DNA of 64,000 bases from Tepidimicrobium xylanilyticum (GTDB lineage: Bacteria > Bacillota > Clostridia > Tissierellales > Tepidimicrobiaceae), in contig NZ_FNNG01000002.1 in assembly GCF_900106765.1 (NCBI RefSeq), positions 124,001 through 188,000 on the forward strand. The letters are read 5' to 3'. The position numbers and the translations under genes were made by a program. This document shows, piece after piece, positions 1 through 64,000 of this stretch. The notes under the pieces are model-generated. The model saw only the letters and a list, made by a program, of their open reading frames with translations, did no database searches and had not been told where the DNA came from. Every line of letters starts with the position of its first letter. Within the stretch, counting starts at the first letter, position 1.

Positions 1-775
1 ATGTATCCCCAATGCATTTTGTCTCTTCACCTACATCTATCATTCCTGGCCAATCCTTAGCCAAATGACCTATATATCTATTTCCAGGAATATCTTTTGC
101 TGTAAATACAGCTACAACTCCAGGCATTTCAAGAGCTTTACTTGTATCTATAGATAGAACCTTTGCACGGGCATACTTGCTGAATACATTTTTACCATAA
201 AGCATGCCTTCAAATTTATAGTCATCTGCATATTTAGCTTGTCCTAAAGCTTTTGGAACTGCATCTACACGGCAGACTCTTTCTCCAACCTTACCTGTTT
301 GTTTAAGCTCTGGTACCTCTAGGTTTTCTCTCAACATCTTTGCTGCCAATAAGATAGCCTCTTCGATCTTTGCATATCCAGTACAGCGACAAATATTTGT
401 ACGAATAGCATTTTTCACATCTTGTCTAGTTGGATCTGGATGTTGGTTTATTAAAGCCTTTCCAGCTATAACCATACCTGGAATACAGAATCCACATTGT
501 ACAGCTCCAGCTGCAGCAAAGGCATAAGAATATACTTCTTTTTCCCTCTCTGTAAATCCTTCTATGGTTTGTATCTCTTTGCCCTCCAACCTTGATAGCT
601 TTTGTATACAAGCACGGGTTGCTTTGCCATCTATTAGAACAGTACAGGTACCACAGGCACCTTCCTTACATCCGTTCTTTACTGATGTTATTCCCAGTTC
701 ATCGCGAAGGAAGTCCATTAGCTTCATGTCTTGTTCACATTGATATTCTTTTCCATTTACCTTTATTGTAAACAT
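1..775 (-). CDS. xdhD: Selenium-dependent xanthine dehydrogenase, N-terminal part (cut by window edge)
   Basis: Only the first 258 codons lie in the window. Residues 1-80 form a plant-type [2Fe-2S] domain with cysteines C36, C41, C44 and C56. A second all-helical [2Fe-2S] domain follows with C94, C97, C129 and C131. From about residue 155 the sequence continues directly into the start of a molybdenum-binding hydroxylase domain (motif ending KALGQAKYADD). This fused Fe-S plus Mo layout is that of the XdhD / Se-dependent XDH family, which hydroxylates purines with a molybdopterin cofactor and labile selenium. The ATG at 775 has an AAGAGGGG ribosome site. The gene is the last visible member of the purine cluster. 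Selenium dependence is inferred from the neighbours, not seen here. Confidence 0.88.
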   Translation of the reverse strand, partial: MFTIKVNGKEYQCEQDMKLMDFLRDELGITSVKNGCKEGACGTCTVLIDGKATRACIQKLSRLEGKEIQTIEGFTEREKEVYSYAFAAAGAVQCGFCIPGMVIAGKALINQHPDPTRQDVKNAIRTNICRCTGYAKIEEAILLAAKMLRENLEVPELKQTGKVGERVCRVDAVPKALGQAKYADDYKFEGMLYGKNVFSKYARAKVLSIDTSKALEMPGVVAVFTAKDIPGNRYIGHLAKDWPGMIDVGEETKCIGDT

Positions 776-820
776 AGAAGCCCCTCTTTTCTTATAGTTT
801 TTAAATTTATTGAACCATTT

Positions 821-2194
821 CTATAAATCACATAAATTACTTCTCTTTAAAAACATTCCATCACCTTTGTTGGCAATGAACTTGTTATTATCTACTAATA
901 CTTTTCCTCTCTGAATTACCTTTTCCACCACATAGTCTACTTTAAATCCCTCATAGGGTGTATAATCCGCTGAACTGTGCCTATTTTCAATAGTTATAAT
1001 CTTGTCTTTCTTTGCAATAATAATTATATCTGCATCAGAATCTACCTGCACAGCTCCTTTTCTTGGATACAGGCCATAAATCTGTGCTGACCTAGTCATT
1101 AGCTTATCAACTAAGGTTCTTATGGAAATTCCCCTTTTGAGGCCTTCACTAAGGACTATTTCCACCCTTTCCTCTACTCCAGGAGCTCCACCTGGAGCAG
1201 TTCTAAAGTCACTTTTTCCATCCATCTTTTCCTCAAGAAAAAATGGACAATGATCAGTAGCAATTACATCAACCTGACTACTTTTAATTCCTTCCCATAA
1301 AGCTTCTATATCCTCCTGCTTTCTTAAGGGAGGTGCCATAATGTATTTAAGGCCATCAACATCGTCTTCATACCTTTCTTCAGTCAATGTTAAATACTGT
1401 GTACATGTTTCGCAGTATATGTTCTTAACTCCTCTTCTTCTAGCTGAAATAATCTCATCTAATCCCTTTTTAGTGGATACGTGGACAAAGTAGAGATGTG
1501 GGCATCCAGCTATTTCACTTAAGTAAATCATCCTGTTTATGGCTTCTGCTTCTGTAGAATCAGGTCTAGATAATGCATGATATATGGGTTTTGATTTTCC
1601 CAAAGAACCATAATATTCTCTTAAATGCTGAATTGCTCCATGATTTTCAGCATGTACTGCAATTACCGCTCCTAATTCTTTAGCCTTAATAAGTATTTTT
1701 AATATGTCCTCGTCATTTAACCTATTGTCATAGGTCATATATATTTTAAAGCTTGATATACCTTCCTCAACTAGCTTTTCCATTTCTTTCAGCACTTCTT
1801 CATTTACATGCTGGAATACTCCATGGAAACTGTAATCTATAACAGCTTTGCCTTCTGCCAGCTCATAATATTTATCAATCATGTAATTTAAGCTGCAGCC
1901 TTCAGGGCCAAAGGCAATATGGTCTACAATAGTTGTAGTTCCTCCAAAGGCAGCTGCTACTGTTCCAGTGTAGAAGTCATCAATTGCTCTGTATTTTCCT
2001 AAATCTAAATCCATGTGGGTATGAACATCTATACCACCTGGCAATACAAGCTTATTTTTTGCATCTATTACACTACAATTATCAATATCTATATTTATCC
2101 CAATACTTTCTATCTTTCCATCCTCAATCAGAATATCTCCTATAAAGCTTCCTTCTGTATTTATTATTGTTCCATTTTTTATTACTGTTTTCAA
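821..2194 (-). CDS. hyuA: Hydantoinase / dihydropyrimidinase-type cyclic amidohydrolase
   Basis: A 457-residue member of the D-hydantoinase/dihydropyrimidinase family (E. coli YgeZ/HyuA is the cluster counterpart), which opens cyclic amide rings in the cytoplasm. The binuclear metal site is complete: H58-x-H60, the carboxylatable lysine K150 in FKIYMTY, H181 in VHAEN, H238 in FVHVST and D314 in ATDHCPF. Length is normal for the family. It lies between the permease and xanthine dehydrogenase genes. In this setting it probably opens a purine-derived ring rather than dihydrouracil; that substrate is inferred from context. Confidence 0.9.
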   Translation of the reverse strand: MKTVIKNGTIINTEGSFIGDILIEDGKIESIGINIDIDNCSVIDAKNKLVLPGGIDVHTHMDLDLGKYRAIDDFYTGTVAAAFGGTTTIVDHIAFGPEGCSLNYMIDKYYELAEGKAVIDYSFHGVFQHVNEEVLKEMEKLVEEGISSFKIYMTYDNRLNDEDILKILIKAKELGAVIAVHAENHGAIQHLREYYGSLGKSKPIYHALSRPDSTEAEAINRMIYLSEIAGCPHLYFVHVSTKKGLDEIISARRRGVKNIYCETCTQYLTLTEERYEDDVDGLKYIMAPPLRKQEDIEALWEGIKSSQVDVIATDHCPFFLEEKMDGKSDFRTAPGGAPGVEERVEIVLSEGLKRGISIRTLVDKLMTRSAQIYGLYPRKGAVQVDSDADIIIIAKKDKIITIENRHSSADYTPYEGFKVDYVVEKVIQRGKVLVDNNKFIANKGDGMFLKRSNLCDL

Positions 2195-2242
2195 AGTATC
2201 ACCTTGCTTATAAACTTATGATTTTACTCCTTATAATGGTAA

Positions 2243-2281
2243 AACTTATCATATAGGGAATCATACCCTATATGATAAGTT
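2243..2281 (-). promoter_or_regulatory. Perfect 16-bp intercistronic stem-loop
   Basis: The arms 2243-2258 and 2266-2281 are perfectly complementary around a 7-nt loop, between the permease stop and the hydantoinase start. Read on the minus strand it is followed by only a short T stretch (TTTTACC), so it may be a leaky terminator or an mRNA-stabilising or processing hairpin that sets the ratio of permease to downstream enzymes. Confidence 0.6.
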
Positions 2282-2288
2282 AATATTT

Positions 2289-3647
2289 TTATTTACTTTC
2301 CATAGCTTCTCTTTCTGCTTGTTCTTCTACAAGTGTTTTCTTTGGTAATACTATATTAAGAACAAACACTACTAAAGTTGCAAGTATTACTGGTGAACTT
2401 GCAAATACCATTGTAAACCATTCTGGTAAATATTGTAGTCCTTGTGCTGGAATTTGAGTAATTCCCATACCTAATGCTACTCCAAGTCCAACAATTGTTG
2501 TGTTTCTTACTGACAATTCATCTTGTACTATTAATTTCATGCCTGACATAGTAATTTGAGCAAAAACGGATATTGTTGCCCCTCCAATAACACATTGAGG
2601 AATAGAAGTCATAAATGCACCAAATTTAGGGATAAAACCAGCTATCAATATCATAACAGCTGTTAGCCTAAATACCTTCAAGCTTACTACTTTTGTCATT
2701 GCAACAATACCAACATTTTGACTGTATGTAGCTGTTGGCAAACCGCCTATAATTGAACCAATAACACTTGTTATACCATTTCCTTTAATTCCACCTGAAA
2801 GCTCTTCGTCTGTAGCTTCCCTATCCATTCCTCCTACTGTAGTTCCAGACAAATCTCCAACTGCTTGAACTGCATTAACTACATACATAATTACCATACT
2901 GATTACTGCTGCTGATGGAAATTCTAATTTGAAAGGCATTATTGATGGCAAGTTAAACCATGAAGCTGAAGCTATAGATTCAAATGAAACTATACCAGCA
3001 AATAAGCTTGCTATATATCCAACAACTATACCGATCAATATAGCAGCAAGTTTTATATAGCCTTTACCAAACATATTACACACTAGTACTACTACAAGGG
3101 TTAGTAATGCTATACCCCAGTAAACTAATCCACCATATCTAGGGTCTGTTGGTTGAAAACCTCCAGCCATGTAGTTTACAGCAACTTTATATAGAGAAAG
3201 TCCTATAGTAAATACTACAGTTCCTGCCACCATTGGTGGAAAATACTTTCTTATCTTTTTGATAAATATACCAACTACATATGCTACAAGACCACCTACT
3301 AATTGAGAACCAAATATTGCTCCAATTCCATATCCATTGCCAATTGCTAAAATAGTAGGTATATAAGCAAAGCTTACACCAACAATCATTGGTAGCCTTG
3401 AGCCAACCCCTAATATGGGATAGGTTTGTAGAAGTGTTCCAATTGCTGCAATGAACATACTAGCTTGTACCAAAAGTATCTGTTGTTCTGTAGATAATCC
3501 CAATGCACCTGACAATACTAATGCAGGTAACACATTTCCAACTATCATCGCCAACAAGTGTTGAAGAGATAGTGGAGTTGTAGTTTTAATACTTGGATTT
3601 CCTTCCAAACTAAATACTGATGTATTAACAGATTTAACATTTTTCAT
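2289..3647 (-). CDS. NCS2-family purine (xanthine/urate) permease
   Basis: A 452-residue polytopic membrane protein of the nucleobase-ascorbate transporter family. The family signature Q-N-x-G-x4-T-K sits at residues 310-319 (Q310, N311, G313, T318, K319), and an acidic residue (D265) lies in the VGDLSG segment equivalent to transmembrane segment 8. Many hydrophobic segments cover the length. The Gln-containing signature and the location inside a purine-breakdown cluster favour xanthine or urate over uracil, but the substrate cannot be read from the sequence alone. The gene is preceded by a structured leader (3677-3771) and an AGGAGG ribosome site. Confidence 0.88.
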   Translation of the reverse strand: MKNVKSVNTSVFSLEGNPSIKTTTPLSLQHLLAMIVGNVLPALVLSGALGLSTEQQILLVQASMFIAAIGTLLQTYPILGVGSRLPMIVGVSFAYIPTILAIGNGYGIGAIFGSQLVGGLVAYVVGIFIKKIRKYFPPMVAGTVVFTIGLSLYKVAVNYMAGGFQPTDPRYGGLVYWGIALLTLVVVLVCNMFGKGYIKLAAILIGIVVGYIASLFAGIVSFESIASASWFNLPSIMPFKLEFPSAAVISMVIMYVVNAVQAVGDLSGTTVGGMDREATDEELSGGIKGNGITSVIGSIIGGLPTATYSQNVGIVAMTKVVSLKVFRLTAVMILIAGFIPKFGAFMTSIPQCVIGGATISVFAQITMSGMKLIVQDELSVRNTTIVGLGVALGMGITQIPAQGLQYLPEWFTMVFASSPVILATLVVFVLNIVLPKKTLVEEQAEREAMESK

Positions 3648-3676
3648 AGTATTGTTCCTCCTGATAGCAGTTTATT

Positions 3677-3771
3677 ACATGTATGCTTTGAGCAATAAAG
3701 TGTACGGCTGCATAATACCTCATACATGTTTGTTATTATTCTGTCACATATATACAGAATAATATTATGCA
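3677..3771 (-). ncRNA. Candidate structured leader RNA of the purine permease
   Basis: Three perfect complementarities lie between the ssnA stop and the permease start: 3677-3685 with 3721-3729 (9 bp, ACATGTATG), 3709-3717 with 3763-3771 (9 bp, TGCATAATA), and a local hairpin 3734-3744 with 3754-3764 (11 bp, 9-nt loop). The first two helices cross, so they would form a pseudoknot or act as mutually exclusive pairings. The sequence does not match the purine riboswitch core or any other riboswitch class I know. It could instead be DNA operator sites. The pairing is seen; a regulatory role is inferred. Confidence 0.4.
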
Positions 3772-3772
3772 A

Positions 3773-5104
3773 TTACATTAATGGCCATATCTTATTTGCT
3801 CTTTCCCTTGACTTTGCCAGCACTTCCTTTACATCAACTGGTAAGATTTCTCTATCCTTCATAACAAACTTACCATTGATAATTGTGTCATTAACAAGTC
3901 TTCCTGTCATCCCAAACAATGCATGGCCGAACCAGTTATCCTTATTCATTGGTGTCAATGGTATATAATCAACAGTTATTATATCTGCATAGGCACCCTT
4001 AGCTATGACTCCTAAATCCCTTTTAAAATATTTCCTAAGAATTTTAGGATTGTTATCAAATTGCATTATTTTAGTTTCATTGAAGCCTACTGTTGGATCA
4101 CACAGTTGATGGCTTTGTAGTATATTAGCAACCTTCATAGATTCAAACATATCATTGGTATAGGCATCTGTTCCAAGTCCTACTCTTAATCCTTGTTTAA
4201 TCATTGATACCACTGGTGGTGCTCCTACTGCATTGTTCATATTTGATTCAGGATTGTGTACAACGCTAGTATCAGTTTCCTTTAATATTTCAATTTCCCT
4301 TTGATTTATATGAACTCCATGAACAGCTATTGTATGTTCACCTAATATGCCAAAGTCATGAAGTCTTTCTACGACTCTTTTCCCATATTTTTTCAATGAA
4401 TCATATTGGTCTTGTATTCCTTCAGCAACGTGAATGTGGTAGCCATCATAAACCCCTTCCATTGCTTCTCTTACCTTGTACAATGTTTCATTAGAAAGTG
4501 TAAAGGATGCATGAAGCCCAAATAGCCCTTTTATCATATCGCCATTGTCATCTTTTTGAGTCTCCTTTATAAAATTGATATTTTCTTTAATTTCTTTTAA
4601 TGTTATTTCTTTTCCATCTCTGTCGGATACTTCATAACAGAGAGAGGTCCTTATACCTAATTCCTTAGCTGCTTCAGCTATGGCAAATAAACTTCCTGTT
4701 ACTGAATTAGGTCCAGAATGGTGGTCTATTAGTGTAGTCACACCATTTTGGATTGATTCAATATAAGTTGTCAATGCATTTAGCTTTACATCTTCCAATG
4801 TAAGCTTTCTGTCCAGATTCCACCATAGATTTTCCAGAATCTCAAAGAAGTTTCGCTGGGGCTTTGCAACAAACATACCCCTAGCATAAGCACTATATAT
4901 GTGGCTATGTGCACATATCATTCCTGGCATTATTACTTTACCATTTACATCTATTACTTCCTCTTCAGGATAAGCTTTTTTGAGTTCCTCAAAGCCGCCT
5001 ACATCCTCTATGATATTGTCTCTAATAAAAACTGCTCCATTTTCTATAAAGGTATTATTTGAGTCATTAGTTATTACCATACCATTTCCTATAATCATAG
5101 TCAT
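3773..5104 (-). CDS. ssnA: SsnA-type aminohydrolase (purine deaminase-like)
   Basis: A 443-residue amidohydrolase-superfamily protein closest to SsnA, related to chlorohydrolases and guanine deaminases. Residues H66-x-H68 in the AHSHIYSAYARG motif, histidines in GYHIHVAEG and AVHGVH, and the aspartate in GLGTDAYTND give the mononuclear metal site of the deaminase branch. Two in-frame ATGs (5104 and 5098) compete; the second has better spacing from AAAGGGG. Its gene starts 8 bp after the carbamate kinase stop. In reported gut-bacterial purine clusters ssnA is a core member; its exact substrate is still an inference. Confidence 0.88.
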   Translation of the reverse strand: MTMIIGNGMVITNDSNNTFIENGAVFIRDNIIEDVGGFEELKKAYPEEEVIDVNGKVIMPGMICAHSHIYSAYARGMFVAKPQRNFFEILENLWWNLDRKLTLEDVKLNALTTYIESIQNGVTTLIDHHSGPNSVTGSLFAIAEAAKELGIRTSLCYEVSDRDGKEITLKEIKENINFIKETQKDDNGDMIKGLFGLHASFTLSNETLYKVREAMEGVYDGYHIHVAEGIQDQYDSLKKYGKRVVERLHDFGILGEHTIAVHGVHINQREIEILKETDTSVVHNPESNMNNAVGAPPVVSMIKQGLRVGLGTDAYTNDMFESMKVANILQSHQLCDPTVGFNETKIMQFDNNPKILRKYFKRDLGVIAKGAYADIITVDYIPLTPMNKDNWFGHALFGMTGRLVNDTIINGKFVMKDREILPVDVKEVLAKSRERANKIWPLM

Positions 5105-5111
5105 TACCCCT

Positions 5112-6047
5112 TTATTTAGAAATTATCCATGTTCCAGTCTTACCTGCCAATCCATCAGTTGCCTTTTCTAATGATGTAATAAGCGCTTTTCTTCCTGGTT
5201 TTGATGTGACAAAGCTCATGGCAGCTTTCACCTTTGGCAGCATAGAACCTTCAGCGAACTCCTTATCATCTATATATTTTTGAACTTCTTCGATTGTAAG
5301 CTTATCTAGCCATTGTTGATCTGGTTTTCCAAATCTAATTGCTACCTTCTCAACTGCAGTCAATATTATTAGACTATCTGCATCTACTAACTCAGCTAAT
5401 TTAGCTGTAGTAAAATCCTTATCTATTACTGCTGGTACTCCAACTAGATTTCCATCTTCTTCAACAACAGGTATTCCACCGCCACCAGCAGCTATTACAA
5501 CATTTTCAGCATCAACAAGAGCTTTAACAGATTCTTTTTCTACTATATCCTTTGGTTCTGGTGATGGAACTACTCTTCTGTATCCTCTTCCAGCGTCTTC
5601 TTTAAATACGAAGCCCTTTTCTATCATCTTATCTGCTTCTTCCTTGGTATAGAATGCGCCTACAGGCTTTGTTGGATTTTGGAATGCTGGGTCATTTTTA
5701 TCTACTACAACTTGCGTTACAACTGTTGCAACAGGAATATTTAATCCTCTGCTTCTCAATTCGTTTTGAATAGCATTCTGTAGGTGGAAGCCAATATACC
5801 CTTGACTCATGGCTCCACACTCAGGGAATGGCATTTCTGGAGTCCCTGCATCTGTCTTTGCTGCTGCATCCATGGCTAAGTTAATCATACCTACCTGTGG
5901 TCCATTACCATGGGATATAATAACCTGATTCCCTGCTTCTATTAAATCAACTATTGATTTAGATGTATGTTTTACTGCTTCTTTTTGTGATTCTGGGTCA
6001 TTTCCTAAAGCATTTCCACCCAATGCGATTACTACTTTCCTTTTCAT
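5112..6047 (-). CDS. arcC: Carbamate kinase
   Basis: A 311-residue amino-acid-kinase-fold enzyme (E. coli YqeA counterpart) making ATP, ammonia and CO2 from carbamoyl phosphate and ADP. It shows ALGGNAL at the N-terminus, HGNGPQVG, the AAGGGGIPV loop and DKDFTTAKLA, all typical of carbamate kinase. I prefer the ATG at 6047 over an in-frame ATG at 6068, because AAAGGAG sits 8 nt before it and the protein then begins MKRKVVIALGG as the family does. It is the likely energy-yielding step of the pathway, downstream of the carbamoyltransferase-like YgeW. Confidence 0.93.
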   Translation of the reverse strand: MKRKVVIALGGNALGNDPESQKEAVKHTSKSIVDLIEAGNQVIISHGNGPQVGMINLAMDAAAKTDAGTPEMPFPECGAMSQGYIGFHLQNAIQNELRSRGLNIPVATVVTQVVVDKNDPAFQNPTKPVGAFYTKEEADKMIEKGFVFKEDAGRGYRRVVPSPEPKDIVEKESVKALVDAENVVIAAGGGGIPVVEEDGNLVGVPAVIDKDFTTAKLAELVDADSLIILTAVEKVAIRFGKPDQQWLDKLTIEEVQKYIDDKEFAEGSMLPKVKAAMSFVTSKPGRKALITSLEKATDGLAGKTGTWIISK

Positions 6048-6093
6048 TGCTGCTTCTCCTTTACTCATATAATTTTTTTAATTATCTTATCAA

Positions 6094-7806
6094 CTAATAA
6101 ATAATATAAGAATAATCTTTTATTATTGTTTCAAGTAATACTTGGATTTTTTCTTTCTCATCATCAGATTTGTTAAAATCAGGTTCATATTCATATACAT
6201 TTTTCTTTTCATCTCTTATTTTGTATTTATTTTCCCCAATTTTAACAAAGCCTGGATTCTTTGAGCTTTCAAAATCCTCAACAGTTGAATATAATGTTGG
6301 CTTTTTAAAATATGGATACCCGCCTCTTGTACAGAATAGATGGCAGTTTCCACACTCATTACATCTATCCTCTATGTGAAGTATTTGGTATGGCGCTTCA
6401 AAATGTTTATCTTCAACCTTTATATTGGCTCTGTTTGGACAAACATCTACGCAGATTCCACAGTTCTTCTTAAAGCAATCAAATGTTGGTAGTGTATCCT
6501 CCAATAGTTTGCCTTCGCCTTTATTCCTGTAGTTACTATCTGTTTTAGCATATTCAGCTAATTCTTTTATAGCATCTACATTTAGCTTTCCAAATTCAAT
6601 ATCTTCATTAATAAGTTGATCTATTATTCCATTTGTATTAATATATCCTCTTGGTTTTAGAAGGATTGTAGAGAATGTTACAGGTGCTATACCTGCCTTA
6701 AGAACACTTATTACATTGTTTCTATCGATTCCTGCTGAGAAGGATATGTTAATATCGCCATCAAAAGCCTCTGCAAACGTTTTAGAAACGTTAATAGCAA
6801 TTGGATACAGAGGTTTTCCAGACATGTACATACTTTCTCCAGTTAAATATCCTTTTGCATTATATACAGCTAGAGTATTTGTAAGCTTAACTCCAACATT
6901 TAAACCATTCTCTTTTCCTAGTTTCTTCAATTTTGTAAATATTTCAACTGCATTGTCAAATTGTAGGTCGTTGTCAAAGCCTTCTCTTTTTAGTACTATA
7001 TCATTATACCCTAGCTCATCTAAGATCTTTCTAACATTGTCATATCCTAAAAGTGTTGGATTACATTTTACATAGGTGTTCATCTTCTTATCAACTATTA
7101 AGTGTGATGCTATATCAAATATTTCTTCAGGTTTAGCACCATGCATAGTTGACAGTGTAACTGTATTAGTTATATGAGGTGTTATCTTTTCTATGTCCTC
7201 TAGTTTAAACTTTTTAAATTTATTTATGTTCTTCTTCAATACTTCAATACATTCTTTATATATTTCTGTGTTCGAAGCATCCTTTAAGTCATCAATGAAA
7301 TCTGAAATCTTCTTTGATGTAATTCCCTTAAGGTCATATCCTACGCTTATGTTTATTACAAAATCTTTTACATCAGACAGTCCTAATTCAATTGCAAAAA
7401 CTTGCAATAATATTGATGCTTTAATGTATTCTTCTTTTGCTTCTTCTACTGTTAGTTCTGTAGACCATTCAACATTGTATCCTGCATTTTTAGCATCAAT
7501 ACATGGCCTTGGAATCATCTTCATCATTTCTCTTCCATCTACTACTTGAACAGTCTTAACTTCAAAAAATCTAGATCCTGTCAAGTACGCAGTTAAAATA
7601 TTCTGACAAAGTTGAGTATGAGGTCCAGCTGCTGGTCCTATAGGAAATCTTAAGTATTCACCGTTATAATTCATGGAAAGGTTTTCATTATTCCCTCTAA
7701 AAAAATATTTTTCATCAATTTCCATTATTTTCCCCTTTGTATAGTAGTCATTTAGGCAAATATCAATCATGTTTTCAAATGGGATTACCCTCATTAATTC
7801 TGTCAT
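6094..7806 (-). CDS. ygfK: YgfK-like putative reductase lacking the pyridine-nucleotide domain
   Basis: A 570-residue protein matching the ends but not the middle of YgfK (E. coli YgfK is about 1030 residues). Residues 1-430 are the dihydroorotate-dehydrogenase-like part (FPIGPAAGPHTQL near 54-66). They pass straight into a two-cluster ferredoxin module with C444, C449, C452, C456 and C482, C485, C488, C492. The GltD-like FAD/NADPH region normally between them is absent, with no sign of a frameshift. The family is called 'putative selenate reductase' but in this cluster probably works in purine reduction. Electrons must come from a separate partner. It lies between ygeY and carbamate kinase. 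Confidence 0.85.
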   Translation of the reverse strand: MTELMRVIPFENMIDICLNDYYTKGKIMEIDEKYFFRGNNENLSMNYNGEYLRFPIGPAAGPHTQLCQNILTAYLTGSRFFEVKTVQVVDGREMMKMIPRPCIDAKNAGYNVEWSTELTVEEAKEEYIKASILLQVFAIELGLSDVKDFVINISVGYDLKGITSKKISDFIDDLKDASNTEIYKECIEVLKKNINKFKKFKLEDIEKITPHITNTVTLSTMHGAKPEEIFDIASHLIVDKKMNTYVKCNPTLLGYDNVRKILDELGYNDIVLKREGFDNDLQFDNAVEIFTKLKKLGKENGLNVGVKLTNTLAVYNAKGYLTGESMYMSGKPLYPIAINVSKTFAEAFDGDINISFSAGIDRNNVISVLKAGIAPVTFSTILLKPRGYINTNGIIDQLINEDIEFGKLNVDAIKELAEYAKTDSNYRNKGEGKLLEDTLPTFDCFKKNCGICVDVCPNRANIKVEDKHFEAPYQILHIEDRCNECGNCHLFCTRGGYPYFKKPTLYSTVEDFESSKNPGFVKIGENKYKIRDEKKNVYEYEPDFNKSDDEKEKIQVLLETIIKDYSYIIY

Positions 7807-7846
7807 TGCTCACCATCCACCTTTCAGCTAAAATTAAGAACCTATA

Positions 7847-7872
7847 GGGACGGTAATATCGTCCCCCGTCCC
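7847..7872. repeat. GGGACG/CGTCCC palindromic unit
   Basis: GGGACG at 7847-7852 pairs with CGTCCC at 7860-7865, and a second CGTCCC follows at 7867-7872. The unit is GC-rich against an AT-rich background and sits in the roughly 100-bp gap between ygeY and the ygfK-like gene. It may be a small REP-like element or an intercistronic hairpin. It has no T run on the minus strand. Confidence 0.45.
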
Positions 7873-7908
7873 TTACTAATATTTTCTTTAATTATAACTT
7901 CATTTAAA

Positions 7909-9225
7909 CTATTTATTTTCAACATAAACTGTTGGTAAAGCAGCGTAAACTGCAGCGCATCTTACTAAGTCTGCTTTCCAAGTTTTTTCATTTGGAGCAT
8001 GAGCTTGTGCTTCAGCACCAGGACCAAATCCTATACATGGTATTCCATTTCTTCCCATAATTGAAACTCCATTTGTTGAAAATGTCCATTTATCAATTAA
8101 TGGACGAGCCTTCCTCATTTCTTCAGTTTCTTCTGTTCCTACACGTGTTGTTCCGTAAAGGTTTGTATATGCTTCTTTCATTGCTTTTGTTACTGGATGA
8201 TCTTCTGGTATAACCCAAGTTGGGAAGTAGCATTCAATTGGATATACTAATCCTGTATAGCTTGGTCTCGCATATTCATACATGTTTACTTTTGCATTGT
8301 ATTTCTTTACAGCTGGAAGCTGACGAATTTCTTCTAAGCAGCTTTCCCAAGTTTCACCTGCTGTCATACGACGGTCTAGTGAAATTGAGCAGGAGTCTGC
8401 TACTGCACAACGGCTTGGTGATGTAAAGAAGATTTCTGATACTGTAATAGTACCACGTCCTAAGAAACGTGCTTCTTTCCATTGTGGATTGTATTTTTCA
8501 TCTAACATCTTAACTAATCCTTTTATTTCATTTTCATCAGAAGCATCATTCTCGTTAAGGTCACGAATATTTTGTACAATTTCAGCCATCTTATAAATAG
8601 CATTGTCTCCTCTTTCTGGAGCTGAACCATGGCATGAAACTCCTTCTACATCAACACGAATCTCCATACGTCCACGTTGTCCTCTATAGATTCCACCATC
8701 TGTAGGCTCTGTAGAAACTACGAATTCTGGTCTGATTTTACATTCTTTTATTATATATTCCCAGCAAAGTCCATCGCAGTCTTCTTCTTGTATTGTTCCA
8801 GTTACCAATACCTGGTATTTGTCATTTAAAAGACCTAGGTCTTTCATTATTTTAGCTCCGTAAACAGAACTGACTATTCCACCTAATTGGTCACTAGTTC
8901 CACGTCCACCAATTTCAGTTTCATTTTCATACCCTTCATATGGATCAAATTCCCAAATGTCTCTATTTCCTATGCCTACTGTATCAATGTGAGCATCAAA
9001 TGCAATTAGAGTTTCTCCTGTTCCCATGTATCCTAAAACATTTCCCATTGGGTCAATTTCAACTTTGTCAAATCCAACTGCTCTCATTTCTTCTGCAATA
9101 CGTTCAACAACACCTTTTTCTCCGCAGCTTTCTCCAGGAATACGAACTAAATCCCTTAAGAATTTAGTCATATCCTTTTCATATCCTTGAGCCGCTTCTT
9201 TGATCTTAGCAAAATCTAGAACCAT
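7909..9225 (-). CDS. ygeY: YgeY-type M20 family metallohydrolase
   Basis: A 438-residue peptidase-M20/deacylase-fold protein matching the selenium-cluster-associated YgeY family. Di-zinc ligands are visible: H79 and D81 in DAHIDTVG, D112 in [10 protein letters not shown], the E147-E148 pair in TIQEED and a late histidine in [11 protein letters not shown]. Likely a cytoplasmic hydrolase of an amide or ureido intermediate; the family substrate is not settled. Gene starts 21 bp after the ygeW stop, behind a GGAGGGAT ribosome site, indicating co-transcription. Confidence 0.9.
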
Positions 9226-9246
9226 TTTAATCCCTCCTTATATTTA

Positions 9247-10443
9247 TTATCTAACTAATCTGGCTTTATTTCGGTCTAATAATTTTTGTAGTGTTTCCAC
9301 TGGATTCTTAACTTTTTGTAAGAATATCATAGCTGCTATAATGTATGGTTTGTAGCTTGCTTCTTTGTATAGTGGTATTCTATATCTATCAAATATTGAT
9401 TCGTCAACTTCTCCTTCTTCACAGCTTAATCTAGTTATATCAGCTGGTAAGCAGTGCATGTATAGAGCCTTTCCATCTTTAGTAATCTTCATCATTTCTT
9501 CAGTACATGCCCAGTCTTTGTGTTGTGCATTTTGAGCTAATAATTCTTGTTCTAATATATCAATTTCATCAAATTTGCCTTCTCCATAAAGTTGAGTTCT
9601 CTTTTCCATTGCTGCAAATGGGGCCCAGCTCTTTGGATATACGATGTCTGCATCCTTAAATGCTTCTTCCATTGAATTTATCTTAGTGAATTTTCCACCG
9701 TATTTTTCTGCATTCTTTCTAGCTACTTCTTCTACTTCTGACATTACCTCATATCCTTCTGGATGCGCAAGTACTACGTCCATTCCAAATCTTGTCATAA
9801 GTCCAATAATTCCTTGTGGTACTGAAAGTGGTTTACCATAGGATGGTGAATATGCCCAAGTCATAGCAATTTTCTTTCCTTTAAGGTTTTCAACTCCACC
9901 AAATTCATGAATTATATGAAGCATATCTGACATTGTTTGTGTTGGATGATCAATGTCACATTGTAGGTTTACTATAGTTGGTCTTTGTTCAAGAACACCG
10001 TCTTGGTATCCTTCATTTACATATTCAGCAACAGCTTTTTGATAAGTATGTCCCTTCCCAATGTACATGTCATCACGAATACCAATAACATCTGCCATGA
10101 AGGAAATCATGTTTGCAGTTTCCTTTACAGTTTCTCCGCGAGCAATTTGTGATTTTGCTTCATCTAGATCTTGAACTTCTAATCCTAGTAGGTTACAAGC
10201 TGATGCAAATGAGAATCTGGTTCTTGTAGAGTTATCTCTAAATATTGAAATTCCTAGTCCTGAATCAAATATTTTTGGGCTTATGTTGTTTTCTCTTAAA
10301 TGTCTTAGAGCATCTGCAACTGTAAAGATTGCATGTAACTCATCTTGTGTTTTGTCCCAAGTTAATAAAAAGTCATTATGGTATAAGTTTTTGTAATCTA
10401 ATTTTTCAAGTTTTGCTAATAGTTCTTTAAAGTTTGTGTTCAT
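9247..10443 (-). CDS. ygeW: YgeW-type knotted carbamoyltransferase
   Basis: A 398-residue member of the aspartate/ornithine carbamoyltransferase superfamily. The carbamoyl-phosphate loop STRTR is at residues 72-76 and the second signature HCLPAD is near residue 333. YgeW proteins form a distinct branch with no assigned amino-acid acceptor. Beside carbamate kinase and diaminopropionate lyase, the enzyme most plausibly runs backwards, splitting a carbamoylated intermediate to carbamoyl phosphate that the kinase converts to ATP. The fold call is firm; the reaction direction is inference. Confidence 0.9.
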   Translation of the reverse strand: MNTNFKELLAKLEKLDYKNLYHNDFLLTWDKTQDELHAIFTVADALRHLRENNISPKIFDSGLGISIFRDNSTRTRFSFASACNLLGLEVQDLDEAKSQIARGETVKETANMISFMADVIGIRDDMYIGKGHTYQKAVAEYVNEGYQDGVLEQRPTIVNLQCDIDHPTQTMSDMLHIIHEFGGVENLKGKKIAMTWAYSPSYGKPLSVPQGIIGLMTRFGMDVVLAHPEGYEVMSEVEEVARKNAEKYGGKFTKINSMEEAFKDADIVYPKSWAPFAAMEKRTQLYGEGKFDEIDILEQELLAQNAQHKDWACTEEMMKITKDGKALYMHCLPADITRLSCEEGEVDESIFDRYRIPLYKEASYKPYIIAAMIFLQKVKNPVETLQKLLDRNKARLVR

Positions 10444-10486
10444 TTTTCTACTCTCCTTCTTTTTGTATTTTTTCTATTTATATCTT

Positions 10487-11695
10487 TTATTTATTTTGAT
10501 ACAATCCATTCCATACTACATCTCTATAATGTTCAAAATCAGTGTCTCCTTCTGTACTGAAACAAAGAACAACTGAATTTTCATCAAGTTTTAATGCTTC
10601 TTTTATGTCCTTTAGTTCTTCTAATGACATAACTTGTGAAACAACTCCCATTGTTGCAGCTCCACTTTCACCTGATATAATTCTTTCATCACCTTTTAAT
10701 GGATTACCTAATACTCTCATACCATGTGCAGCTACTTCATCTGGAACTGATAGGAAGTTTTCAGCATACGCATTAAGAACTGGCCATCCAATTGTAACTG
10801 GCTCACCACAAGCAAGACCAGCCATTATAGTATTCATATCTCCCTTTACTGGATGAAGCTCGCCATCATCAGCCTTTGCTGTCTTGTATAAGCATGCAGC
10901 TTTGTCAGGTTCAACTATTGTAATAATTGGCTTGTTGTCACTGTAAACTGAACTAAAGAAACCAGTAACCGCTGATGCAAGTGATCCTACTCCAGCTTGA
11001 AGGAAAATATGTGTAGGTCTTACATTTTGTTCTTCCATCTTTAGATATGCTTCATATGCCATTGTAATATAGCCTTGCATAATCCAAGTTGGTATATCTT
11101 CATAGCCATCCCATGAAGTATCTTGAATCATTACATAACCATATTTTTCAGCTTCTTCATTAGCTTGTCTTACACAATCATCATAGTTCTTGTCTAGTAC
11201 TTCACATTTTGCACCAAGGGCTCTTATATTTTCCACTCTTTCTTGAACACTTCCCTTAGGCATGTAAACAATTGCTTTTTGTTTTAATTGATTAGCTGTC
11301 CAAGCAACTCCTCTACCATGGTTACCATCTGTTGCTGTGATGAATGTTATTTCGCCTAGTTGTTCTTTTATTTCATCTGATATTAAAGTTCTATACTGAA
11401 GTTCATCAAGGCTCTTGCCTAATTTATTTGCAATATATTGGCCAATTGCAAAACTTCCACCTAATACTTTAAATGCATTTAAACCAAATCTATAGGACTC
11501 ATCTTTAACAAATATATTTTTAAGTCCTAAATACTTTGCAAGTTCCTTTAATTCCACCAATGGTGTTTCGCTATATTGGTCGAAACTTGAGTGGTATTTA
11601 ATAGTTTGCTTTGCAACATCTTCACTCAAAAAGTCTAATGATACTTTCTCTCTTTTTGAAGTATCGTTTTTAACTATCTGATATTTAACAGTCAT
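10487..11695 (-). CDS. ygeX: Diaminopropionate ammonia-lyase
   Basis: A 402-residue fold-type II pyridoxal-phosphate enzyme converting 2,3-diaminopropionate to pyruvate and two ammonia. The Schiff-base lysine is K76 in GLNAFKVLGG, and a glycine-rich phosphate loop and the GESGAATMG segment follow. Length is the family norm. It is the first structural gene after the sigma-54-like promoter, so pyruvate and ammonia would be end products of purine ring fragments. A GGAAGG site lies 8 nt before the ATG. Confidence 0.93.
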   Translation of the reverse strand: MTVKYQIVKNDTSKREKVSLDFLSEDVAKQTIKYHSSFDQYSETPLVELKELAKYLGLKNIFVKDESYRFGLNAFKVLGGSFAIGQYIANKLGKSLDELQYRTLISDEIKEQLGEITFITATDGNHGRGVAWTANQLKQKAIVYMPKGSVQERVENIRALGAKCEVLDKNYDDCVRQANEEAEKYGYVMIQDTSWDGYEDIPTWIMQGYITMAYEAYLKMEEQNVRPTHIFLQAGVGSLASAVTGFFSSVYSDNKPIITIVEPDKAACLYKTAKADDGELHPVKGDMNTIMAGLACGEPVTIGWPVLNAYAENFLSVPDEVAAHGMRVLGNPLKGDERIISGESGAATMGVVSQVMSLEELKDIKEALKLDENSVVLCFSTEGDTDFEHYRDVVWNGLYQNK

Positions 11696-11736
11696 TTCAA
11701 CAACCTTCCTTATTCTTTATTTTCGCTAATAATATA

Positions 11737-11754
11737 TTACATAAACCGTGCCAA
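11737..11754 (-). promoter_or_regulatory. Sigma-54-type promoter of the ygeX operon
   Basis: The minus strand reads TTGGCACGGTTTATGTAA. TGGCACG is a perfect -24 element, and four bases later ATGTA is a weaker -12 element (consensus TTGCA; the second half of the GC pair is T). The ATG of ygeX starts about 40 bases downstream, giving a 5' leader of about 30 nt. The sigma-54 activator gene lies directly upstream, which supports the assignment. Confidence 0.75.
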
Positions 11755-11877
11755 CTTTTAATGCTTATCTAAAACAACTTTTTTATCAACGATTGTTAAT
11801 TTTCCTTGAAATTTCAACGTTTCACATAAAAGAAGATTTTTGGACTTTACGTACTTTTTACACAAAAATTTACTATT

Positions 11878-11892
11878 TTATCGTTTTGATAA
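11878..11892. promoter_or_regulatory. Activator-site dyad 1 (TTATCG-N3-TGATAA)
   Basis: One of three copies of a dyad in the ygeV-ygeX gap. This copy has one mismatch in the left half-site (TTATCG instead of TTATCA). Its centre is about 140 bp upstream of the sigma-54 promoter, the distance expected of an enhancer-binding site. Confidence 0.55.
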
Positions 11893-11896
11893 TTTT

Positions 11897-11911
11897 TTAT
11901 CATAATGATAA
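11897..11911. promoter_or_regulatory. Activator-site dyad 2 (TTATCA-N3-TGATAA)
   Basis: A perfect TTATCA-TAA-TGATAA dyad; the palindrome extends one base on each side (11896-11912). Its centre is 19 bp from dyad 1, just under two helical turns, so two dimers could bind the same DNA face. Confidence 0.65.
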
Positions 11912-11962
11912 AGCTAGGTAAGGCTGTATTTTCCAATGTTTGAGGGAAAATTAATTCTTTTT

Positions 11963-11977
11963 TTATCATTTTGATAA
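11963..11977. promoter_or_regulatory. Activator-site dyad 3 (TTATCA-N3-TGATAA)
   Basis: A perfect TTATCA-TTT-TGATAA dyad, centred 66 bp from dyad 2 and about 225 bp from the sigma-54 promoter. It lies closest to the regulator's 3' end. A lone TTATCA half-site also occurs at 11783-11788. The rest of 11755-12067 is AT-rich with no gene. Confidence 0.65.
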
Positions 11978-12067
11978 CATTTTCACAGATATTTGTTATT
12001 TTTTCTTTTTTTTCTAAAAAAATATTTTTTAGAAAAATTTTTTATTTTTAAATTTTATGCATAAAAG

Positions 12068-12094
12068 AAAGCTAAACAACTTATGTTTAGCTTT
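12068..12094 (-). terminator. Terminator of the sigma-54 regulator gene
   Basis: Arms AAAGCTAAAC (12068-12077) and GTTTAGCTTT (12085-12094) pair perfectly around a 7-nt loop, with a CTTTT stretch after it on the minus strand. It overlaps the regulator's stop codon and separates it from the ygeX operon. Confidence 0.75.
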
Positions 12095-13820
12095 ATAATT
12101 TCCTATATAAAGTTGCTATTCCTATGCCTAAAGCTCTAGCTGCCTGCTTTTTCCCTTCTGTTGTATCTCCATAATAGGCTATTGCCTTTCTTATTTCTTC
12201 CTGTTCTATTTCCTTTAGAGTCCTTATGCCTTGCTGATTTTCATATCCCATAAGATCATTGTTTCTTATATTTGAAGGCAAGGTATTGTCGTTTACAATT
12301 CCGTCTTCCATCATATTGACTATGAATTCTACTGTATTTTCTAATTCCCTAACATTACCAGGCCATGGGTAATTCATAAGCTTTTCCATAGTCTCTTCTT
12401 CTATTCGTACAAAGTTCTTGCCAAAGAGCTTTCTATAGTAGTCGATAAAATGGTATATTAAATCTCTTATATCTTCTTTTCTTTCCCTCAAAGGAGCAAT
12501 CTCTATGGGGATTACGTTTAATCTATAGTATAGGTCTTCACGGAACTTGTTTTCATTTATCATTTGCCTTAAGTCTTTATTTGTTGCAGCTATAATTCTC
12601 ACATCCAATGGTATTTGCTGATTTGAACCTATTCTTACAATCTTTTTATTCTGAATCACCCTTAAAAGCTTCGATTGAAGATATAGGGGCATGTCCCCAA
12701 TTTCGTCTAAAAATATAACTCCCTTATTAGCTAGTTCAAATTTTCCTATTTTTCCATTAGGATCTGCGCCTGTAAAAGCACCTTTTACATATCCAAACAA
12801 CTCACTTTCTAGTAAAGGTTCAGGTATAGCTGCACAGTTTATAGCTACAAACCTATTGTTTCTCCTATCTGAATTCTTCCATATTGCTGTAGCAACAACT
12901 TCCTTACCAGTCCCACTTTCACCAGTTATCAGCACTGTTGAAACTGAATTTGCCACTTTTTTAATTTTTTCTTTAAGCTCTATAGTCTTTTTACTACATC
13001 CTATTATATCGTCTGTATCTACTGCATTGACGGTTGATGTCATGGCATATATACTTGAATGAACCTTGTCCAAATTTCTAAATAGTAATACCTGCTTGTA
13101 GAATTCATTCTTAGGTACATCAAATATATCTCCTATTACTGTGCTTACATTTTCTCCAATTCTCACCTTATACTCCTTGCTGTTATTAACTGTATCTCCC
13201 GTAGGCTCTATTTCAATCTGTTCATTGTTGATTATCCTCGTAATACCTAACTGCTTTTTAGCACTTGCGTTAATGATGGAGACATTACCCTCATTGTTTA
13301 TGATAATAGCTCCCTCATCCATTCTCCTTACTATTAGCTCCATCATGTTTGTAATAGCTGCCTTGCTCTTTGCCTCCTCTACCTCATACGCCTTTGTAGC
13401 GATAAAGTCGGCTATCTGTTCTAGAAAATCCAAATAGCTCTCTAAGTTGTTCAATATAACCTTTTTTCTGTCCTCTGTAGTGCAAGCCATGCCTATTACT
13501 CCTATAATTTCATCCTTTATCTTGATAGGCATTGAAATTTCAAATATCCCTTTGCACTCTTCCTTCTTTATACAGTCCTTGCACCTTTCATCTACTCTAG
13601 GCTCCAGCAGAACTTGTCTTTCTCCGGTCCTCATTGCATATTTATAAACATTTGAGTTCTCTGACACATCTACATTCACTCTACTAAATATGCCTGTACC
13701 AGCAATTCTTACTAGTTTAGAATCTACAACTTCAACATCTACCTTAGCTATTTCTGAAGTAATCTTTGCATATTTTTGAACTGTATCAGCAATATTATTC
13801 AACTCATACATAGCCTTCAC
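12093..13820 (-). CDS. ygeV: Sigma-54-dependent activator of the purine cluster (YgeV-like)
   Basis: A 575-residue enhancer-binding protein. Residues 1-150 form a GAF-like sensor ending in a cysteine group C80-x2-C83-x5-C89. A PAS-like segment follows (about 160-250), then the AAA+ domain: Walker A GESGTGKE 300-307, the sigma-54 contact loop GAFTGA 347-352 and Walker B VIFLDEIGD about 368-376. A Fis-type helix-turn-helix closes the chain (KKQAARALGIGIATLYRKL). It stands directly upstream of the sigma-54-like promoter and dyad array, so it very likely activates ygeX onward in response to a purine or redox signal. The ligand is unknown. Confidence 0.9.
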   Translation of the reverse strand: MKAMYELNNIADTVQKYAKITSEIAKVDVEVVDSKLVRIAGTGIFSRVNVDVSENSNVYKYAMRTGERQVLLEPRVDERCKDCIKKEECKGIFEISMPIKIKDEIIGVIGMACTTEDRKKVILNNLESYLDFLEQIADFIATKAYEVEEAKSKAAITNMMELIVRRMDEGAIIINNEGNVSIINASAKKQLGITRIINNEQIEIEPTGDTVNNSKEYKVRIGENVSTVIGDIFDVPKNEFYKQVLLFRNLDKVHSSIYAMTSTVNAVDTDDIIGCSKKTIELKEKIKKVANSVSTVLITGESGTGKEVVATAIWKNSDRRNNRFVAINCAAIPEPLLESELFGYVKGAFTGADPNGKIGKFELANKGVIFLDEIGDMPLYLQSKLLRVIQNKKIVRIGSNQQIPLDVRIIAATNKDLRQMINENKFREDLYYRLNVIPIEIAPLRERKEDIRDLIYHFIDYYRKLFGKNFVRIEEETMEKLMNYPWPGNVRELENTVEFIVNMMEDGIVNDNTLPSNIRNNDLMGYENQQGIRTLKEIEQEEIRKAIAYYGDTTEGKKQAARALGIGIATLYRKL

Positions 13821-13847
13821 CCTTCTGTATGTATAATAATTTTTTAA

Positions 13848-14228
13848 TCACAAATTCATCATATGATATTTTATAATTTTGAGAAATGAACATTTATATC
13901 CATATTTTCCCACAGAGTAGATTCCCTCAAAGGAAACAATATTGGCAAAGAGAACATTTGCTACACCTGTAATTACACCTAACATAATAAATACAAAAGA
14001 GTTTAGCTTCTTTTTAATATAAATAATAAAGTATAATACCATGCTGTATGTGGTTCCCGCAACACTTCCTGCCAACTATGCTGTCTCCTCTGGTCCACAA
14101 GGATCCACAAGCCCGACTATACCTCCAACTAGAGCACCTATAAAGAAAACAAGTATTAGGTAAGCTATATAGAAACCTATGGCCTGCTTCCAGTTTCTTT
14201 GCAAGGCAAAATCAGTCAGATTTTTCAA
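13848..14228 (-). pseudogene. Small membrane protein gene broken by an in-frame TAG
   Basis: The frame opens at a TTG (14228) behind a GGGAGGGAAAGG site and encodes a soluble lead followed by hydrophobic segments (for example YIAYLILVFFIGALVGGIVG). TAG at 14076-14078 interrupts it after about 50 codons, and the same frame continues hydrophobic to 13848. With the stop read through, it would be a protein of about 126 residues with three or more membrane segments. I do not recognise a family. The stretch 14229-14430 carries only short open runs in this frame. Confidence 0.6.
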
Positions 14229-14430
14229 TTTCCTTTCCCTCCCCAGCTTACGATTAAAATTAAGTATCTCTACTAAATTATATTCATTACTACCACTTAA
14301 TGCATTTTCTAATGAGTTTTTGTTAATTTTTTCTATATTCTCCCTTGTATTATCTCACCTTGTTTGTTATTAATATCCATCATGGAAATTTTATTGCTTA
14401 ACTCTTGTACAGGAAAGCTATTAAAGCTTG

Positions 14431-15062
14431 TTAGAATAGCTTTAACTGCTGGAAAGGCTCGTCATTATTTTCTCTTTTTGTTTCAAGTTCATGATTGCCA
14501 TTAGATTTAAATATTTCCTCAATAATGTTAATAGGAGTACCCTTATCAAGCCAGTAATCTAATGTTCCATCGTCTATTATAAGAAGCATTCTGGAATGAA
14601 TATCTTTCATATATCTATTAGCCTCAGTGGTTATTATTACAAAGGATAGTTCCCTGTTTCCCTTTTCATCAGAAGTTAATTTAAATATCCCTCCTAGAGA
14701 CATGATGTTTTTATCCTTTAAATATATGCCATGTTTAACCTTTTTCCTACTTCCTTCATCCTTCCACTCATAAAATAAATTGACAGGAGTAATACATCTT
14801 GCACTGTAAAAGGAATTTTTAAACATTGGCTTATCCATTATAGATTCAGCTCTGTCATTTATTACTAGTCTTTTATTACCATAGAAGGGAAAGCCCCATT
14901 TTGCAAATTTTAGTTTATTAACTTCTTCTTTTAATACTATTGGAGCAATTTGTGATGGGTAAAAGTCCCCTTTCTTGTAATCATCAACTTCACTCTTTTT
15001 AATATCCTATACTGCTTCAATATATCCTCTATGTCACTATCAAGCATGAATCTTCCACACAT
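14431..15062 (-). pseudogene. SRAP (YedK/HMCES-like) gene with a frameshift
   Basis: The gene starts at 15062 with the family's hallmark MCGRF, in which Cys2 is the catalytic residue that crosslinks to abasic sites in single-stranded DNA. About 20 codons later, near an A5 run around 14996-15001, the reading frame shifts. The other frame continues the SRAP fold: FYPSQIAPIV, WGFPFYG, NDRAES, FYEWKD and the IHSRML histidine motif, ending QQLKLF. The total length of about 210 codons fits the family. The downstream part alone lacks Cys2 and cannot be functional, so this is a disabled DNA-damage shield gene unless the base is a sequencing error. Confidence 0.82.
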
Positions 15063-15116
15063 ATATTATCTTACCACTATTATTCTTCTACTTTTTCAGG
15101 TATTTTCCCCTGAAAC

Positions 15117-15638
15117 TCACTTGCCAATATGTCCATATATATGGTCATATTTCTTACTTCCAATTATGACAGCTTCTCTTCTTCTGCCAATTTCCTTAAG
15201 TCCACACTTCTTATAGGATTTTATTACCCTTTTATTAAAGGAATATCCCCTTAACATGATGTTGTTTAAATTTAATACATTAAAATCATAATCAAGTAAT
15301 AGTTTCATAGCTTCTGTGCCATAGCCCTTGTTCCAATAGTTCTTATTTCTTATGAATATACCTGCTTCTGCAGTTCTATGTATTGGATTTACACCGCCTA
15401 AACTACAGTTGCCTATAACCTCATTATTGTTTAAGGTTACAATGGCAAAGTTATATCCTTCTTTACTTAACTTAATAAGTGCTTCCCTTTCCTTTTCCAA
15501 GGAATATATATTTGGAACTGCTAATAGATTTATGGTTACATCAATATCATTCATCCATTGAGCATATTGCTCTGCATCTTCCACATTTATTGGAGATAAG
15601 TATATTCTTTAGCCAGCTATTTTCTTAAAATATCTCAT
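15117..15638 (-). pseudogene. GNAT acetyltransferase interrupted at codon 10
   Basis: An AAGGGGGG ribosome site precedes ATG at 15638, encoding MRYFKKIAG, then TAA at 15609-15611, then the same frame resumes with RIYLSPINVEDAEQY. The rest is a RimJ/RimL-type N-acetyltransferase: GNCSLGGVN, the acetyl-CoA loop region NKGYGTEAM, and NKRVIKSYKKCGL near the C-terminus. Intact length would be about 173 residues. A GTG at 15584 could restart translation but has no good ribosome site and would lose the first beta strand. Stop in an otherwise intact gene suggests recent inactivation. Confidence 0.75.
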
Positions 15639-15690
15639 AGTTTTCCCCCCTTGCATGATACTGGTAAATATTGGTTTTAATAGATAGAAA

Positions 15691-16369
15691 CTATTTGTAA
15701 TCATTGTAGATTAAGAATAGCCTATTATACTGATCATATTCGAGATAATATATCTCTTTATAGCCTACAATCTTAAAAAAGTGGCTTAATAGTTTTTCCC
15801 ATTCTTCTGTTGTCTGATTCTACAGAAAAAGCCCATCATCTAATAGGTTATCCTCTATAGCTTTTATATTCCATTCATTGATCTGATTGTCAGTAAGAAA
15901 TGGATTCAGTTTTAGTAATACTTTACTATTAACTTTTAATATTCGCTTTATTTCTTTTAAAGCTTTAACAGCATCTGAAGGAATAAGGTTATCAATAATA
16001 TTTGATAAAACTACGTCATTTTGCAAAATCACTTAAAATTTTTTTAAGTTCTTCAACTCCACCTACAATAAAGTCAAAATTACCTTCTCTTAATTGTTCC
16101 TGTAATTGCTCCTGATTTTTTTAGCGACTTTAATACCTTCAACTGAAATATCAATTTCAATATGGTTTTTAGTACCCCTTAAAAAAACACTTAAAAAGTA
16201 AAAGTCCGTTATCACATCCAAAATCAAGTATAGTATTTGACTCCTCACAAAGCCAGTCTAATGCCCTATCTAAATCCTCATTGCCAGTACTTTTTGTTAT
16301 AGAGTTAATATTTATATCTTCTTTAAAGACATTGTTCCAGTATCTTATGATTTTTTCATATGTTAGCAT
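15691..16369 (-). pseudogene. Class I SAM methyltransferase, multiply frameshifted
   Basis: The 5' part (from ATG 16369) encodes a helical lead and the SAM-binding motif ILDFGCDNGLLLFKC. It then breaks near 16180, but another frame carries on with RGTKNHIEIDISVEGIKVA, a third with FIVGGVEELKKILSD, and a fourth (to about 15820) with NDVVLSNIIDNLIPSD and LKEIKRILK. A stop follows DDGLFL before a final in-frame segment to 15691. At least three frameshifts and one stop show an old pseudogene. The order of motifs matches small-molecule methyltransferases. Confidence 0.7.
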
Positions 16370-16407
16370 TTGTATCCTCCTTCAACATTAAGGAACATAA
16401 AGATTAA

Positions 16408-16605
16408 TTATCTAAAATCATCATCAGACCTATCTATATTTGGTGTAACAATAGGCTTGCCATCCTTATCCACTAATACAGTAAGACCACCGCAGTTCCC
16501 ATCCCAAGCGAATAAATAATTAACACCAGTTTCAATATCTACAATAATTTTACAACCTGATAACATTCCTTTTTTATATACAACTTCAAATCTATTTTCT
16601 TCCAT
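16408..16605 (-). CDS. Small DUF6440-like protein
   Basis: A 65-residue soluble protein with the pattern RFEVVYKKG, VDIETGVNYLF and GGLTVLVDKDGKPIV, which resembles the short DUF6440 family; function unknown. It has an AAGGTAAAG site before its ATG and no damage. It follows the zinc-ribbon gene at 16629 by 23 bp and may be co-transcribed with it. Confidence 0.6.
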   Translation of the reverse strand: MEENRFEVVYKKGMLSGCKIIVDIETGVNYLFAWDGNCGGLTVLVDKDGKPIVTPNIDRSDDDFR

Positions 16606-16628
16606 ACTTTACCTTCTATAATTTCAAA

Positions 16629-16847
16629 TTAATAATCAATCCACTCATCAAATCCTTTTCTTTTGCCTGTAAAGAAAAACTCTGTATGTCTACATCTAGG
16701 ACAAACATACACATCAAATATCAAATGCTCTTCAATATCAAATAGTGCACCAAAAAAGCCCCTATTATTGTCTTGAGAATCGAAGCGATACTCTTTTATA
16801 TACTTCATCTCATCATTACATCTTAAGCAGCTAAAACTTTTTTCCAT
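16629..16847 (-). CDS. Small two-CxxC (zinc-ribbon-like) protein
   Basis: A 72-residue protein with CLRC near the N-terminus and CPRC in the second half, spaced as in a zinc ribbon, and an acidic, aromatic C-terminus. The start at 16847 is chosen because AAAGGGG lies 7 nt upstream; a longer in-frame start at 16901 adds residues before the first CxxC without a ribosome site. Function not recognised. It looks intact in an otherwise decayed region. Confidence 0.6.
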   Translation of the reverse strand: MEKSFSCLRCNDEMKYIKEYRFDSQDNNRGFFGALFDIEEHLIFDVYVCPRCRHTEFFFTGKRKGFDEWIDY

Positions 16848-16901
16848 ATGAATCCCCTTTACAAAATGAGCATTATAAAAAATTTTGAACATTTCTTGCA
16901 C

Positions 16902-17480
16902 TGATACTTTATTCTATTATATTCCAACTTTGTATATAGTTCCAACTATAAAAAATACTTTTCTTTTTATTGTCAATTTTCAATAATTTAAATTAACCCT
17001 ATTAATTATATTTGTAGAAAAAGCTCCATGCATAAAATTTTCCTTTTTATATTGTTAAAGGTATGTGTTATGAATTAGGATGTAGTTAAAAGTTCTTTTA
17101 ACTTTATAGAATGACATTATATACATGGGACATTTTTTGATATAAGCTGCTTCTTTAATACCCAAGGGCTTGTGGCTAAATTCAAAGTGCTATTCTATCA
17201 GACCAATTTGCTAAAAGATTGAGACTGTAAATAATTTTGTGATTTTAGAATTGAATTGTACCTTACTGACAAGAATTAAATTTGATATTTTGGAAATTTG
17301 TGATCCCTGATTTAATCTTATTTTTCCATTGATTTTTAAATTTATGCATTAAAATTTAAATTTTGGGAAATAATTCATAATGATAATTTTATATTCTCTT
17401 AAAACTTCTTTAGGTAGGGGAGACTATAGCTTTTAAAGATTTCACTATTTTGCTATAGTCTCTTTTCTTTATTTAGTTTT
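16902..17480. other. AT-rich gap without genes
   Basis: No coherent reading frame is visible on either strand. The only clear structure is an 11-bp dyad, GAGACTATAGC at 17420-17430 with GCTATAGTCTC at 17452-17462, followed on the plus strand by TTTTCTTT. This could be a terminator-like hairpin facing right. A string at 17228-17243 (TGTAAATAATTTTGTG) weakly resembles the outer end of the IS256-family element to the right. Confidence 0.5.
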
Positions 17481-18780
17481 TATAGATACTTTTCTATTCA
17501 ACTTTCAAAGAATATCATTAGCTGGTTTAATATTAGGTCCCAACTTCTATATCTCTGAGTCCATTTCTTTATGATATTCTGACTTGCTAGATACAATATT
17601 TTTTTCTAATGCTTGATCTGATGGGAATACTGATTTCGTCTTTGTAACCTTACTTAACTGTCTATGAAAGCCTTCAATTATGTGTGTGGTATACATTACT
17701 GTCCTAATCTCACCTGGATACTTGAAAAATGGTGATAGTACCTCCCAATTCATTTCCCAACTTTTAAAAGCATAAGGATACTTTTTGCCCCACTTTTCTT
17801 CTATTCTTGTTAAGTTATCTAGGGTAGCTTCCTCATTAACAGCCTTATATACACTTTTAAAGTCTTTGGAGAATTCTCTTAAATCCTTGTAACTTACGTA
17901 TTTGAAGGAGCTTCTAAGTTGATATATTATGCATATTTGAATTTAGCATTAGGATAAGTTGCTTGAATTGCTTCCTTTAGTCGTGTTAGGCTATCTACAC
18001 TAAATATTTGTACTTCTTCTACACCTCTATTTTTTAGGTCGTTTAGTACTTCTATCTGTTTCATTTTCGCCAATCCAAATACCGAGTACATCTTTACATC
18101 CATCTATATTTACACCTGAGACTAAATAAGCAGCCTTATTCTTAATTTGCCCATCTTCCCTAACCTTGTAGTGAATAGCATCCATGAAAACAAAAGGGTA
18201 TATTGAATCTAAAGGTTTGTTTTGCCATTCTTTTATTTGAGGTATTATACTATCATTTATCTTACTCACCATTTCTGCAGATAATTCAATTCCATATATA
18301 TCTTTAATTTGATTGTGTATGTCTCTGGTAGACATACCCCTTGAGTAAAGGGATATTACTTTCCCTTCTATGCCTGAAATATCACGTTTATTCCTTGGTA
18401 CGACTACTAGCTCAAATTCACCATTTCTGTCTCTTGGGACTTCTATTGGTATTTCTCAAAACTGAGTTTTTACTGTTTTCTCTGAATAGCCATTCCTCAC
18501 ATTATCGGTTTGTTTGTTTTTTTTATCCCCTTTGGCATAGCCTAATTCCACTTCTAATTCTGCTCTAACATCTCTTGGAGAATATCTTTAAACATATCCT
18601 TGAGGTATGAATGTAAATCTGTTGCTGTTTTTAGATTACCATCTTTAATCATATCTCTTAATGCTTCTTTAGGTAATATTGACATAAAGTTAGCTCCTTT
18701 CTTTTAAGAATTCTATTTTTAATACTTGCCAGAAAGGAGCTAAATTTTTCACAGAAGTACAAATTATTTTACACTACCCA
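17481..18780 (-). mobile_element. Degenerate IS256-family insertion sequence
   Basis: The transposase remnant (17500-18685) is flanked on its upstream side by non-coding DNA ending in a terminal-repeat-like sequence at about 18758-18780, reading GGGTAGTGTAAAATAATTTG on the minus strand. The opposite end is not clear. The right edge falls where the integrase-like frame begins, so the element may have inserted into that gene. Confidence 0.65.
17500..18685 (-). pseudogene. IS256-family (mutator-type) transposase remnant
   Basis: The reading starts MSILPKEALRDMIKDG at 18685 and breaks near 18570. It resumes with IEGKVISLYSRGMSTRDIH and FVFMDAIHYKVREDGQIKN (first catalytic Asp), shifts again, then shows FSVDSLTRLKEAI (second Asp region). 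The C-terminal block IRTVMYTTHIIEGFHRQLSKVTKTK is typical of IS256, and a last frame carries LYLASQNIIKKWT. At least three frameshifts plus stops make it inactive. Total span of about 1.19 kb matches the roughly 400-residue family size. Confidence 0.85.
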
Positions 18781-18789
18781 ATCTTATAT

Positions 18790-19272
18790 AAATAAGCAAT
18801 AATTTAGTTGTATCAAATGGAAAAGTATACTTAAATACTCCTAAAACAGAAGAAAGTCAAAGAACTCTTTATATATCAGATAATTTAAAAAACTTCTCAA
18901 ACAACATAAAAAAATGCAAAATCAACATAAACTAAAATATGGGGAATATTATCACGACAATATATTTAAGATAGAAAATGCAATTTTATTATGATTTGGG
19001 AAGATGGTAAATACATTCAACCTAATTATTATAGTCATAGATTTAGAAAGATATTGAAGAAACCTAACTTCGACAAGGTTATAAGATTTCATGATCTTAG
19101 ACATACAAATGCGACTCTTCTCTTGTCACATGGTGTAGATTTTAAAGTGATTCAAACTAGACTTGGCCACTTCGATATTAATACTACTTTAAATATTTAT
19201 TCTCACGTTAATTTAGAAATGCAGAAAGATGCGACTACAAAACTAAATGAAATTTTACACGGTGGAAATTAG
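18790..19272 (+). pseudogene. Tyrosine recombinase (phage/ICE integrase) remnant
   Basis: The upstream part has a core-binding/catalytic junction motif, LNTPKTEESQRTLYISDNL, then a frameshift near 18900. An intact C-terminal piece from 18991 follows with the catalytic box FHDLRHTNATLLLSHG (His, Arg), TRLGHFD (His) and the nucleophile Tyr in NIYSHVN. The first catalytic Arg region is missing, lost at the IS256 boundary. The remnant ends 46 bp before the 3' end of rnpB, facing it. It is one of few plus-strand genes in the window and marks a former mobile element. Confidence 0.8.
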
Positions 19273-19282
19273 GTGGCAAAAA

Positions 19283-19315
19283 GTAAAATACACCTTATAA
19301 AAAGGTGTATTTTAC
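19283..19315 (-). terminator. Bidirectional terminator between rnpB and the integrase remnant
   Basis: A 14-bp perfect stem (19283-19296 with 19302-19315) with a 5-nt loop lies just past the rnpB 3' end. On the minus strand it is followed by a CTTTTTG tract. On the plus strand it closes the integrase remnant. Confidence 0.85.
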
Positions 19316-19317
19316 AG

Positions 19318-19672
19318 CAATGAGTAAATCTATAAGCCGTGTTCTGTCTTGGATGATCATCTATCTATGACCTATTGTTACCAATAGGTTCATGCGACCT
19401 ACCAATCGGGACAGCAGCGGGCCACTGCCTTTTTAATCCCTAGCTTGGTCTTGCTCCGGATGGGGTTTACAGAGCCAACTAGTCGCCTAGTTGCTGGTGA
19501 GCTCTTACCTCACCTTTCCACCCTTACCCAACATTTCAAATGGAATGTTAGGCGGTATATTTCTGTTGCACTATCCTTAGGGTCGCCCCCACTGGACGTT
19601 ATCCAGCATCCTGCCCTATGGAGCACGGACTTTCCTCATGCTAAAGCACGCGATCACCCGATTTACTCATTA
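19318..19672 (-). ncRNA. rnpB: RNase P RNA, type A
   Basis: The minus strand carries the conserved RNase P RNA blocks GAGGAAAGTCCGTGCTCC (5' catalytic core) and ACAGAACACGGCTTATAGA (3' core). Perfect 12-bp P1 arms (AATGAGTAAATC at the 5' end, GATTTACTCATT at the 3' end) define the ends as about 19672 and 19318. Length of about 355 nt and the block arrangement fit the ancestral type A of Clostridia rather than the Bacillus type B. It processes tRNA 5' ends with the RnpA protein. Confidence 0.96.
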
Positions 19673-19753
19673 TCCGATATTTTATTGCATCATAACTATA
19701 GCATAAATCCAAAACTTTTTCAACAACAATATTTGCCAGCCATAATCAAAATA

Positions 19754-20467
19754 TTATTCCTTCTCCAAATATAATATCCTATCACAGTATTCACAATGTA
19801 GTACAGAATTAGAATGTTTTAACCGATCCACCGTAATGGCAGGAAGGACCACATTACAGCCACCACATCTATTATCTATAACCTTAACTACTGCAATCCC
19901 CCTAGTTTTAATCAACTTGTTGAATTCTAAAATCAAATTTTCATCCATATTGGAGGATATACTTTCAATTCTCTTTCTAACATCTATTGCCTTTCCATTT
20001 AATTCCTCAATAATGGATTTATAATCTTTCACTAAGCTTTTATACTCCTTTTTTAAATTATTAAAATCCTCTTTTAGATTAACAAGCTTACTTTTGAACT
20101 CATCAATATCTTCCATCATATTTATCATTTCCAACTCTTTTTCTTCAATTAATGCTTTAATCTTCTCCCTTTCCTCATTTAGAAAAGTTAATTGTTTCAA
20201 ATCTTTAATACTGCCATCGAATAGACTTTTTTCCACTTCTTTAAGTTTAAAATCAAGGTTTCTTAGAATTTGATTTTCCTTATTAAGTTTCCTTTCATTT
20301 TCTTTTATAGAAGTTTCCAATTCTATAATATCCGTTTCCTTCCTATCCAATTCAATAGCTAATAATTTTATATCTTCTCCATTTTGAATTTCCTTAAGCT
20401 TCTTTTTAATATCTGCTAATAAGCTTTTATTTTTTTGCAGTTCCCACAAATCTTCTATATCATCCAT
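19754..20467 (-). CDS. Coiled-coil protein with C-terminal C4 zinc ribbon
   Basis: A 237-residue protein. Residues 1-185 are charged and heptad-like, a long antiparallel coiled coil. The C-terminus carries CGGCNVVLPA and CEYCDRILYL, a C4 zinc ribbon. This architecture (DUF164/zf-RING_7 family) is common beside nif3 and trmK in Firmicutes. It has been linked to RNA or DNA handling, but no reaction is known. It starts 18 bp after the nif3 stop. Confidence 0.85.
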   Translation of the reverse strand: MDDIEDLWELQKNKSLLADIKKKLKEIQNGEDIKLLAIELDRKETDIIELETSIKENERKLNKENQILRNLDFKLKEVEKSLFDGSIKDLKQLTFLNEEREKIKALIEEKELEMINMMEDIDEFKSKLVNLKEDFNNLKKEYKSLVKDYKSIIEELNGKAIDVRKRIESISSNMDENLILEFNKLIKTRGIAVVKVIDNRCGGCNVVLPAITVDRLKHSNSVLHCEYCDRILYLEKE

Positions 20468-20485
20468 ATATTTACCTCCAAAAAT

Positions 20486-21586
20486 TTAATAGAAAGCAAA
20501 AGGTGGACTGCTTTTATCGTGCAAATATATTTCTACTTTATTTTCTAGTATTTTATCTAAATAATCCTTTATAATTGGGAGTATCACCTTTTCAGTGTGA
20601 TAATGACCTGCATCTACAAGGGTAAGCCCTAATTCATTAGCATACTGGGCATCATGGTATTTAACATCTCCAGTAATATATAAATCTGCACCTCTTTTAT
20701 AGGCATCATAGATAAAAGAAGCACCACTTCCTCCACATACTGCTACCCTTTCAACGATCCTATTTCGGTTTCCATAAACTATTACTCTATCAACCTCTAA
20801 ACTTCTTTTAATGATATCCAAATAATCTAATAGAGCCATTTCCTTTATACTGCCTATTCTACCATACCCATAAGCTTTACCTTCATTTTTTAATGGGTAT
20901 ATATCATAGGCTACTTCTTCATAGGGATGATGCCTTATCATCTCTTTTAATACTTCATCTAAATTATTGTCTTCAACAATGGTTTCGATTCTAACTTCTT
21001 CAACTTCCTCTAATTCATAAACTTTTCCGATAAAAGGTTTAGTCCCCCTTAAAGGCAAAAAGGTTCCCATACCTTCAACATTATAGGTACAATGGCTGTA
21101 GTTTCCAATCCAACCAGCACCCATATCACCTAAAACTTTTCTTATAATAGGTGCATAATCTTTTGGAACGAATACCACTAATTTATATAAGGGATCTCGA
21201 TAATTAACCCTTAAAGGCTCATGATTTTTGATCCCCAATGTATTGGCTAAAGCATCATTTACGCCACCTGGTACCAAATCCAAATTAGTATGTGCATTGT
21301 ATACAACTAAGTCTTCCTTAATTATATCATAGATCAAACTTTCCTTATATGATTCTTTGGTTATTCTGGACAAGGATTTGAATATAATAGGGTGATGGGT
21401 AACTATCATTTGGACTTTTTTATTCATGGCTTCCAAGAAAACCTCTCGGTCCAAATCCAAGGATATTAATATTTTTGAAACCTCCCTTTCAGGGTCACCT
21501 ATCTGAAAGCCAGTATTATCCCATTTATCGATTAAATAAGGAAAAGCCCATTGATCTAATAGCTTAATTATATCTATTGCCTTCAA
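20486..21586 (-). CDS. Nif3-like dinuclear metal centre protein
   Basis: A 366-residue member of the Nif3/YqfO/YbgI family with the insert found in longer Firmicute versions. Metal ligands are in VTHHPIIF (N-terminal), NAHTNLD, and the late DAGHYHTE motif. Hexameric rings are known for the family; reported roles vary and the substrate is unsettled. The start overlaps the trmK 3' end by 23 bp, showing translational coupling. Confidence 0.92.
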   Translation of the reverse strand: MKAIDIIKLLDQWAFPYLIDKWDNTGFQIGDPEREVSKILISLDLDREVFLEAMNKKVQMIVTHHPIIFKSLSRITKESYKESLIYDIIKEDLVVYNAHTNLDLVPGGVNDALANTLGIKNHEPLRVNYRDPLYKLVVFVPKDYAPIIRKVLGDMGAGWIGNYSHCTYNVEGMGTFLPLRGTKPFIGKVYELEEVEEVRIETIVEDNNLDEVLKEMIRHHPYEEVAYDIYPLKNEGKAYGYGRIGSIKEMALLDYLDIIKRSLEVDRVIVYGNRNRIVERVAVCGGSGASFIYDAYKRGADLYITGDVKYHDAQYANELGLTLVDAGHYHTEKVILPIIKDYLDKILENKVEIYLHDKSSPPFAFY

Positions 21587-22271
21587 TTCCTTTAAGCACC
21601 TCCTTTAATTTATTAACCTCCATCACTATTTCTTCATACCTGTTTTTACTTTTTTCTGTATTCTTGTCCTTTAATTTTTCTAAAACATTATTGAGTATAC
21701 TTATCTTCTCTTCTACAAAATCCTTTAATAAAGGGTCTTTTTTCAATATCAACTTTTCTCCTATTTCATAATGGATATAGTCTTCAACTATAGATTTGCC
21801 TTTTTTTGCATAGATGATCTCATAAAATTTATCATCTTCTTTTACCAACTTTTCATCTATTATTTCAAAACTATTAATATACAAATACTCTCTCAATTCC
21901 CTGCTTGCTACATTTGGTTGTAGTATAAAATGAGTTATAGAATCTCTTTTATTTCTGTCCTTATCTAATATGTCTCTAATAAGTAACCCGCCCATTCCAG
22001 AAATCACAACTGTATCTACCTCAAAAGGCTTCAACACTTCTAATCCATTGCCTAATCGAATATCTATATGGTTTTCCAGATTTTCCTCTTTAACCAATTG
22101 TATTGTTTTTGCCAAAGAATTCTTACTGAGGTCTGTAGCTATTACCTTTTTTGCTATCTTATTTTTTATCAGGTATATAGGTATATACCCGTGATCAGTT
22201 CCAATATCTGCTACTATTGTATTAGGTGGTATTAAATCAGCGATAGCTTGTAATCTACTGGATAGTCTCAT
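21564..22271 (-). CDS. trmK: tRNA (adenine(22)-N1)-methyltransferase
   Basis: A 235-residue class I SAM methyltransferase of the TrmK family. Motif I is VADIGTDHGYIPIYL near residue 20, VVISGMGG is the family's later motif, and a C-terminal coiled coil follows. It modifies A22 in Gram-positive tRNAs. It overlaps nif3, and this pair downstream of rpoD is a conserved Firmicute arrangement. Confidence 0.93.
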   Translation of the reverse strand: MRLSSRLQAIADLIPPNTIVADIGTDHGYIPIYLIKNKIAKKVIATDLSKNSLAKTIQLVKEENLENHIDIRLGNGLEVLKPFEVDTVVISGMGGLLIRDILDKDRNKRDSITHFILQPNVASRELREYLYINSFEIIDEKLVKEDDKFYEIIYAKKGKSIVEDYIHYEIGEKLILKKDPLLKDFVEEKISILNNVLEKLKDKNTEKSKNRYEEIVMEVNKLKEVLKGIEGNRYN

Positions 22272-22306
22272 CAGTACATTCCTTTCATAATTAATTTGTA
22301 ATATCT

Positions 22307-22343
22307 ATAATTAAAGATTCGCATTTAGCGAATCTTTAATTAT
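22307..22343 (-). terminator. Stem-loop after rpoD
   Basis: A 16-bp perfect stem (22307-22322 with 22328-22343) with a 5-nt loop includes the rpoD stop codon. There is no strong T run, so it may only partly terminate before trmK or protect the rpoD message. Confidence 0.6.
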
Positions 22344-23452
22344 TCAAGAAAGTCCTTTAGCTTCTTACTTCTGCTAGGATGTCTTAATTTTCTTAAAGCC
22401 TTAGCTTCTATCTGTCTTATTCTTTCTCTTGTTACATCAAATTCTTTGCCTACTTCTTCTAATGTACGGGCTCTACCATCATCAAGCCCAAACCTCAACC
22501 TTAAAACCTTCTGTTCTCTTGGAGTAAGGGTGTCCAATACATCTACCAGTTGTTCCCTTAACATAGTGTAGGTTGCTGCTTCAGCAGGAGCTAAAGCATT
22601 GTCATCCTCTATAAAATCACCAAGATGACTGTCTTCTTCTTCTCCAATGGGAGTTTCCAAAGACACGGGTTCTTGAGCTATTTTCATAATCTCCCTTACC
22701 TTTTCTACTTCCATATTCATTTCTTTCCCTATTTCCTCAGGTGTAGGGTCTCTTCCTAACTCTTGAACTAATTGTCTTTGAACTCTCACTAACTTATTAA
22801 TGGTTTCAACCATATGAACTGGAATACGAATGGTTCTAGCTTGGTCAGCAATAGCTCTAGTTATAGCTTGACGTATCCACCAAGTAGCATAGGTACTAAA
22901 CTTAAAACCCTTTTGATAATCGAACTTTTCTACTGCTTTCATTAACCCTAAATTTCCTTCCTGAATTAAATCTAAGAACAGCATACCCCTGCCTACATAC
23001 CTTTTTGCAATGCTAACCACCAATCTTAAGTTGGCTTCTGCTAATTTCTTTTTAGCTAATTCATCTCCTTCTTCCATTCTCTTGGCTAATTCTATTTCTT
23101 CTTCTGCAGTAAGCAATGGAATTTTCCCAATTTCCTTTAGATACATTCTAACAGGATCATCTACACTTATTCCTCTTGGTAAAGATAAATCTTCCTTAAG
23201 ATCTATATCTTCCTCTGCTTCATCACTAGTTTCAAGGAGCATATCGTCTTCTTTATCTCCTACTATATCGATCCCCATATCCTCAAATCTTACATATATG
23301 TCATCTATTTGATCTGGATCCAGTTCTATTTCCTCTAGTGCATCCATAATTTCTTTATATGTTAAGACTCCACTTTTTTTACCCTTATCTATTAATTGTT
23401 TAATTGCTAATATTTTCTCTTTCTCTAATTCTGGTTTATTATTTGGGCTCAA
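22340..23452 (-). CDS. rpoD: Primary sigma factor RpoD/SigA
   Basis: A 370-residue housekeeping sigma-70. It has region 1.1 at the N-terminus ([16 protein letters not shown]), region 1.2 ([16 protein letters not shown]), the -10 recognition region 2 ([27 protein letters not shown]), region 3, and the region 4 helix-turn-helix for the -35 element ([23 protein letters not shown]). Short acidic spacer as in Bacillus SigA. It follows dnaG by 24 bp, the classical macromolecular-synthesis operon order. Confidence 0.98.
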
Positions 23453-23476
23453 TATAGCTCCCTCCCTTCCTAACCT

Positions 23477-25321
23477 TTACGTATGTGATTGTAACTCTTT
23501 GTCTAATTTCGTCAACTCTAAGCATAACAATTTGAATCTCTCCACATCTCCTTCATCTTTTACATTCTTTGATTCAATCTCTTTTATTTCATTCAAAATC
23601 TTTTTCCTTTCCATCTCTAATTTTGATATTTTAATCCTCTTTATTAAATCTTTTATCAAAGTATTTTTGTTTTCAGGCAACACTCCTACATTCAAATCCA
23701 TAATTTCATATATTAGATCGTAATCTAGGTCTTTCTCCTGTTTTAATTTGACTAAAATAAAATCATTAGCAATTTTCATCAAATCAACTTTTTTTTCATA
23801 TTCATCAAAAATAATCTTTGCCAAAATATTGCTTTCATAATTCAAGAAATCTTCTTCGTTTAAATAACCTTTTATAATGTTGTAATAACTTCTACTTTCA
23901 AGCATCAATCTAATCAACATCTTTTCAGCTGTTAAATGTGCTGGTTCCAGAACAGCTTTAATTGGGGCTATTTTACTCTTATTATACCTATTTCTACCAA
24001 TTATATACTTGTCCTTGGAAAAACTTGATTCGTTTTTATAATTATTCCCCAAAACCTCTTTTTTAATTGCATCTTCTGATATTTCCATTTCCTTTGCAAT
24101 TTTATCTATATATATTTCCCTTTCTACAGGGCTATTTATATTCCTTAATATAACAGACACTTCTTTAACAAATTTAATCTTTCCATCAATATCATTTACA
24201 TTATATTTCTTTCTCAATATTAATATTTTGTAATCTATTGGATTGAAAGCATTATCTATCAATTTTTCAAATTCTTTCAATCCCATTTTGTTGATAAAAT
24301 CATCTGGATCATGCCCTTTGGGCAAAAGTATTACCTTAGGGTTAAGCCCCTCCTTATCTAATATATTTAATGCTTTGATAGTTGCATTTATTCCAGCATT
24401 ATCCGAATCGTAGCAAATATAAATTTCTTTATTTAACCTTTTTAAAAGCTTTGCTTGATTAGAGGTAAAAGCAGTACCAAGACTTGCTACGGCATAATCA
24501 ATTCCATTTCTGTACAATGAAATGACATCCATATACCCTTCAACCAATATTATCTTATTTAGATTAAAATTCCGCTTTATGAGATTTAAGCCATAAAGAT
24601 TGTTACCTTTTATAAAAATTAAAGTATCCTTTGAATTTAGATACTTAGGCATAGTCTGGTCCAGTACTCGTCCTCCAAATCCTATTACTCTACCTTTACC
24701 ATCAATTATTGGAAACATTATTCTATTTCTAAACTTATCATAATATCCCGTATTATCCTTTCTTTTACCTATTAAACCTGCTTTCTCTATATCCTCTTCC
24801 TCATATCCTTTCTTAATTAGATAATTTTTTAAACTGTCCCATTTGTCTGGAGCATAACCTAATCCAAATCGTTTTATTATATCCTTATTCAAATTCCTTC
24901 TTCCCAAATATTCTAAAGCTTCTCTATTTTGACCAAGGTTAAGATAGTAAAACTTAGCTGCTTCTCTATTAATTTCATATAAGAGGTCCTTTTGCAATTT
25001 CAATTTATGGTCTATAGGGTTTTTTTCCATTATGGGTATTCCCTCTTGTTCAGCAATGAATCTTACTGCTTCGACAAAGGATAGATTTTCAATTTTCATA
25101 ATAAAACTTATTACATCGCCACCTTCTCCACAGCCAAAACAATGAAATAATTGCTTAGATTCGGATATAGTAAAAGATGGTGTCTTTTCATTATGAAAAG
25201 GGCATAAGCCCACATAATTACTACCAGTTTTTTTGAGCTGGATATATTTAGATACTACATCTATCAGATCGACGGTATCATGTATCCTTTCTATCAACTC
25301 TTCATCAATATTATATGACAT
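23477..25321 (-). CDS. dnaG: DNA primase
   Basis: A 614-residue primase making RNA primers at the replication fork. The CHC2 zinc domain has C40, H43, C61 and C64; the TOPRIM catalytic core contains VEGYMDVISL and the DSDNAG metal site; a C-terminal helicase-binding region follows. Length is standard. It lies between dgt and rpoD. Confidence 0.97.
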   Translation of the reverse strand: MSYNIDEELIERIHDTVDLIDVVSKYIQLKKTGSNYVGLCPFHNEKTPSFTISESKQLFHCFGCGEGGDVISFIMKIENLSFVEAVRFIAEQEGIPIMEKNPIDHKLKLQKDLLYEINREAAKFYYLNLGQNREALEYLGRRNLNKDIIKRFGLGYAPDKWDSLKNYLIKKGYEEEDIEKAGLIGKRKDNTGYYDKFRNRIMFPIIDGKGRVIGFGGRVLDQTMPKYLNSKDTLIFIKGNNLYGLNLIKRNFNLNKIILVEGYMDVISLYRNGIDYAVASLGTAFTSNQAKLLKRLNKEIYICYDSDNAGINATIKALNILDKEGLNPKVILLPKGHDPDDFINKMGLKEFEKLIDNAFNPIDYKILILRKKYNVNDIDGKIKFVKEVSVILRNINSPVEREIYIDKIAKEMEISEDAIKKEVLGNNYKNESSFSKDKYIIGRNRYNKSKIAPIKAVLEPAHLTAEKMLIRLMLESRSYYNIIKGYLNEEDFLNYESNILAKIIFDEYEKKVDLMKIANDFILVKLKQEKDLDYDLIYEIMDLNVGVLPENKNTLIKDLIKRIKISKLEMERKKILNEIKEIESKNVKDEGDVERFKLLCLELTKLDKELQSHT

Positions 25322-25395
25322 GGCTCATCACCTTTTCTCTCCAATAGGAGAACATTATATATTATTCGACACAAAGTCTTAAAATCCTTCTTTTA

Positions 25396-26409
25396 TTAGT
25401 ATTTTCTCCAAGACTTTGGAACAAATAGCTCATTAAATTGATTTATAGCATATCTATCAGTCATACCAGCTATATAATCGGTTATAATGTCCTCCTTGGA
25501 TTCATAGTCTTCATATAATTGAATATGCTCTTTTGGTAATTTATCGAAATTGGTCAAGTAATAATTGTACAACTGTTCAATTACATATTTAGCTTTATCC
25601 TCTTCACCTTTGGCTTCTTTGTTTAAATACACCCTTTCAAACATGAAACTCCTTAATTTATTGGTATAATAATTAACCTCCTCACTCATGGATATTCTAT
25701 CACTATTTGAACTATTCTTTATTACATCTAAAATCATGGAATTAATCCTTTCTCCATGATTTTCCCCCAAATACTTTATACAATCCTTTGGTAAATCATC
25801 TAATCTAATAATATTTGCCCTTATTGCATCATCAATATCATGATTTATATACGCAATCCTATCTGCTAACCTTACTATTTGACCTTCTAAGGTTTCTGGT
25901 TTTGCCCCTCCAGTATGTTTTAAAATTCCATCTCTAACCTCATAAGTTAAATTTAACCCTTTTCTAGTTGATGTATGCTCTAAATAATCCACAACCCTTA
26001 AACTTTGCTTACTATGACAGAATCCCTTAGGATGTAGCTTGTTTAATATATTTTCTCCTGTATGCCCAAAGGGAGTATGACCTAAATCATGACCTAAAGC
26101 TATGGCCTCCACTAAATCTTCATTTAATCTTAAAGCCCTTGCCAAGGTTCTGGATATTTGGGCCACTTCTAAAGTATGAGTCAATCTAGTTCTATAATGG
26201 TCCCCCACTGGTGCAATAAAAACTTGAGTTTTATGCTTCAATCTTCTAAAGGATTTAGAATGAATTATTCTATCTCTATCCCTTTGGTATTCAGTCCTAA
26301 CTTGACACTTTTCCTCCTCTATTGCTCTTCCCTTAGTATTTTGGCTTAAAGCAGCATAAGGAGATAATATCCTTTTTTCCAACGCTTCCATCTCTATTCT
26401 TTTTCTCAT
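25396..26409 (-). CDS. dgt: Deoxyguanosinetriphosphate triphosphohydrolase-like protein
   Basis: A 337-residue HD-domain dNTPase. Histidine/aspartate motifs are [28 protein letters not shown] and [12 protein letters not shown]. The start at 26409 ([16 protein letters not shown]) is preferred because GGGG precedes it; an upstream in-frame start at 26478 would add 23 residues unlike the family. It sets dNTP pools and its position before dnaG is conserved in clostridia. Confidence 0.92.
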
Positions 26410-26546
26410 ATTTAAAACCCCATTAACAAAAATAATATATATATTATATATACAACATAAGTTCCTAGAATCCTTCAATTTTATTTATAAATTTTTAGTA
26501 CATTATTTTACAAAACCAAAAGAAGTGTTGAAATTACAACACTTCT

Positions 26547-27368
26547 CTAGAAATTTTCACCAAAATTCCTTTTCATGTCTTCTATTACTATCCCTGCAGT
26601 TTCCTCTACTGCTTTGTTTGAAACGTCTATAACTGTACATTTAAGCTTTTCCATAATCTTTTTAGAATATTCAAGCTCATAATTAATTCTATCGATACTT
26701 GCATAATTTGCATTATTATTCAACCCCAAGGATTTTAACCTTTCTTGTCTTATCTCATTCAACTTAAAGGGATTGGCAATAAGTCCAAAAATCCTTCTAT
26801 TATCTATTTCAAAAAGCTCCTTAGGTATCGGAACTTCTGGGACCAAAGGCACATTGGCAACTTTGTAATATTTATGGGCTAAGTACATGCTTAAAGGGGT
26901 TTTAGATGTACGTGATACACCTATAAGTACTATATCTGCCTTTTTAATCCCTCTAGCATCCTTGCCATCATCATATTTTACTGCAAATTCCACAGCATCT
27001 ACTTTTCTAAAATATTTCTCATCTAATCTCCTTATAAGGCCAGACTCCCGCTTAGGTGCATAACCAAATACCTTTTCCAGGGCTTCTAAGGCAGGTGTCA
27101 TTAAGTCTATCGATGGTATGTTATATTTTTCACTCAATTCAACCACATAATTCTTGAGCTTTTCTATTACTATGGTATATACGATTACGCTCTTTTCGTT
27201 TACAGCTTCTTCAAATACCTCTACAATCTGGTCTTCTGAAGTAATATAGGGAAACCTTCTTACCTCAAATTTACAAGGATAAAACTGACTAACAGCAGCT
27301 CTGGCAACTTGTTCACCAGTTTCTCCAATTGAGTCTGATAATACATATATCGTAATGGAATTGTCCAT
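26547..27368 (-). CDS. ppsR: Pyruvate, phosphate dikinase regulatory protein (kinase/phosphorylase)
   Basis: A 273-residue DUF299-family protein that phosphorylates and dephosphorylates PPDK with ADP/Pi. The P-loop-like GVSRTSKTPLSMYLA motif and the N-terminal VLSDSIGETGE are diagnostic. Start at 27368 has an AGGAGGTG ribosome site; a longer frame from 27404 would overlap ccpN and is unlikely. It follows the CcpN-like regulator, as in Bacillus (yqzB-yqfL), though no ppdK is in the window. Confidence 0.94.
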   Translation of the reverse strand: MDNSITIYVLSDSIGETGEQVARAAVSQFYPCKFEVRRFPYITSEDQIVEVFEEAVNEKSVIVYTIVIEKLKNYVVELSEKYNIPSIDLMTPALEALEKVFGYAPKRESGLIRRLDEKYFRKVDAVEFAVKYDDGKDARGIKKADIVLIGVSRTSKTPLSMYLAHKYYKVANVPLVPEVPIPKELFEIDNRRIFGLIANPFKLNEIRQERLKSLGLNNNANYASIDRINYELEYSKKIMEKLKCTVIDVSNKAVEETAGIVIEDMKRNFGENF

Positions 27369-27378
27369 AAGACACCTC

Positions 27379-28023
27379 CTATCCATCATTACCCAGTTCA
27401 ACAAAGAGCCTGGTAATGGTAGTTTTTGTAATCCTGCCCACTACTTTATAAGCTAGAGATCCATCTTCTAAAGTAATTTCTTCTACAACAGGCAGACTAT
27501 CTATTTCATGTTCTATTAATTTCATTGCTGCATCTAATATGCTTTCATCTGGTGTTGTTACTATAACATTGGGCATCCTAGTCATAATTACACCTATGGG
27601 AGTTTTACTTAAATTAAGCCCTCCAATGGCATTCTTTAAAAAATCCTTTCTGGACACCACTCCCACTAAACACCCTTTAGAAGTTACAAATATGCTGCTT
27701 ACATCCTCCAAAAATAAAGTCACAATTCCATCATAGATGCTAGTTTCTTCATCAATTACAACGGGTAGAGACTTCCTATCTGCCACCTTAATTTGTTGTA
27801 TCTTTTCAGATATAAAGCTTAGACTAGTTTTTCCAGTATAGAAATAACCAACCTTAGGTCTTGCATCTAAAATTCCCGACATGGTTAATATTGCTAAATC
27901 TGGCCTGAGAGTTGCTCTAGTTAATTTAAGAGCTTTAGCAATATTCTCACTAGTTATTGGCTCATTAGCTTTCACAATTTCTATAATCTTTTCCTGTCTT
28001 TCAGTTAATTGAATTTGAATCAC
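27379..28023 (-). CDS. ccpN: CcpN-like transcriptional repressor with CBS pair
   Basis: A 214-residue protein with an N-terminal winged helix (ERQEKIIEIVKANEPITSENIA, then TRATLRPDLAIL) followed by two CBS domains. This is the YqzB/CcpN layout; in Bacillus it represses gluconeogenic genes in response to nucleotide levels. It lies immediately upstream of ppsR, its functional partner there. Target genes here are unknown. Confidence 0.88.
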   Translation of the reverse strand: MIQIQLTERQEKIIEIVKANEPITSENIAKALKLTRATLRPDLAILTMSGILDARPKVGYFYTGKTSLSFISEKIQQIKVADRKSLPVVIDEETSIYDGIVTLFLEDVSSIFVTSKGCLVGVVSRKDFLKNAIGGLNLSKTPIGVIMTRMPNVIVTTPDESILDAAMKLIEHEIDSLPVVEEITLEDGSLAYKVVGRITKTTITRLFVELGNDG

Positions 28024-28052
28024 ATCCCTTCAGATGGGAATAAACCAAATAC

Positions 28053-30137
28053 CTAGGATTGCTTAACCAATTTAGATAAATCACATATTAAGAGCATTGT
28101 TTTAGATATTTTCCCTAACAAGTTAAGTCTGTTCTCTCTTATTGCTTCATCATCTACCATAACCATTACTTTATCGAAGAAATTGTCTATTGCTTCCTTT
28201 AGCACAATAAACTGTTCTAAAGCCTTATCATATTCCTTCTTATCAAGATGATTTAGTACTTTTTCTTCAATATCGTTAAATCCATCATATAATTCTATTT
28301 CCGCATCTTCTATCAACAAATCCCTCTTTACTTCCGTTGACGTAGATTTTTCAGCTAAATTGGTTACTCTATTGAAAGTAGACAATACATCGGTTAATCC
28401 ATATTTTTCAAAATACTCATTAAGTTTGTTTGCTCTTATCATCAAATCATATATATTGTCGATACCTGTACTTATTACACCATCAATTATATCATACCTT
28501 ATCCCCATATCACTAAACATATTCTTTATTCTTCCATTGAAGAACCCTAATATACTATTTTTAACCTCTGCATAATCGAAAACCAATCCTAATTCCTCTA
28601 CATAAATATATAAAGCAAAATCTATCAATTCCCCTAGACTCAAATTCAACCTTCTGTCCAGAACTATATTTATTACGCCTAGAGCTTGCCTTCTCAACCC
28701 ATATGGGTCTTGAGAACCGGTAGGCTCAATTCCAATTGCAAAACAACCACTTATGGTATCCAACTTATCAGCAATGCTTAAAATGGAACCAGCTGTAGTT
28801 GTAGGAAGATCATCTCCAGCAAACCTTGGTAGATATTGTTCATATATAGCAGTGCTTACTATTTCATTTTCTCCTGAATGTTTTGCATATTCCATTCCCA
28901 TCCTGCCTTGCAATTCGGTAAATTCACCTACCATTTTAGTAACTAAATCTGCTTTAGAGAGGTATGCAGCTCTATCAATATTCCTCTGAGTTTCTTCTCC
29001 TACTTCCAAATAATCCCCGATTTTTTTGGCTAATTTCCTTATCCTAATTGTTTTATCATAAAGGGTTCCCAACTTTTCTTGGAAAACTATATTTTTTAAT
29101 GGTTCTACATAGTCTTCAATAGGATTTTTTATATCTTCATAGTAGAAGAACTTAGCATCTTCCAATCTAGCTCCTAATACCTTTTCATTGCCTTTTATAA
29201 CCACATCAATATACTGGTCATTACCATTTCTTACAGTGATAAAATAGGGTAGTAAAACTCCCTTATCATTTACTATAGGAAAGAACCTTAAGTGTTCCTT
29301 CATTGGAGTTATAACCACATCGTCTGGTAAGTTTAAATATTCTTCTTTAATCCTTCCAATCATAGGTGTAGGATATTCTACTATATTGGTTACCTCATCA
29401 AGTAAATCTTCATCTACTAAAAGATTCCCTCCCTTTTCCTTTGCCAATTTTTCAGAATTATATTTTATTATCTCTTTTCTCTTGTTTTGATCCACTATAA
29501 CGTAATTTTCTTCTAGCTTATCAAAGTACTCATCTACCTTGTTAATTTCTATAGATTTACTTCCCAAAAACCTATGGCCCTTAGTAGTATTTCCTACCTT
29601 AATGCCTTCTAAATCAAAAGGCACTATCCTATCATTTAATAGGGAAACAATCCACCTAATAGGTCTTGCAAATCTTATATTTTTGCCTCCCCATCTCATA
29701 GATTTAGGAAATACAATAGACTTGATAATATCCGCCACATTTTCTGATAAAATGGTAAAAGTATCCTTTCCTTCCTTAATGACCCTTGCATATATATACT
29801 CTTCGCCATTATACTCTTTTGTAAAAATTTGATCCTCTTTAACTCCCTGTCCTCGCATAAAGCCTTCTAAAGCCTTACTTGGATAGCCTTGACTATCATA
29901 AGCAATCCTTTTAGCAGGTCCTTTGACTATTTCCTCTAGCGTATCTTGGTCTTCTTTCAAACCATCGACAATTAAAACTAATCGCCTTGGGGTAGCATAA
30001 GTTTCTACATTTGCATAACCAATCCTCTCATTTTTTAGCATATTTTTAAAATTTCCCTTTAGCTGATTTAATGCACCGCTTATAAATCTAGCAGGAAGTT
30101 CTTCAACTCCTATTTCTAATAAATATCTATTAGACAT
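28053..30137 (-). CDS. glyS: Glycyl-tRNA synthetase beta subunit
   Basis: A 694-residue subunit of the bacterial alpha2-beta2 glycyl-tRNA synthetase. It begins with the typical LLEIGVEELPARFI segment, has the HD-like central domain (KADLVTKMVGEFTELQGRMG) and an anticodon-binding C-terminal part. It starts 1 bp after the glyQ stop, so the two are translated together at matched levels. Confidence 0.97.
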   Translation of the reverse strand: MSNRYLLEIGVEELPARFISGALNQLKGNFKNMLKNERIGYANVETYATPRRLVLIVDGLKEDQDTLEEIVKGPAKRIAYDSQGYPSKALEGFMRGQGVKEDQIFTKEYNGEEYIYARVIKEGKDTFTILSENVADIIKSIVFPKSMRWGGKNIRFARPIRWIVSLLNDRIVPFDLEGIKVGNTTKGHRFLGSKSIEINKVDEYFDKLEENYVIVDQNKRKEIIKYNSEKLAKEKGGNLLVDEDLLDEVTNIVEYPTPMIGRIKEEYLNLPDDVVITPMKEHLRFFPIVNDKGVLLPYFITVRNGNDQYIDVVIKGNEKVLGARLEDAKFFYYEDIKNPIEDYVEPLKNIVFQEKLGTLYDKTIRIRKLAKKIGDYLEVGEETQRNIDRAAYLSKADLVTKMVGEFTELQGRMGMEYAKHSGENEIVSTAIYEQYLPRFAGDDLPTTTAGSILSIADKLDTISGCFAIGIEPTGSQDPYGLRRQALGVINIVLDRRLNLSLGELIDFALYIYVEELGLVFDYAEVKNSILGFFNGRIKNMFSDMGIRYDIIDGVISTGIDNIYDLMIRANKLNEYFEKYGLTDVLSTFNRVTNLAEKSTSTEVKRDLLIEDAEIELYDGFNDIEEKVLNHLDKKEYDKALEQFIVLKEAIDNFFDKVMVMVDDEAIRENRLNLLGKISKTMLLICDLSKLVKQS

Positions 30138-30138
30138 A

Positions 30139-31014
30139 TTACATACCCTCCTTCATAAGAGGAAATTTGAGTTTTTCCCTTTGCTCTATATACTTAGTCG
30201 CAACTAACTTAGCTAAATTTCTTACTCTACCAATATAATGGGTCCTTTCCGTTACGCTTATAGCCCCTCTTGCATCTAATACATTGAATACATGAGAACA
30301 TTTAAGTACATAATCGTAGCTTGGTAGCACCAAATTTTCTTCTATGATTCTTTTAGCTTCTTCTTCATACATATTGAAAAGCTGTTTTAACATTTCTATA
30401 TTTCCCTTTTCAAAGCTATATACCGAATGCTCATATTCAGCCTTTTTAAATATATCTCCATAACTAATATTCTTATTCCATTTTATATGAAATATATCAT
30501 CTACATCCTGTAAATACATAGCAATTCTCTCTAACCCATAGGTTAATTCAGCTGACTCCAATTGGCAATTGATACTTCCGACTTGTTGAAAATAGGTGAA
30601 TTGAGTTATTTCCATCCCATCTAACCAAACTTCCCAACCTAGACCCCATGCCCCTAAAGTTGGAGCCTCCCAATTGTCTTCGACAAAACGTATATCATGT
30701 TTTATCGGATCGATTCCTATTGCTTTCAAACTGTTTAAATATATGTCCTGAATATCATCTGGAGAAGGCTTCAATATTACCTGAAGCTGATGATGCTGAT
30801 ATACTCTGTGAGGGTTTTCTCCGTATCTAGCATCTGCTGGTCTTCTAGATGGTTCTATATAAACTACCTTCCAAGGTTCTGGTCCCAAAGCTTTTAAAAA
30901 GGTATAGGGACTCATAGTTCCTGCTCCCTTTTCCACATCGTAAGGTTCAAGTACAATACAGCCTTGATTTCCCCAAAATTCCAGCAATTTAAGCATTAAA
31001 TCCTGAAAATACAT
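30139..31014 (-). CDS. glyQ: Glycyl-tRNA synthetase alpha subunit
   Basis: A 291-residue catalytic alpha subunit of class II glycyl-tRNA synthetase. Visible are [20 protein letters not shown], the motif 2 region with [17 protein letters not shown], and the C-terminal [13 protein letters not shown]. It is preceded by a T-box-like leader and a TAAGGAGG ribosome site, so expression should respond to uncharged glycine tRNA. Confidence 0.97.
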
Positions 31015-31040
31015 ATAATAAACCTCCTTATTTGCATATT

Positions 31041-31150
31041 AAAAAGAACAAAACCTTTACATCCCCATAGGGACGAAAGGTTACTTCAACGGTTCCACCC
31101 TTTGACTTCCCTGTTCCTAAATCTATAGTATATTAAACTTTCCTGTAGAT
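31041..31150 (-). promoter_or_regulatory. Short T-box-like leader of glyQS
   Basis: The minus strand carries AAAGGGTGGAACCG (31091-31104), the T-box bulge that reads the tRNA acceptor end. An antiterminator can form by AAAG pairing with CTTT and GTT with AAC. A competing terminator at about 31053-31082 (AACCTTT/AAAGGTT, CGTCCC/GGGATG) is followed by TTGTTCTTTTT. Only about 45 nt separate the likely transcription start from the T-box; a full Stem I is absent. A 5-bp stem ATCTA/TAGAT (31146-31150, 31121-31125) encloses a GGA. Confidence 0.75.
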
Positions 31151-31153
31151 AAT

Positions 31154-31182
31154 AATTTAGCAAAATAAAGAAATTTTGTCAA
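31154..31182 (-). promoter_or_regulatory. Sigma-A promoter of glyQS
   Basis: TTGACA at 31177-31182 is a perfect -35 element, and 17 bp later TAAATT (31154-31159) is a moderate -10. It lies just beyond the stop of the upstream gene and predicts transcription starting near 31147. Confidence 0.65.
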
Positions 31183-31193
31183 TATGCTTTAGC

Positions 31194-31643
31194 TTAGTCT
31201 TCCTCATCAGTTTTATGATGTATGTTTTTTGATATCATGTCGTTTACATTGATTATTTCTCCATCTTCCTTTTGTACCTCTATTGTGCATTTAGATAAAA
31301 TAGCTCCACCTAAACCTATTAAAGCCAGAGGAGCAGAAATCATACTTCCTATGGCAGCTGCTGTTACTGGTATGTTCATCAATAGTTCCCCATCCTTTTT
31401 TACAGTTATCTTAGTAACATTGCCCTTCCTCAACAATTCCTTTACTTTATCGACTAGCTGTTGTCCTCTATCTGCCATATTATCCGACCATGATGTTTTA
31501 CTTTTTTCGATTAATATTATTGCATCCACCACATCACCATCAGTTTTTTCTAGAGCCTCTTTTGCTTCAGCATAAGTTGCCCCAGTTCTCTCAACAACCA
31601 AATCGACTTTTTCCAAAGATATATCCACACTAATCGCCTCCAT
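31194..31643 (-). CDS. DUF4342-type protein with UBA-like N-terminus
   Basis: A 149-residue protein. Residues about 10-48 (VDLVVERTGATYAEAKEALEKTDG) resemble the UBA-like helix bundle of EF-Ts, and the C-terminal half fits DUF4342 with a glycine-rich hydrophobic stretch (IPVTAAAIGSMISAPLALIGLGG) that might contact membrane. Function unknown. It overlaps the recO 3' end by 14 bp, so it is co-expressed with the era-recO block. Confidence 0.75.
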   Translation of the reverse strand: MEAISVDISLEKVDLVVERTGATYAEAKEALEKTDGDVVDAIILIEKSKTSWSDNMADRGQQLVDKVKELLRKGNVTKITVKKDGELLMNIPVTAAAIGSMISAPLALIGLGGAILSKCTIEVQKEDGEIINVNDMISKNIHHKTDEED

Positions 31644-32388
31644 TATAATTTATAGAATCCAATATTTTAAGGGAATTAAACTGCTTTCTATCTATTTTGT
31701 TTAATATGTATTTTACCAAAATATCATGTAATTTAAACATAGTTTCTTTAGGAATATTAATAGAATCCAATTCATCCAAAGGAGTATAAAGTAACCAAAG
31801 TAACACCTTCCTCATCCTATTATCCATAGCTTCACTATAGGATTCTTTGGATAGACAATTATAACAAACTATTCCTCCCTTATCAATGCTGAATCTAAAA
31901 TCGGAAAATCCCTTTTTTCTGCAAATTGTACAGTACTCCAATTCGGGCTTATATCCTAAAAAAGAAATAAATTTTAATTCATAAGAAATTATGAACTTAT
32001 AAAAATCACTGTTTATATTAGAAAGAACTTTTAAGCCTTTTATCAATAGTTTAAATATGGTTTCATTTTCCTCTTCCTCTGGTAGGGACAGTTCTATTAA
32101 TTCCAGCAAATAAGAACCATACATCATCCTGTATATATTCTCTCGAATAGAATAAAAAGAATTGATTATATCTCCTTGACTGATATAATAAAAATTTCTG
32201 CCCTTATATAGATCATAATCGTTATATGAAAAAGGTTGTGTATTAGCCAAAAGTTTACTCTTTGGCCTATATGCCCCTCGGGCCATTGCATGGACTTTAC
32301 CATATTTTTTTGTAAAAAGAATCAATATTTTACTGGTTTCCTTAAACCTGTACTCCTTTAATACTATTCCTTCTGTTCTTACATGCAT
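31630..32388 (-). CDS. recO: DNA repair protein RecO
   Basis: A 252-residue mediator that loads RecA on SSB-coated DNA. The N-terminal OB fold begins VRTEGIVLKEYRFKETSKIL, and a zinc site is formed by CTICRKKG and CYNCLSKES in the middle. Length is typical. It sits 13 bp after era, the common Firmicute order. Confidence 0.95.
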   Translation of the reverse strand: MHVRTEGIVLKEYRFKETSKILILFTKKYGKVHAMARGAYRPKSKLLANTQPFSYNDYDLYKGRNFYYISQGDIINSFYSIRENIYRMMYGSYLLELIELSLPEEEENETIFKLLIKGLKVLSNINSDFYKFIISYELKFISFLGYKPELEYCTICRKKGFSDFRFSIDKGGIVCYNCLSKESYSEAMDNRMRKVLLWLLYTPLDELDSINIPKETMFKLHDILVKYILNKIDRKQFNSLKILDSINYNGGD

Positions 32389-32401
32389 TTAAATTTCCTT
32401 C

Positions 32402-33286
32402 CTATCTATAGCCAAAGTACTTCACCTTAGCTTCTTTTTCCCTCCAGTTCTTTTCTACCTTTACCCATATCTGTAAATTCACGCGGCTACCCAATAGTTT
32501 TTCAATATCACTCCTTGATTGCTGACCAATAGTTTTAAGCATTCTGCCATTTTTCCCTATAATTATTCCCTTATGAGATTCCTTTTCACAATATATAGTA
32601 GCAAATACATCTATTAAATCCTGCTCTTGCCTTTTCTTTATTTCTTCAATGCCTACAAATATGCCATGGGGAACTTCCTCTTGTAAATTTAACAAAGCCT
32701 TTTCTCTAATGATCTCTGATATAATGAACCTTTCCGGTTGATCGGTAATCATATCCTCAGGAAAATACTGAGGTCCTTCTGGTAGCAAGTCCTTTACAGT
32801 CCTTATATATAAATCAATATTTGTGCCATTGATTGCAGATACTGGAATTATCTTATGAAACATATTCATCTGTTCATACTTTAATACCAATTTTTCTACA
32901 TCTTCTTTATTAATGGTGTCAATTTTATTTATTAAAAGTATTATAGGAGTTTTAATAGTTCCCAATTCTTTTATTATATAATTGTCCAATCTTCCTGTCT
33001 CAAAGCTGGAATCCACCATGAAGGTTATAATATCCACTTCTTCTAAGGTCTCCTTAGATATTTTTAGCATATACTCTCCTAATTTATTCTTAGGCATTTG
33101 TATACCAGGAGTATCTAAAAATACTATTTGATAATCCCTATCAGTATATACCAGTTGAATTTTATTCCTGGTAGTTTGAGGTTTATCAGATATTATGGAT
33201 ATCTTCTCGCCAACTATTTCGTTTAAAAGAGTGGATTTTCCCACATTAGGCCTGCCAACTACTGTAACAAAACCTGATCTATACAT
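32402..33286 (-). CDS. era: GTPase Era
   Basis: A 294-residue ribosome-assembly GTPase acting on 16S rRNA. Motifs are GRPNVGKSTLLNEI (G1), DTPGIQMPKNKLGE (G3), NKIDTI (G4) and SAING (G5), then a C-terminal KH domain (GIIIGKNGRMLKTIG). Starts 10 bp after cdd. Confidence 0.98.
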   Translation of the reverse strand: MYRSGFVTVVGRPNVGKSTLLNEIVGEKISIISDKPQTTRNKIQLVYTDRDYQIVFLDTPGIQMPKNKLGEYMLKISKETLEEVDIITFMVDSSFETGRLDNYIIKELGTIKTPIILLINKIDTINKEDVEKLVLKYEQMNMFHKIIPVSAINGTNIDLYIRTVKDLLPEGPQYFPEDMITDQPERFIISEIIREKALLNLQEEVPHGIFVGIEEIKKRQEQDLIDVFATIYCEKESHKGIIIGKNGRMLKTIGQQSRSDIEKLLGSRVNLQIWVKVEKNWREKEAKVKYFGYR

Positions 33287-33296
33287 ACAGTCCCTC

Positions 33297-33698
33297 CTAC
33301 TTCTTTTTATTTTCTAAATCCTCTGGCCCAAAGCTATGGGGAAGCAATTCATCTAATCTATACTCTTTATAATCCTTCTCTGAATTGGCTACTATTATTA
33401 TAGCATCTTTTCCAAATTCCCTAATTACCTGTCTACACACCCCACAAGGATAAGTAAAATCCGAATCTCCTACTACTGCAACTGCCTTAATTCTCTTATG
33501 CCCCTCAGATATGGCCTTAAAAATAGCAGTCCTTTCAGCACAGAGAGTTGGAGAATAGGAGGATATTTCTATATTACACCCTGTATATATTTCTCCATCT
33601 TCCGTCAATACAGAAGCGCCTACTCTAAAATTAGAATAAGGAACATAAGCTTTTTCACGAGCTTCTAAAGCTTTTTTAATTAATAGCCTTTTATCCAT
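33297..33698 (-). CDS. cdd: Cytidine deaminase
   Basis: A 133-residue homotetrameric-type deaminase converting (deoxy)cytidine to (deoxy)uridine. Zinc ligands lie in CAERTAIFKA (with the catalytic Glu) and PCGVCRQV. Substrate-binding NFRVGASV is present. Gene order cdd-era-recO is the usual one in Firmicutes. Confidence 0.97.
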   Translation of the reverse strand: MDKRLLIKKALEAREKAYVPYSNFRVGASVLTEDGEIYTGCNIEISSYSPTLCAERTAIFKAISEGHKRIKAVAVVGDSDFTYPCGVCRQVIREFGKDAIIIVANSEKDYKEYRLDELLPHSFGPEDLENKKK

Positions 33699-33715
33699 CC
33701 TACCACCTCTTATTC

Positions 33716-34771
33716 TTATTCAATAATCAAATCTGGATTAACGTCTACAACTTGAATCCACGTTACTCCAGGGTTTAAAATAATCTCATTCCCTGTTACA
33801 TCATAAAAATAGGTCTTTCCTTCCCTCGTTTTTTTTACCCATTTTATATCCATTCCTTTCCCGTTTGTTATATACTTACCTTTTCCTTCTCCAACTATAT
33901 CTATGGACAGCCTACCTTCATTATCTATAACCCTAGTCTTTGCCTCTTGTATTATAATATTTTTAGCTACAATTGGAACATTATCCCATTCATCCACATG
34001 AGGCTTACCATCCTTTTCCCTATAATAAACTTTTTCGTCTGGATTATAACGATATAAAGTAGTATTGTTCTTAAAATAGTTTATTTGAACCTTTTCTGCA
34101 GCAAATCCAATTAAATTCACATCTTCTTCATTAAACTTAAATCCTTCATAGTTACCAGTTTCCCTATACCCTCTTTCCAGTTGAGTTTTTCTTATTGCTT
34201 CCATACTGGTATATGTGTTATGGGGAGCTTTTTTACCTACTTTTTTATTCTTCCACAACACCCTATTAGATGATGACAGTCCGTCTATATCTGCAATTTT
34301 ATAGTTCTTTATATCCCGTTTAGCCTCGGGACTTCCACCTACCCTTACATACACTGGGTCATATTCAAGTAAAGTACTCACGAAATAGGGCCTTGAGGAC
34401 CTAATCGGACCAATGGATTCAGGGTCATTGATTAAAAATAAAGCCATGTATCTAGTATACGGAGCTTCTACCATAAACTCATATATCACTTCAGCTTTAG
34501 ATAATCCGGCTTGCCATCTTGCACTAGGATGGTTATCATACATTACAGCTACTGGCCTTCTGCTTACTTTTTCCTCCGGTGCATATATCCCACTCAATGG
34601 CGATGGTTCTCCCTCTTTTTCATTTTTTTCTTCTACTATTACTTCTTCAATCTGTTCATCTTCTTCCTGAATTATTTCATCTTCAATATCTTTGACATCT
34701 TCTTTTTTACAGCTAGTTAATAAAATGACTATTAATATGGTTAGTAAAAAATATTTAGTCCTGCCTTTCAT
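33716..34771 (-). CDS. DUF3048 lipoprotein (YerB-like)
   Basis: A 351-residue exported protein. The N-terminal signal ends in a lipobox-like ILLTSCKK (Cys21), followed by a Glu/Asp-rich linker. The rest is the two DUF3048 domains (RPVAVMYDNHPSARWQAGLSKAEVIYE; GPIRSSRPYFV; WVKKTREGKTYFYD near the end). Family members sit outside the membrane; a role in envelope maintenance is suspected but not proven. Confidence 0.88.
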   Translation of the reverse strand: MKGRTKYFLLTILIVILLTSCKKEDVKDIEDEIIQEEDEQIEEVIVEEKNEKEGEPSPLSGIYAPEEKVSRRPVAVMYDNHPSARWQAGLSKAEVIYEFMVEAPYTRYMALFLINDPESIGPIRSSRPYFVSTLLEYDPVYVRVGGSPEAKRDIKNYKIADIDGLSSSNRVLWKNKKVGKKAPHNTYTSMEAIRKTQLERGYRETGNYEGFKFNEEDVNLIGFAAEKVQINYFKNNTTLYRYNPDEKVYYREKDGKPHVDEWDNVPIVAKNIIIQEAKTRVIDNEGRLSIDIVGEGKGKYITNGKGMDIKWVKKTREGKTYFYDVTGNEIILNPGVTWIQVVDVNPDLIIE

Positions 34772-34782
34772 ATTCCCCTCCG

Positions 34783-35487
34783 CTATCCAATTATTTGAAA
34801 TACTAATATCCCTACTAATATGCCTAGTAATCCGCCTAAAACTACTTCCATTATGCTATGAATTTTCCCTTCTACCCTGCTTTCCCCAACTAAAATAGCT
34901 AGAATAAAGGAAAGAGTCGATATTAACATATTTTGGGCAATAAAAGCTATTATGGTTGCAATACAGAAAGAAATAGCAGCGTGTCCACTAACGGTTCCGC
35001 CTTGAAAAGGGGTACCTTTTCCTTTATGGTATATTGTTTTAAAGGTAATAGTCAATATTATAACCAATACTAAAGCGATAAATGTTAAATGAATAGGAGA
35101 ATTTTTTATCTTATACAGTACCAAATTGGTTAAAGGATTTAATCTATCAAAAAACAGTAAATACCCCACCACCAATGAATTGATGGCAGCAATTAGTACC
35201 CCCCCTGCTGCAATATCCTTTACCACCCTCGCCAATGGATGATATTCTTCTGTAATTAAATCTACAGTCCTCTCTATAGCTGTGTTTATCATCTCTGTTA
35301 TAAATACAAAAGCAATAGCGACAAATAGCATTAATAGTTCAATCCTAGAAAAATCGAGGAATAGACTTAGTACTATAACTATAGTAGCTATAAAAAAATG
35401 AATCCTCATATTTCTTTCAGTTTTAAGAGCGTTGATTATTCCCAACACAGCATAATTAAAGCTTTCTATTATATTTCTGGATTTCAT
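34783..35487 (-). CDS. Diacylglycerol/undecaprenol kinase fused to PAP2 phosphatase
   Basis: A 234-residue membrane protein made of two enzymes. Residues 1-115 are a DgkA-type lipid kinase with the diagnostic EMINTAIERTVDL. Residues 120-234 are a PAP2-like module with KGKGTPFQGGTVSGHAAISF and GESRVEGKIHSIMEVVLGG. Opposite activities (kinase and phosphatase on lipid carrier) in one chain suggest recycling of undecaprenol or lipid phosphates. The fusion is known in clostridia. Sits between ybeY and the DUF3048 gene. Confidence 0.88.
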   Translation of the reverse strand: MKSRNIIESFNYAVLGIINALKTERNMRIHFFIATIVIVLSLFLDFSRIELLMLFVAIAFVFITEMINTAIERTVDLITEEYHPLARVVKDIAAGGVLIAAINSLVVGYLLFFDRLNPLTNLVLYKIKNSPIHLTFIALVLVIILTITFKTIYHKGKGTPFQGGTVSGHAAISFCIATIIAFIAQNMLISTLSFILAILVGESRVEGKIHSIMEVVLGGLLGILVGILVFQIIG

Positions 35488-35493
35488 TTAGAG

Positions 35494-35958
35494 CTAATCT
35501 TCCTTTCCCTTCTTAAATATCTTTAGTCTTTTCATAATCTCCTTTTCCTTAGCTCTCATAATAGATTTATCCTCTTCTTCCATATGGTCGTAACCTAAAA
35601 GGTGTAGGATGCTGTGCACAGTTAAGTAGGCTATCTCTCTTATGAAAGAATGACCATATTCAATGGATTGAGCCCAGGCTTTTTCAGCTGATATCACTAT
35701 ATCTCCTAACATTGGTGCTGGAGATATAGATGAGTCTTCATATAAGGGAAAAGATAATACATCCGTTTCCCTATCAATATTTCGATATTGCTTGTTTAAC
35801 TCCCGGATTCCTTCATTGTCCACAAAAGTTAGGCTTACTTCAAAGCTTAAAGGCTTACTTTCAAACAATAAAGTCTCTTTAATAGCCTTTTCTACTATAT
35901 TGAATACCTCTTCATCTAATTCTATTTTGTCCTGTCTATCATCAATATATAATTCCAT
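35494..35958 (-). CDS. ybeY: Endoribonuclease YbeY
   Basis: A 154-residue metalloprotein for 16S rRNA 3' processing. The zinc motif HSILHLLGYDH (three histidines) is complete, and RNIDRETDVLSFP is present. It starts 3 bp after the pgpH stop and precedes the dgkA-PAP2 gene. Confidence 0.97.
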   Translation of the reverse strand: MELYIDDRQDKIELDEEVFNIVEKAIKETLLFESKPLSFEVSLTFVDNEGIRELNKQYRNIDRETDVLSFPLYEDSSISPAPMLGDIVISAEKAWAQSIEYGHSFIREIAYLTVHSILHLLGYDHMEEEDKSIMRAKEKEIMKRLKIFKKGKED

Positions 35959-35961
35959 AGT

Positions 35962-38052
35962 TTATGCTTTCCCCTCTTCCTCTTTTAAGTCTAAATTTGG
36001 ATATTCTATTCTTTCATGAAAAATCCCTAACATTACCGATGCAAATGCATTGGCAATATCCTTTAGGTCTTTTATGGACAGACCACACTCCTCTAGCTGC
36101 CCATCTTCTAATTTCCCTTTGATGATTTTTCTAACTGTATCTTCTATATTCCTTCGATTAGGTTCTTTAATTGCCCTTATGGCAGCTTCCGTTGAATCTG
36201 CCAACATTACTATAGCTGCTTCCTTAGTCTGAGGTTTTGGACCTTCATACCTATAATCTTCTATATTAGCATCTGCTTGTCCATTCTGTTTTGCCTTATG
36301 ATAAAAGTAGAAAACTACAGTGTCTCCATGGTGCTGAGCAATAATATCTATTATCTCCTTTGGCAATTTATTATTCTTTCCCAATTCTATTCCATCCTTA
36401 ACATGATTGGTTATTATTAAAGTGCTCATATTTGGGGTTAATTTGTCGTGTGGGTTATCTGTTCCAATCTGATTCTCCTTGAAAAAATAAGGCCTGGTAA
36501 GCTTTCCTATATCGTGATAGTAGGCTCCTATCCTTGATATTAAGGGATCTGCTCCTATTACCTCTGCAGCTCTTTCGCTTAAATTTCCTACAATTATGCT
36601 ATGATGATAGGTTCCAGGTGCTTCAACTAGTAGCCTCTTTAGCAAGGGCTGATTGGGATTAGATAGTTCCATAAGCTTTAAAGGCGTTAATATCTCAAAC
36701 ACATTTTCCCAAATGGGCAAAGACCCGATAGTTAGAATTGCACAAAATATTCCATTTATAATACCATAACCACTCCTAATGAGTATATCCATCAACTCCA
36801 ATTTCTTTATCAGCCCAAAGGACAATATGACCAATACGTTTGTAATTCCTACTATCAGCCCATGGACAAATATATTGTATCGTTGTTGAGGTCTTGTTGC
36901 CAAAAAAGCCCCAATGCTGCCACTTATCAAATACATAGCCACCAAAGTATCATCTAATTTTAATATAAAGCTTAATAAGAATACCATGAATACATTTACT
37001 ATTAAAGCCAACCTCACATCTAATAATATAGCAATCAAAAAAGCTACCGTCGATACAGGCATTATAAAAGGTGAAATATTATGCATTCCCTGAGAAATTA
37101 ATAATATAGCCATTACAATTAAGAGCAAAATTATAAACCTATTATCTCCCATTATTTCTAAATTGAAATTGTAAATATGGCCTAGAATCAAAGTCTCCAA
37201 TAAAACCACTAAAATGATTATCCCTAATACGGTCCTACTATCATATCCTTCCTTCTCCTTCAAAAGCCCGGTTTCCTTAATTAATTCAAGATTATTTGCA
37301 TCTATTATATCCCCTTTTCTTACTATAATCTGATGTTCCTTGATGATTACCGGTTCTACCTTTTCCACTTCCTCATCTATTCTACGCTGAGTTGCTTCTT
37401 CATCTATGAATTCATTTGGTTGGATAATGCTATTAATAAGAGAAACTCCTAACTCCTTTTTATTGCTATCTAGATCTAAAGTTTCAAATATTTTTCTTAC
37501 ATTTTCCTTCTCATACTCTAATTCCTCTTCCTTTATACCTGCCCCCATTATTTGGTTTACTATATCGTTTATAAGCGATTCAAAATCATTTAATTCCTTC
37601 TCGTCCATCCTTAAAGCTATTTGGTATTCGCTTCTTGAAAGGGGCATCCTAGATTCCTCTATCATTAAATCAACCTTTTTGGATAAGCTCATGCTATCAT
37701 ATGCTTTAAGTGTTCTTACCTTATCAAAGAATTCCTTGATTATAGTTTTCATGTTCATTTGAACTGAGGGGCTTATTCTATACCTAGGTTGTACTCTATT
37801 AGCAGCCTCCTGTTTTAGCTTTTCCGTAGCCTGTTTGTCCACTATATCCTTAGTAGCCCTTATCTCCAAAGGTGCTCTATCTCCTATCTTAACATTGATT
37901 CTTTCCGTCTCCACCTTTTGGATCGTAATAAAAAAGAGACTTGTTGTAAAAAGGATAATTAGTATCCCTTTTATATATAATTTTCTCCTCTTCAGATTTG
38001 AAACTAGATTTTTTTTAGGATTAATCTTGTAATCCTTTGCTTTTTCCTTCAC
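35962..38052 (-). CDS. pgpH: 7TM-HD phosphohydrolase (PgpH-type)
   Basis: A 696-residue membrane protein. An N-terminal transmembrane anchor is followed by an extracytoplasmic 7TMR-HDED domain (about 60-270), seven membrane segments (about 275-460) and a cytoplasmic HD domain with TYHHSIIVGNLSERAAEV, AYYHDIGKL and IIAQHHGDTV. PgpH homologues degrade cyclic di-AMP. Lies between phoH and ybeY, a conserved order. Confidence 0.93.
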   Translation of the reverse strand: MKEKAKDYKINPKKNLVSNLKRRKLYIKGILIILFTTSLFFITIQKVETERINVKIGDRAPLEIRATKDIVDKQATEKLKQEAANRVQPRYRISPSVQMNMKTIIKEFFDKVRTLKAYDSMSLSKKVDLMIEESRMPLSRSEYQIALRMDEKELNDFESLINDIVNQIMGAGIKEEELEYEKENVRKIFETLDLDSNKKELGVSLINSIIQPNEFIDEEATQRRIDEEVEKVEPVIIKEHQIIVRKGDIIDANNLELIKETGLLKEKEGYDSRTVLGIIILVVLLETLILGHIYNFNLEIMGDNRFIILLLIVMAILLISQGMHNISPFIMPVSTVAFLIAILLDVRLALIVNVFMVFLLSFILKLDDTLVAMYLISGSIGAFLATRPQQRYNIFVHGLIVGITNVLVILSFGLIKKLELMDILIRSGYGIINGIFCAILTIGSLPIWENVFEILTPLKLMELSNPNQPLLKRLLVEAPGTYHHSIIVGNLSERAAEVIGADPLISRIGAYYHDIGKLTRPYFFKENQIGTDNPHDKLTPNMSTLIITNHVKDGIELGKNNKLPKEIIDIIAQHHGDTVVFYFYHKAKQNGQADANIEDYRYEGPKPQTKEAAIVMLADSTEAAIRAIKEPNRRNIEDTVRKIIKGKLEDGQLEECGLSIKDLKDIANAFASVMLGIFHERIEYPNLDLKEEEGKA

Positions 38053-38066
38053 CCGGGTAGTCCTCC

Positions 38067-39035
38067 TTATTCTTCTTTCTCATACTTCTCATAAGCTGCA
38101 ATTATCCTCTGTACTAATGGATGTCTTACAATATCCAGTTTAGTAAGATAAACAAAATCTATCCCCTCTATATTTGAGAGAATTGATTGAACAGTAACTA
38201 AACCAGATGTTCTATTTTTAGATAAGTCTATCTGAGTAACATCCCCCGTTATTATTGCTTTTGAACCAAATCCAAGTCTAGTTAAAAACATTTTCATCTG
38301 CTCATTAGTAGTATTCTGAGCTTCATCCAATATTACATAAGCTGAATCTAAAGTTCTTCCTCTCATATAAGCAAGTGGAGCCACCTCGATTAAATTCTTT
38401 TCCATAAGTTTCATATAGGTTTCTCCACCCAATATATCGAATAAGGCATCATAAATAGGCCTTAGATAGGGATCTACCTTTTCTTGCAAATCTCCCGGCA
38501 AAAATCCTAAACTTTCTCCAGCTTCTACAGCAGGCCTAGTTAAAATTATTCTATTGACTTCTTTATTCTTAAAGGCATTTACTGCCATCGCCATAGCCAA
38601 ATAAGTCTTTCCAGTACCAGCAGGCCCTATTCCAAATACTATATCATTCCTCTTTATACTATCCACGTATCTTTTTTGGCCTAGGGTCTTAGGTTTAATG
38701 CTTTTTCCCGATGCTGTTATACATATTATATCATTTAATAAATCCTTAATTCCCTCCTCTTTACCTTCAAGTATTAGTTGAATAGTATATCTTAACTCCT
38801 GTTTAGTCAACCTTCTTTGGCTCTTTATAATTTCAATCAACCTATTTACTAATCTTTCTCCCAATTCAGCTAAGAAACCTTCTCCCTTTATTACAATGCT
38901 TCCATCCCTTAAGAAAAGTTCTACGCCTAATTCCTTCTTAATTATATTTACGTTTTCATCAAGCTGTCCAAATATTTGAGATATTATTTGATTGTCCTCC
39001 ACAAAAACTTGTCTTTCCTCAAATGCTTTCTCCAA
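38067..39035 (-). CDS. phoH: PhoH-family ATPase
   Basis: A 322-residue cytoplasmic ATPase. Walker A is GIGPAGTGKTYLAMAMAV, Walker B VILDEAQNTT, and the arginine-finger-like segment TRLGFGSKAIITGD follows. The N-terminal part resembles a KH-like RNA-binding region. Family members are linked to RNA metabolism with YbeY nearby. Starts 17 bp after the yqfD stop. Confidence 0.94.
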   Translation of the reverse strand: MEKAFEERQVFVEDNQIISQIFGQLDENVNIIKKELGVELFLRDGSIVIKGEGFLAELGERLVNRLIEIIKSQRRLTKQELRYTIQLILEGKEEGIKDLLNDIICITASGKSIKPKTLGQKRYVDSIKRNDIVFGIGPAGTGKTYLAMAMAVNAFKNKEVNRIILTRPAVEAGESLGFLPGDLQEKVDPYLRPIYDALFDILGGETYMKLMEKNLIEVAPLAYMRGRTLDSAYVILDEAQNTTNEQMKMFLTRLGFGSKAIITGDVTQIDLSKNRTSGLVTVQSILSNIEGIDFVYLTKLDIVRHPLVQRIIAAYEKYEKEE

Positions 39036-39052
39036 ATTACTTATTCCTCCTT

Positions 39053-40240
39053 TTATCTTTCATGTATAATTTCCTTTTTTCCAATGTTTTCTATAACTTC
39101 CATAGTCACATAGGTAGATAGCACATCATCTTTAAGATAGTACTTAACATCTTTAGACTGGATTTGAGCATCCTTCGGTAATTGCTTATTCAACTCTTCT
39201 ACAGCCTTAATATGGGTAGTTTTTTTTAAAAAATCTATATTCTGCTTAACCTCTTTTACTTCTACTTCTTTGTATTGATGGACTAATATTTTTACTGGTA
39301 AATCAATATCCAGATTAAAGGGCTTAATTTCCCTTACTTCCTCAACATAGTTAGCAAAAGGGATTTCACCTTTAACAAACTGTATCCCCTTTTCACCAAT
39401 CCTCAATTCCATTCTCTCAAAGATATTACCAGTTTCTTCTTTTATCACTTTTATTACTGGTTCATCAATTCTATAACTGTAAATGGTCTTAGCCAATACT
39501 TCACCTTCTGCATGGACAAATATCTTCTCTTTGGAATATTCATCAGATATAGTGCCAATTATTAGGATTTGTCCCTCATCTACCACATCACCCTTCCTAA
39601 CTACTGCCTTCCCATTCCTAGCAATAGCCTTTACTATTACCCCTTTTTTAGTTGCCACTATATTACAAGGTATATCCTTATTTATCTTTTCAGGCGGTAA
39701 ATCCTGTTCCTTTACTTCAATTATCATTTTAGTCCCTTTTATTTCAACTGATAGAAAAGAAAAAATGTCGAACTCATTTAACAGTAGGTATTTTATATAA
39801 TCTTTATCTATTTTATATTTTATTATACCATGTTTTATATTCTCTTTTTCTAAAATTTTAATTATATCCTCAGTTTTTACCTTTTCATTTCCAAGAATTT
39901 CAATATTCCATATTAAGGAAGACAAAAAAAATATTATTCCCAAGAATAAAACAAATCCAAAAGCTAACATCTTCCTTTGTTTTAACCTATAGAATATAAA
40001 AGGTAGTCCTTTTTTATCTATTATTTCTACCTTACAGCCAACCCTTTTGACTATCCCCTTCAAGGCCCTAAAACCTTCAATTGTCACTTTCATCCTTAAT
40101 ATGGTATACCCCTCACGATAAATATCCCAAAGATATATATCGTTGGCTGCTGCTAAATTTAAAAACCTTTCTAATGTCAATCCTTCTACCCTAATGGTAA
40201 CATATCCTTTTAAGAAAAACCAAATCTTAACAACCCCCAT
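39053..40240 (-). CDS. yqfD: Sporulation protein YqfD
   Basis: A 395-residue protein of the YqfD / stage IV sporulation family. One membrane segment (about residues 90-112, MLAFGFVLFLGIIFFLSSLI) anchors a long exported beta-rich part. It follows yqfC by 11 bp. In Bacillus these two genes are mother-cell expressed under sigma-E. Confidence 0.93.
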   Translation of the reverse strand: MGVVKIWFFLKGYVTIRVEGLTLERFLNLAAANDIYLWDIYREGYTILRMKVTIEGFRALKGIVKRVGCKVEIIDKKGLPFIFYRLKQRKMLAFGFVLFLGIIFFLSSLIWNIEILGNEKVKTEDIIKILEKENIKHGIIKYKIDKDYIKYLLLNEFDIFSFLSVEIKGTKMIIEVKEQDLPPEKINKDIPCNIVATKKGVIVKAIARNGKAVVRKGDVVDEGQILIIGTISDEYSKEKIFVHAEGEVLAKTIYSYRIDEPVIKVIKEETGNIFERMELRIGEKGIQFVKGEIPFANYVEEVREIKPFNLDIDLPVKILVHQYKEVEVKEVKQNIDFLKKTTHIKAVEELNKQLPKDAQIQSKDVKYYLKDDVLSTYVTMEVIENIGKKEIIHER

Positions 40241-40251
40241 AACAACACTCC

Positions 40252-40530
40252 TTAAGAGTATATCTCTATTCCTTCAATATTTCCTTTTACAATTATCTCC
40301 TCCGAAAGTATTGTTTTCAGCTCCATATCTGTTCCGGTTATTCTTATTAATCCTATACTAGAATTAACCCTAAGAGTTTCCTGGGTATATTCAACAATTC
40401 CTTTGTGGTTAGAAATATTGACTTGAATATTCCCAATTACAGTAATTTTAGGTAGATCCATTACCACATCTTTAGGGAATTCTAAAGCTTCCGATATATT
40501 ATATTTCAAATTTTCTATCCTGTTTTTCAT
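40252..40530 (-). CDS. yqfC: Sporulation protein YqfC
   Basis: A 92-residue YabP/YqfC-family protein (DLPKITVIGNIQVNISNHKGI, then VNSSIGLIRITGTDMELKTI). It is paired with yqfD. GAGGGGG precedes the ATG, and a sigma-E-like promoter lies about 20 bp upstream. Confidence 0.93.
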   Translation of the reverse strand: MKNRIENLKYNISEALEFPKDVVMDLPKITVIGNIQVNISNHKGIVEYTQETLRVNSSIGLIRITGTDMELKTILSEEIIVKGNIEGIEIYS

Positions 40531-40548
40531 AATAATCCCCCTCTTAAC

Positions 40549-40577
40549 ACTTTATGCCAAGGGGACTATTAGTATTA
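40549..40577 (-). promoter_or_regulatory. Sigma-E-like promoter of yqfC-yqfD
   Basis: On the minus strand TAATACT (40571-40577) matches six of seven bases of the sigma-E -35 consensus KMATATT. After 14 bp, CATAAAGT (40549-40556) matches six of eight of CATACAMT. Position and target genes fit mother-cell control. Confidence 0.55.
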
Positions 40578-40590
40578 CTAACAAAAAAGT

Positions 40591-40630
40591 AAAAAGCATA
40601 TAGAAAACTACGCACTTCTATATGCTTTTT
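40591..40630. terminator. Bidirectional stem-loop between the floA unit and yqfC
   Basis: Arms AAAAAGCATATAGAA (40591-40605) and TTCTATATGCTTTTT (40616-40630) pair perfectly around a 10-nt loop and end in T runs on both strands. It overlaps the stop of the gene at 40618 and separates floA/nfeD from the yqfC unit. Confidence 0.82.
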
Positions 40631-41037
40631 CTTATATTTTTAAGGCTTTTTGGTTCCGATAATATTTCTGAATAGATTATCCCTTTCAAAATGTCCTTTT
40701 TCAATTCCGCTTTAGGATTTTTTGATGATTTCTTTATATCATCTTTAATAAAAATTTCTCTCTTAATATGAGAATCATCTTCCTTTGTAGCTGTAGTAAC
40801 GTTAACAGGCTCTTTTCCCAACTCTACAGTATCACCTTCTATCAACAATTCAGGAATTTTAATTTCTATAGGTTTTTCATCAATTTGAGGCAGTAGATCT
40901 TTATCACCTTCTGGGTTTGCTTCCAATTGTTGTTTTTTCTTATCCATAGCTTTTTCTATTTTTTTCTTGTCCTTTATACTCTTTAATATTAAGTCTATTA
41001 TAAAAGCTATTATAAAAACTAGCAAACTTCTTGACAT
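40618..41037 (-). CDS. Hypothetical membrane-anchored protein next to floA
   Basis: A 139-residue protein I do not recognise. Residues 1-20 (MSRSLLVFIIAFIIDLILKS) form one membrane helix. The rest is a lysine/glutamate-rich, probably disordered cytoplasmic tail (repeated DKKK, EKP, KEDD), closing with a short helix-like segment. It begins 13 bp after the floA stop, so it is probably expressed with floA and might act at the same membrane patches. Confidence 0.7.
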   Translation of the reverse strand: MSRSLLVFIIAFIIDLILKSIKDKKKIEKAMDKKKQQLEANPEGDKDLLPQIDEKPIEIKIPELLIEGDTVELGKEPVNVTTATKEDDSHIKREIFIKDDIKKSSKNPKAELKKDILKGIIYSEILSEPKSLKNIRKSI

Positions 41038-41050
41038 ATCTTATCGCCCC

Positions 41051-42037
41051 TTAATCTTGGTTCTTGTCAACATCAACCATTTTAGAAATGGAACTTCTCA
41101 TGTCTGTATCAGCCAATATATTTTTCATATGGTAATAATCCATAAAACCTATTTTTCCTTCCTTTAATGCTTGTGCTAAGGCTAAAGGCACCTGAGCTTC
41201 CGCTTCTACTACTTTTGCTTTCATAGCTTGAACTTCTGCTACCATTTCCTGTTCTCTTGCTACAGCCATAGCTCTTCTTTCTTCTGCTTTAGCTTGAGCA
41301 ATCCGCTTATCCGCATCAGCTTGGTCGGTTTGAAGTTTTGCACCAATATTCCTTCCTACATCTACATCGGCAATGTCTATGGATAGTATTTCATAAGCAG
41401 TACCAGAGTCTAAGCCCTTGTCTAAGACGGTTTGAGAAATCAGATCTGGATTCTCCAATACATCTGTATGGGATTCTGAACTACCTACTGTTGTTACTAT
41501 ACCTTCTCCTACCCTCGCTATTATGGTTTCTTCTCCTGCTCCTCCTACCAACCTCTCAATATTAGCTCTTACCGTAACCCTAGCTTTTACTATTACTTCA
41601 ATTCCGTCCTTAGCAACAGCTGAGATTTGAGGGGTTTCAATAACCTTTGGGTTTACACTTACCTGTACTGCTTCTAGCACATTTCTACCTGCTAAATCAA
41701 TAGCAGCAGCCCTTTCAAATTCTAAAGGTATATTAGCCCTTTGGGCAGCAATTAATGCATCTACTAAAGTGTTAACATTCCCTCCAGCAAGGTAATGGGC
41801 TTCCAGTTTGTCCACCCCTATATCTAAACCAGCTTTTGTAGCTTTAATTAAAGGGTTAACTATTCTTGAAGGCACTACCCTTCTCAATCTCATACCTATT
41901 AATGTACTAATCCCAATTTTAACCCCTGAAAAATAGGCTGTAATCCATAATCCAACGGGAATAAAAGTAAAAAATAGTATCACCAATATTATGATTAGAA
42001 AAGCAATACCTACAGTAAAAATAAAAGTTCCTGGCAT
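41051..42037 (-). CDS. floA: Flotillin-like protein FloA
   Basis: A 328-residue membrane scaffold. An N-terminal hydrophobic hairpin ([20 protein letters not shown]) is followed by the SPFH-like domain ([38 protein letters not shown]) and a C-terminal Glu/Ala-rich coiled region ([19 protein letters not shown]). It starts 3 bp after nfeD, its standard partner. Confidence 0.96.
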
Positions 42038-42040
42038 ATA

Positions 42041-43324
42041 TCAAATCCTCCTTACAATTATTTTTGAACCTTCGACCTTTATAACTTTCACCTTCGTATT
42101 CTTCTTAATAAAATCTCCATTAGACAATGCATCTAATCTAACCCCATCAATGTCTATGATCCCAGCAGGCCGAAGTTCTGTTACAGCAATTCCTTCCTTT
42201 CCCAAATATTCATCTTTAGTATTAACGCTTAAATACCCTTCCTCATCCTTCTGTTGGGTATTTAAAATTATTTTATCAAATATAGGACTTCTGCGCCCAT
42301 ATTTAATCAACAATAAGGTAATCAAAGTAGTAATGATAATTGCAATGCTTACGGACATTAATGCAGTGGTAAAAGATCCCATTGCAAAAATTGATCCTAA
42401 AACAACTAATATAATTCCAGAAATTCCAGGTAAACCAAATCCGGGTATAATGGCTTCTATAACCAATAATATTAATCCGGTAACAAACACTGCCAAAGAA
42501 GTCCACTGGGAATTACCAACCAAAATATTGCCTGCAAAGAATAATCCAAAGGAGATAATGCTTATGGTCCCTCCTATTCCAAACCCAGGTGTAAACAGTT
42601 CTACCACCAACCCTACAAAACCTAGCGTTAATAATAGGGTGCTCATAAAGGAACTAGATAAAAATTTAGCTGCCTTTAATTCTATACTCTCATTAATTTT
42701 TACAATATTATTATAGGAAACATTAAAATAAGATAACATTTCATGATAATCATTAGATATCAAATCACAAACCCCATATTCCAAAGCTTCTCTGCCGGTA
42801 AGATTTAATAGCTTGCCCCTTTCAGAAAGGCCTTCTATATAAATATCCTTATCAGCCATTGCTTCAACTATTTTTTCATCTCTACCTCTTAACTGCGCCA
42901 CATCTCTTAAGAAACTTCTCCACATGGATAATACCTTTTCCGTATTGGGTATGGTTTCAGCTGAACCTATAGTAGAGCTTTCAGCCATAACAACTTTTTC
43001 TGCTGCTATAGTAATTAACACTCCTGCAGACTCTGCTTTGTTATTTACAAAAGATATAGTAGGAATTTCTAGACCAATTATTAAATTTTTTATCTTCTCT
43101 GCCTCGCTAATCAATCCTCCATAAGTATCGATCTCAAATATTATTGCTTTAGGTGAGTTGTTGACAATCCTATTTAAGCTATCGTTTAAAAAATTGTAAG
43201 TAGCTTTAGTTATTTCACTATTAATTGGTATTACATATACATCTGCATCTTCATTAGCGAATATTAAACCATTGAGCAAAAAGAATATTAAAATTACAAA
43301 CGCCAAAATTCTAGTCCTTTTCAA
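42041..43324 (-). CDS. nfeD: NfeD-family membrane serine protease (long form)
   Basis: A 427-residue protein with an N-terminal signal, a ClpP-like protease domain (EIDTYGG; serine in NNKAESAGVLITIAA; lysine in MADKDIY), about five membrane segments (residues 230-345) and a C-terminal OB-fold NfeD domain. The long form may trim FloA or its clients. Paired with floA. Confidence 0.93.
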   Translation of the reverse strand: MKRTRILAFVILIFFLLNGLIFANEDADVYVIPINSEITKATYNFLNDSLNRIVNNSPKAIIFEIDTYGGLISEAEKIKNLIIGLEIPTISFVNNKAESAGVLITIAAEKVVMAESSTIGSAETIPNTEKVLSMWRSFLRDVAQLRGRDEKIVEAMADKDIYIEGLSERGKLLNLTGREALEYGVCDLISNDYHEMLSYFNVSYNNIVKINESIELKAAKFLSSSFMSTLLLTLGFVGLVVELFTPGFGIGGTISIISFGLFFAGNILVGNSQWTSLAVFVTGLILLVIEAIIPGFGLPGISGIILVVLGSIFAMGSFTTALMSVSIAIIITTLITLLLIKYGRRSPIFDKIILNTQQKDEEGYLSVNTKDEYLGKEGIAVTELRPAGIIDIDGVRLDALSNGDFIKKNTKVKVIKVEGSKIIVRRI

Positions 43325-43389
43325 TACTTCACCCCCTCATTTTATTATATTACTACCCTAGTATTTATACAATAAAAATTGCATATAAA

Positions 43390-43414
43390 AAACCCGGAGT
43401 ATAACTCCAGGTTT
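43390..43414 (-). terminator. Terminator of yqeY
   Basis: An 11-bp stem with a mismatch (43390-43400 with 43404-43414 and a short loop) is followed on the minus strand by a T6 run. It overlaps the yqeY stop and ends the rpsU-yqeY unit. Confidence 0.85.
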
Positions 43415-43856
43415 ATTTCAAAACTTGTCTAACTACTTCATTCACTCTGCTGCCATCAGCTCTTCCTTTTATCTTAGGCATTATGGATTTCATAATTTTA
43501 CCCATATCCTTGATATCCTTTGCCTTTACCTCATTTATTGTTTCCACAACAATTTCTTTTAATTCTTCGTCAGTAAGCTGTTTTGGTAAATATTCCAATA
43601 ATATTTCAATTTCCTGTTCAGTTAAATCAACTAGATCTTGTCGTTGTCCCTTTTTAAAATCCTCTAAAGCATTCTTTTTCTCTTTTACTTGTTTAGATAT
43701 GATTTCCAATATTTCTTCATCGTTTAATTCAATCCGTCGGTCAACCTCTACCTGTTTTATAGCAGCTCTAATCATGGTTATGGCATTTTTCCTGACGGTA
43801 TTCTTATTTTTCATAGAAGTCTTTAAATCTTCCATAAGTTTTTCTTTTAAGGACAT
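43413..43856 (-). CDS. yqeY: GatB/YqeY domain protein
   Basis: A 147-residue YqeY protein, resembling the tRNA-binding tail of GatB (KNTVRKNAITMIRAAIKQVEVDRR; LTEQEIEILLEYLPKQL; MGKIMKSIMPKIKGRADGS). Role unsettled but associated with amino-acylated tRNA handling. It follows rpsU by 15 bp, the usual order. Confidence 0.95.
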   Translation of the reverse strand: MSLKEKLMEDLKTSMKNKNTVRKNAITMIRAAIKQVEVDRRIELNDEEILEIISKQVKEKKNALEDFKKGQRQDLVDLTEQEIEILLEYLPKQLTDEELKEIVVETINEVKAKDIKDMGKIMKSIMPKIKGRADGSRVNEVVRQVLK

Positions 43857-43871
43857 ACCTTCACCTTCTTA

Positions 43872-44051
43872 TTAATATCTACCTCTTTTTCTTCTAGCTG
43901 CTTCTGACTTTTTTTTACGCCTTACACTTGGTTTTTCATAATGTTCTCTTTTTCTATATTCAGAAAGAACACCAGCACGGGCACATTGCCTCTTAAACCT
44001 TCTTAGCGCATCGTCTAGAGATTCATTTTGTCCTACCCTTATTTCTGCCAT
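43872..44051 (-). CDS. rpsU: 30S ribosomal protein S21
   Basis: A 59-residue basic protein: starts [19 protein letters not shown], contains [20 protein letters not shown], and ends with an Arg/Lys-rich tail [12 protein letters not shown]. This is full-length S21. A GGGGAGGGAGAAG ribosome site precedes ATG at 44051. A strong promoter lies at 44126-44154. Confidence 0.97.
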
Positions 44052-44125
44052 GAACTTCTCCCTCCCCTCTTCTGCTTAAAGAGTGCCCCATATTATCTAT
44101 GGAGATAGGAATACAACACTCAATT

Positions 44126-44154
44126 ATTATACATTATGTTTAGAATTTGTGCAA
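44126..44154 (-). promoter_or_regulatory. Sigma-A promoter of rpsU-yqeY
   Basis: TTGCAC (44149-44154) and a perfect TATAAT (44126-44131) are separated by exactly 17 bp on the minus strand, leaving a leader of about 70 nt before rpsU. Confidence 0.85.
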
Positions 44155-44161
44155 GAAAATA

Positions 44162-44506
44162 TTAACCAGGTGGCCATGAAAATTTTCGTCCTCCTAATAT
44201 ATGAAAATGAATATGGGAGACCGTTTGACCTCCAAATTCGCCACAGTTATTCACAACCCTATAACCTTCTTCGTCAATTCCCAGCTCTTCTGCAATATTT
44301 TTTATGGTTATAAAAATATTACCAATTAGATCAGAATGATTACTATTTATGTCATTTAAAGATTCAATATGTTCTTTCGGTATTACCAAAATATGAACAG
44401 GTGATTGAGGATTAACATCTTTAAAAGCTATAATTTCATCATCTTCATATACTATTTGAGAGGGAATTTCTTTATTAATTATTTTACAAAATATGCAATC
44501 GCTCAT
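44162..44506 (-). CDS. hinT: HIT-family nucleotide hydrolase (HinT-like)
   Basis: A 114-residue histidine-triad protein. CIFCKIINKEIPSQIVYED opens the protein, and SHIHFHILGGR is the HxHxH active site. It hydrolyses purine nucleotide phosphoramidates. It lies between mtaB and rpsU. Confidence 0.96.
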   Translation of the reverse strand: MSDCIFCKIINKEIPSQIVYEDDEIIAFKDVNPQSPVHILVIPKEHIESLNDINSNHSDLIGNIFITIKNIAEELGIDEEGYRVVNNCGEFGGQTVSHIHFHILGGRKFSWPPG

Positions 44507-44546
44507 CTTTTCACCTCCTCCAATAGATATATATTCTACAAAAATT

Positions 44547-45851
44547 CTAAAATTCCTCTATTTCTCCCAATAAAAAATCTTCATCATATCTAGTTGTTTT
44601 TATTGGCAAAACTCTACCTTGCAGATCGTCTTCATATTCATATTTTACTTTTACCCTAATATAATTTGTGGTATAACCTTCTATAAAACCATCCTTCTTA
44701 TCCTCTAATAATACTTCTAAGGTCCTTCCTACAAATCTTTTATTAAAATCTTTCATCAATTCTTCTCCTAAATGGATAAGCCTATCACTTCTTTCGTTTT
44801 TTATATCTCCATGGATTTGATCTTTGAATTTGCTTGCTGGAGTACCCTTTCTTGGAGAATACTTGAATACATGTATTCTTGAGAAATGAATATCCTTTAC
44901 AAATTGATAGGTTTCATTGAATTCTTCATCCGTTTCACCTGGAAAGCCTACAATTATATCCGTTGTAATACCTGCATCTGGCATGTATTCCCTTATTAAA
45001 TTAACAATTTCCTGATAATCTTCAGTGGTATACTTCCTATTCATCCTCTTTAATACAGTATTACTACCACTTTGCAATGATAGGTGGAAATGGTCACATA
45101 ACTTTTTAGTACTAATAACCCTTTCCATAAAGTTCCTATCGATAAAGGTAGGCTCTATGGAGCTTAATCGTATTCTTCTAATCTCATCAATTTTTGCCAC
45201 TTCTTCAATAACATCGGTAAGGGTTACATTTCTTAAATCCTTACCATAAGATGCAACATGAATCCCACTAAGGATTATTTCTTTAAAACCCGCCCTCGCC
45301 AACCTTTCCGTTTCAAGTATTATATCTTCTAAATCCCTGCTTCGTATGGGGCCTCTTGCATAGGGGATAATGCAATAGCTACAGTATTGATTACAGCCTT
45401 CCTGTATTTTAATATAAGCTCTCGTCTTATGCTGTAAATCAGATATATTTAAACTTTCAAATTCCTTATGCCCTTTTATATCCTTTACAATATTTATCTT
45501 CTTATTTTCTGCTTTAGCTTTCTCACATAAATCCACTATTTTATGCCTGTCAGTAGTACCAACAACTATATCCACGCCATCTATGGATTCTACCTCCTTA
45601 GGAGCTACCTGAGAATAACACCCTACAGCTGCTATTATGGAATCCTTGTTTAACTTCTTAGCCTTTCTAATAAACTGTCTGGATTTTCTATCTCCTAAAT
45701 TGGTAACTGTACAAGTATTTATTATATAAATATCTGCCTTCTCCCTATTGTCTACAACTTCATAACCTCTATTTTTGAATAGTTCTTCCATAGCTTCAGT
45801 TTCATATTGGTTTACCTTGCACCCCAAAGTATAAAATGCTACTTTCTTCAT
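44547..45851 (-). CDS. mtaB: tRNA t6A37 methylthiotransferase MtaB
   Basis: A 434-residue radical-SAM enzyme that makes ms2t6A at tRNA position 37. The N-terminal domain has YTLGCKVNQYETEAM and further cysteines (INTCTVTN, AVGCYSQ). The radical-SAM motif CNQYCSYC follows, and a C-terminal TRAM domain closes it. Its ATG overlaps the rsmE stop by 4 bp (ATGA), translational coupling. Confidence 0.96.
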   Translation of the reverse strand: MKKVAFYTLGCKVNQYETEAMEELFKNRGYEVVDNREKADIYIINTCTVTNLGDRKSRQFIRKAKKLNKDSIIAAVGCYSQVAPKEVESIDGVDIVVGTTDRHKIVDLCEKAKAENKKINIVKDIKGHKEFESLNISDLQHKTRAYIKIQEGCNQYCSYCIIPYARGPIRSRDLEDIILETERLARAGFKEIILSGIHVASYGKDLRNVTLTDVIEEVAKIDEIRRIRLSSIEPTFIDRNFMERVISTKKLCDHFHLSLQSGSNTVLKRMNRKYTTEDYQEIVNLIREYMPDAGITTDIIVGFPGETDEEFNETYQFVKDIHFSRIHVFKYSPRKGTPASKFKDQIHGDIKNERSDRLIHLGEELMKDFNKRFVGRTLEVLLEDKKDGFIEGYTTNYIRVKVKYEYEDDLQGRVLPIKTTRYDEDFLLGEIEEF

Positions 45852-46594
45852 CTTCTCACTCCTAAATCTCCCAGTTCATATAAAACAATAGAAAGGGTTA
45901 ATATACCAGCAGTTTCAGTTCTAAGTATTCTAGGACCTAATGTTACAGGCTTCCCTCCTATACCCTTAATCAGTTCTATCTCTTTTTCATCAAATCCACC
46001 TTCTGGACCTATTATTATGGAAACTCTATTGCCCTTGGCTTCCTTCAAAGCATCTTTCAATGTAGACTCCCTTTCCATCTCATAGGGTATTATTATATTC
46101 TCTTCATCCTTTAATATATCTACCATCCTCTTGAAATCTATAATATTATGAATTCTAGGTATTATGTCCCTTTTGCTCTGTTTTGCTGCCTCTTCAGCAA
46201 CAACTCTCCAGCGCTCAACCTTTTTCTGCTCTTTTTTAACATCCTTAATTTTAACTACTGTCCTACTAGTTATTAAAGGATATATCTCCTTTACTCCTAT
46301 TTCAGTACATTTTTGAATTATAAAATCCATCTTTTCTCCTTTGGCTAATCCCTGAAATAATAGGAGATCTATTGGTGGTTCATTTTCTCCCATAAAGGAA
46401 TCTAAAATGAACACTGATACCTTATCCGAATCCAAATCCATAATCTCTGAAATATAGATTCTCCCTTCCGACAGAACCTCAATTCTATCCTTTTTTCTTA
46501 GCCTCAACACATCCTTAATGTGTTTAACGTCTTTTCCTCTTATCTCAATTCTATCCTTAATGATTTGATCCTTATCCACAAAAAATCTATTCAT
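45848..46594 (-). CDS. rsmE: 16S rRNA (uracil1498-N3)-methyltransferase
   Basis: A 248-residue SPOUT methyltransferase. An N-terminal PUA-like fold is followed by IIGPEGGFDEKE and LGPRILRTETAG, the family's knot motifs. Located between prmA and mtaB, a common Firmicute order. Confidence 0.96.
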   Translation of the reverse strand: MNRFFVDKDQIIKDRIEIRGKDVKHIKDVLRLRKKDRIEVLSEGRIYISEIMDLDSDKVSVFILDSFMGENEPPIDLLLFQGLAKGEKMDFIIQKCTEIGVKEIYPLITSRTVVKIKDVKKEQKKVERWRVVAEEAAKQSKRDIIPRIHNIIDFKRMVDILKDEENIIIPYEMERESTLKDALKEAKGNRVSIIIGPEGGFDEKEIELIKGIGGKPVTLGPRILRTETAGILTLSIVLYELGDLGVRR

Positions 46595-46603
46595 ATATCC
46601 ACC

Positions 46604-47542
46604 TTATTCTAAAGTACTAACTATTGAAGCCCATTGGCCTATACATTTTATTTCTAATATTTTAAAGCCCTTTTCCATTAATTTTGCCTTTACCTTTTCA
46701 AGCTTTTCCGTTATAATACCTGAAGCTATAAATATTCCTTCATCAAAAAGATATTCATTAATATAATCCACCATTTCCACAATGACTTCTGCTATGATAT
46801 TAGCAACAATTACATGGGCTTTTTCATGGACTGCTTCAAATAAATTACCTTGTCTAGTTTCTACTACATCTTCGACTCCATTAATACTAATATTTTCATT
46901 GGAAACTTTAACACATACAGAGTCTAAGTCTACACCAACAACCTTTTCCGCACCTAATTTAGCAGCCACAATGCTAAGGATTCCACTTCCACATCCAATA
47001 TCAAATACTGTATGCCCATTTTTCACATAGTCCTCTAAGGCTTCAATACACATCATGGTGGTTTCATGAGTTCCAGTTCCGAAGGCCATCCCTGGGTCAA
47101 GTTCAACTATCAACTCATCTTCTCCTGCCTTATATTCCTCCCAAGTAGGTTTAATGACTATTCGCTTGCCAATCTTAACTGGCTTATAATATTTCTTCCA
47201 ACTTTCTGCCCAATCCTCCTCGTATACTTCCGTTATAGTAACCTCTCCTAATCTTTTACCTCTCTCCTTGTAAGGAATCCTTTCAATGTTTTCTCTAACC
47301 AAATCTATCTTATCGGACAAGTTTTCGTCTTCTGGAAAATAGGCTTTTATAATTACCCCTTCATAATCCTGATTAATAATACTTGGGTCAATGAAATCCC
47401 AATCCTCTTCCGATTGTTGAAAAGCTAAAATATCCTTAGGATCTTCTATAGCCAGTCCAGTTACTCCTAATTCATACATTATACTGGTGACTAATTCCTC
47501 TGCCTCCGTAGTAGTTTTTATTTGAACTTCTACCCATTTCAT
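46604..47542 (-). CDS. prmA: Ribosomal protein L11 methyltransferase
   Basis: A 312-residue enzyme that trimethylates L11. N-terminal substrate domain, then the SAM site DPGMAFGTGTHETT, VFDIGCGSGILSI and VANIIAEVI. Starts downstream of dnaJ and precedes rsmE by 9 bp. Confidence 0.96.
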   Translation of the reverse strand: MKWVEVQIKTTTEAEELVTSIMYELGVTGLAIEDPKDILAFQQSEEDWDFIDPSIINQDYEGVIIKAYFPEDENLSDKIDLVRENIERIPYKERGKRLGEVTITEVYEEDWAESWKKYYKPVKIGKRIVIKPTWEEYKAGEDELIVELDPGMAFGTGTHETTMMCIEALEDYVKNGHTVFDIGCGSGILSIVAAKLGAEKVVGVDLDSVCVKVSNENISINGVEDVVETRQGNLFEAVHEKAHVIVANIIAEVIVEMVDYINEYLFDEGIFIASGIITEKLEKVKAKLMEKGFKILEIKCIGQWASIVSTLE

Positions 47543-47615
47543 AAACCTTCACATCCTTCTATTAAGTCTCAACATATTATACCCTAAAATCAGCAAAAAT
47601 ACCATATATGAAAAA

Positions 47616-47640
47616 CAATCACTCCAGTGACGAGTGATTG
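47616..47640 (-). terminator. Terminator of the dnaK operon
   Basis: CAATCACTC (47616-47624) pairs with GAGTGATTG (47632-47640) around 7 nt, then T5 on the minus strand. It lies 2 bp past the dnaJ stop. Confidence 0.9.
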
Positions 47641-47641
47641 A

Positions 47642-48760
47642 CTAATTGCTAAAGGCATCCTTTACTTTATTAAAAAAGCTCTTTTTGCTTTCCTTATGGG
47701 TTTCTCCACTTTCCTTAGCAAACTCCCTTAACAATTCCTTCTGCCTTTCAGTTAACTTTTTAGGAACCTTGACTTCTACCTTAACATATAAATCGCCTTT
47801 TCCTATTCCTTTTACATTGGGAACTCCTTTATTTCTAAGCTTAAATCTAGTCCCAGGTTGAGTCCCTTCTGGAATGGTAAAGGTTTCTGTCCCTTCAAGG
47901 GTAGGTATTTCAATTTCAGCCCCTAAAGCAGCATCCGTAAAAGAAATAGGGATTGTCAAATAAATATCATTTCCTTTTCTTTTAAATATTTCATGCTCCT
48001 TGACATTGATATATATGAATAAATCCCCAGATGGGCCCCCGTTTTCTCCTGCTTCCCCTTCCCCTCTTATGGAAATAACTGAACCCGTATCCACTCCAGC
48101 AGGTACTTTAACCTTAATCTTTTTACTCTTCATTTCCTTTCCAGTTCCTGAACAAGTACTACATTTCTCCCTTATAAATTCTCCTGTGCCTCCACACTGG
48201 TCGCAGGTGGCAACTCTTACAAATTGGCCAAAGGGGGTTTGTTGTGCATATCTTACTTCTCCTGTACCATTACATCTGCTACAAGTTTCTTTATGGGTGC
48301 CTGGTTTCACTCCACTGCCATGGCAGGTACTACATACATCCATTTTCCTGACTAGAATTTCCTTTTCTATTCCAAAAACGGCTTCTTCAAATTCCAAATC
48401 TAAATTATACCTTAAATCGGCTCCTCTTACGGGACCCCTCCTTCGTGAAGAAGTACGCCCAAAACCACCACCAAATATATCGAATATATCATCAAATATA
48501 TCGTTAAATCCACCAAACCCTTCACTAAAGTTTCCTTGACCATTAACTCCATCAGGTCCAAAGGTATCATATCTCCTTCTCTTTTCTGGGTCCCCTAGTA
48601 CTTCATATGCTTCATTGATTTCCTTAAATTTTCTCTCTGCTTCTTTGTCATTTGGATTTAAATCAGGATGGTATTTCTTCGCTAACTTCCTAAAAGAAGC
48701 CTTAATTTCCTCTTGAGTAGCATCTCTTGATACATTGAGTATTTCATAGTAATCTTTCAA
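47642..48760 (-). CDS. dnaJ: Chaperone DnaJ
   Basis: A 372-residue type I J-protein: J domain with the HPD motif (KKYHPDLN), a Gly/Phe region, four CxxCxGxG zinc repeats ([32 protein letters not shown]) and a C-terminal substrate domain. Partner of DnaK. Separated from dnaK by a large stem-loop. Confidence 0.98.
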
Positions 48761-48802
48761 CGGATATCACCAACCTTTAATTTGCTCCTTTCATAGTTTA
48801 TC

Positions 48803-48843
48803 AAAAATCAAAGCTAAATCCAATAGATTTAGCTTTGATTTTT
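48803..48843 (-). terminator. 18-bp perfect stem-loop between dnaK and dnaJ
   Basis: Arms 48803-48820 and 48826-48843 pair without mismatch around a 5-nt loop, with T-rich sequence after on the minus strand (TTTTTGATAAAC). It should terminate part of the transcripts and so keep DnaJ below DnaK levels. Confidence 0.8.
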
Positions 48844-48860
48844 CAAAATATCTATATTAT

Positions 48861-50687
48861 TTATTTATCATCATCCATTACTTCATAATCTGCATCTACT
48901 ACATCATCATCGTTTTTGGAACTTGTACCGGTTGAACCAGTGTTCTGTCCTTGAGCTTGCTCATACATTTTTTGAGAAATAGTGTAGAATTCTTGGGTCA
49001 ACTCTTCAGTCTTTTTCTTAATATCCTCTACATTATTTCCTTCTAAAGCTTTCTTTAAAGCATTGAGCTTATCTTCTATCCTTGATTTTTCATCAGAAGA
49101 AATTTTACCCTCTAATTCCTTCAAAGTTTTTTCAGTTTGATAGACTATAGAATCTGCATTGTTTCTAACCTCTATTTCTTCTTTCTTCTTCTTATCCTCT
49201 TCAGCATACTTTTCAGCTTCCCTAATCTTTTGCTGTATTTCTTCTTCTGTTAAGTTAGTTGATGCGGTAATGGTAATTCTTTGTTCTTTGCCTGTACCTA
49301 AATCCTTTGCACTTACATTTACAATACCATTGGCATCTATATCAAAGGTTACTTCAATTTGTGGTACTCCTCTTGGGGCAGGTGGAATTCCAGTTAATTG
49401 GAATCTTCCTAATGTTATATTATCTTTAGCCATATGCCTTTCACCTTGTACCACGTGTATATCTACGGCAGTTTGATTATCTGCTGCAGTAGTAAATATT
49501 TGGGACTTCTTAGTTGGAATGGTGGTATTTCTTTCAATCAATACAGTTGTTACCCCACCTAAAGTTTCAATCCCTAACGATAATGGGGTTACATCTAATA
49601 GAAGTAAATCCTTAACTTCTCCACTCAATACTCCTCCTTGAATTGCAGCACCTATAGCTACACATTCATCAGGATTTATGTCCTTCTGTGGATCTTTTCC
49701 TATTAACTTCTTAACAGCTTCCTGTACTGCAGGAATTCTAGTAGAACCTCCAACTAATAACACCTTTTCTATATCTCCAGGTGATAATCCAGCATCCTGT
49801 AATGCTAATCTAACTGGTTCCATGGTCTTCTCTACCAGATGGGAGGTTAACTCTTCAAATTTAGCCCTAGTAATATCTATATTTAAGTGCAAAGGTCCAG
49901 CAGCTGTCGCAGTTATGAAAGGTAAGTTAATATTGGTTGTCATAGTAGAGGATAATTCCTTTTTAGCCTTTTCTGCTGCTTCCTTTAGTCTCTGTAAGGA
50001 CATACTATCCTGTCTTAAATCCACACCATGTTCTTTTTTAAACTCCTCAGCTACATAATCTATAATAGCCTGGTCAAAATCGTCCCCACCTAAATGGTTG
50101 TTTCCTCTTGTGGCTAATACTTCATAAACTCCATCTCCTACATCCAGGATTGAAACGTCGAAAGTACCACCACCTAAATCGAATACCATAATTTTATGTT
50201 GACCTTGTTCTTTATCCAAGCCATAAGCTAAAGCAGCTGCTGTAGGCTCGTTAATTATCCTTTTTACATTAAGCCCTGCTATCCTACCTGCATCCTTTGT
50301 AGCTTGCCTCTGACTATCTGTAAAGTATGCAGGTACTGTAATTACAGCATCTGTTACCGTTTCTCCTAAGTAGCTTTCTACATCTGCTTTTATTTTTTGA
50401 AGTATCATTGCAGAAATATCTTGAGGCGTGTATTCCTTTCCATCAATGGCCTTCTTATAATCTTTACCCATTTCCCTTTTTATGGAAATAATTGTCCTGT
50501 CTGGGTTTGTGATTGCTTGTCTTTTTGCAGTTTCTCCCACTAATCGCTCTCCATCCTTAGTAAAAGCAACCACCGAAGGAGTAGTTCTGTTCCCTTCCGC
50601 ATTAGGAATAATAATAGGTTCTCCACCTTCCATTACAGCAACACATGAATTAGTGGTTCCTAAATCGATACCAATTATCTTTCCCAT
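48861..50687 (-). CDS. dnaK: Chaperone DnaK (Hsp70)
   Basis: A 608-residue Hsp70. The ATPase domain starts [18 protein letters not shown] and includes [14 protein letters not shown] and [14 protein letters not shown] substrate domain and a lid follow, ending in an acidic tail ([17 protein letters not shown]). Within the hrcA-grpE-dnaK-dnaJ operon; controlled by HrcA/CIRCE. Confidence 0.99.
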
Positions 50688-50708
50688 TTAAATTCCTCCT
50701 TAAATTTA

Positions 50709-51302
50709 TTACTTAGCTACTTTAACCATACTAGGTCTAATAACCTTGTCATTCAGAATATATCCTTTTTGCATTACTTCTATTATAGTCCCTTCCTTTT
50801 CTCCTTCTACTTCTTCAACAAATACAGCATGATGATAACTAGGGTCGAATTCCTTCCCTAAACAGTCTATTTCCTCAAGACCTTTTCCCTTAAGTATTGT
50901 TAATATCTGTTCATAAATCATCTTTATCCCTTCATAGAACCCGTCCTTTTCCTCAGTGCTTTCTAAAGCCCTTTCGAAATTATCTAGGACAGGCAACAAT
51001 TCAGATATAATCTCCTCAGCTGCATAGCTGAATATCCTTTCCTTTTCTCTTTCAACCCTGTTCTTATAGTTTATGAAGTCAGCTTGCAGTCTGAGGAGTC
51101 TGTTGGTTAGCTCCTTTACTTCATTATTTTGCTTCAGTTCTACTTCAGTTTCATCTGCTTCTTCATCCTCTTTCTCGTCAGTTGCTATTCCCTCTTCTAA
51201 ATTTCCCTTCTCTAGTTTTTCTTCTGTGTCCTCCTTTTCTAATTTTTCAGCGGCTTCTTCCATATCCACCGCTTCTTCATTAAGTACATCTTTTTTTTCC
51301 AT
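50709..51302 (-). CDS. grpE: Nucleotide exchange factor GrpE
   Basis: A 197-residue GrpE. An unusually long Glu/Lys/Asp-rich N-terminal region (about 60 residues) precedes the coiled coil (LTNRLLRLQADFINYKNRVEREKE) and the beta domain ending with KGYILNDKVIRPSMVKV. Releases ADP from DnaK. Sits 21 bp before dnaK. Confidence 0.97.
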   Translation of the reverse strand: MEKKDVLNEEAVDMEEAAEKLEKEDTEEKLEKGNLEEGIATDEKEDEEADETEVELKQNNEVKELTNRLLRLQADFINYKNRVEREKERIFSYAAEEIISELLPVLDNFERALESTEEKDGFYEGIKMIYEQILTILKGKGLEEIDCLGKEFDPSYHHAVFVEEVEGEKEGTIIEVMQKGYILNDKVIRPSMVKVAK

Positions 51303-51336
51303 TTAATCACCCTTTTTATCCCATATTAAGCTTATA

Positions 51337-51362
51337 TAGAGTGTAATAAAAATTACACTCTA
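51337..51362 (-). promoter_or_regulatory. Stem-loop at the hrcA-grpE junction
   Basis: TAGAGTGTAAT (51337-51347) pairs perfectly with ATTACACTCTA (51352-51362) around 4 nt, and includes the hrcA stop. It has no T run on the minus strand; it may be a processing site separating the hrcA part of the message. Confidence 0.55.
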
Positions 51363-52403
51363 CTTTTTCCCCATCAACATAGTCAATATTTCTGTTAAAT
51401 TCATTGAAAATAGTTGCAATGCATTTATAGTTGTTGCATAATCCATCCTTGTAGGACCAATAACCCCAATTCTGCCAATAGTCATATCACCTAATTTATA
51501 AGTGGTAGTAATTACACTACAATCCTTGAGGGGTTCATATATATTCTCACCCCCAATTGTAATTTCTATCCAATTTTCCATAGGGTTGTTCATCAATAGG
51601 TCAAACAGCAATTCTTTATCCTCTATAAAAGAAATAAAGGATCTTGCTTTATCCAAATCCTTATATTCAGGAAAATCGAATATTTTAGTTATTCCATCTG
51701 AATATACTTCCACATTTTCCATAGTTTCTAAGGATTTATCTATTATAGGGATTATTTTATCTATGATATCTTTAAACTCATACATTTCTTCAATTATTGC
51801 TTTTTCAATAGTCTTACCAATATGATCTATAGTCAATCCCTTCAACCTATGGTTCAGAAAATTGGTTATCCTATTCAGTTGATTATCTGGAATTTCCTGC
51901 TCAACCTTAAACATGGTATTTTTCACTATACCTTTTTCCCCAACTAAGACTAATAATATTTCAGTAGCATCCAGAGGAATTAATTGGATATGTTTTAATC
52001 GCACCTTTTTCAATTGAGGTGATATAGCTAATGCAGTATAATGGGTAATGGCTGATAACACCTTGGCTGCATTTTGGATTAATTGGTCTATTTCCTTGGA
52101 TTCCTTAGTTAGTATTTGCTTTATTTTTTCCTTCTTATCCATATCTATTTTAAGCTTTTGGGTCTTCAGCAATTGATCCACGTACAATCTATAGGCCTTA
52201 TCTGAAGGAATTCTCCCTGATGAAGTATGGGGTTTACTTAAATAACCTAACTCCTCCAAATCGGACATTTCATTCCTTATGGTAGCAGAACTCACACCTA
52301 AATTATAATTTTTCGATATGGTTCTTGAACCAATTGGCTCAGCAGTCATTAGATAACTATCTATAATAGCATAAAGAACCTTTATCTTCCTTTCATCCAA
52401 CAT
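51360..52403 (-). CDS. hrcA: Heat-inducible transcriptional repressor HrcA
   Basis: A 347-residue repressor. A winged helix (RTISKNYNLGVSSATIRNEMSDLEE) precedes a GAF-like ligand domain and C-terminal dimer region. It binds CIRCE, whose perfect copy lies 33 bp upstream, so it represses its own operon and is released on heat shock by GroE titration (family knowledge). Confidence 0.98.
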   Translation of the reverse strand: MLDERKIKVLYAIIDSYLMTAEPIGSRTISKNYNLGVSSATIRNEMSDLEELGYLSKPHTSSGRIPSDKAYRLYVDQLLKTQKLKIDMDKKEKIKQILTKESKEIDQLIQNAAKVLSAITHYTALAISPQLKKVRLKHIQLIPLDATEILLVLVGEKGIVKNTMFKVEQEIPDNQLNRITNFLNHRLKGLTIDHIGKTIEKAIIEEMYEFKDIIDKIIPIIDKSLETMENVEVYSDGITKIFDFPEYKDLDKARSFISFIEDKELLFDLLMNNPMENWIEITIGGENIYEPLKDCSVITTTYKLGDMTIGRIGVIGPTRMDYATTINALQLFSMNLTEILTMLMGKK

Positions 52404-52435
52404 ATGATCACCTCAAATTAACGGCAGGAAGTTTA

Positions 52436-52462
52436 TTAGCACTCAATAGAGTTGAGTGCTAA
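52436..52462. promoter_or_regulatory. CIRCE operator
   Basis: TTAGCACTC (52436-52444), nine bases, GAGTGCTAA (52454-52462): an exact match to the CIRCE consensus. It begins just downstream of the -10 element of the operon promoter. Confidence 0.98.
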
Positions 52463-52466
52463 TTTA

Positions 52467-52496
52467 AAATTACCATAATTCCAAGTCCTTTGTCAA
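52467..52496 (-). promoter_or_regulatory. Sigma-A promoter of the hrcA operon
   Basis: TTGACA at 52491-52496 and TAATTT at 52467-52472 with an 18-bp spacer on the minus strand; the start point falls in CIRCE, so HrcA binding blocks transcription. Confidence 0.75.
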
Positions 52497-52510
52497 TACC
52501 CTTTTTAAAT

Positions 52511-53647
52511 TTATACCAATAAATCCACGTATACTACATTAGATAAATCTAGTCCTCTGCTTGTAAACCTTATCCATTCATCATCCATATATAATAGGCC
52601 TTGGGCCTCATATTTTTTTAATACATTTCCATATATATTTTCAACATCAACATTAAATCTATTCTTAAATTCCCTTTTATTTATACCTTCAACAAGCCTT
52701 AACCCCATTATCAAGTATTCAGCAATTTCCATATTCTTATCAATTATTTCTTCCCCTTCAATAGGCAATCTATTTTCATTTAACTTATCATAATAATCCT
52801 TAAAATTATTATGATTCCAATACCTTTTATTATTGATGTTAGAATGAGCAGCCAATCCCAAACCTATATATGGTTTCAGTTTCCAGTAAAATAAATTGTG
52901 TTTGCATTCATATCCCATTTTGGCAAAATTAGATATTTCATAATGTTTATATCCATTATTCTTAAGAATTTCTATCCCCTTATGGTACATTTCCCTTTCC
53001 TCATCTTCATTAGGTAATTCAATTATTCCTTCACCATACCATTTTGTCATTAAGGTGTTTTCTTCAAATATTAGACTATAATAGGAAATATGTTCTACTC
53101 CAAGCCTTATTACCTCTTTCAAAGTATTTTGACAATCCTCTATGCATTGACCTGGTAGTCCAAACATTAAATCCACATTAACATTATTAAAACCAAACTT
53201 CCTTAACAAGTCTAAGCTATCATAAAAATCTTTTGAACTGTGTATCCGGCCAATAGCCCTTAATAGATTGTCCTCTAAACTTTGAACTCCCATGCTTATT
53301 CTATTTATACCATACTCCATGTAAGCCTTTAGCTTTTCTTCATTTAAAGTTCCAGGATTAGCCTCTATCGTAATTTCCTCAACTCTATCTGTATTGTAGA
53401 CCTTAAAAATATTATTTAGTATTCTTCCTATGTATTCTTCATCAATATAAGAAGGTGTACCCCCTCCAATAAATATGGTTTTAATCCTATATCCTTCCAA
53501 TATACTTTCATACAATTCAATTTCCTTTATCAAATAGGATATATATTCAGGTACTTCAACATCGATATTGGAAAAGGATATAAAATCACAGTAAAAACAT
53601 TTGCTACTACAGAAGGGGATGTGAACATATAACCCTAAGTCTTTCAA
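52511..53647 (-). CDS. hemW: Radical-SAM heme chaperone HemW
   Basis: A 378-residue radical-SAM protein. The [4Fe-4S] motif is CSSKCFYC in LYVHIPFCSS; IFIGGGTPSY, EANPGTL and GVQSLEDNLL follow. It resembles coproporphyrinogen oxidase HemN but lacks its extra N-terminal part, and is the HemW type that trafficks heme. It lies upstream of hrcA and downstream of lepA. Confidence 0.94.
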   Translation of the reverse strand: MKDLGLYVHIPFCSSKCFYCDFISFSNIDVEVPEYISYLIKEIELYESILEGYRIKTIFIGGGTPSYIDEEYIGRILNNIFKVYNTDRVEEITIEANPGTLNEEKLKAYMEYGINRISMGVQSLEDNLLRAIGRIHSSKDFYDSLDLLRKFGFNNVNVDLMFGLPGQCIEDCQNTLKEVIRLGVEHISYYSLIFEENTLMTKWYGEGIIELPNEDEEREMYHKGIEILKNNGYKHYEISNFAKMGYECKHNLFYWKLKPYIGLGLAAHSNINNKRYWNHNNFKDYYDKLNENRLPIEGEEIIDKNMEIAEYLIMGLRLVEGINKREFKNRFNVDVENIYGNVLKKYEAQGLLYMDDEWIRFTSRGLDLSNVVYVDLLV

Positions 53648-53713
53648 AAATATCTTCCTCTCTTAAGTTGCTATTTTCTACCTATAAATTAATGCACACC
53701 TAAGTGTGCACTT

Positions 53714-55525
53714 TTACTTGTCATCATATTTTAATACAGCTAAGAAGGCTCCTTGAGGTACTTCTACTGAACCAATTTGTCTCATCCTTCTCTTTCCTTC
53801 CTTTTGTTTCTCTAGCAGTTTCTTCTTTCTAGTAACATCTCCGCCATAGCATTTAGCCAATACGTCTTTTCTTAAAGCTTTTACCGTTTCTCTAGCAATT
53901 ATCTTAGACCCTATTGCTGCTTGGATAGGTATGGCAAACTGGTGGCGAGGTATTTCATCCTTCAACTTCTCAGCAATACTCCTTCCCCTTTCATAAGCTT
54001 TATCTCTATGAACTATTATAGAGAAGGCATCAACCAATTCGCCATTGATTAATATATCCAATTTGACTAAATCTGACTGTTGGTATCCTTTTAGCTCATA
54101 ATCTAGAGAAGCGTAACCTCTAGTCCTAGATTTCAATGCATCAAAGAAATCGTATATTACCTCATTCAAAGGCAGATCATAATGGAGGGTTACTCTGGTC
54201 TCTTCCAAGTATTCCATGTTGTGGAATACTCCCCTTCTATTCTGACAAAGCTCCATGACTGCACCCACATACTCTGTTGGAGTCATGATTGATGCAGATA
54301 CAATGGGCTCTTCCATATATTCTACTTCAGTCTCTTTAGGCAAGTTGGTTGGATTTTGAATATATAGCTCTTCTCCCGTTTTTTTCTTTACCTTGTATAT
54401 TACACTAGGGGCAGTAGTTACAATATTTAGATCAAATTCCCTTTCCAATCTCTCCTGAATTATTTCCATGTGGAGCAATCCTAAAAATCCACATCTAAAT
54501 CCAAAGCCTAGGGCTGCTGAAGTTTCAGGCTCAAACACAAGACTTGCATCATTTACCTGTAATTTCTCAAGAGCATCCCTAACTGAATTAAAATCTTCAC
54601 CTTCAGCAGGATAAATACCGCAATAAACCATTGGAACTACCTTCTTATAGCCTGGAAGAGGTGTATCTGTTGGATTATGATGGTCTGTTATAGTATCCCC
54701 TACTCTAGCATCCTTAACATTCTTTATACTTGCTACAACATAGCCTACATCACCAGCTTCGAGACTATCTACAGGGTTTTGCTTTGATGTGGTTACACCT
54801 ACTTCTGTCACCTCATAATGTTTGTTTGTCGACATCATTCTTATTTCCATGCCAGGTTTGATAGCACCTTCAAATACCCTTATGTAAGCAACCACTCCCT
54901 TATAACTATCATAATAGGAATCAAATATTAAGGCTTTTAGGGGGGCATTTTTATCTCCTGTAGGAGCGGGTACCTTTTTGACTATTTCCTCCAAAACTGC
55001 TTCTATGTTTATACCTTCCTTGGCTGATATTAAAGGCGCATCCTCCGCATCTATGCCTATAATATCTCCTATCTCCTTTTTAACTTCTTCTGGCCTTGCA
55101 TTAGGCAAATCTATTTTATTTATAACGGGTATGATTTCTAAATCCTGTTCTAAGGCTAAATACACATTTGCTAAAGTTTGAGCCTCAATTCCCTGGGAAG
55201 CATCTACAATTAAAAGAGCCCCTTCACAGGCAGCTAAAGACCTGGATACTTCATAATTAAAGTCTACATGGCCTGGAGTATCTATTAGGTTTAAAATATA
55301 TTCTTCCCCATCCTTGGCCTTATATTTTAGCCTTACATTTTTAAGCTTTATGGTTATTCCTCTTTCTCTTTCTAAATCCATACTATCTAATATTTGATCC
55401 TGCATCTGTCTAGTAGATAATAATCCAGTCTTTTCTATTATCCTATCTGCAAGAGTAGATTTTCCATGATCAATATGAGCAATAATTGAAAAGTTTCTTA
55501 TATTGGTTTGTTTGACATTAGGCAT
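53714..55525 (-). CDS. lepA: Elongation factor 4 (LepA)
   Basis: A 603-residue translational GTPase. [15 protein letters not shown] is G1, [14 protein letters not shown] is G3, INKIDLP is G4. The C-terminal LepA-specific domain ends [24 protein letters not shown]. It back-translocates or rescues stalled ribosomes (family). hemW follows within 70 bp. Confidence 0.98.
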
Positions 55526-55595
55526 ATTTTTCCTCCTTAAGTGTTACAGTAACTCTAGACTTAAATTATATCAGAAATGGAGCTGGAAGTAAACA

Positions 55596-55616
55596 AAGAC
55601 CAGCAAGGCTGGCCTT
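55596..55616 (-). terminator. Terminator after the small membrane-protein gene
   Basis: On the minus strand AGGCCAGC and GCTGGTCTT form a short GC-rich stem followed by TTTGTTT. It lies just past the stop at 55617 and before lepA. Confidence 0.7.
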
Positions 55617-55874
55617 CTATTCGCTTCTTTTCAAAATCTTTAAATCTATTAAATAGCTTTCTCCAAATAAGTATAGTTTCCCATCCTTCAAATCTAAATC
55701 GAATATAATAGGTCTTTCTAAATAATCTAGATATATTATATAATCATTTACCATCTTTATTCCATAATATAATATGAATAGTGTAAAAATGATGATTAGA
55801 TACTTTAAATTCCTTACTCTTCTCTCTCTCCTAATGCGTTTCATCCTACTGACTCTAGTCTCCAATTTAATCAC
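55617..55874 (-). CDS. Small bitopic membrane protein, unknown function
   Basis: An 85-residue protein (shorter if translation begins at the TTG or ATG within the first 11 codons). A very basic lead (MKRIRRERRVRNLK) precedes one membrane helix (YLIIIFTLFILYYGIKMV) and a 40-residue tail with DLDLKDGKLYLFGE. The positive-inside rule places the tail outside. The layout recalls short cell-division proteins of the DivIC/FtsL type, but there is no heptad pattern, so I leave it unnamed. It lies between lepB and lepA. Confidence 0.65.
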   Translation of the reverse strand: MIKLETRVSRMKRIRRERRVRNLKYLIIIFTLFILYYGIKMVNDYIIYLDYLERPIIFDLDLKDGKLYLFGESYLIDLKILKRSE

Positions 55875-55909
55875 CCTACTTATTTTGCATAAAAAATATA
55901 TATTTTATG

Positions 55910-56458
55910 CTATTCTATTTTCCCAAATCGATGATTAAATGGATAGTATCTAAAGGTGGTTATACCTTTAATAGAATCCACAGGTACACAACCAAAGTAT
56001 CTGCTGTCTTTGCTAGCCCCTTCTTCTCTATTATCTCCCAGTACAAAAACGTATCCTTCAGGAACTTCCCAATAATTCTGGTCATATACATGGGTATAAG
56101 CTCCTTCTTCTATATAATCTTCCTCTAATAATTGACCATTTAAATATACCTTTCCATCTATTATAGATACTGTATCTCCACCAATAGCAATTACCCTTTT
56201 TATATAATCCTTATTAGTAGCATCTGGTGCTTTCAAAACTACTATTTCCCCTCTTTTTGGCCCGGAAAAATATAGAGGGATTTTATTGGCAAAAAGTCTA
56301 TCCCTTTCATGTAAAGTTGGATACATGGAATTTCCCAACACATAGGTAGTATTAAAGATAAATGTCTTTATCAAAACCGCTATTACAACAGCTAATAATA
56401 TACTCTTAATCCATTCTAATACTTCATTTTTAGCAGTTTTATTGTTATCGCCTTCCAT
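55910..56458 (-). CDS. lepB: Signal peptidase I
   Basis: A 182-residue membrane protease. One N-terminal helix (IKSILLAVVIAVLIKTFIF) precedes the catalytic serine in GNSMYPTL (S44) and lysine in DYIKRVIAIGGD (K87); GDNREEGASKDSRYFG is box E. The start at 56458 has AGGAGG 8 nt upstream; upstream in-frame starts at 56464 and 56509 are less likely. Cleaves signal peptides of exported proteins. Confidence 0.95.
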   Translation of the reverse strand: MEGDNNKTAKNEVLEWIKSILLAVVIAVLIKTFIFNTTYVLGNSMYPTLHERDRLFANKIPLYFSGPKRGEIVVLKAPDATNKDYIKRVIAIGGDTVSIIDGKVYLNGQLLEEDYIEEGAYTHVYDQNYWEVPEGYVFVLGDNREEGASKDSRYFGCVPVDSIKGITTFRYYPFNHRFGKIE

Positions 56459-56520
56459 ATTCATAGCCTCCTTCTCTAAAGGTATTTTTATTATACCATT
56501 TATTATCATTAATAAAAAGA

Positions 56521-57669
56521 TTATTCTTGAATATTATCTATTGCTATACTTAATATCTCCCCTAATATTTTAGCTGTTTCCAAAGCTTCTTCTATAGTAT
56601 TTAAGTTACTGCCTACCTCTATTAAGGCCGAGTAATCTGAAAGAAACTGATTATATTTCCCTACTGGCTTAATCAAAATGCCAGTACATAACCCAGGATA
56701 TAATACATCGGTTACTGCCTTAATGTACTTAGCAAAGCTCAAAACTGCCTCCTTATTAGGCGAATCTGGGCCTATGACGAAAAAAAATGTTGCTACATCT
56801 TTTCCTTCAATATTGATTTTAGTCTTTTCAAGCAAATTTTTCAAGTTTTTGCTTACACTAGAATCCTTATGGTCAAAACCATCTCGATGGATATCCAGCA
56901 ATACTTTAAAGTTGTCATTCTCTTTTAATTTTGCACTAATAGTCTTTAATGATTGGCTATAGGATTTACTATAGGAGGGTACATCGTGGTATTTAGTTAC
57001 ATGCTCTACCTTATGTCCTCTCTCCTCCAAAATTTCAGATATAACCTGGCCAACTCTAATAACATTTAAGCTTTTATCCGTAGTGTGATGGATATCATTT
57101 TCAAAAGACGAATAGGATTCGGTTCCATGAGTATGGTAAATTAAAATATAAGGTCTTTCTCTATCTATTATCAATGGTGCTATATTCAATGGTTTGGGCA
57201 CCTTGGAAGCATAATCATCCCTATTTGAATCGTCTATGATTATTAAATTCTCATACTCCTCTAACCTGTCTATGATTATTAAATCCTCAACAATTGATGG
57301 GTTATTTTCTATATCCCTTTCTTCTACAGGTTCTCCTATAGGTCGTAAATCGCCATTCATAACCATTATAGAAGGAAATTGAGATCTAATAAATTCCATT
57401 AGATTGTTAGCTATTGAAAAACTATTGTAAAAGGTTTCCTTAACAGGGGATTCAGGGTAGTATTGACTCCTATACAAATTAAAAATGGAGCTTGTTCTAC
57501 TAATTAGGGAAACAAAAATGCTCCCATCCTTGAAAATTGCTACTTCACCATTAAAATCAGTTTTAATTCTATCCTTCGTTATATTAATAAGTATTGTACC
57601 TAAATTGAATAGTATAAGGCATATCAATGCAATTATTATATATGTGCTTCTACTATCCTTATCCTTCAT
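56521..57669 (-). CDS. spoIIP: Stage II sporulation protein P
   Basis: A 382-residue amidase/endopeptidase of the forespore engulfment complex. An N-terminal membrane anchor (YIIIALICLILFNLGTIL) precedes the SpoIIP domain with YHTHGTESYS, DIHRDGFD and ALIEVGSNLNT (catalytic zinc His/Glu). The ATG at 57669 with GAGGAG 7 nt upstream is preferred to a TTG at 57696. Next to gpr. Confidence 0.95.
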   Translation of the reverse strand: MKDKDSRSTYIIIALICLILFNLGTILINITKDRIKTDFNGEVAIFKDGSIFVSLISRTSSIFNLYRSQYYPESPVKETFYNSFSIANNLMEFIRSQFPSIMVMNGDLRPIGEPVEERDIENNPSIVEDLIIIDRLEEYENLIIIDDSNRDDYASKVPKPLNIAPLIIDRERPYILIYHTHGTESYSSFENDIHHTTDKSLNVIRVGQVISEILEERGHKVEHVTKYHDVPSYSKSYSQSLKTISAKLKENDNFKVLLDIHRDGFDHKDSSVSKNLKNLLEKTKINIEGKDVATFFFVIGPDSPNKEAVLSFAKYIKAVTDVLYPGLCTGILIKPVGKYNQFLSDYSALIEVGSNLNTIEEALETAKILGEILSIAIDNIQE

Positions 57670-57675
57670 AAAAAC

Positions 57676-57747
57676 ACTCCTCAATTTAGCTTTCAATACA
57701 TAGATTATATTCAGTTTAGTCCTAGTATATGATAATGATTGAGGAGT
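57676..57747. repeat. 10-bp inverted repeat in the gpr-spoIIP gap
   Basis: ACTCCTCAAT (57676-57685) and ATTGAGGAGT (57738-57747) are perfect inverted copies 52 nt apart. On the minus strand the second arm holds the spoIIP ribosome site, so pairing could hide it; T runs flank both arms. Confidence 0.5.
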
Positions 57748-57752
57748 TTTTT

Positions 57753-58727
57753 CTATCTAATATATCGATTTACGTCTTTAAGTTCTATTCCATGATGGAG
57801 AGCCATATTTAATCCATTTCCAATAATTATTGACAAATCATCTATAATTAAATCAATTTCCTTAGGAGTAACCACCACATTGGTCATGTAGGGTTCTAAC
57901 ACTTCTTTTATTAGCTGGTATCTATCCTCTCTAGATACTCTTTCCAATGTGGAGTAAAATTCAGTACCAACCCTTGCTACCTTTCTCATTGAACCAATTA
58001 TTAAATCCATAGTATCATTAATCATGGTAGCTGCATCAACCACCGTTGGAACCCCAATAGCTACTACAGGTACTCCCAAATATTCTTCATTTAACCCAGT
58101 CCTCTTATTCCCAATACCACTGCCAGGAATTATTCCTGTATTAGATATTTGAATAGTAGTACTAACCCTCTCCATTCTCCTAGACGCCAATGAATCTACT
58201 GCAATCACCAAATCAGGTTTAGTCTTTTCAACTATTCCCTTTACAATTTCCCCCGTTTCTATGCCTGTTAATCCCATTACCCCTGGTGAGATTTTAGCCA
58301 CATTAGCCACCGTCTCATCCCTTTTCTTATTATAAGCAACAAAGTATTGCCTTGTTACCAGTACCCTGTCTACTACTTTAGGTCCCAATGCATCGGGAGT
58401 AACATTCCAGTTGCCTAGTCCTACTATTAAAGTCTTTGTATCTTCATTGGATAATCCTAATCCTTTTATCTCTTTCGCTACGACTTGGCTTATCTCGTCT
58501 TTCAAATCCTGATCTGCACTTTTTAATTTTGGAACCTCTATTGTAATATAAACTCCCTTTGGCTTTTCTAAATGGTTTGAACCTATTTCATCTATAATTC
58601 GAACTCTGGTTATAGTATAGTTTTCTTCTATTTCCTCCTCTACTTTAATTCCAGGTACCTCTCCGTCATTCTGCTCCTGATAGAACTCCCTATTTTCTAT
58701 GGCCAAATCAGTCCTTATTTGAATCAA
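57753..58727 (-). CDS. gpr: Germination protease Gpr
   Basis: A 324-residue spore protease that degrades small acid-soluble proteins after germination. Visible are RTDLAIENREFY, the GLGNWNVTPDALGPKVV motif, AVDSLASRRMER and VPVVAIGVPTVVDA. It starts with TTG behind AGGAGGG. Expected forespore expression (sigma-G in Bacillus). Confidence 0.97.
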   Translation of the reverse strand: MIQIRTDLAIENREFYQEQNDGEVPGIKVEEEIEENYTITRVRIIDEIGSNHLEKPKGVYITIEVPKLKSADQDLKDEISQVVAKEIKGLGLSNEDTKTLIVGLGNWNVTPDALGPKVVDRVLVTRQYFVAYNKKRDETVANVAKISPGVMGLTGIETGEIVKGIVEKTKPDLVIAVDSLASRRMERVSTTIQISNTGIIPGSGIGNKRTGLNEEYLGVPVVAIGVPTVVDAATMINDTMDLIIGSMRKVARVGTEFYSTLERVSREDRYQLIKEVLEPYMTNVVVTPKEIDLIIDDLSIIIGNGLNMALHHGIELKDVNRYIR

Positions 58728-58900
58728 ATTAAATCCCTCCTGTTTTATTAAATATATAATTTTTTGTTGTAAATTTACTTGTTTTAAATATTAGTTTTCT
58801 TTAAAAGCTGAATTTTATGTATAATGAGGTTAATTCTCCTTGCTTTTTATCCATCTTCATGGTAAAATATCTTTTGTTAAGAAATGAGGAGGTGAAAGGG

Positions 58901-59176
58901 TTGGCAAATATTAAATCAGCAAAGAAGAGAATTAAAACTATCAAGAAGAGAACTGCTTTAAATAGAAGTAGAAAGTCTGAAATTAAAACTTATATCAAAA
59001 AATTCGATTTAGCCTTGGAAAATGGTAATTTGGATGAAGCTAAGGAATTACTTAAGATTATAGATAGAAAATTAAAAAGAGCGAGCCATAAAAGGGTTAT
59101 TCATAAAAATGCCGCTTCAAGAAGAATAAGTTCTTTAACTAAAAAGTTAAACAATAGAATAAACGAAGCAGTATAA
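58901..59176 (+). CDS. rpsT: 30S ribosomal protein S20
   Basis: A 91-residue basic ribosomal protein beginning LANIKSAKKRIKTIKKR (first residue read as Met). TTG at 58901 is the start because AGGAGGTG lies 6 nt upstream and the protein then matches S20; a longer frame from 58817 has no support. One of few plus-strand genes. It is divergent from gpr and convergent with holA. Confidence 0.96.
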   Translation: MANIKSAKKRIKTIKKRTALNRSRKSEIKTYIKKFDLALENGNLDEAKELLKIIDRKLKRASHKRVIHKNAASRRISSLTKKLNNRINEAV

Positions 59177-59178
59177 AG

Positions 59179-59204
59179 AAAACTTCGGATTACCGAAGTT
59201 TTTT
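59179..59204 (+). terminator. Terminator of rpsT
   Basis: AAAACTTCGG and CCGAAGTTTT (59179-59188, 59193-59202) around ATTA, with T6 running to 59204. It also separates the convergent holA gene. Confidence 0.93.
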
Positions 59205-59209
59205 GTTTG

Positions 59210-60274
59210 TCAAATTTTAAAACATAGATTTGTTATTAATATTTCCAAAGCCAATCTATCATCTATTGAGCTGGATTTTATAATCTTATCCGCTTCAAGA
59301 CAGTAAAACATTGCCCTCTCCAATTGTGGAATTGTAAAGTTGCTGCTTTGATTAGCCACCTTACGATACTCATATTGCTTTAAATTCATCTTGCTAAACA
59401 CATCACCTTCAGAATAACCCTTAAGCCTCAATACCTTATAATTCAGCATATTTCTAAGCTGCCTAACAATCATATGAAGAATAAATAATACGGGTTCATT
59501 AGACCTATACATTTCGTTAAACAATCTAATAGCCTTTTCCCCATTTTTTTGGCTGATGCTATTCAACAAATTAAACACATTCATCTCCAAAGGCTTAGAC
59601 ATCAATAAGTCAATAATATCATTGGTAACTTCTTCTCCATTGGATAGATAATTGGAAATCTTAATTATTTCATTTTCTAAATCATATAATGTCCTATTAT
59701 AGTTGGAATCCAAATAAGAGGATTGCTGCACAAAGTAATTTATGCTGGATTTAGATATCTTCTTATTATATTTTTTGAAACTCTTTTCAACCCAATCGTT
59801 TAAATCGTTTCCCTTTAATTTAGCAAATTCCACTAACTCTCCCGAATTAATTATAGACTTATACAAGGCATTAGATTTATTAATACTTTCATCCTTTTCA
59901 ACAAATATTAAGCACAAATAATCGGGTAATTCTCCAAAGTATTTAATTAATGGATTCTTTGAAGGAGGTAATTTAAACTCCTCAGAAATTTCTTCCTTTT
60001 CCCTTTTATTGCTAAATAAAGGAAAATCCTTGATTACCACAATTTTCTTTTCAGACATAAAGGGCAGCGTTTCACAAGCATTTAAAATGGAATCAAACTT
60101 TAAGGACTTACCATCTAATATTACGTAATTCAATGCTTCTAATGAGCTATCTATATAAATATTTTTTAAGGTTAATACCGTATAATCAATTAAATATTCT
60201 TCTTCACCATAAAATAGATAAACCGATTTCAACTCATGTTTTTTTGCCTTATCGATAAATTCCTTGTAATTCAA
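59210..60274 (-). CDS. holA: DNA polymerase III subunit delta
   Basis: A 354-residue clamp-loader subunit. VYLFYGEEEYLIDYTV opens the AAA+-like fold; ERAMFYCLEADKIIKSS and LALEILI near the end match HolA. A TTG at 60274 (LNYKEFIDKAKKHE) with GGAG just upstream fits the family better than the TTG at 60295. Overlaps the comEC 3' end by 26 bp. Confidence 0.93.
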   Translation of the reverse strand: MNYKEFIDKAKKHELKSVYLFYGEEEYLIDYTVLTLKNIYIDSSLEALNYVILDGKSLKFDSILNACETLPFMSEKKIVVIKDFPLFSNKREKEEISEEFKLPPSKNPLIKYFGELPDYLCLIFVEKDESINKSNALYKSIINSGELVEFAKLKGNDLNDWVEKSFKKYNKKISKSSINYFVQQSSYLDSNYNRTLYDLENEIIKISNYLSNGEEVTNDIIDLLMSKPLEMNVFNLLNSISQKNGEKAIRLFNEMYRSNEPVLFILHMIVRQLRNMLNYKVLRLKGYSEGDVFSKMNLKQYEYRKVANQSSNFTIPQLERAMFYCLEADKIIKSSSIDDRLALEILITNLCFKI

Positions 60275-62720
60275 TTTTCTCCATCTCCTTCTCAATCAGT
60301 AAAAATTCAATTGCTAGCCTATAGGAAAGGAAGAATAATATAATTAAATATATGATACAAAGCTTATATTCCTTTAATATATCTAATATTATCCACTTAT
60401 CTCTTAAGAAAAACTCAATTTCATACCCACTCTTATTTAGTTTAAGACTTATAAGGCCTAACTCATCGGTTCTAAATATTTCAATATTGTGCTTTTCATA
60501 TCTTTCCAAAACATCCCTATGAGGATGGCTAAAGCTATTATTTCTTCCCACAGATATAAAACCTATTCTTGGTTTAATTTCATCTAAAAAATCCTCACTT
60601 GAAGAAGTATTGCTGCCATGGTGAGGCACCTTTAAAAAGTCCACATCCACATTTAAGCTATTTTGAATACTTTTTTCCCCCAATTCTTCAATATCTCCTG
60701 TAAACAGAATATTAAAATTATGATACCTCAATAATAAGACTAAGGACAGGTCATTGTCTGAAATATTGATATAGTTTAATAGCTCATGGCTAGGTCCAAT
60801 TACATATATATTACCATGCCTGCATAATCTAACCTTATCGCCCTTCTTCAATAATTTTACAGGTATTCCCTTCTCAATGGCCTTATCCATTATCTGGTTA
60901 TATAGCTGATTTCCCTCTCTTTCATATCCTAAGTATATATTCTCAATTCTTATATTGTCAATCAAATAGGGTAGACTTTTACAGTGATCTGCATCATAAT
61001 GGCTTATGAATACTCCATCCAACTTAAATATTCCTTCCTTTTCTAAATAGGGAAGAAGAATATTTTTACCTACATCGAAGTCCCCAAACGAATTTCCTCC
61101 TGTATCAATTAAATAGATTCCTTCCTTTGTTCTAATTAAAATACTATCTCCCTGCCCCACATCGATAAATTCTATGGTCATACTAGAATCAAAATAATAA
61201 GATATAGCATTTACTAAAGCTATAAATAAAAGAAAAAACACTATTATTTTATTTAACCGTTTATTAAATTTGCTAATATCTATGATTCTAAATAACATTA
61301 ATATCATTACATAGTAAATGAATATACCATAAATAGATGAGGAAGGTACTTTAATATTTAATATTGGGAAATAACTTAATATCTCCATAATTTTAAACTG
61401 AATATTCAGAAAAAAGTTTATTATAATCCCGATAGAATTGGAAATAGCACTACTGAATAATGAAAAAAATAATAAAATTATACACAGCACTAAAGAAAAA
61501 CTAAATATCGGCATCAATGCCAAATTTGCCACTACGCTAATAGCTGGCAGCCTATTGAAATAATAGGATAAAATGGGTAACAACCCTATTTGAACATATA
61601 TAATTGCTGCCAAGGCTTTAGAAAGGCCTCCCCTATATATAGATATTGGACTAACCTTATTTGCAAAAAATAAAATTGCAAGAGTAGCCCCAAAGGATAG
61701 CTGGAGTCCAATACTAAAAATCCAAAAGGGGTTTATTAAAATCAATATGAATAGGGCAAAGAATAGAGCATTGATGGAATCATAAGGAAGTCTTATAATC
61801 TGAGAAGTCAGTAATATGCTAAACATTATATTTGCCCTCAATATAGATGGGGGAAAGTTAATTGCATAGGCGTAAAACCAGATAAATCCAATAGTTATTA
61901 TTGAACTTATCTTTCTGTTTATCCCCAAATAAACAAATATTGAAGTAAATAGGTTTGCAACAATTCCAATATGTAAACCGGATACAGCCAATAAATGAGC
62001 TAAGCCTAGGTCCCTAAATAACTGAATATCCTCTCCATCCAAGTAGGAATATTCACCTAATAATATGGATTTCATCATACGACTGCTTTTTTCATTTAGA
62101 TAAAGATCTAATCCATTTCTTATTTTTTTAATAAATCCGGATTTAATCTTTATAAAAAAATCTCCTTCCCTTCCTTTTACATCTATTATGGAGCTATCCC
62201 TTATGGTCATAGTAACATGAATGTTTTCCGTCAATAGATTTAATTTATAGTTAAATAGATTGGGATTTGTATTAGGTAAAGGTTCTTTCAATACTCCTCT
62301 AAAGCTTATTTGATCTCCCATTTCCAAATTTTTATCGCCTATTACCTTTAAAATTAGTTTTTCAGATACTTTTATATATTCTCCATCCACATTTATTCCA
62401 TTTACTCTAATTATGTATCTTCCAACCTCTTCTGAAAGAGATTTCACTTCTTTTACAGTTCCCACCAATTCAATAGGCTTATCGATACATTTTTTCAATT
62501 TGCTGTTTTCTACTTTTACGCTTGCTAATATGATTCCTAATAAGAATAAGCTTAGAAAAATGAAAATTGTAATAGGTCTATTATATTTCAATCTTATGAA
62601 GCTAATTAGTATAAGGGATAAAAATATTAAAAATACTAAGTGGATGTCTATTTGAAAACAATAATAAAATATAATACCACATATTAAAGGAAGGGTAAGA
62701 AAGACAAAGGGTCTTTTCAT
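60249..62720 (-). CDS. comEC: DNA internalization protein ComEC/Rec2
   Basis: An 823-residue membrane protein. The N-terminal DUF4131 region includes an OB-like domain (about 85-160). The competence domain with many membrane helices follows (LLAVSGLHIGIVANLF), then a metallo-beta-lactamase domain (IEFIDVGQGDSILIRT; FISHYDADHCKSL; LKVPHHGSNTSSS). Unusually, a final hydrophobic helix comes after it. It moves single-stranded DNA into the cytoplasm. Overlaps holA. Confidence 0.96.
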   Translation of the reverse strand: MKRPFVFLTLPLICGIIFYYCFQIDIHLVFLIFLSLILISFIRLKYNRPITIFIFLSLFLLGIILASVKVENSKLKKCIDKPIELVGTVKEVKSLSEEVGRYIIRVNGINVDGEYIKVSEKLILKVIGDKNLEMGDQISFRGVLKEPLPNTNPNLFNYKLNLLTENIHVTMTIRDSSIIDVKGREGDFFIKIKSGFIKKIRNGLDLYLNEKSSRMMKSILLGEYSYLDGEDIQLFRDLGLAHLLAVSGLHIGIVANLFTSIFVYLGINRKISSIITIGFIWFYAYAINFPPSILRANIMFSILLTSQIIRLPYDSINALFFALFILILINPFWIFSIGLQLSFGATLAILFFANKVSPISIYRGGLSKALAAIIYVQIGLLPILSYYFNRLPAISVVANLALMPIFSFSLVLCIILLFFSLFSSAISNSIGIIINFFLNIQFKIMEILSYFPILNIKVPSSSIYGIFIYYVMILMLFRIIDISKFNKRLNKIIVFFLLFIALVNAISYYFDSSMTIEFIDVGQGDSILIRTKEGIYLIDTGGNSFGDFDVGKNILLPYLEKEGIFKLDGVFISHYDADHCKSLPYLIDNIRIENIYLGYEREGNQLYNQIMDKAIEKGIPVKLLKKGDKVRLCRHGNIYVIGPSHELLNYINISDNDLSLVLLLRYHNFNILFTGDIEELGEKSIQNSLNVDVDFLKVPHHGSNTSSSEDFLDEIKPRIGFISVGRNNSFSHPHRDVLERYEKHNIEIFRTDELGLISLKLNKSGYEIEFFLRDKWIILDILKEYKLCIIYLIILFFLSYRLAIEFLLIEKEMEKIELQGIYR

Positions 62721-62723
62721 AGA

Positions 62724-62819
62724 TCAATTCTTTTTCCTCCTATTCATTCTATTCAATGCCCATATTATTAAAAGCATCCCTACGATGGTAAAATAACTTC
62801 CCAAGTTTTGCTTATCCAT
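62724..62819 (-). CDS. 31-residue membrane miniprotein upstream of comEC
   Basis: ATG at 62819 (AAAGGA 7 nt upstream) opens MDKQNLGSYFTIVGMLLIIW then ALNRMNRRKKN: a short lead, one membrane helix and a basic cytoplasmic end. It stops 3 bp before the comEC start, and the AGGAGG next to comEC is inside its coding region, which suggests coupled translation. No family recognised. Confidence 0.55.
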   Translation of the reverse strand: MDKQNLGSYFTIVGMLLIIWALNRMNRRKKN

Positions 62820-62938
62820 ATCCATTTCCTTTCTAATTAATTTACTTAAATTATAACATACTCATACAATTTTGTTTTTAATTTAAAATAAAAATGGTAT
62901 TATAATTATAATACATATTTTGTTAGGTGGTGGAAAAG

Positions 62939-64000
62939 TTGACAGAAAGAATCTACTTAGAGAATCCATATTTACGTAATATTGAGGCTAGGATTGTAGA
63001 AAAAAAATATATGAATAACAGATATTATGTCAAGACCAATAAAACCATATTCTATCCAAACTTAGCTGGTGGACAACCTGGGGACAGAGGAACTATCAAT
63101 GGTGTAGAAGTGATAGATACTTATGAAGATGGAATAGATATAGTCCATGTTCTTAAAGATAACATTCATAGCGATAGAGTTGAACTATCCATAGATTGGA
63201 ATAATAGATTCGATTATATGCAGCAACATTCTGGACAACACCTTCTATCTTCTGTATTCTATAAATTATTCAATGGTGAAACCATTGGATTCTATATTGG
63301 AAAGGAATATGTTTATATCGATGTAGATATACCTAAGATTAGTGAAGAAGAGATACAGAAAGTGGAAGAATTTGCTAATAAAATAGTCTTTTCAAACTTC
63401 TCCATCAAATCCTATATTGTGGAAAGGGAAGATATTGATAAAATACCTGTGAGAAAGGACCCAATAGTCAGCTCCAATATCAGAATAGTAGAAATAGATG
63501 GAATAGATTTTTCCCCTTGTTGTGGCACTCATTTACGGAGTACAGGGGAAATTGGCATGATTAAGATAAGGCGAGTAGAATCCTACAAAGGGAATATCCG
63601 AGTAGAATTTGTATGTGGCAATAGGGCCTTAAGGGATTATATCTGGAAAAGCAATGCCATTCAAAAGATTAGCAACCTACTATCCTCAAAGGATAAGGAC
63701 GTTTATAATAGAGTTGAAAAACTGTATAATGATAAGGAAAATTTAGAGAAGGAAAATAGGCTTTTAAGAGAAAAATTATTCAAATTCATAGCAACAGATT
63801 TAATAAGGGAAGCAAAGAACATTAATGGGATCAATTTCATCATTAATGAATCCATGGATATGGAATTTAAAGAACTTCAGAATTTAATACCCTACGTCAA
63901 TTTAATAGAAAATACTATAATTCTATTTGGCGTAAAGGGCAATTCCACTGGGCAATTTATAATAAGCAGAAGTCAAAATCTTAATATAAACATGAAGAAA
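62939..64000 (+). CDS. Alanyl-tRNA editing (AlaX-like) protein with DHHA1-type tail, cut by window edge
   Basis: The open frame from TTG at 62939 (TTAGGTGG ribosome site) runs 354 codons to the edge. The fold is that of the AlaRS editing domain: PNLAGGQPGDRGTING near the start, zinc motifs H97-x3-H101 in QQHSGQHLLS and C194-x3-H198 in CCGTHL, then a long coiled coil (about 230-285) and the start of a DHHA1-like C-terminus. No aminoacylation domain is present, so it most likely clears mischarged Ser- or Gly-tRNA(Ala) in trans. Divergent from comEC. Confidence 0.88.
   Translation, partial: MTERIYLENPYLRNIEARIVEKKYMNNRYYVKTNKTIFYPNLAGGQPGDRGTINGVEVIDTYEDGIDIVHVLKDNIHSDRVELSIDWNNRFDYMQQHSGQHLLSSVFYKLFNGETIGFYIGKEYVYIDVDIPKISEEEIQKVEEFANKIVFSNFSIKSYIVEREDIDKIPVRKDPIVSSNIRIVEIDGIDFSPCCGTHLRSTGEIGMIKIRRVESYKGNIRVEFVCGNRALRDYIWKSNAIQKISNLLSSKDKDVYNRVEKLYNDKENLEKENRLLREKLFKFIATDLIREAKNINGINFIINESMDMEFKELQNLIPYVNLIENTIILFGVKGNSTGQFIISRSQNLNINMKK

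Follow-up and report, generated by a model that had tools for sequence, protein, structure and literature searches.

The dyad array, its promoter and its operon

Three copies of the dyad TTATCA-N3-TGATAA lie in the gap that separates ygeX (10487–11695, minus strand) from the 3′ end of a sigma-54 activator gene (12093–13820, minus strand) in Tepidimicrobium xylanilyticum, raising the question of whether they are the sites from which this activator switches on ygeX. A preliminary description of the window, i.e. the whole 64,000-nucleotide stretch analysed, had reported dyad centres at 11885, 11904 and 11970, two of them perfect and one with a single mismatch, and all of these positions were confirmed. 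The predicted distal activator site (11963–11977) is the perfect dyad TTATCATTTTGATAA, centred on 11970. The other two sites form a close pair, consisting of the perfect dyad TTATCATAATGATAA at 11897–11911 (centre 11904) and the promoter-proximal copy at 11878–11892 (centre 11885), which reads TTATCGTTTTGATAA on the plus strand and carries the one mismatch. The first pair member is 66 bp from the distal site and 19 bp from its partner.

A sigma-54-type promoter, TTGGCACGGTTTATGTA, was found at 11738–11754 on the minus strand, with the GG of its −24 element at 11751–11752, and begins 59 bp ahead of the ygeX start codon. This agrees with the −24/−12 promoter that had been proposed for ygeX; measured from the −24 GG, the dyad centres lie 133, 152 and 218 bp further upstream, close to the 140–225 bp given earlier. 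The −24 region is nearly identical to that of the published Clostridioides difficile dpaL2 promoter TTGGCACGGTAATTGCTTT, and sigma-54 is encoded in the T. xylanilyticum genome. The −12 element is TGT instead of the usual TGC, and the promoter may therefore be weak.

At one mismatch or fewer, the window contains five dyads against 0.74 expected, a number reached by none of 100 dinucleotide shuffles; two of the five are outside the array, one within the permease gene (3251) and one at 20589, and both are regarded as chance matches. In the whole genome (3.0 Mb), 33 dyads were found at this threshold, and the only two perfect ones are both in the array, 66 bp apart. A Poisson model predicts approximately 4e-5 clusters of three dyads within 100 bp genome-wide. 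When two mismatches are allowed, the window as a whole is ordinary (18 dyads versus 12.6 expected, no enrichment), indicating that the signal is carried by the tight cluster. The gap also contains a perfect inverted repeat with 13-bp arms made up of A and T only (TTTTTCTAAAAAA/TTTTTTAGAAAAA, 12009–12037), located between the activator gene and the array.

Downstream of the promoter, nine genes follow one another on the minus strand with short gaps. The first is ygeX (dpaL), encoding diaminopropionate ammonia-lyase (TIGR03528), followed by genes for the knotted carbamoyltransferase YgeW (9247–10443, TIGR03316), the M20-family hydrolase YgeY (7909–9225, TIGR03526), a short YgfK-like reductase of 570 aa (6094–7806; TIGR03315, 610.6 bits, under the cut-off of 835.3), an ArcC-like carbamate kinase (5112–6068, TIGR00746), the amidohydrolase SsnA (3773–5104, NF005540), a xanthine/uracil-family permease (2289–3647, PF00860), a HyuA-like dihydropyrimidinase/hydantoinase (821–2194, PF01979 together with operon context) and the start of an xdh-type molybdenum hydroxylase (2–775), which is homologous to the Fe-S domains of the E. 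coli XdhC type and runs past the window edge. Together, these are the genes known for the reductive uric acid pathway (PMC12507026).

Several members of this operon and their relatives show additional features. The YgfK-like protein matches mainly positions 2–447 of a 1012-position model, and homologous ygfK at loci L119 and L162 reads in two parts with approximately 1.2 kb between them; together, these findings suggest that a middle module is missing from YgfK of the window. YgeY is 438 aa long versus 395 positions in the family model, with approximately 40 extra residues inside the match. The same genome carries a second ygeX-like gene (G000:C1:21558-22754, L115; 54% identity) with no dyad nearby, as well as a broken fragment of a third (G000:C19:497-799).

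The activator gene, dioR/ygeV, encodes a Sigma54_activat AAA+ domain with the GAFTGA loop and a C-terminal Fis-type HTH (LGIGIATLYRKL; PF02954, 22.8 bits versus a cut-off of 22), bearing out the earlier view that a sigma-54 enhancer-binding protein is encoded across the gap. The protein is a homologue of E. coli YgeV and was assigned to the DioR type of clostridia from its gene context and targets, not from a comparison with C. difficile sequences. Its N-terminal part has GAF and PAS matches in Pfam, both weak, and no receiver domain was seen, while E. coli YgeV has been termed an orphan response regulator (PMC9426417). The N-terminal sensor part (13086–13820, minus strand) contains a cysteine cluster, CKDCIKKEEC, partly kept in E. 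coli YgeV as CEGCDSKENC, which could serve in metal binding or redox sensing. A terminator-like hairpin at the dioR end (12068–12094, minus strand; one found versus 0.1 expected) separates dioR from the array and the operon.

Recurrence and layout of the array in clostridial genomes

To survey other genomes without regard to gene content, a pair of perfect dyads 17–23 bp apart was used as the query and the reversed pattern as the control. Perfect pairs were detected in 16 of 249 genomes of the order (one pair each), in three of 391 genomes of a class sample (seven pairs, up to three per genome) and in 14 of 147 genomes of one further family, and the reversed pattern was absent from each set. 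In total, there were 38 perfect pairs in 30 of approximately 750 distinct clostridial genomes, which are relatives and not fully independent of one another, against zero in the reversed control. The same regulator type is present in all 30 pair-bearing genomes and usually adjoins the array. The preliminary description had called for a motif search upstream of ygeX homologues and had named a lack of conservation at orthologous clusters as a refutation; genomes that carry this regulator type do retain the dyad ahead of such clusters.

Within the order, all 16 pairs adjoin a DioR orthologue (48–78% identity), 15 are followed by a strict −24/−12 match, and 13 have ygeX directly downstream. In the further family, full-length DioR was found in all 14 pair-bearing genomes, and the arrays precede ygeX, ssnA, xdhA, hyuA or the gene after dioR. 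The arrays are located approximately 55–380 bp upstream of sigma-54 promoters, mostly at 120–280 bp. In two DioR-positive genomes that the pair search had not picked up, dyads are present immediately behind dioR, with a sigma-54 site beyond them. A scan of the genome collection with ygeX gave six true homologues; the portion of upstream sequence inspected contained no dyad for any of them, and DioR was absent from the stretch of flanking sequence covered. At one locus (L067, 5737–5920, genome G197), a one-mismatch dyad and a minus-strand sigma-54 site are present a short distance upstream of dioR and hint at a target that is transcribed divergently.

The arrays have a consistent architecture. 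Among 50 arrays compiled from the searched loci, 45 contain three sites, and the spacing of the close pair is 18 bp in 23 arrays, 19 bp in 22, 20 bp in three and 21 bp in two. The third site, which played no part in the search criteria, is mostly 63–72 bp from the pair (mode 69, range 52–169). The close pair is promoter-proximal in most arrays, including that of the window, and distal in some (L075 and L076). The dyad arms are nearly invariant, partly as a consequence of the selection rule of at most one mismatch, and the central three bases and the flanking sequence are just AT-rich. The helical phasing of the sites across the arrays followed no simple rule, and no simple placement on one face was apparent.

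The presence of the array was also compared with that of the regulator in 61 screened relatives, 12 of which have a full-length regulator, defined by an N-terminus match of >115 bits. The array is present in 10 of these 12 genomes. The other two (L112 in G046 and L113 in G058) also contain three sites, with spacings of 68 and 20 bp, although of the TTGTCA-N3-TGACAA type, and the recognition helix of their regulators is LGIGLSTLYRKM versus LGIG[IV]ATLYRK elsewhere. Judged by these sequences, the two regulators represent a DioR subtype in which the dyad differs together with the helix while the spacing stays. In four ygeX-positive genomes with a distant N-terminus match or none, no array was found next to ygeX. 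The association between DioR and the array gave a Fisher p value of 0.0005 when the variant motif was included and 0.008 without it. This co-variation of dyad and helix is the best sequence evidence for the inference that DioR reads this dyad.

Proposed mode of action and alternative explanations

On this basis, the three dyads most probably represent upstream activator sites, i.e. a bacterial enhancer, from which the adjacent DioR/YgeV activator would switch on the ygeX operon; we assign this reading, including the mechanism that follows, a probability of approximately 0.93. The same interpretation had been offered in the preliminary description, and it is supported by the position, spacing and gene neighbourhood of the sites, all of which fit an adjacent sigma-54 activator. 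Each TTATCA-N3-TGATAA dyad would be occupied by a DioR dimer, with the Fis-type HTH at the C-terminus making the contact, and the 19-bp pair and the third site 66 bp off would hold three dimers together, thereby favouring the assembly of an AAA+ hexamer. DNA looping would then carry the hexamer to the sigma-54 RNA polymerase at 11738–11754, where ATP hydrolysis would open the ygeX promoter. One long operon, ygeX-ygeW-ygeY-ygfK-arcC-ssnA-permease-hyuA-xdh, would thus be turned on for reductive uric acid/purine breakdown. What the N-terminal domain senses is presumably a purine, urate or an intermediate of the pathway, a guess made from the target genes.

The dyads might instead be operators of another regulator acting in the same gap, such as a repressor or a global nitrogen, iron or redox factor. 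Although short AT-rich palindromes are a common operator shape, we regard this explanation as improbable, because DioR is the common factor in all 30 genomes with perfect pairs, including those in which other purine operons, distant from dioR, carry arrays, and because a changed DioR recognition helix is accompanied by a changed dyad. In addition, the usual distance between array and promoter is typical for activator rather than repressor sites. The known boxes of two global factors, Fur (TGATAAT-N-ATTATCA) and FNR (TTGAT-N4-ATCAA), differ from the dyad in their arms or in their spacing.

The paired changes in the two dyad arms are likewise compatible with an RNA stem, and the dyads of the window are located downstream of the dioR stop, so that RNA hairpins acting as terminators or attenuators after dioR have to be considered as well. 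However, the stems would comprise six AT-rich base pairs closed by a 3-base loop, dioR has its own terminator-like hairpin right after it (12068–12094), and some arrays stand in divergent intergenic gaps or at operons that are not next to dioR, in each case close to a sigma-54 site. This explanation is very unlikely and was rejected on these grounds. Chance clustering in AT-rich DNA, which would be in line with the unremarkable count of the window at two mismatches, is the least credible of the alternatives: the only two perfect copies in the genome are 66 bp apart, and the array turns up at the equivalent position in dozens of genomes, with the reversed-pattern controls giving zero. It was rejected by the shuffles, the whole-genome counts, these controls and the comparative data.

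Relationship to the DioR, NorR and E. coli YgeV systems

The closest known system is the DioR regulon. According to Nie 2019 (PMC6615313), a UAS motif and a regulon had already been predicted for the DioR group, with dpaL (= ygeX), ygeW-ygfK-ssnA-ygeY, pbuX, yqeB and others as targets; in most groups, several UASs were found per target, mostly 100–250 bp upstream of a −24/−12 promoter. In C. difficile, DioR1 and DioR2 have been linked to sigma-54 promoters at dpaL1, dpaL2, tdcF and pbuX, and dpaL2 expression in a sigL mutant is down to 0.3 of normal (PMC7438776). DioR was still labelled as uncharacterised in 2024 (PMC11448449). The window shares with this regulon a Fis-type sigma-54 activator with GAFTGA beside dpaL, the targets dpaL, ygeW, ygfK, ssnA and ygeY, and xdh-linked genes, and its dyad distances of 133, 152 and 218 bp are within the DioR range of 100–250 bp. 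The likeness established here is one of regulator, targets and UAS distance.

Because a DioR motif and regulon had been predicted in 2019, the remark in the preliminary description that no binding site has been defined for YgeV-type regulators was too strong for clostridia; for E. coli YgeV, no published site was found in the literature searched. The clostridial part of our results is thus best described as a probable new instance of the predicted regulon, to which a clear three-site layout, absent from the text of Nie 2019 consulted, is added. It provides a concrete candidate binding site and layout for the activator of anaerobic uric acid/purine breakdown, a pathway that is now attracting attention in connection with gut bacteria and gout.

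A precedent for such a layout is the E. coli NorR-norVW enhancer, in which three palindromic sites are all essential and scaffold a hexamer (PMC2941729). What the two have in common is a set of three palindromic sites ahead of a single sigma-54 promoter, as in 45 of the 50 DioR arrays; the motif, inducer and spacing differ from those of DioR. Hexamer scaffolding is proposed for DioR by analogy with NorR.

The comparison with E. coli YgeV (IsrR in EHEC, PMC9426417) extends the dyad beyond clostridia. The regulator of the window is 38% identical to YgeV over its whole length, and the recognition helix GIGIATLYRK is identical in the two proteins. In K-12 (NC_000913.3, L104/L155), five dyads with at most two mismatches are present in four gaps totalling 1.7 kb: TTATCACATTGATTT in the xdhA gap (3000102), ATATCAATATGAGAA and TTATCAAACTGAAGA in the ygeW gap (3005941 and 3005970), a perfect TTATCATAATGATAA in the ygfK gap (3015789) and again ATATCAATATGAGAA in the ygfT/uacT gap (3031159). 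Only 0.095 dyads are expected in these gaps from a background estimated on 37 kb around the K-12 purine genes (Poisson p ~6e-8), and none of 1000 Markov shuffles had a dyad in all four. Sigma-54 ChIP-seq sites are known upstream of exactly xdhA, ygeW, ygfK and ygfT (PMC4591121), and the operons of these four promoters form the YgeV iModulon (PMC12132413). By arithmetic on the two coordinate sets, the dyad centres are upstream of the ChIP sites by approximately 126 bp at xdhA, 208 and 179 bp at ygeW, 176 bp at ygfK and approximately 187 bp at ygfT/uacT.

E. coli and the window share the pathway genes and dyads at sigma-54 promoters; E. coli differs in that one of its dyads is perfect and four have two mismatches, in that ygeV is divergent from ygeW, and in that the three-site spacing (69 and 19 bp) was not kept in the YgeV-group gaps. 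The extension of the dyad to YgeV promoters appears to be new. We consider it on balance probable, from these sequence comparisons, that TTATCA-N3-TGATAA is the ancestral operator of the entire DioR/YgeV family from Clostridia to E. coli, that YgeV acts directly at xdhA, ygeW, ygfK and ygfT/uacT, and that the fixed clostridial layout of approximately 69 and 19 bp assembles a hexamer. Four binding regions are thereby predicted for E. coli YgeV at promoters with known sigma-54 occupancy, and the matching dyads at these promoters are the part of this analysis most worth testing.
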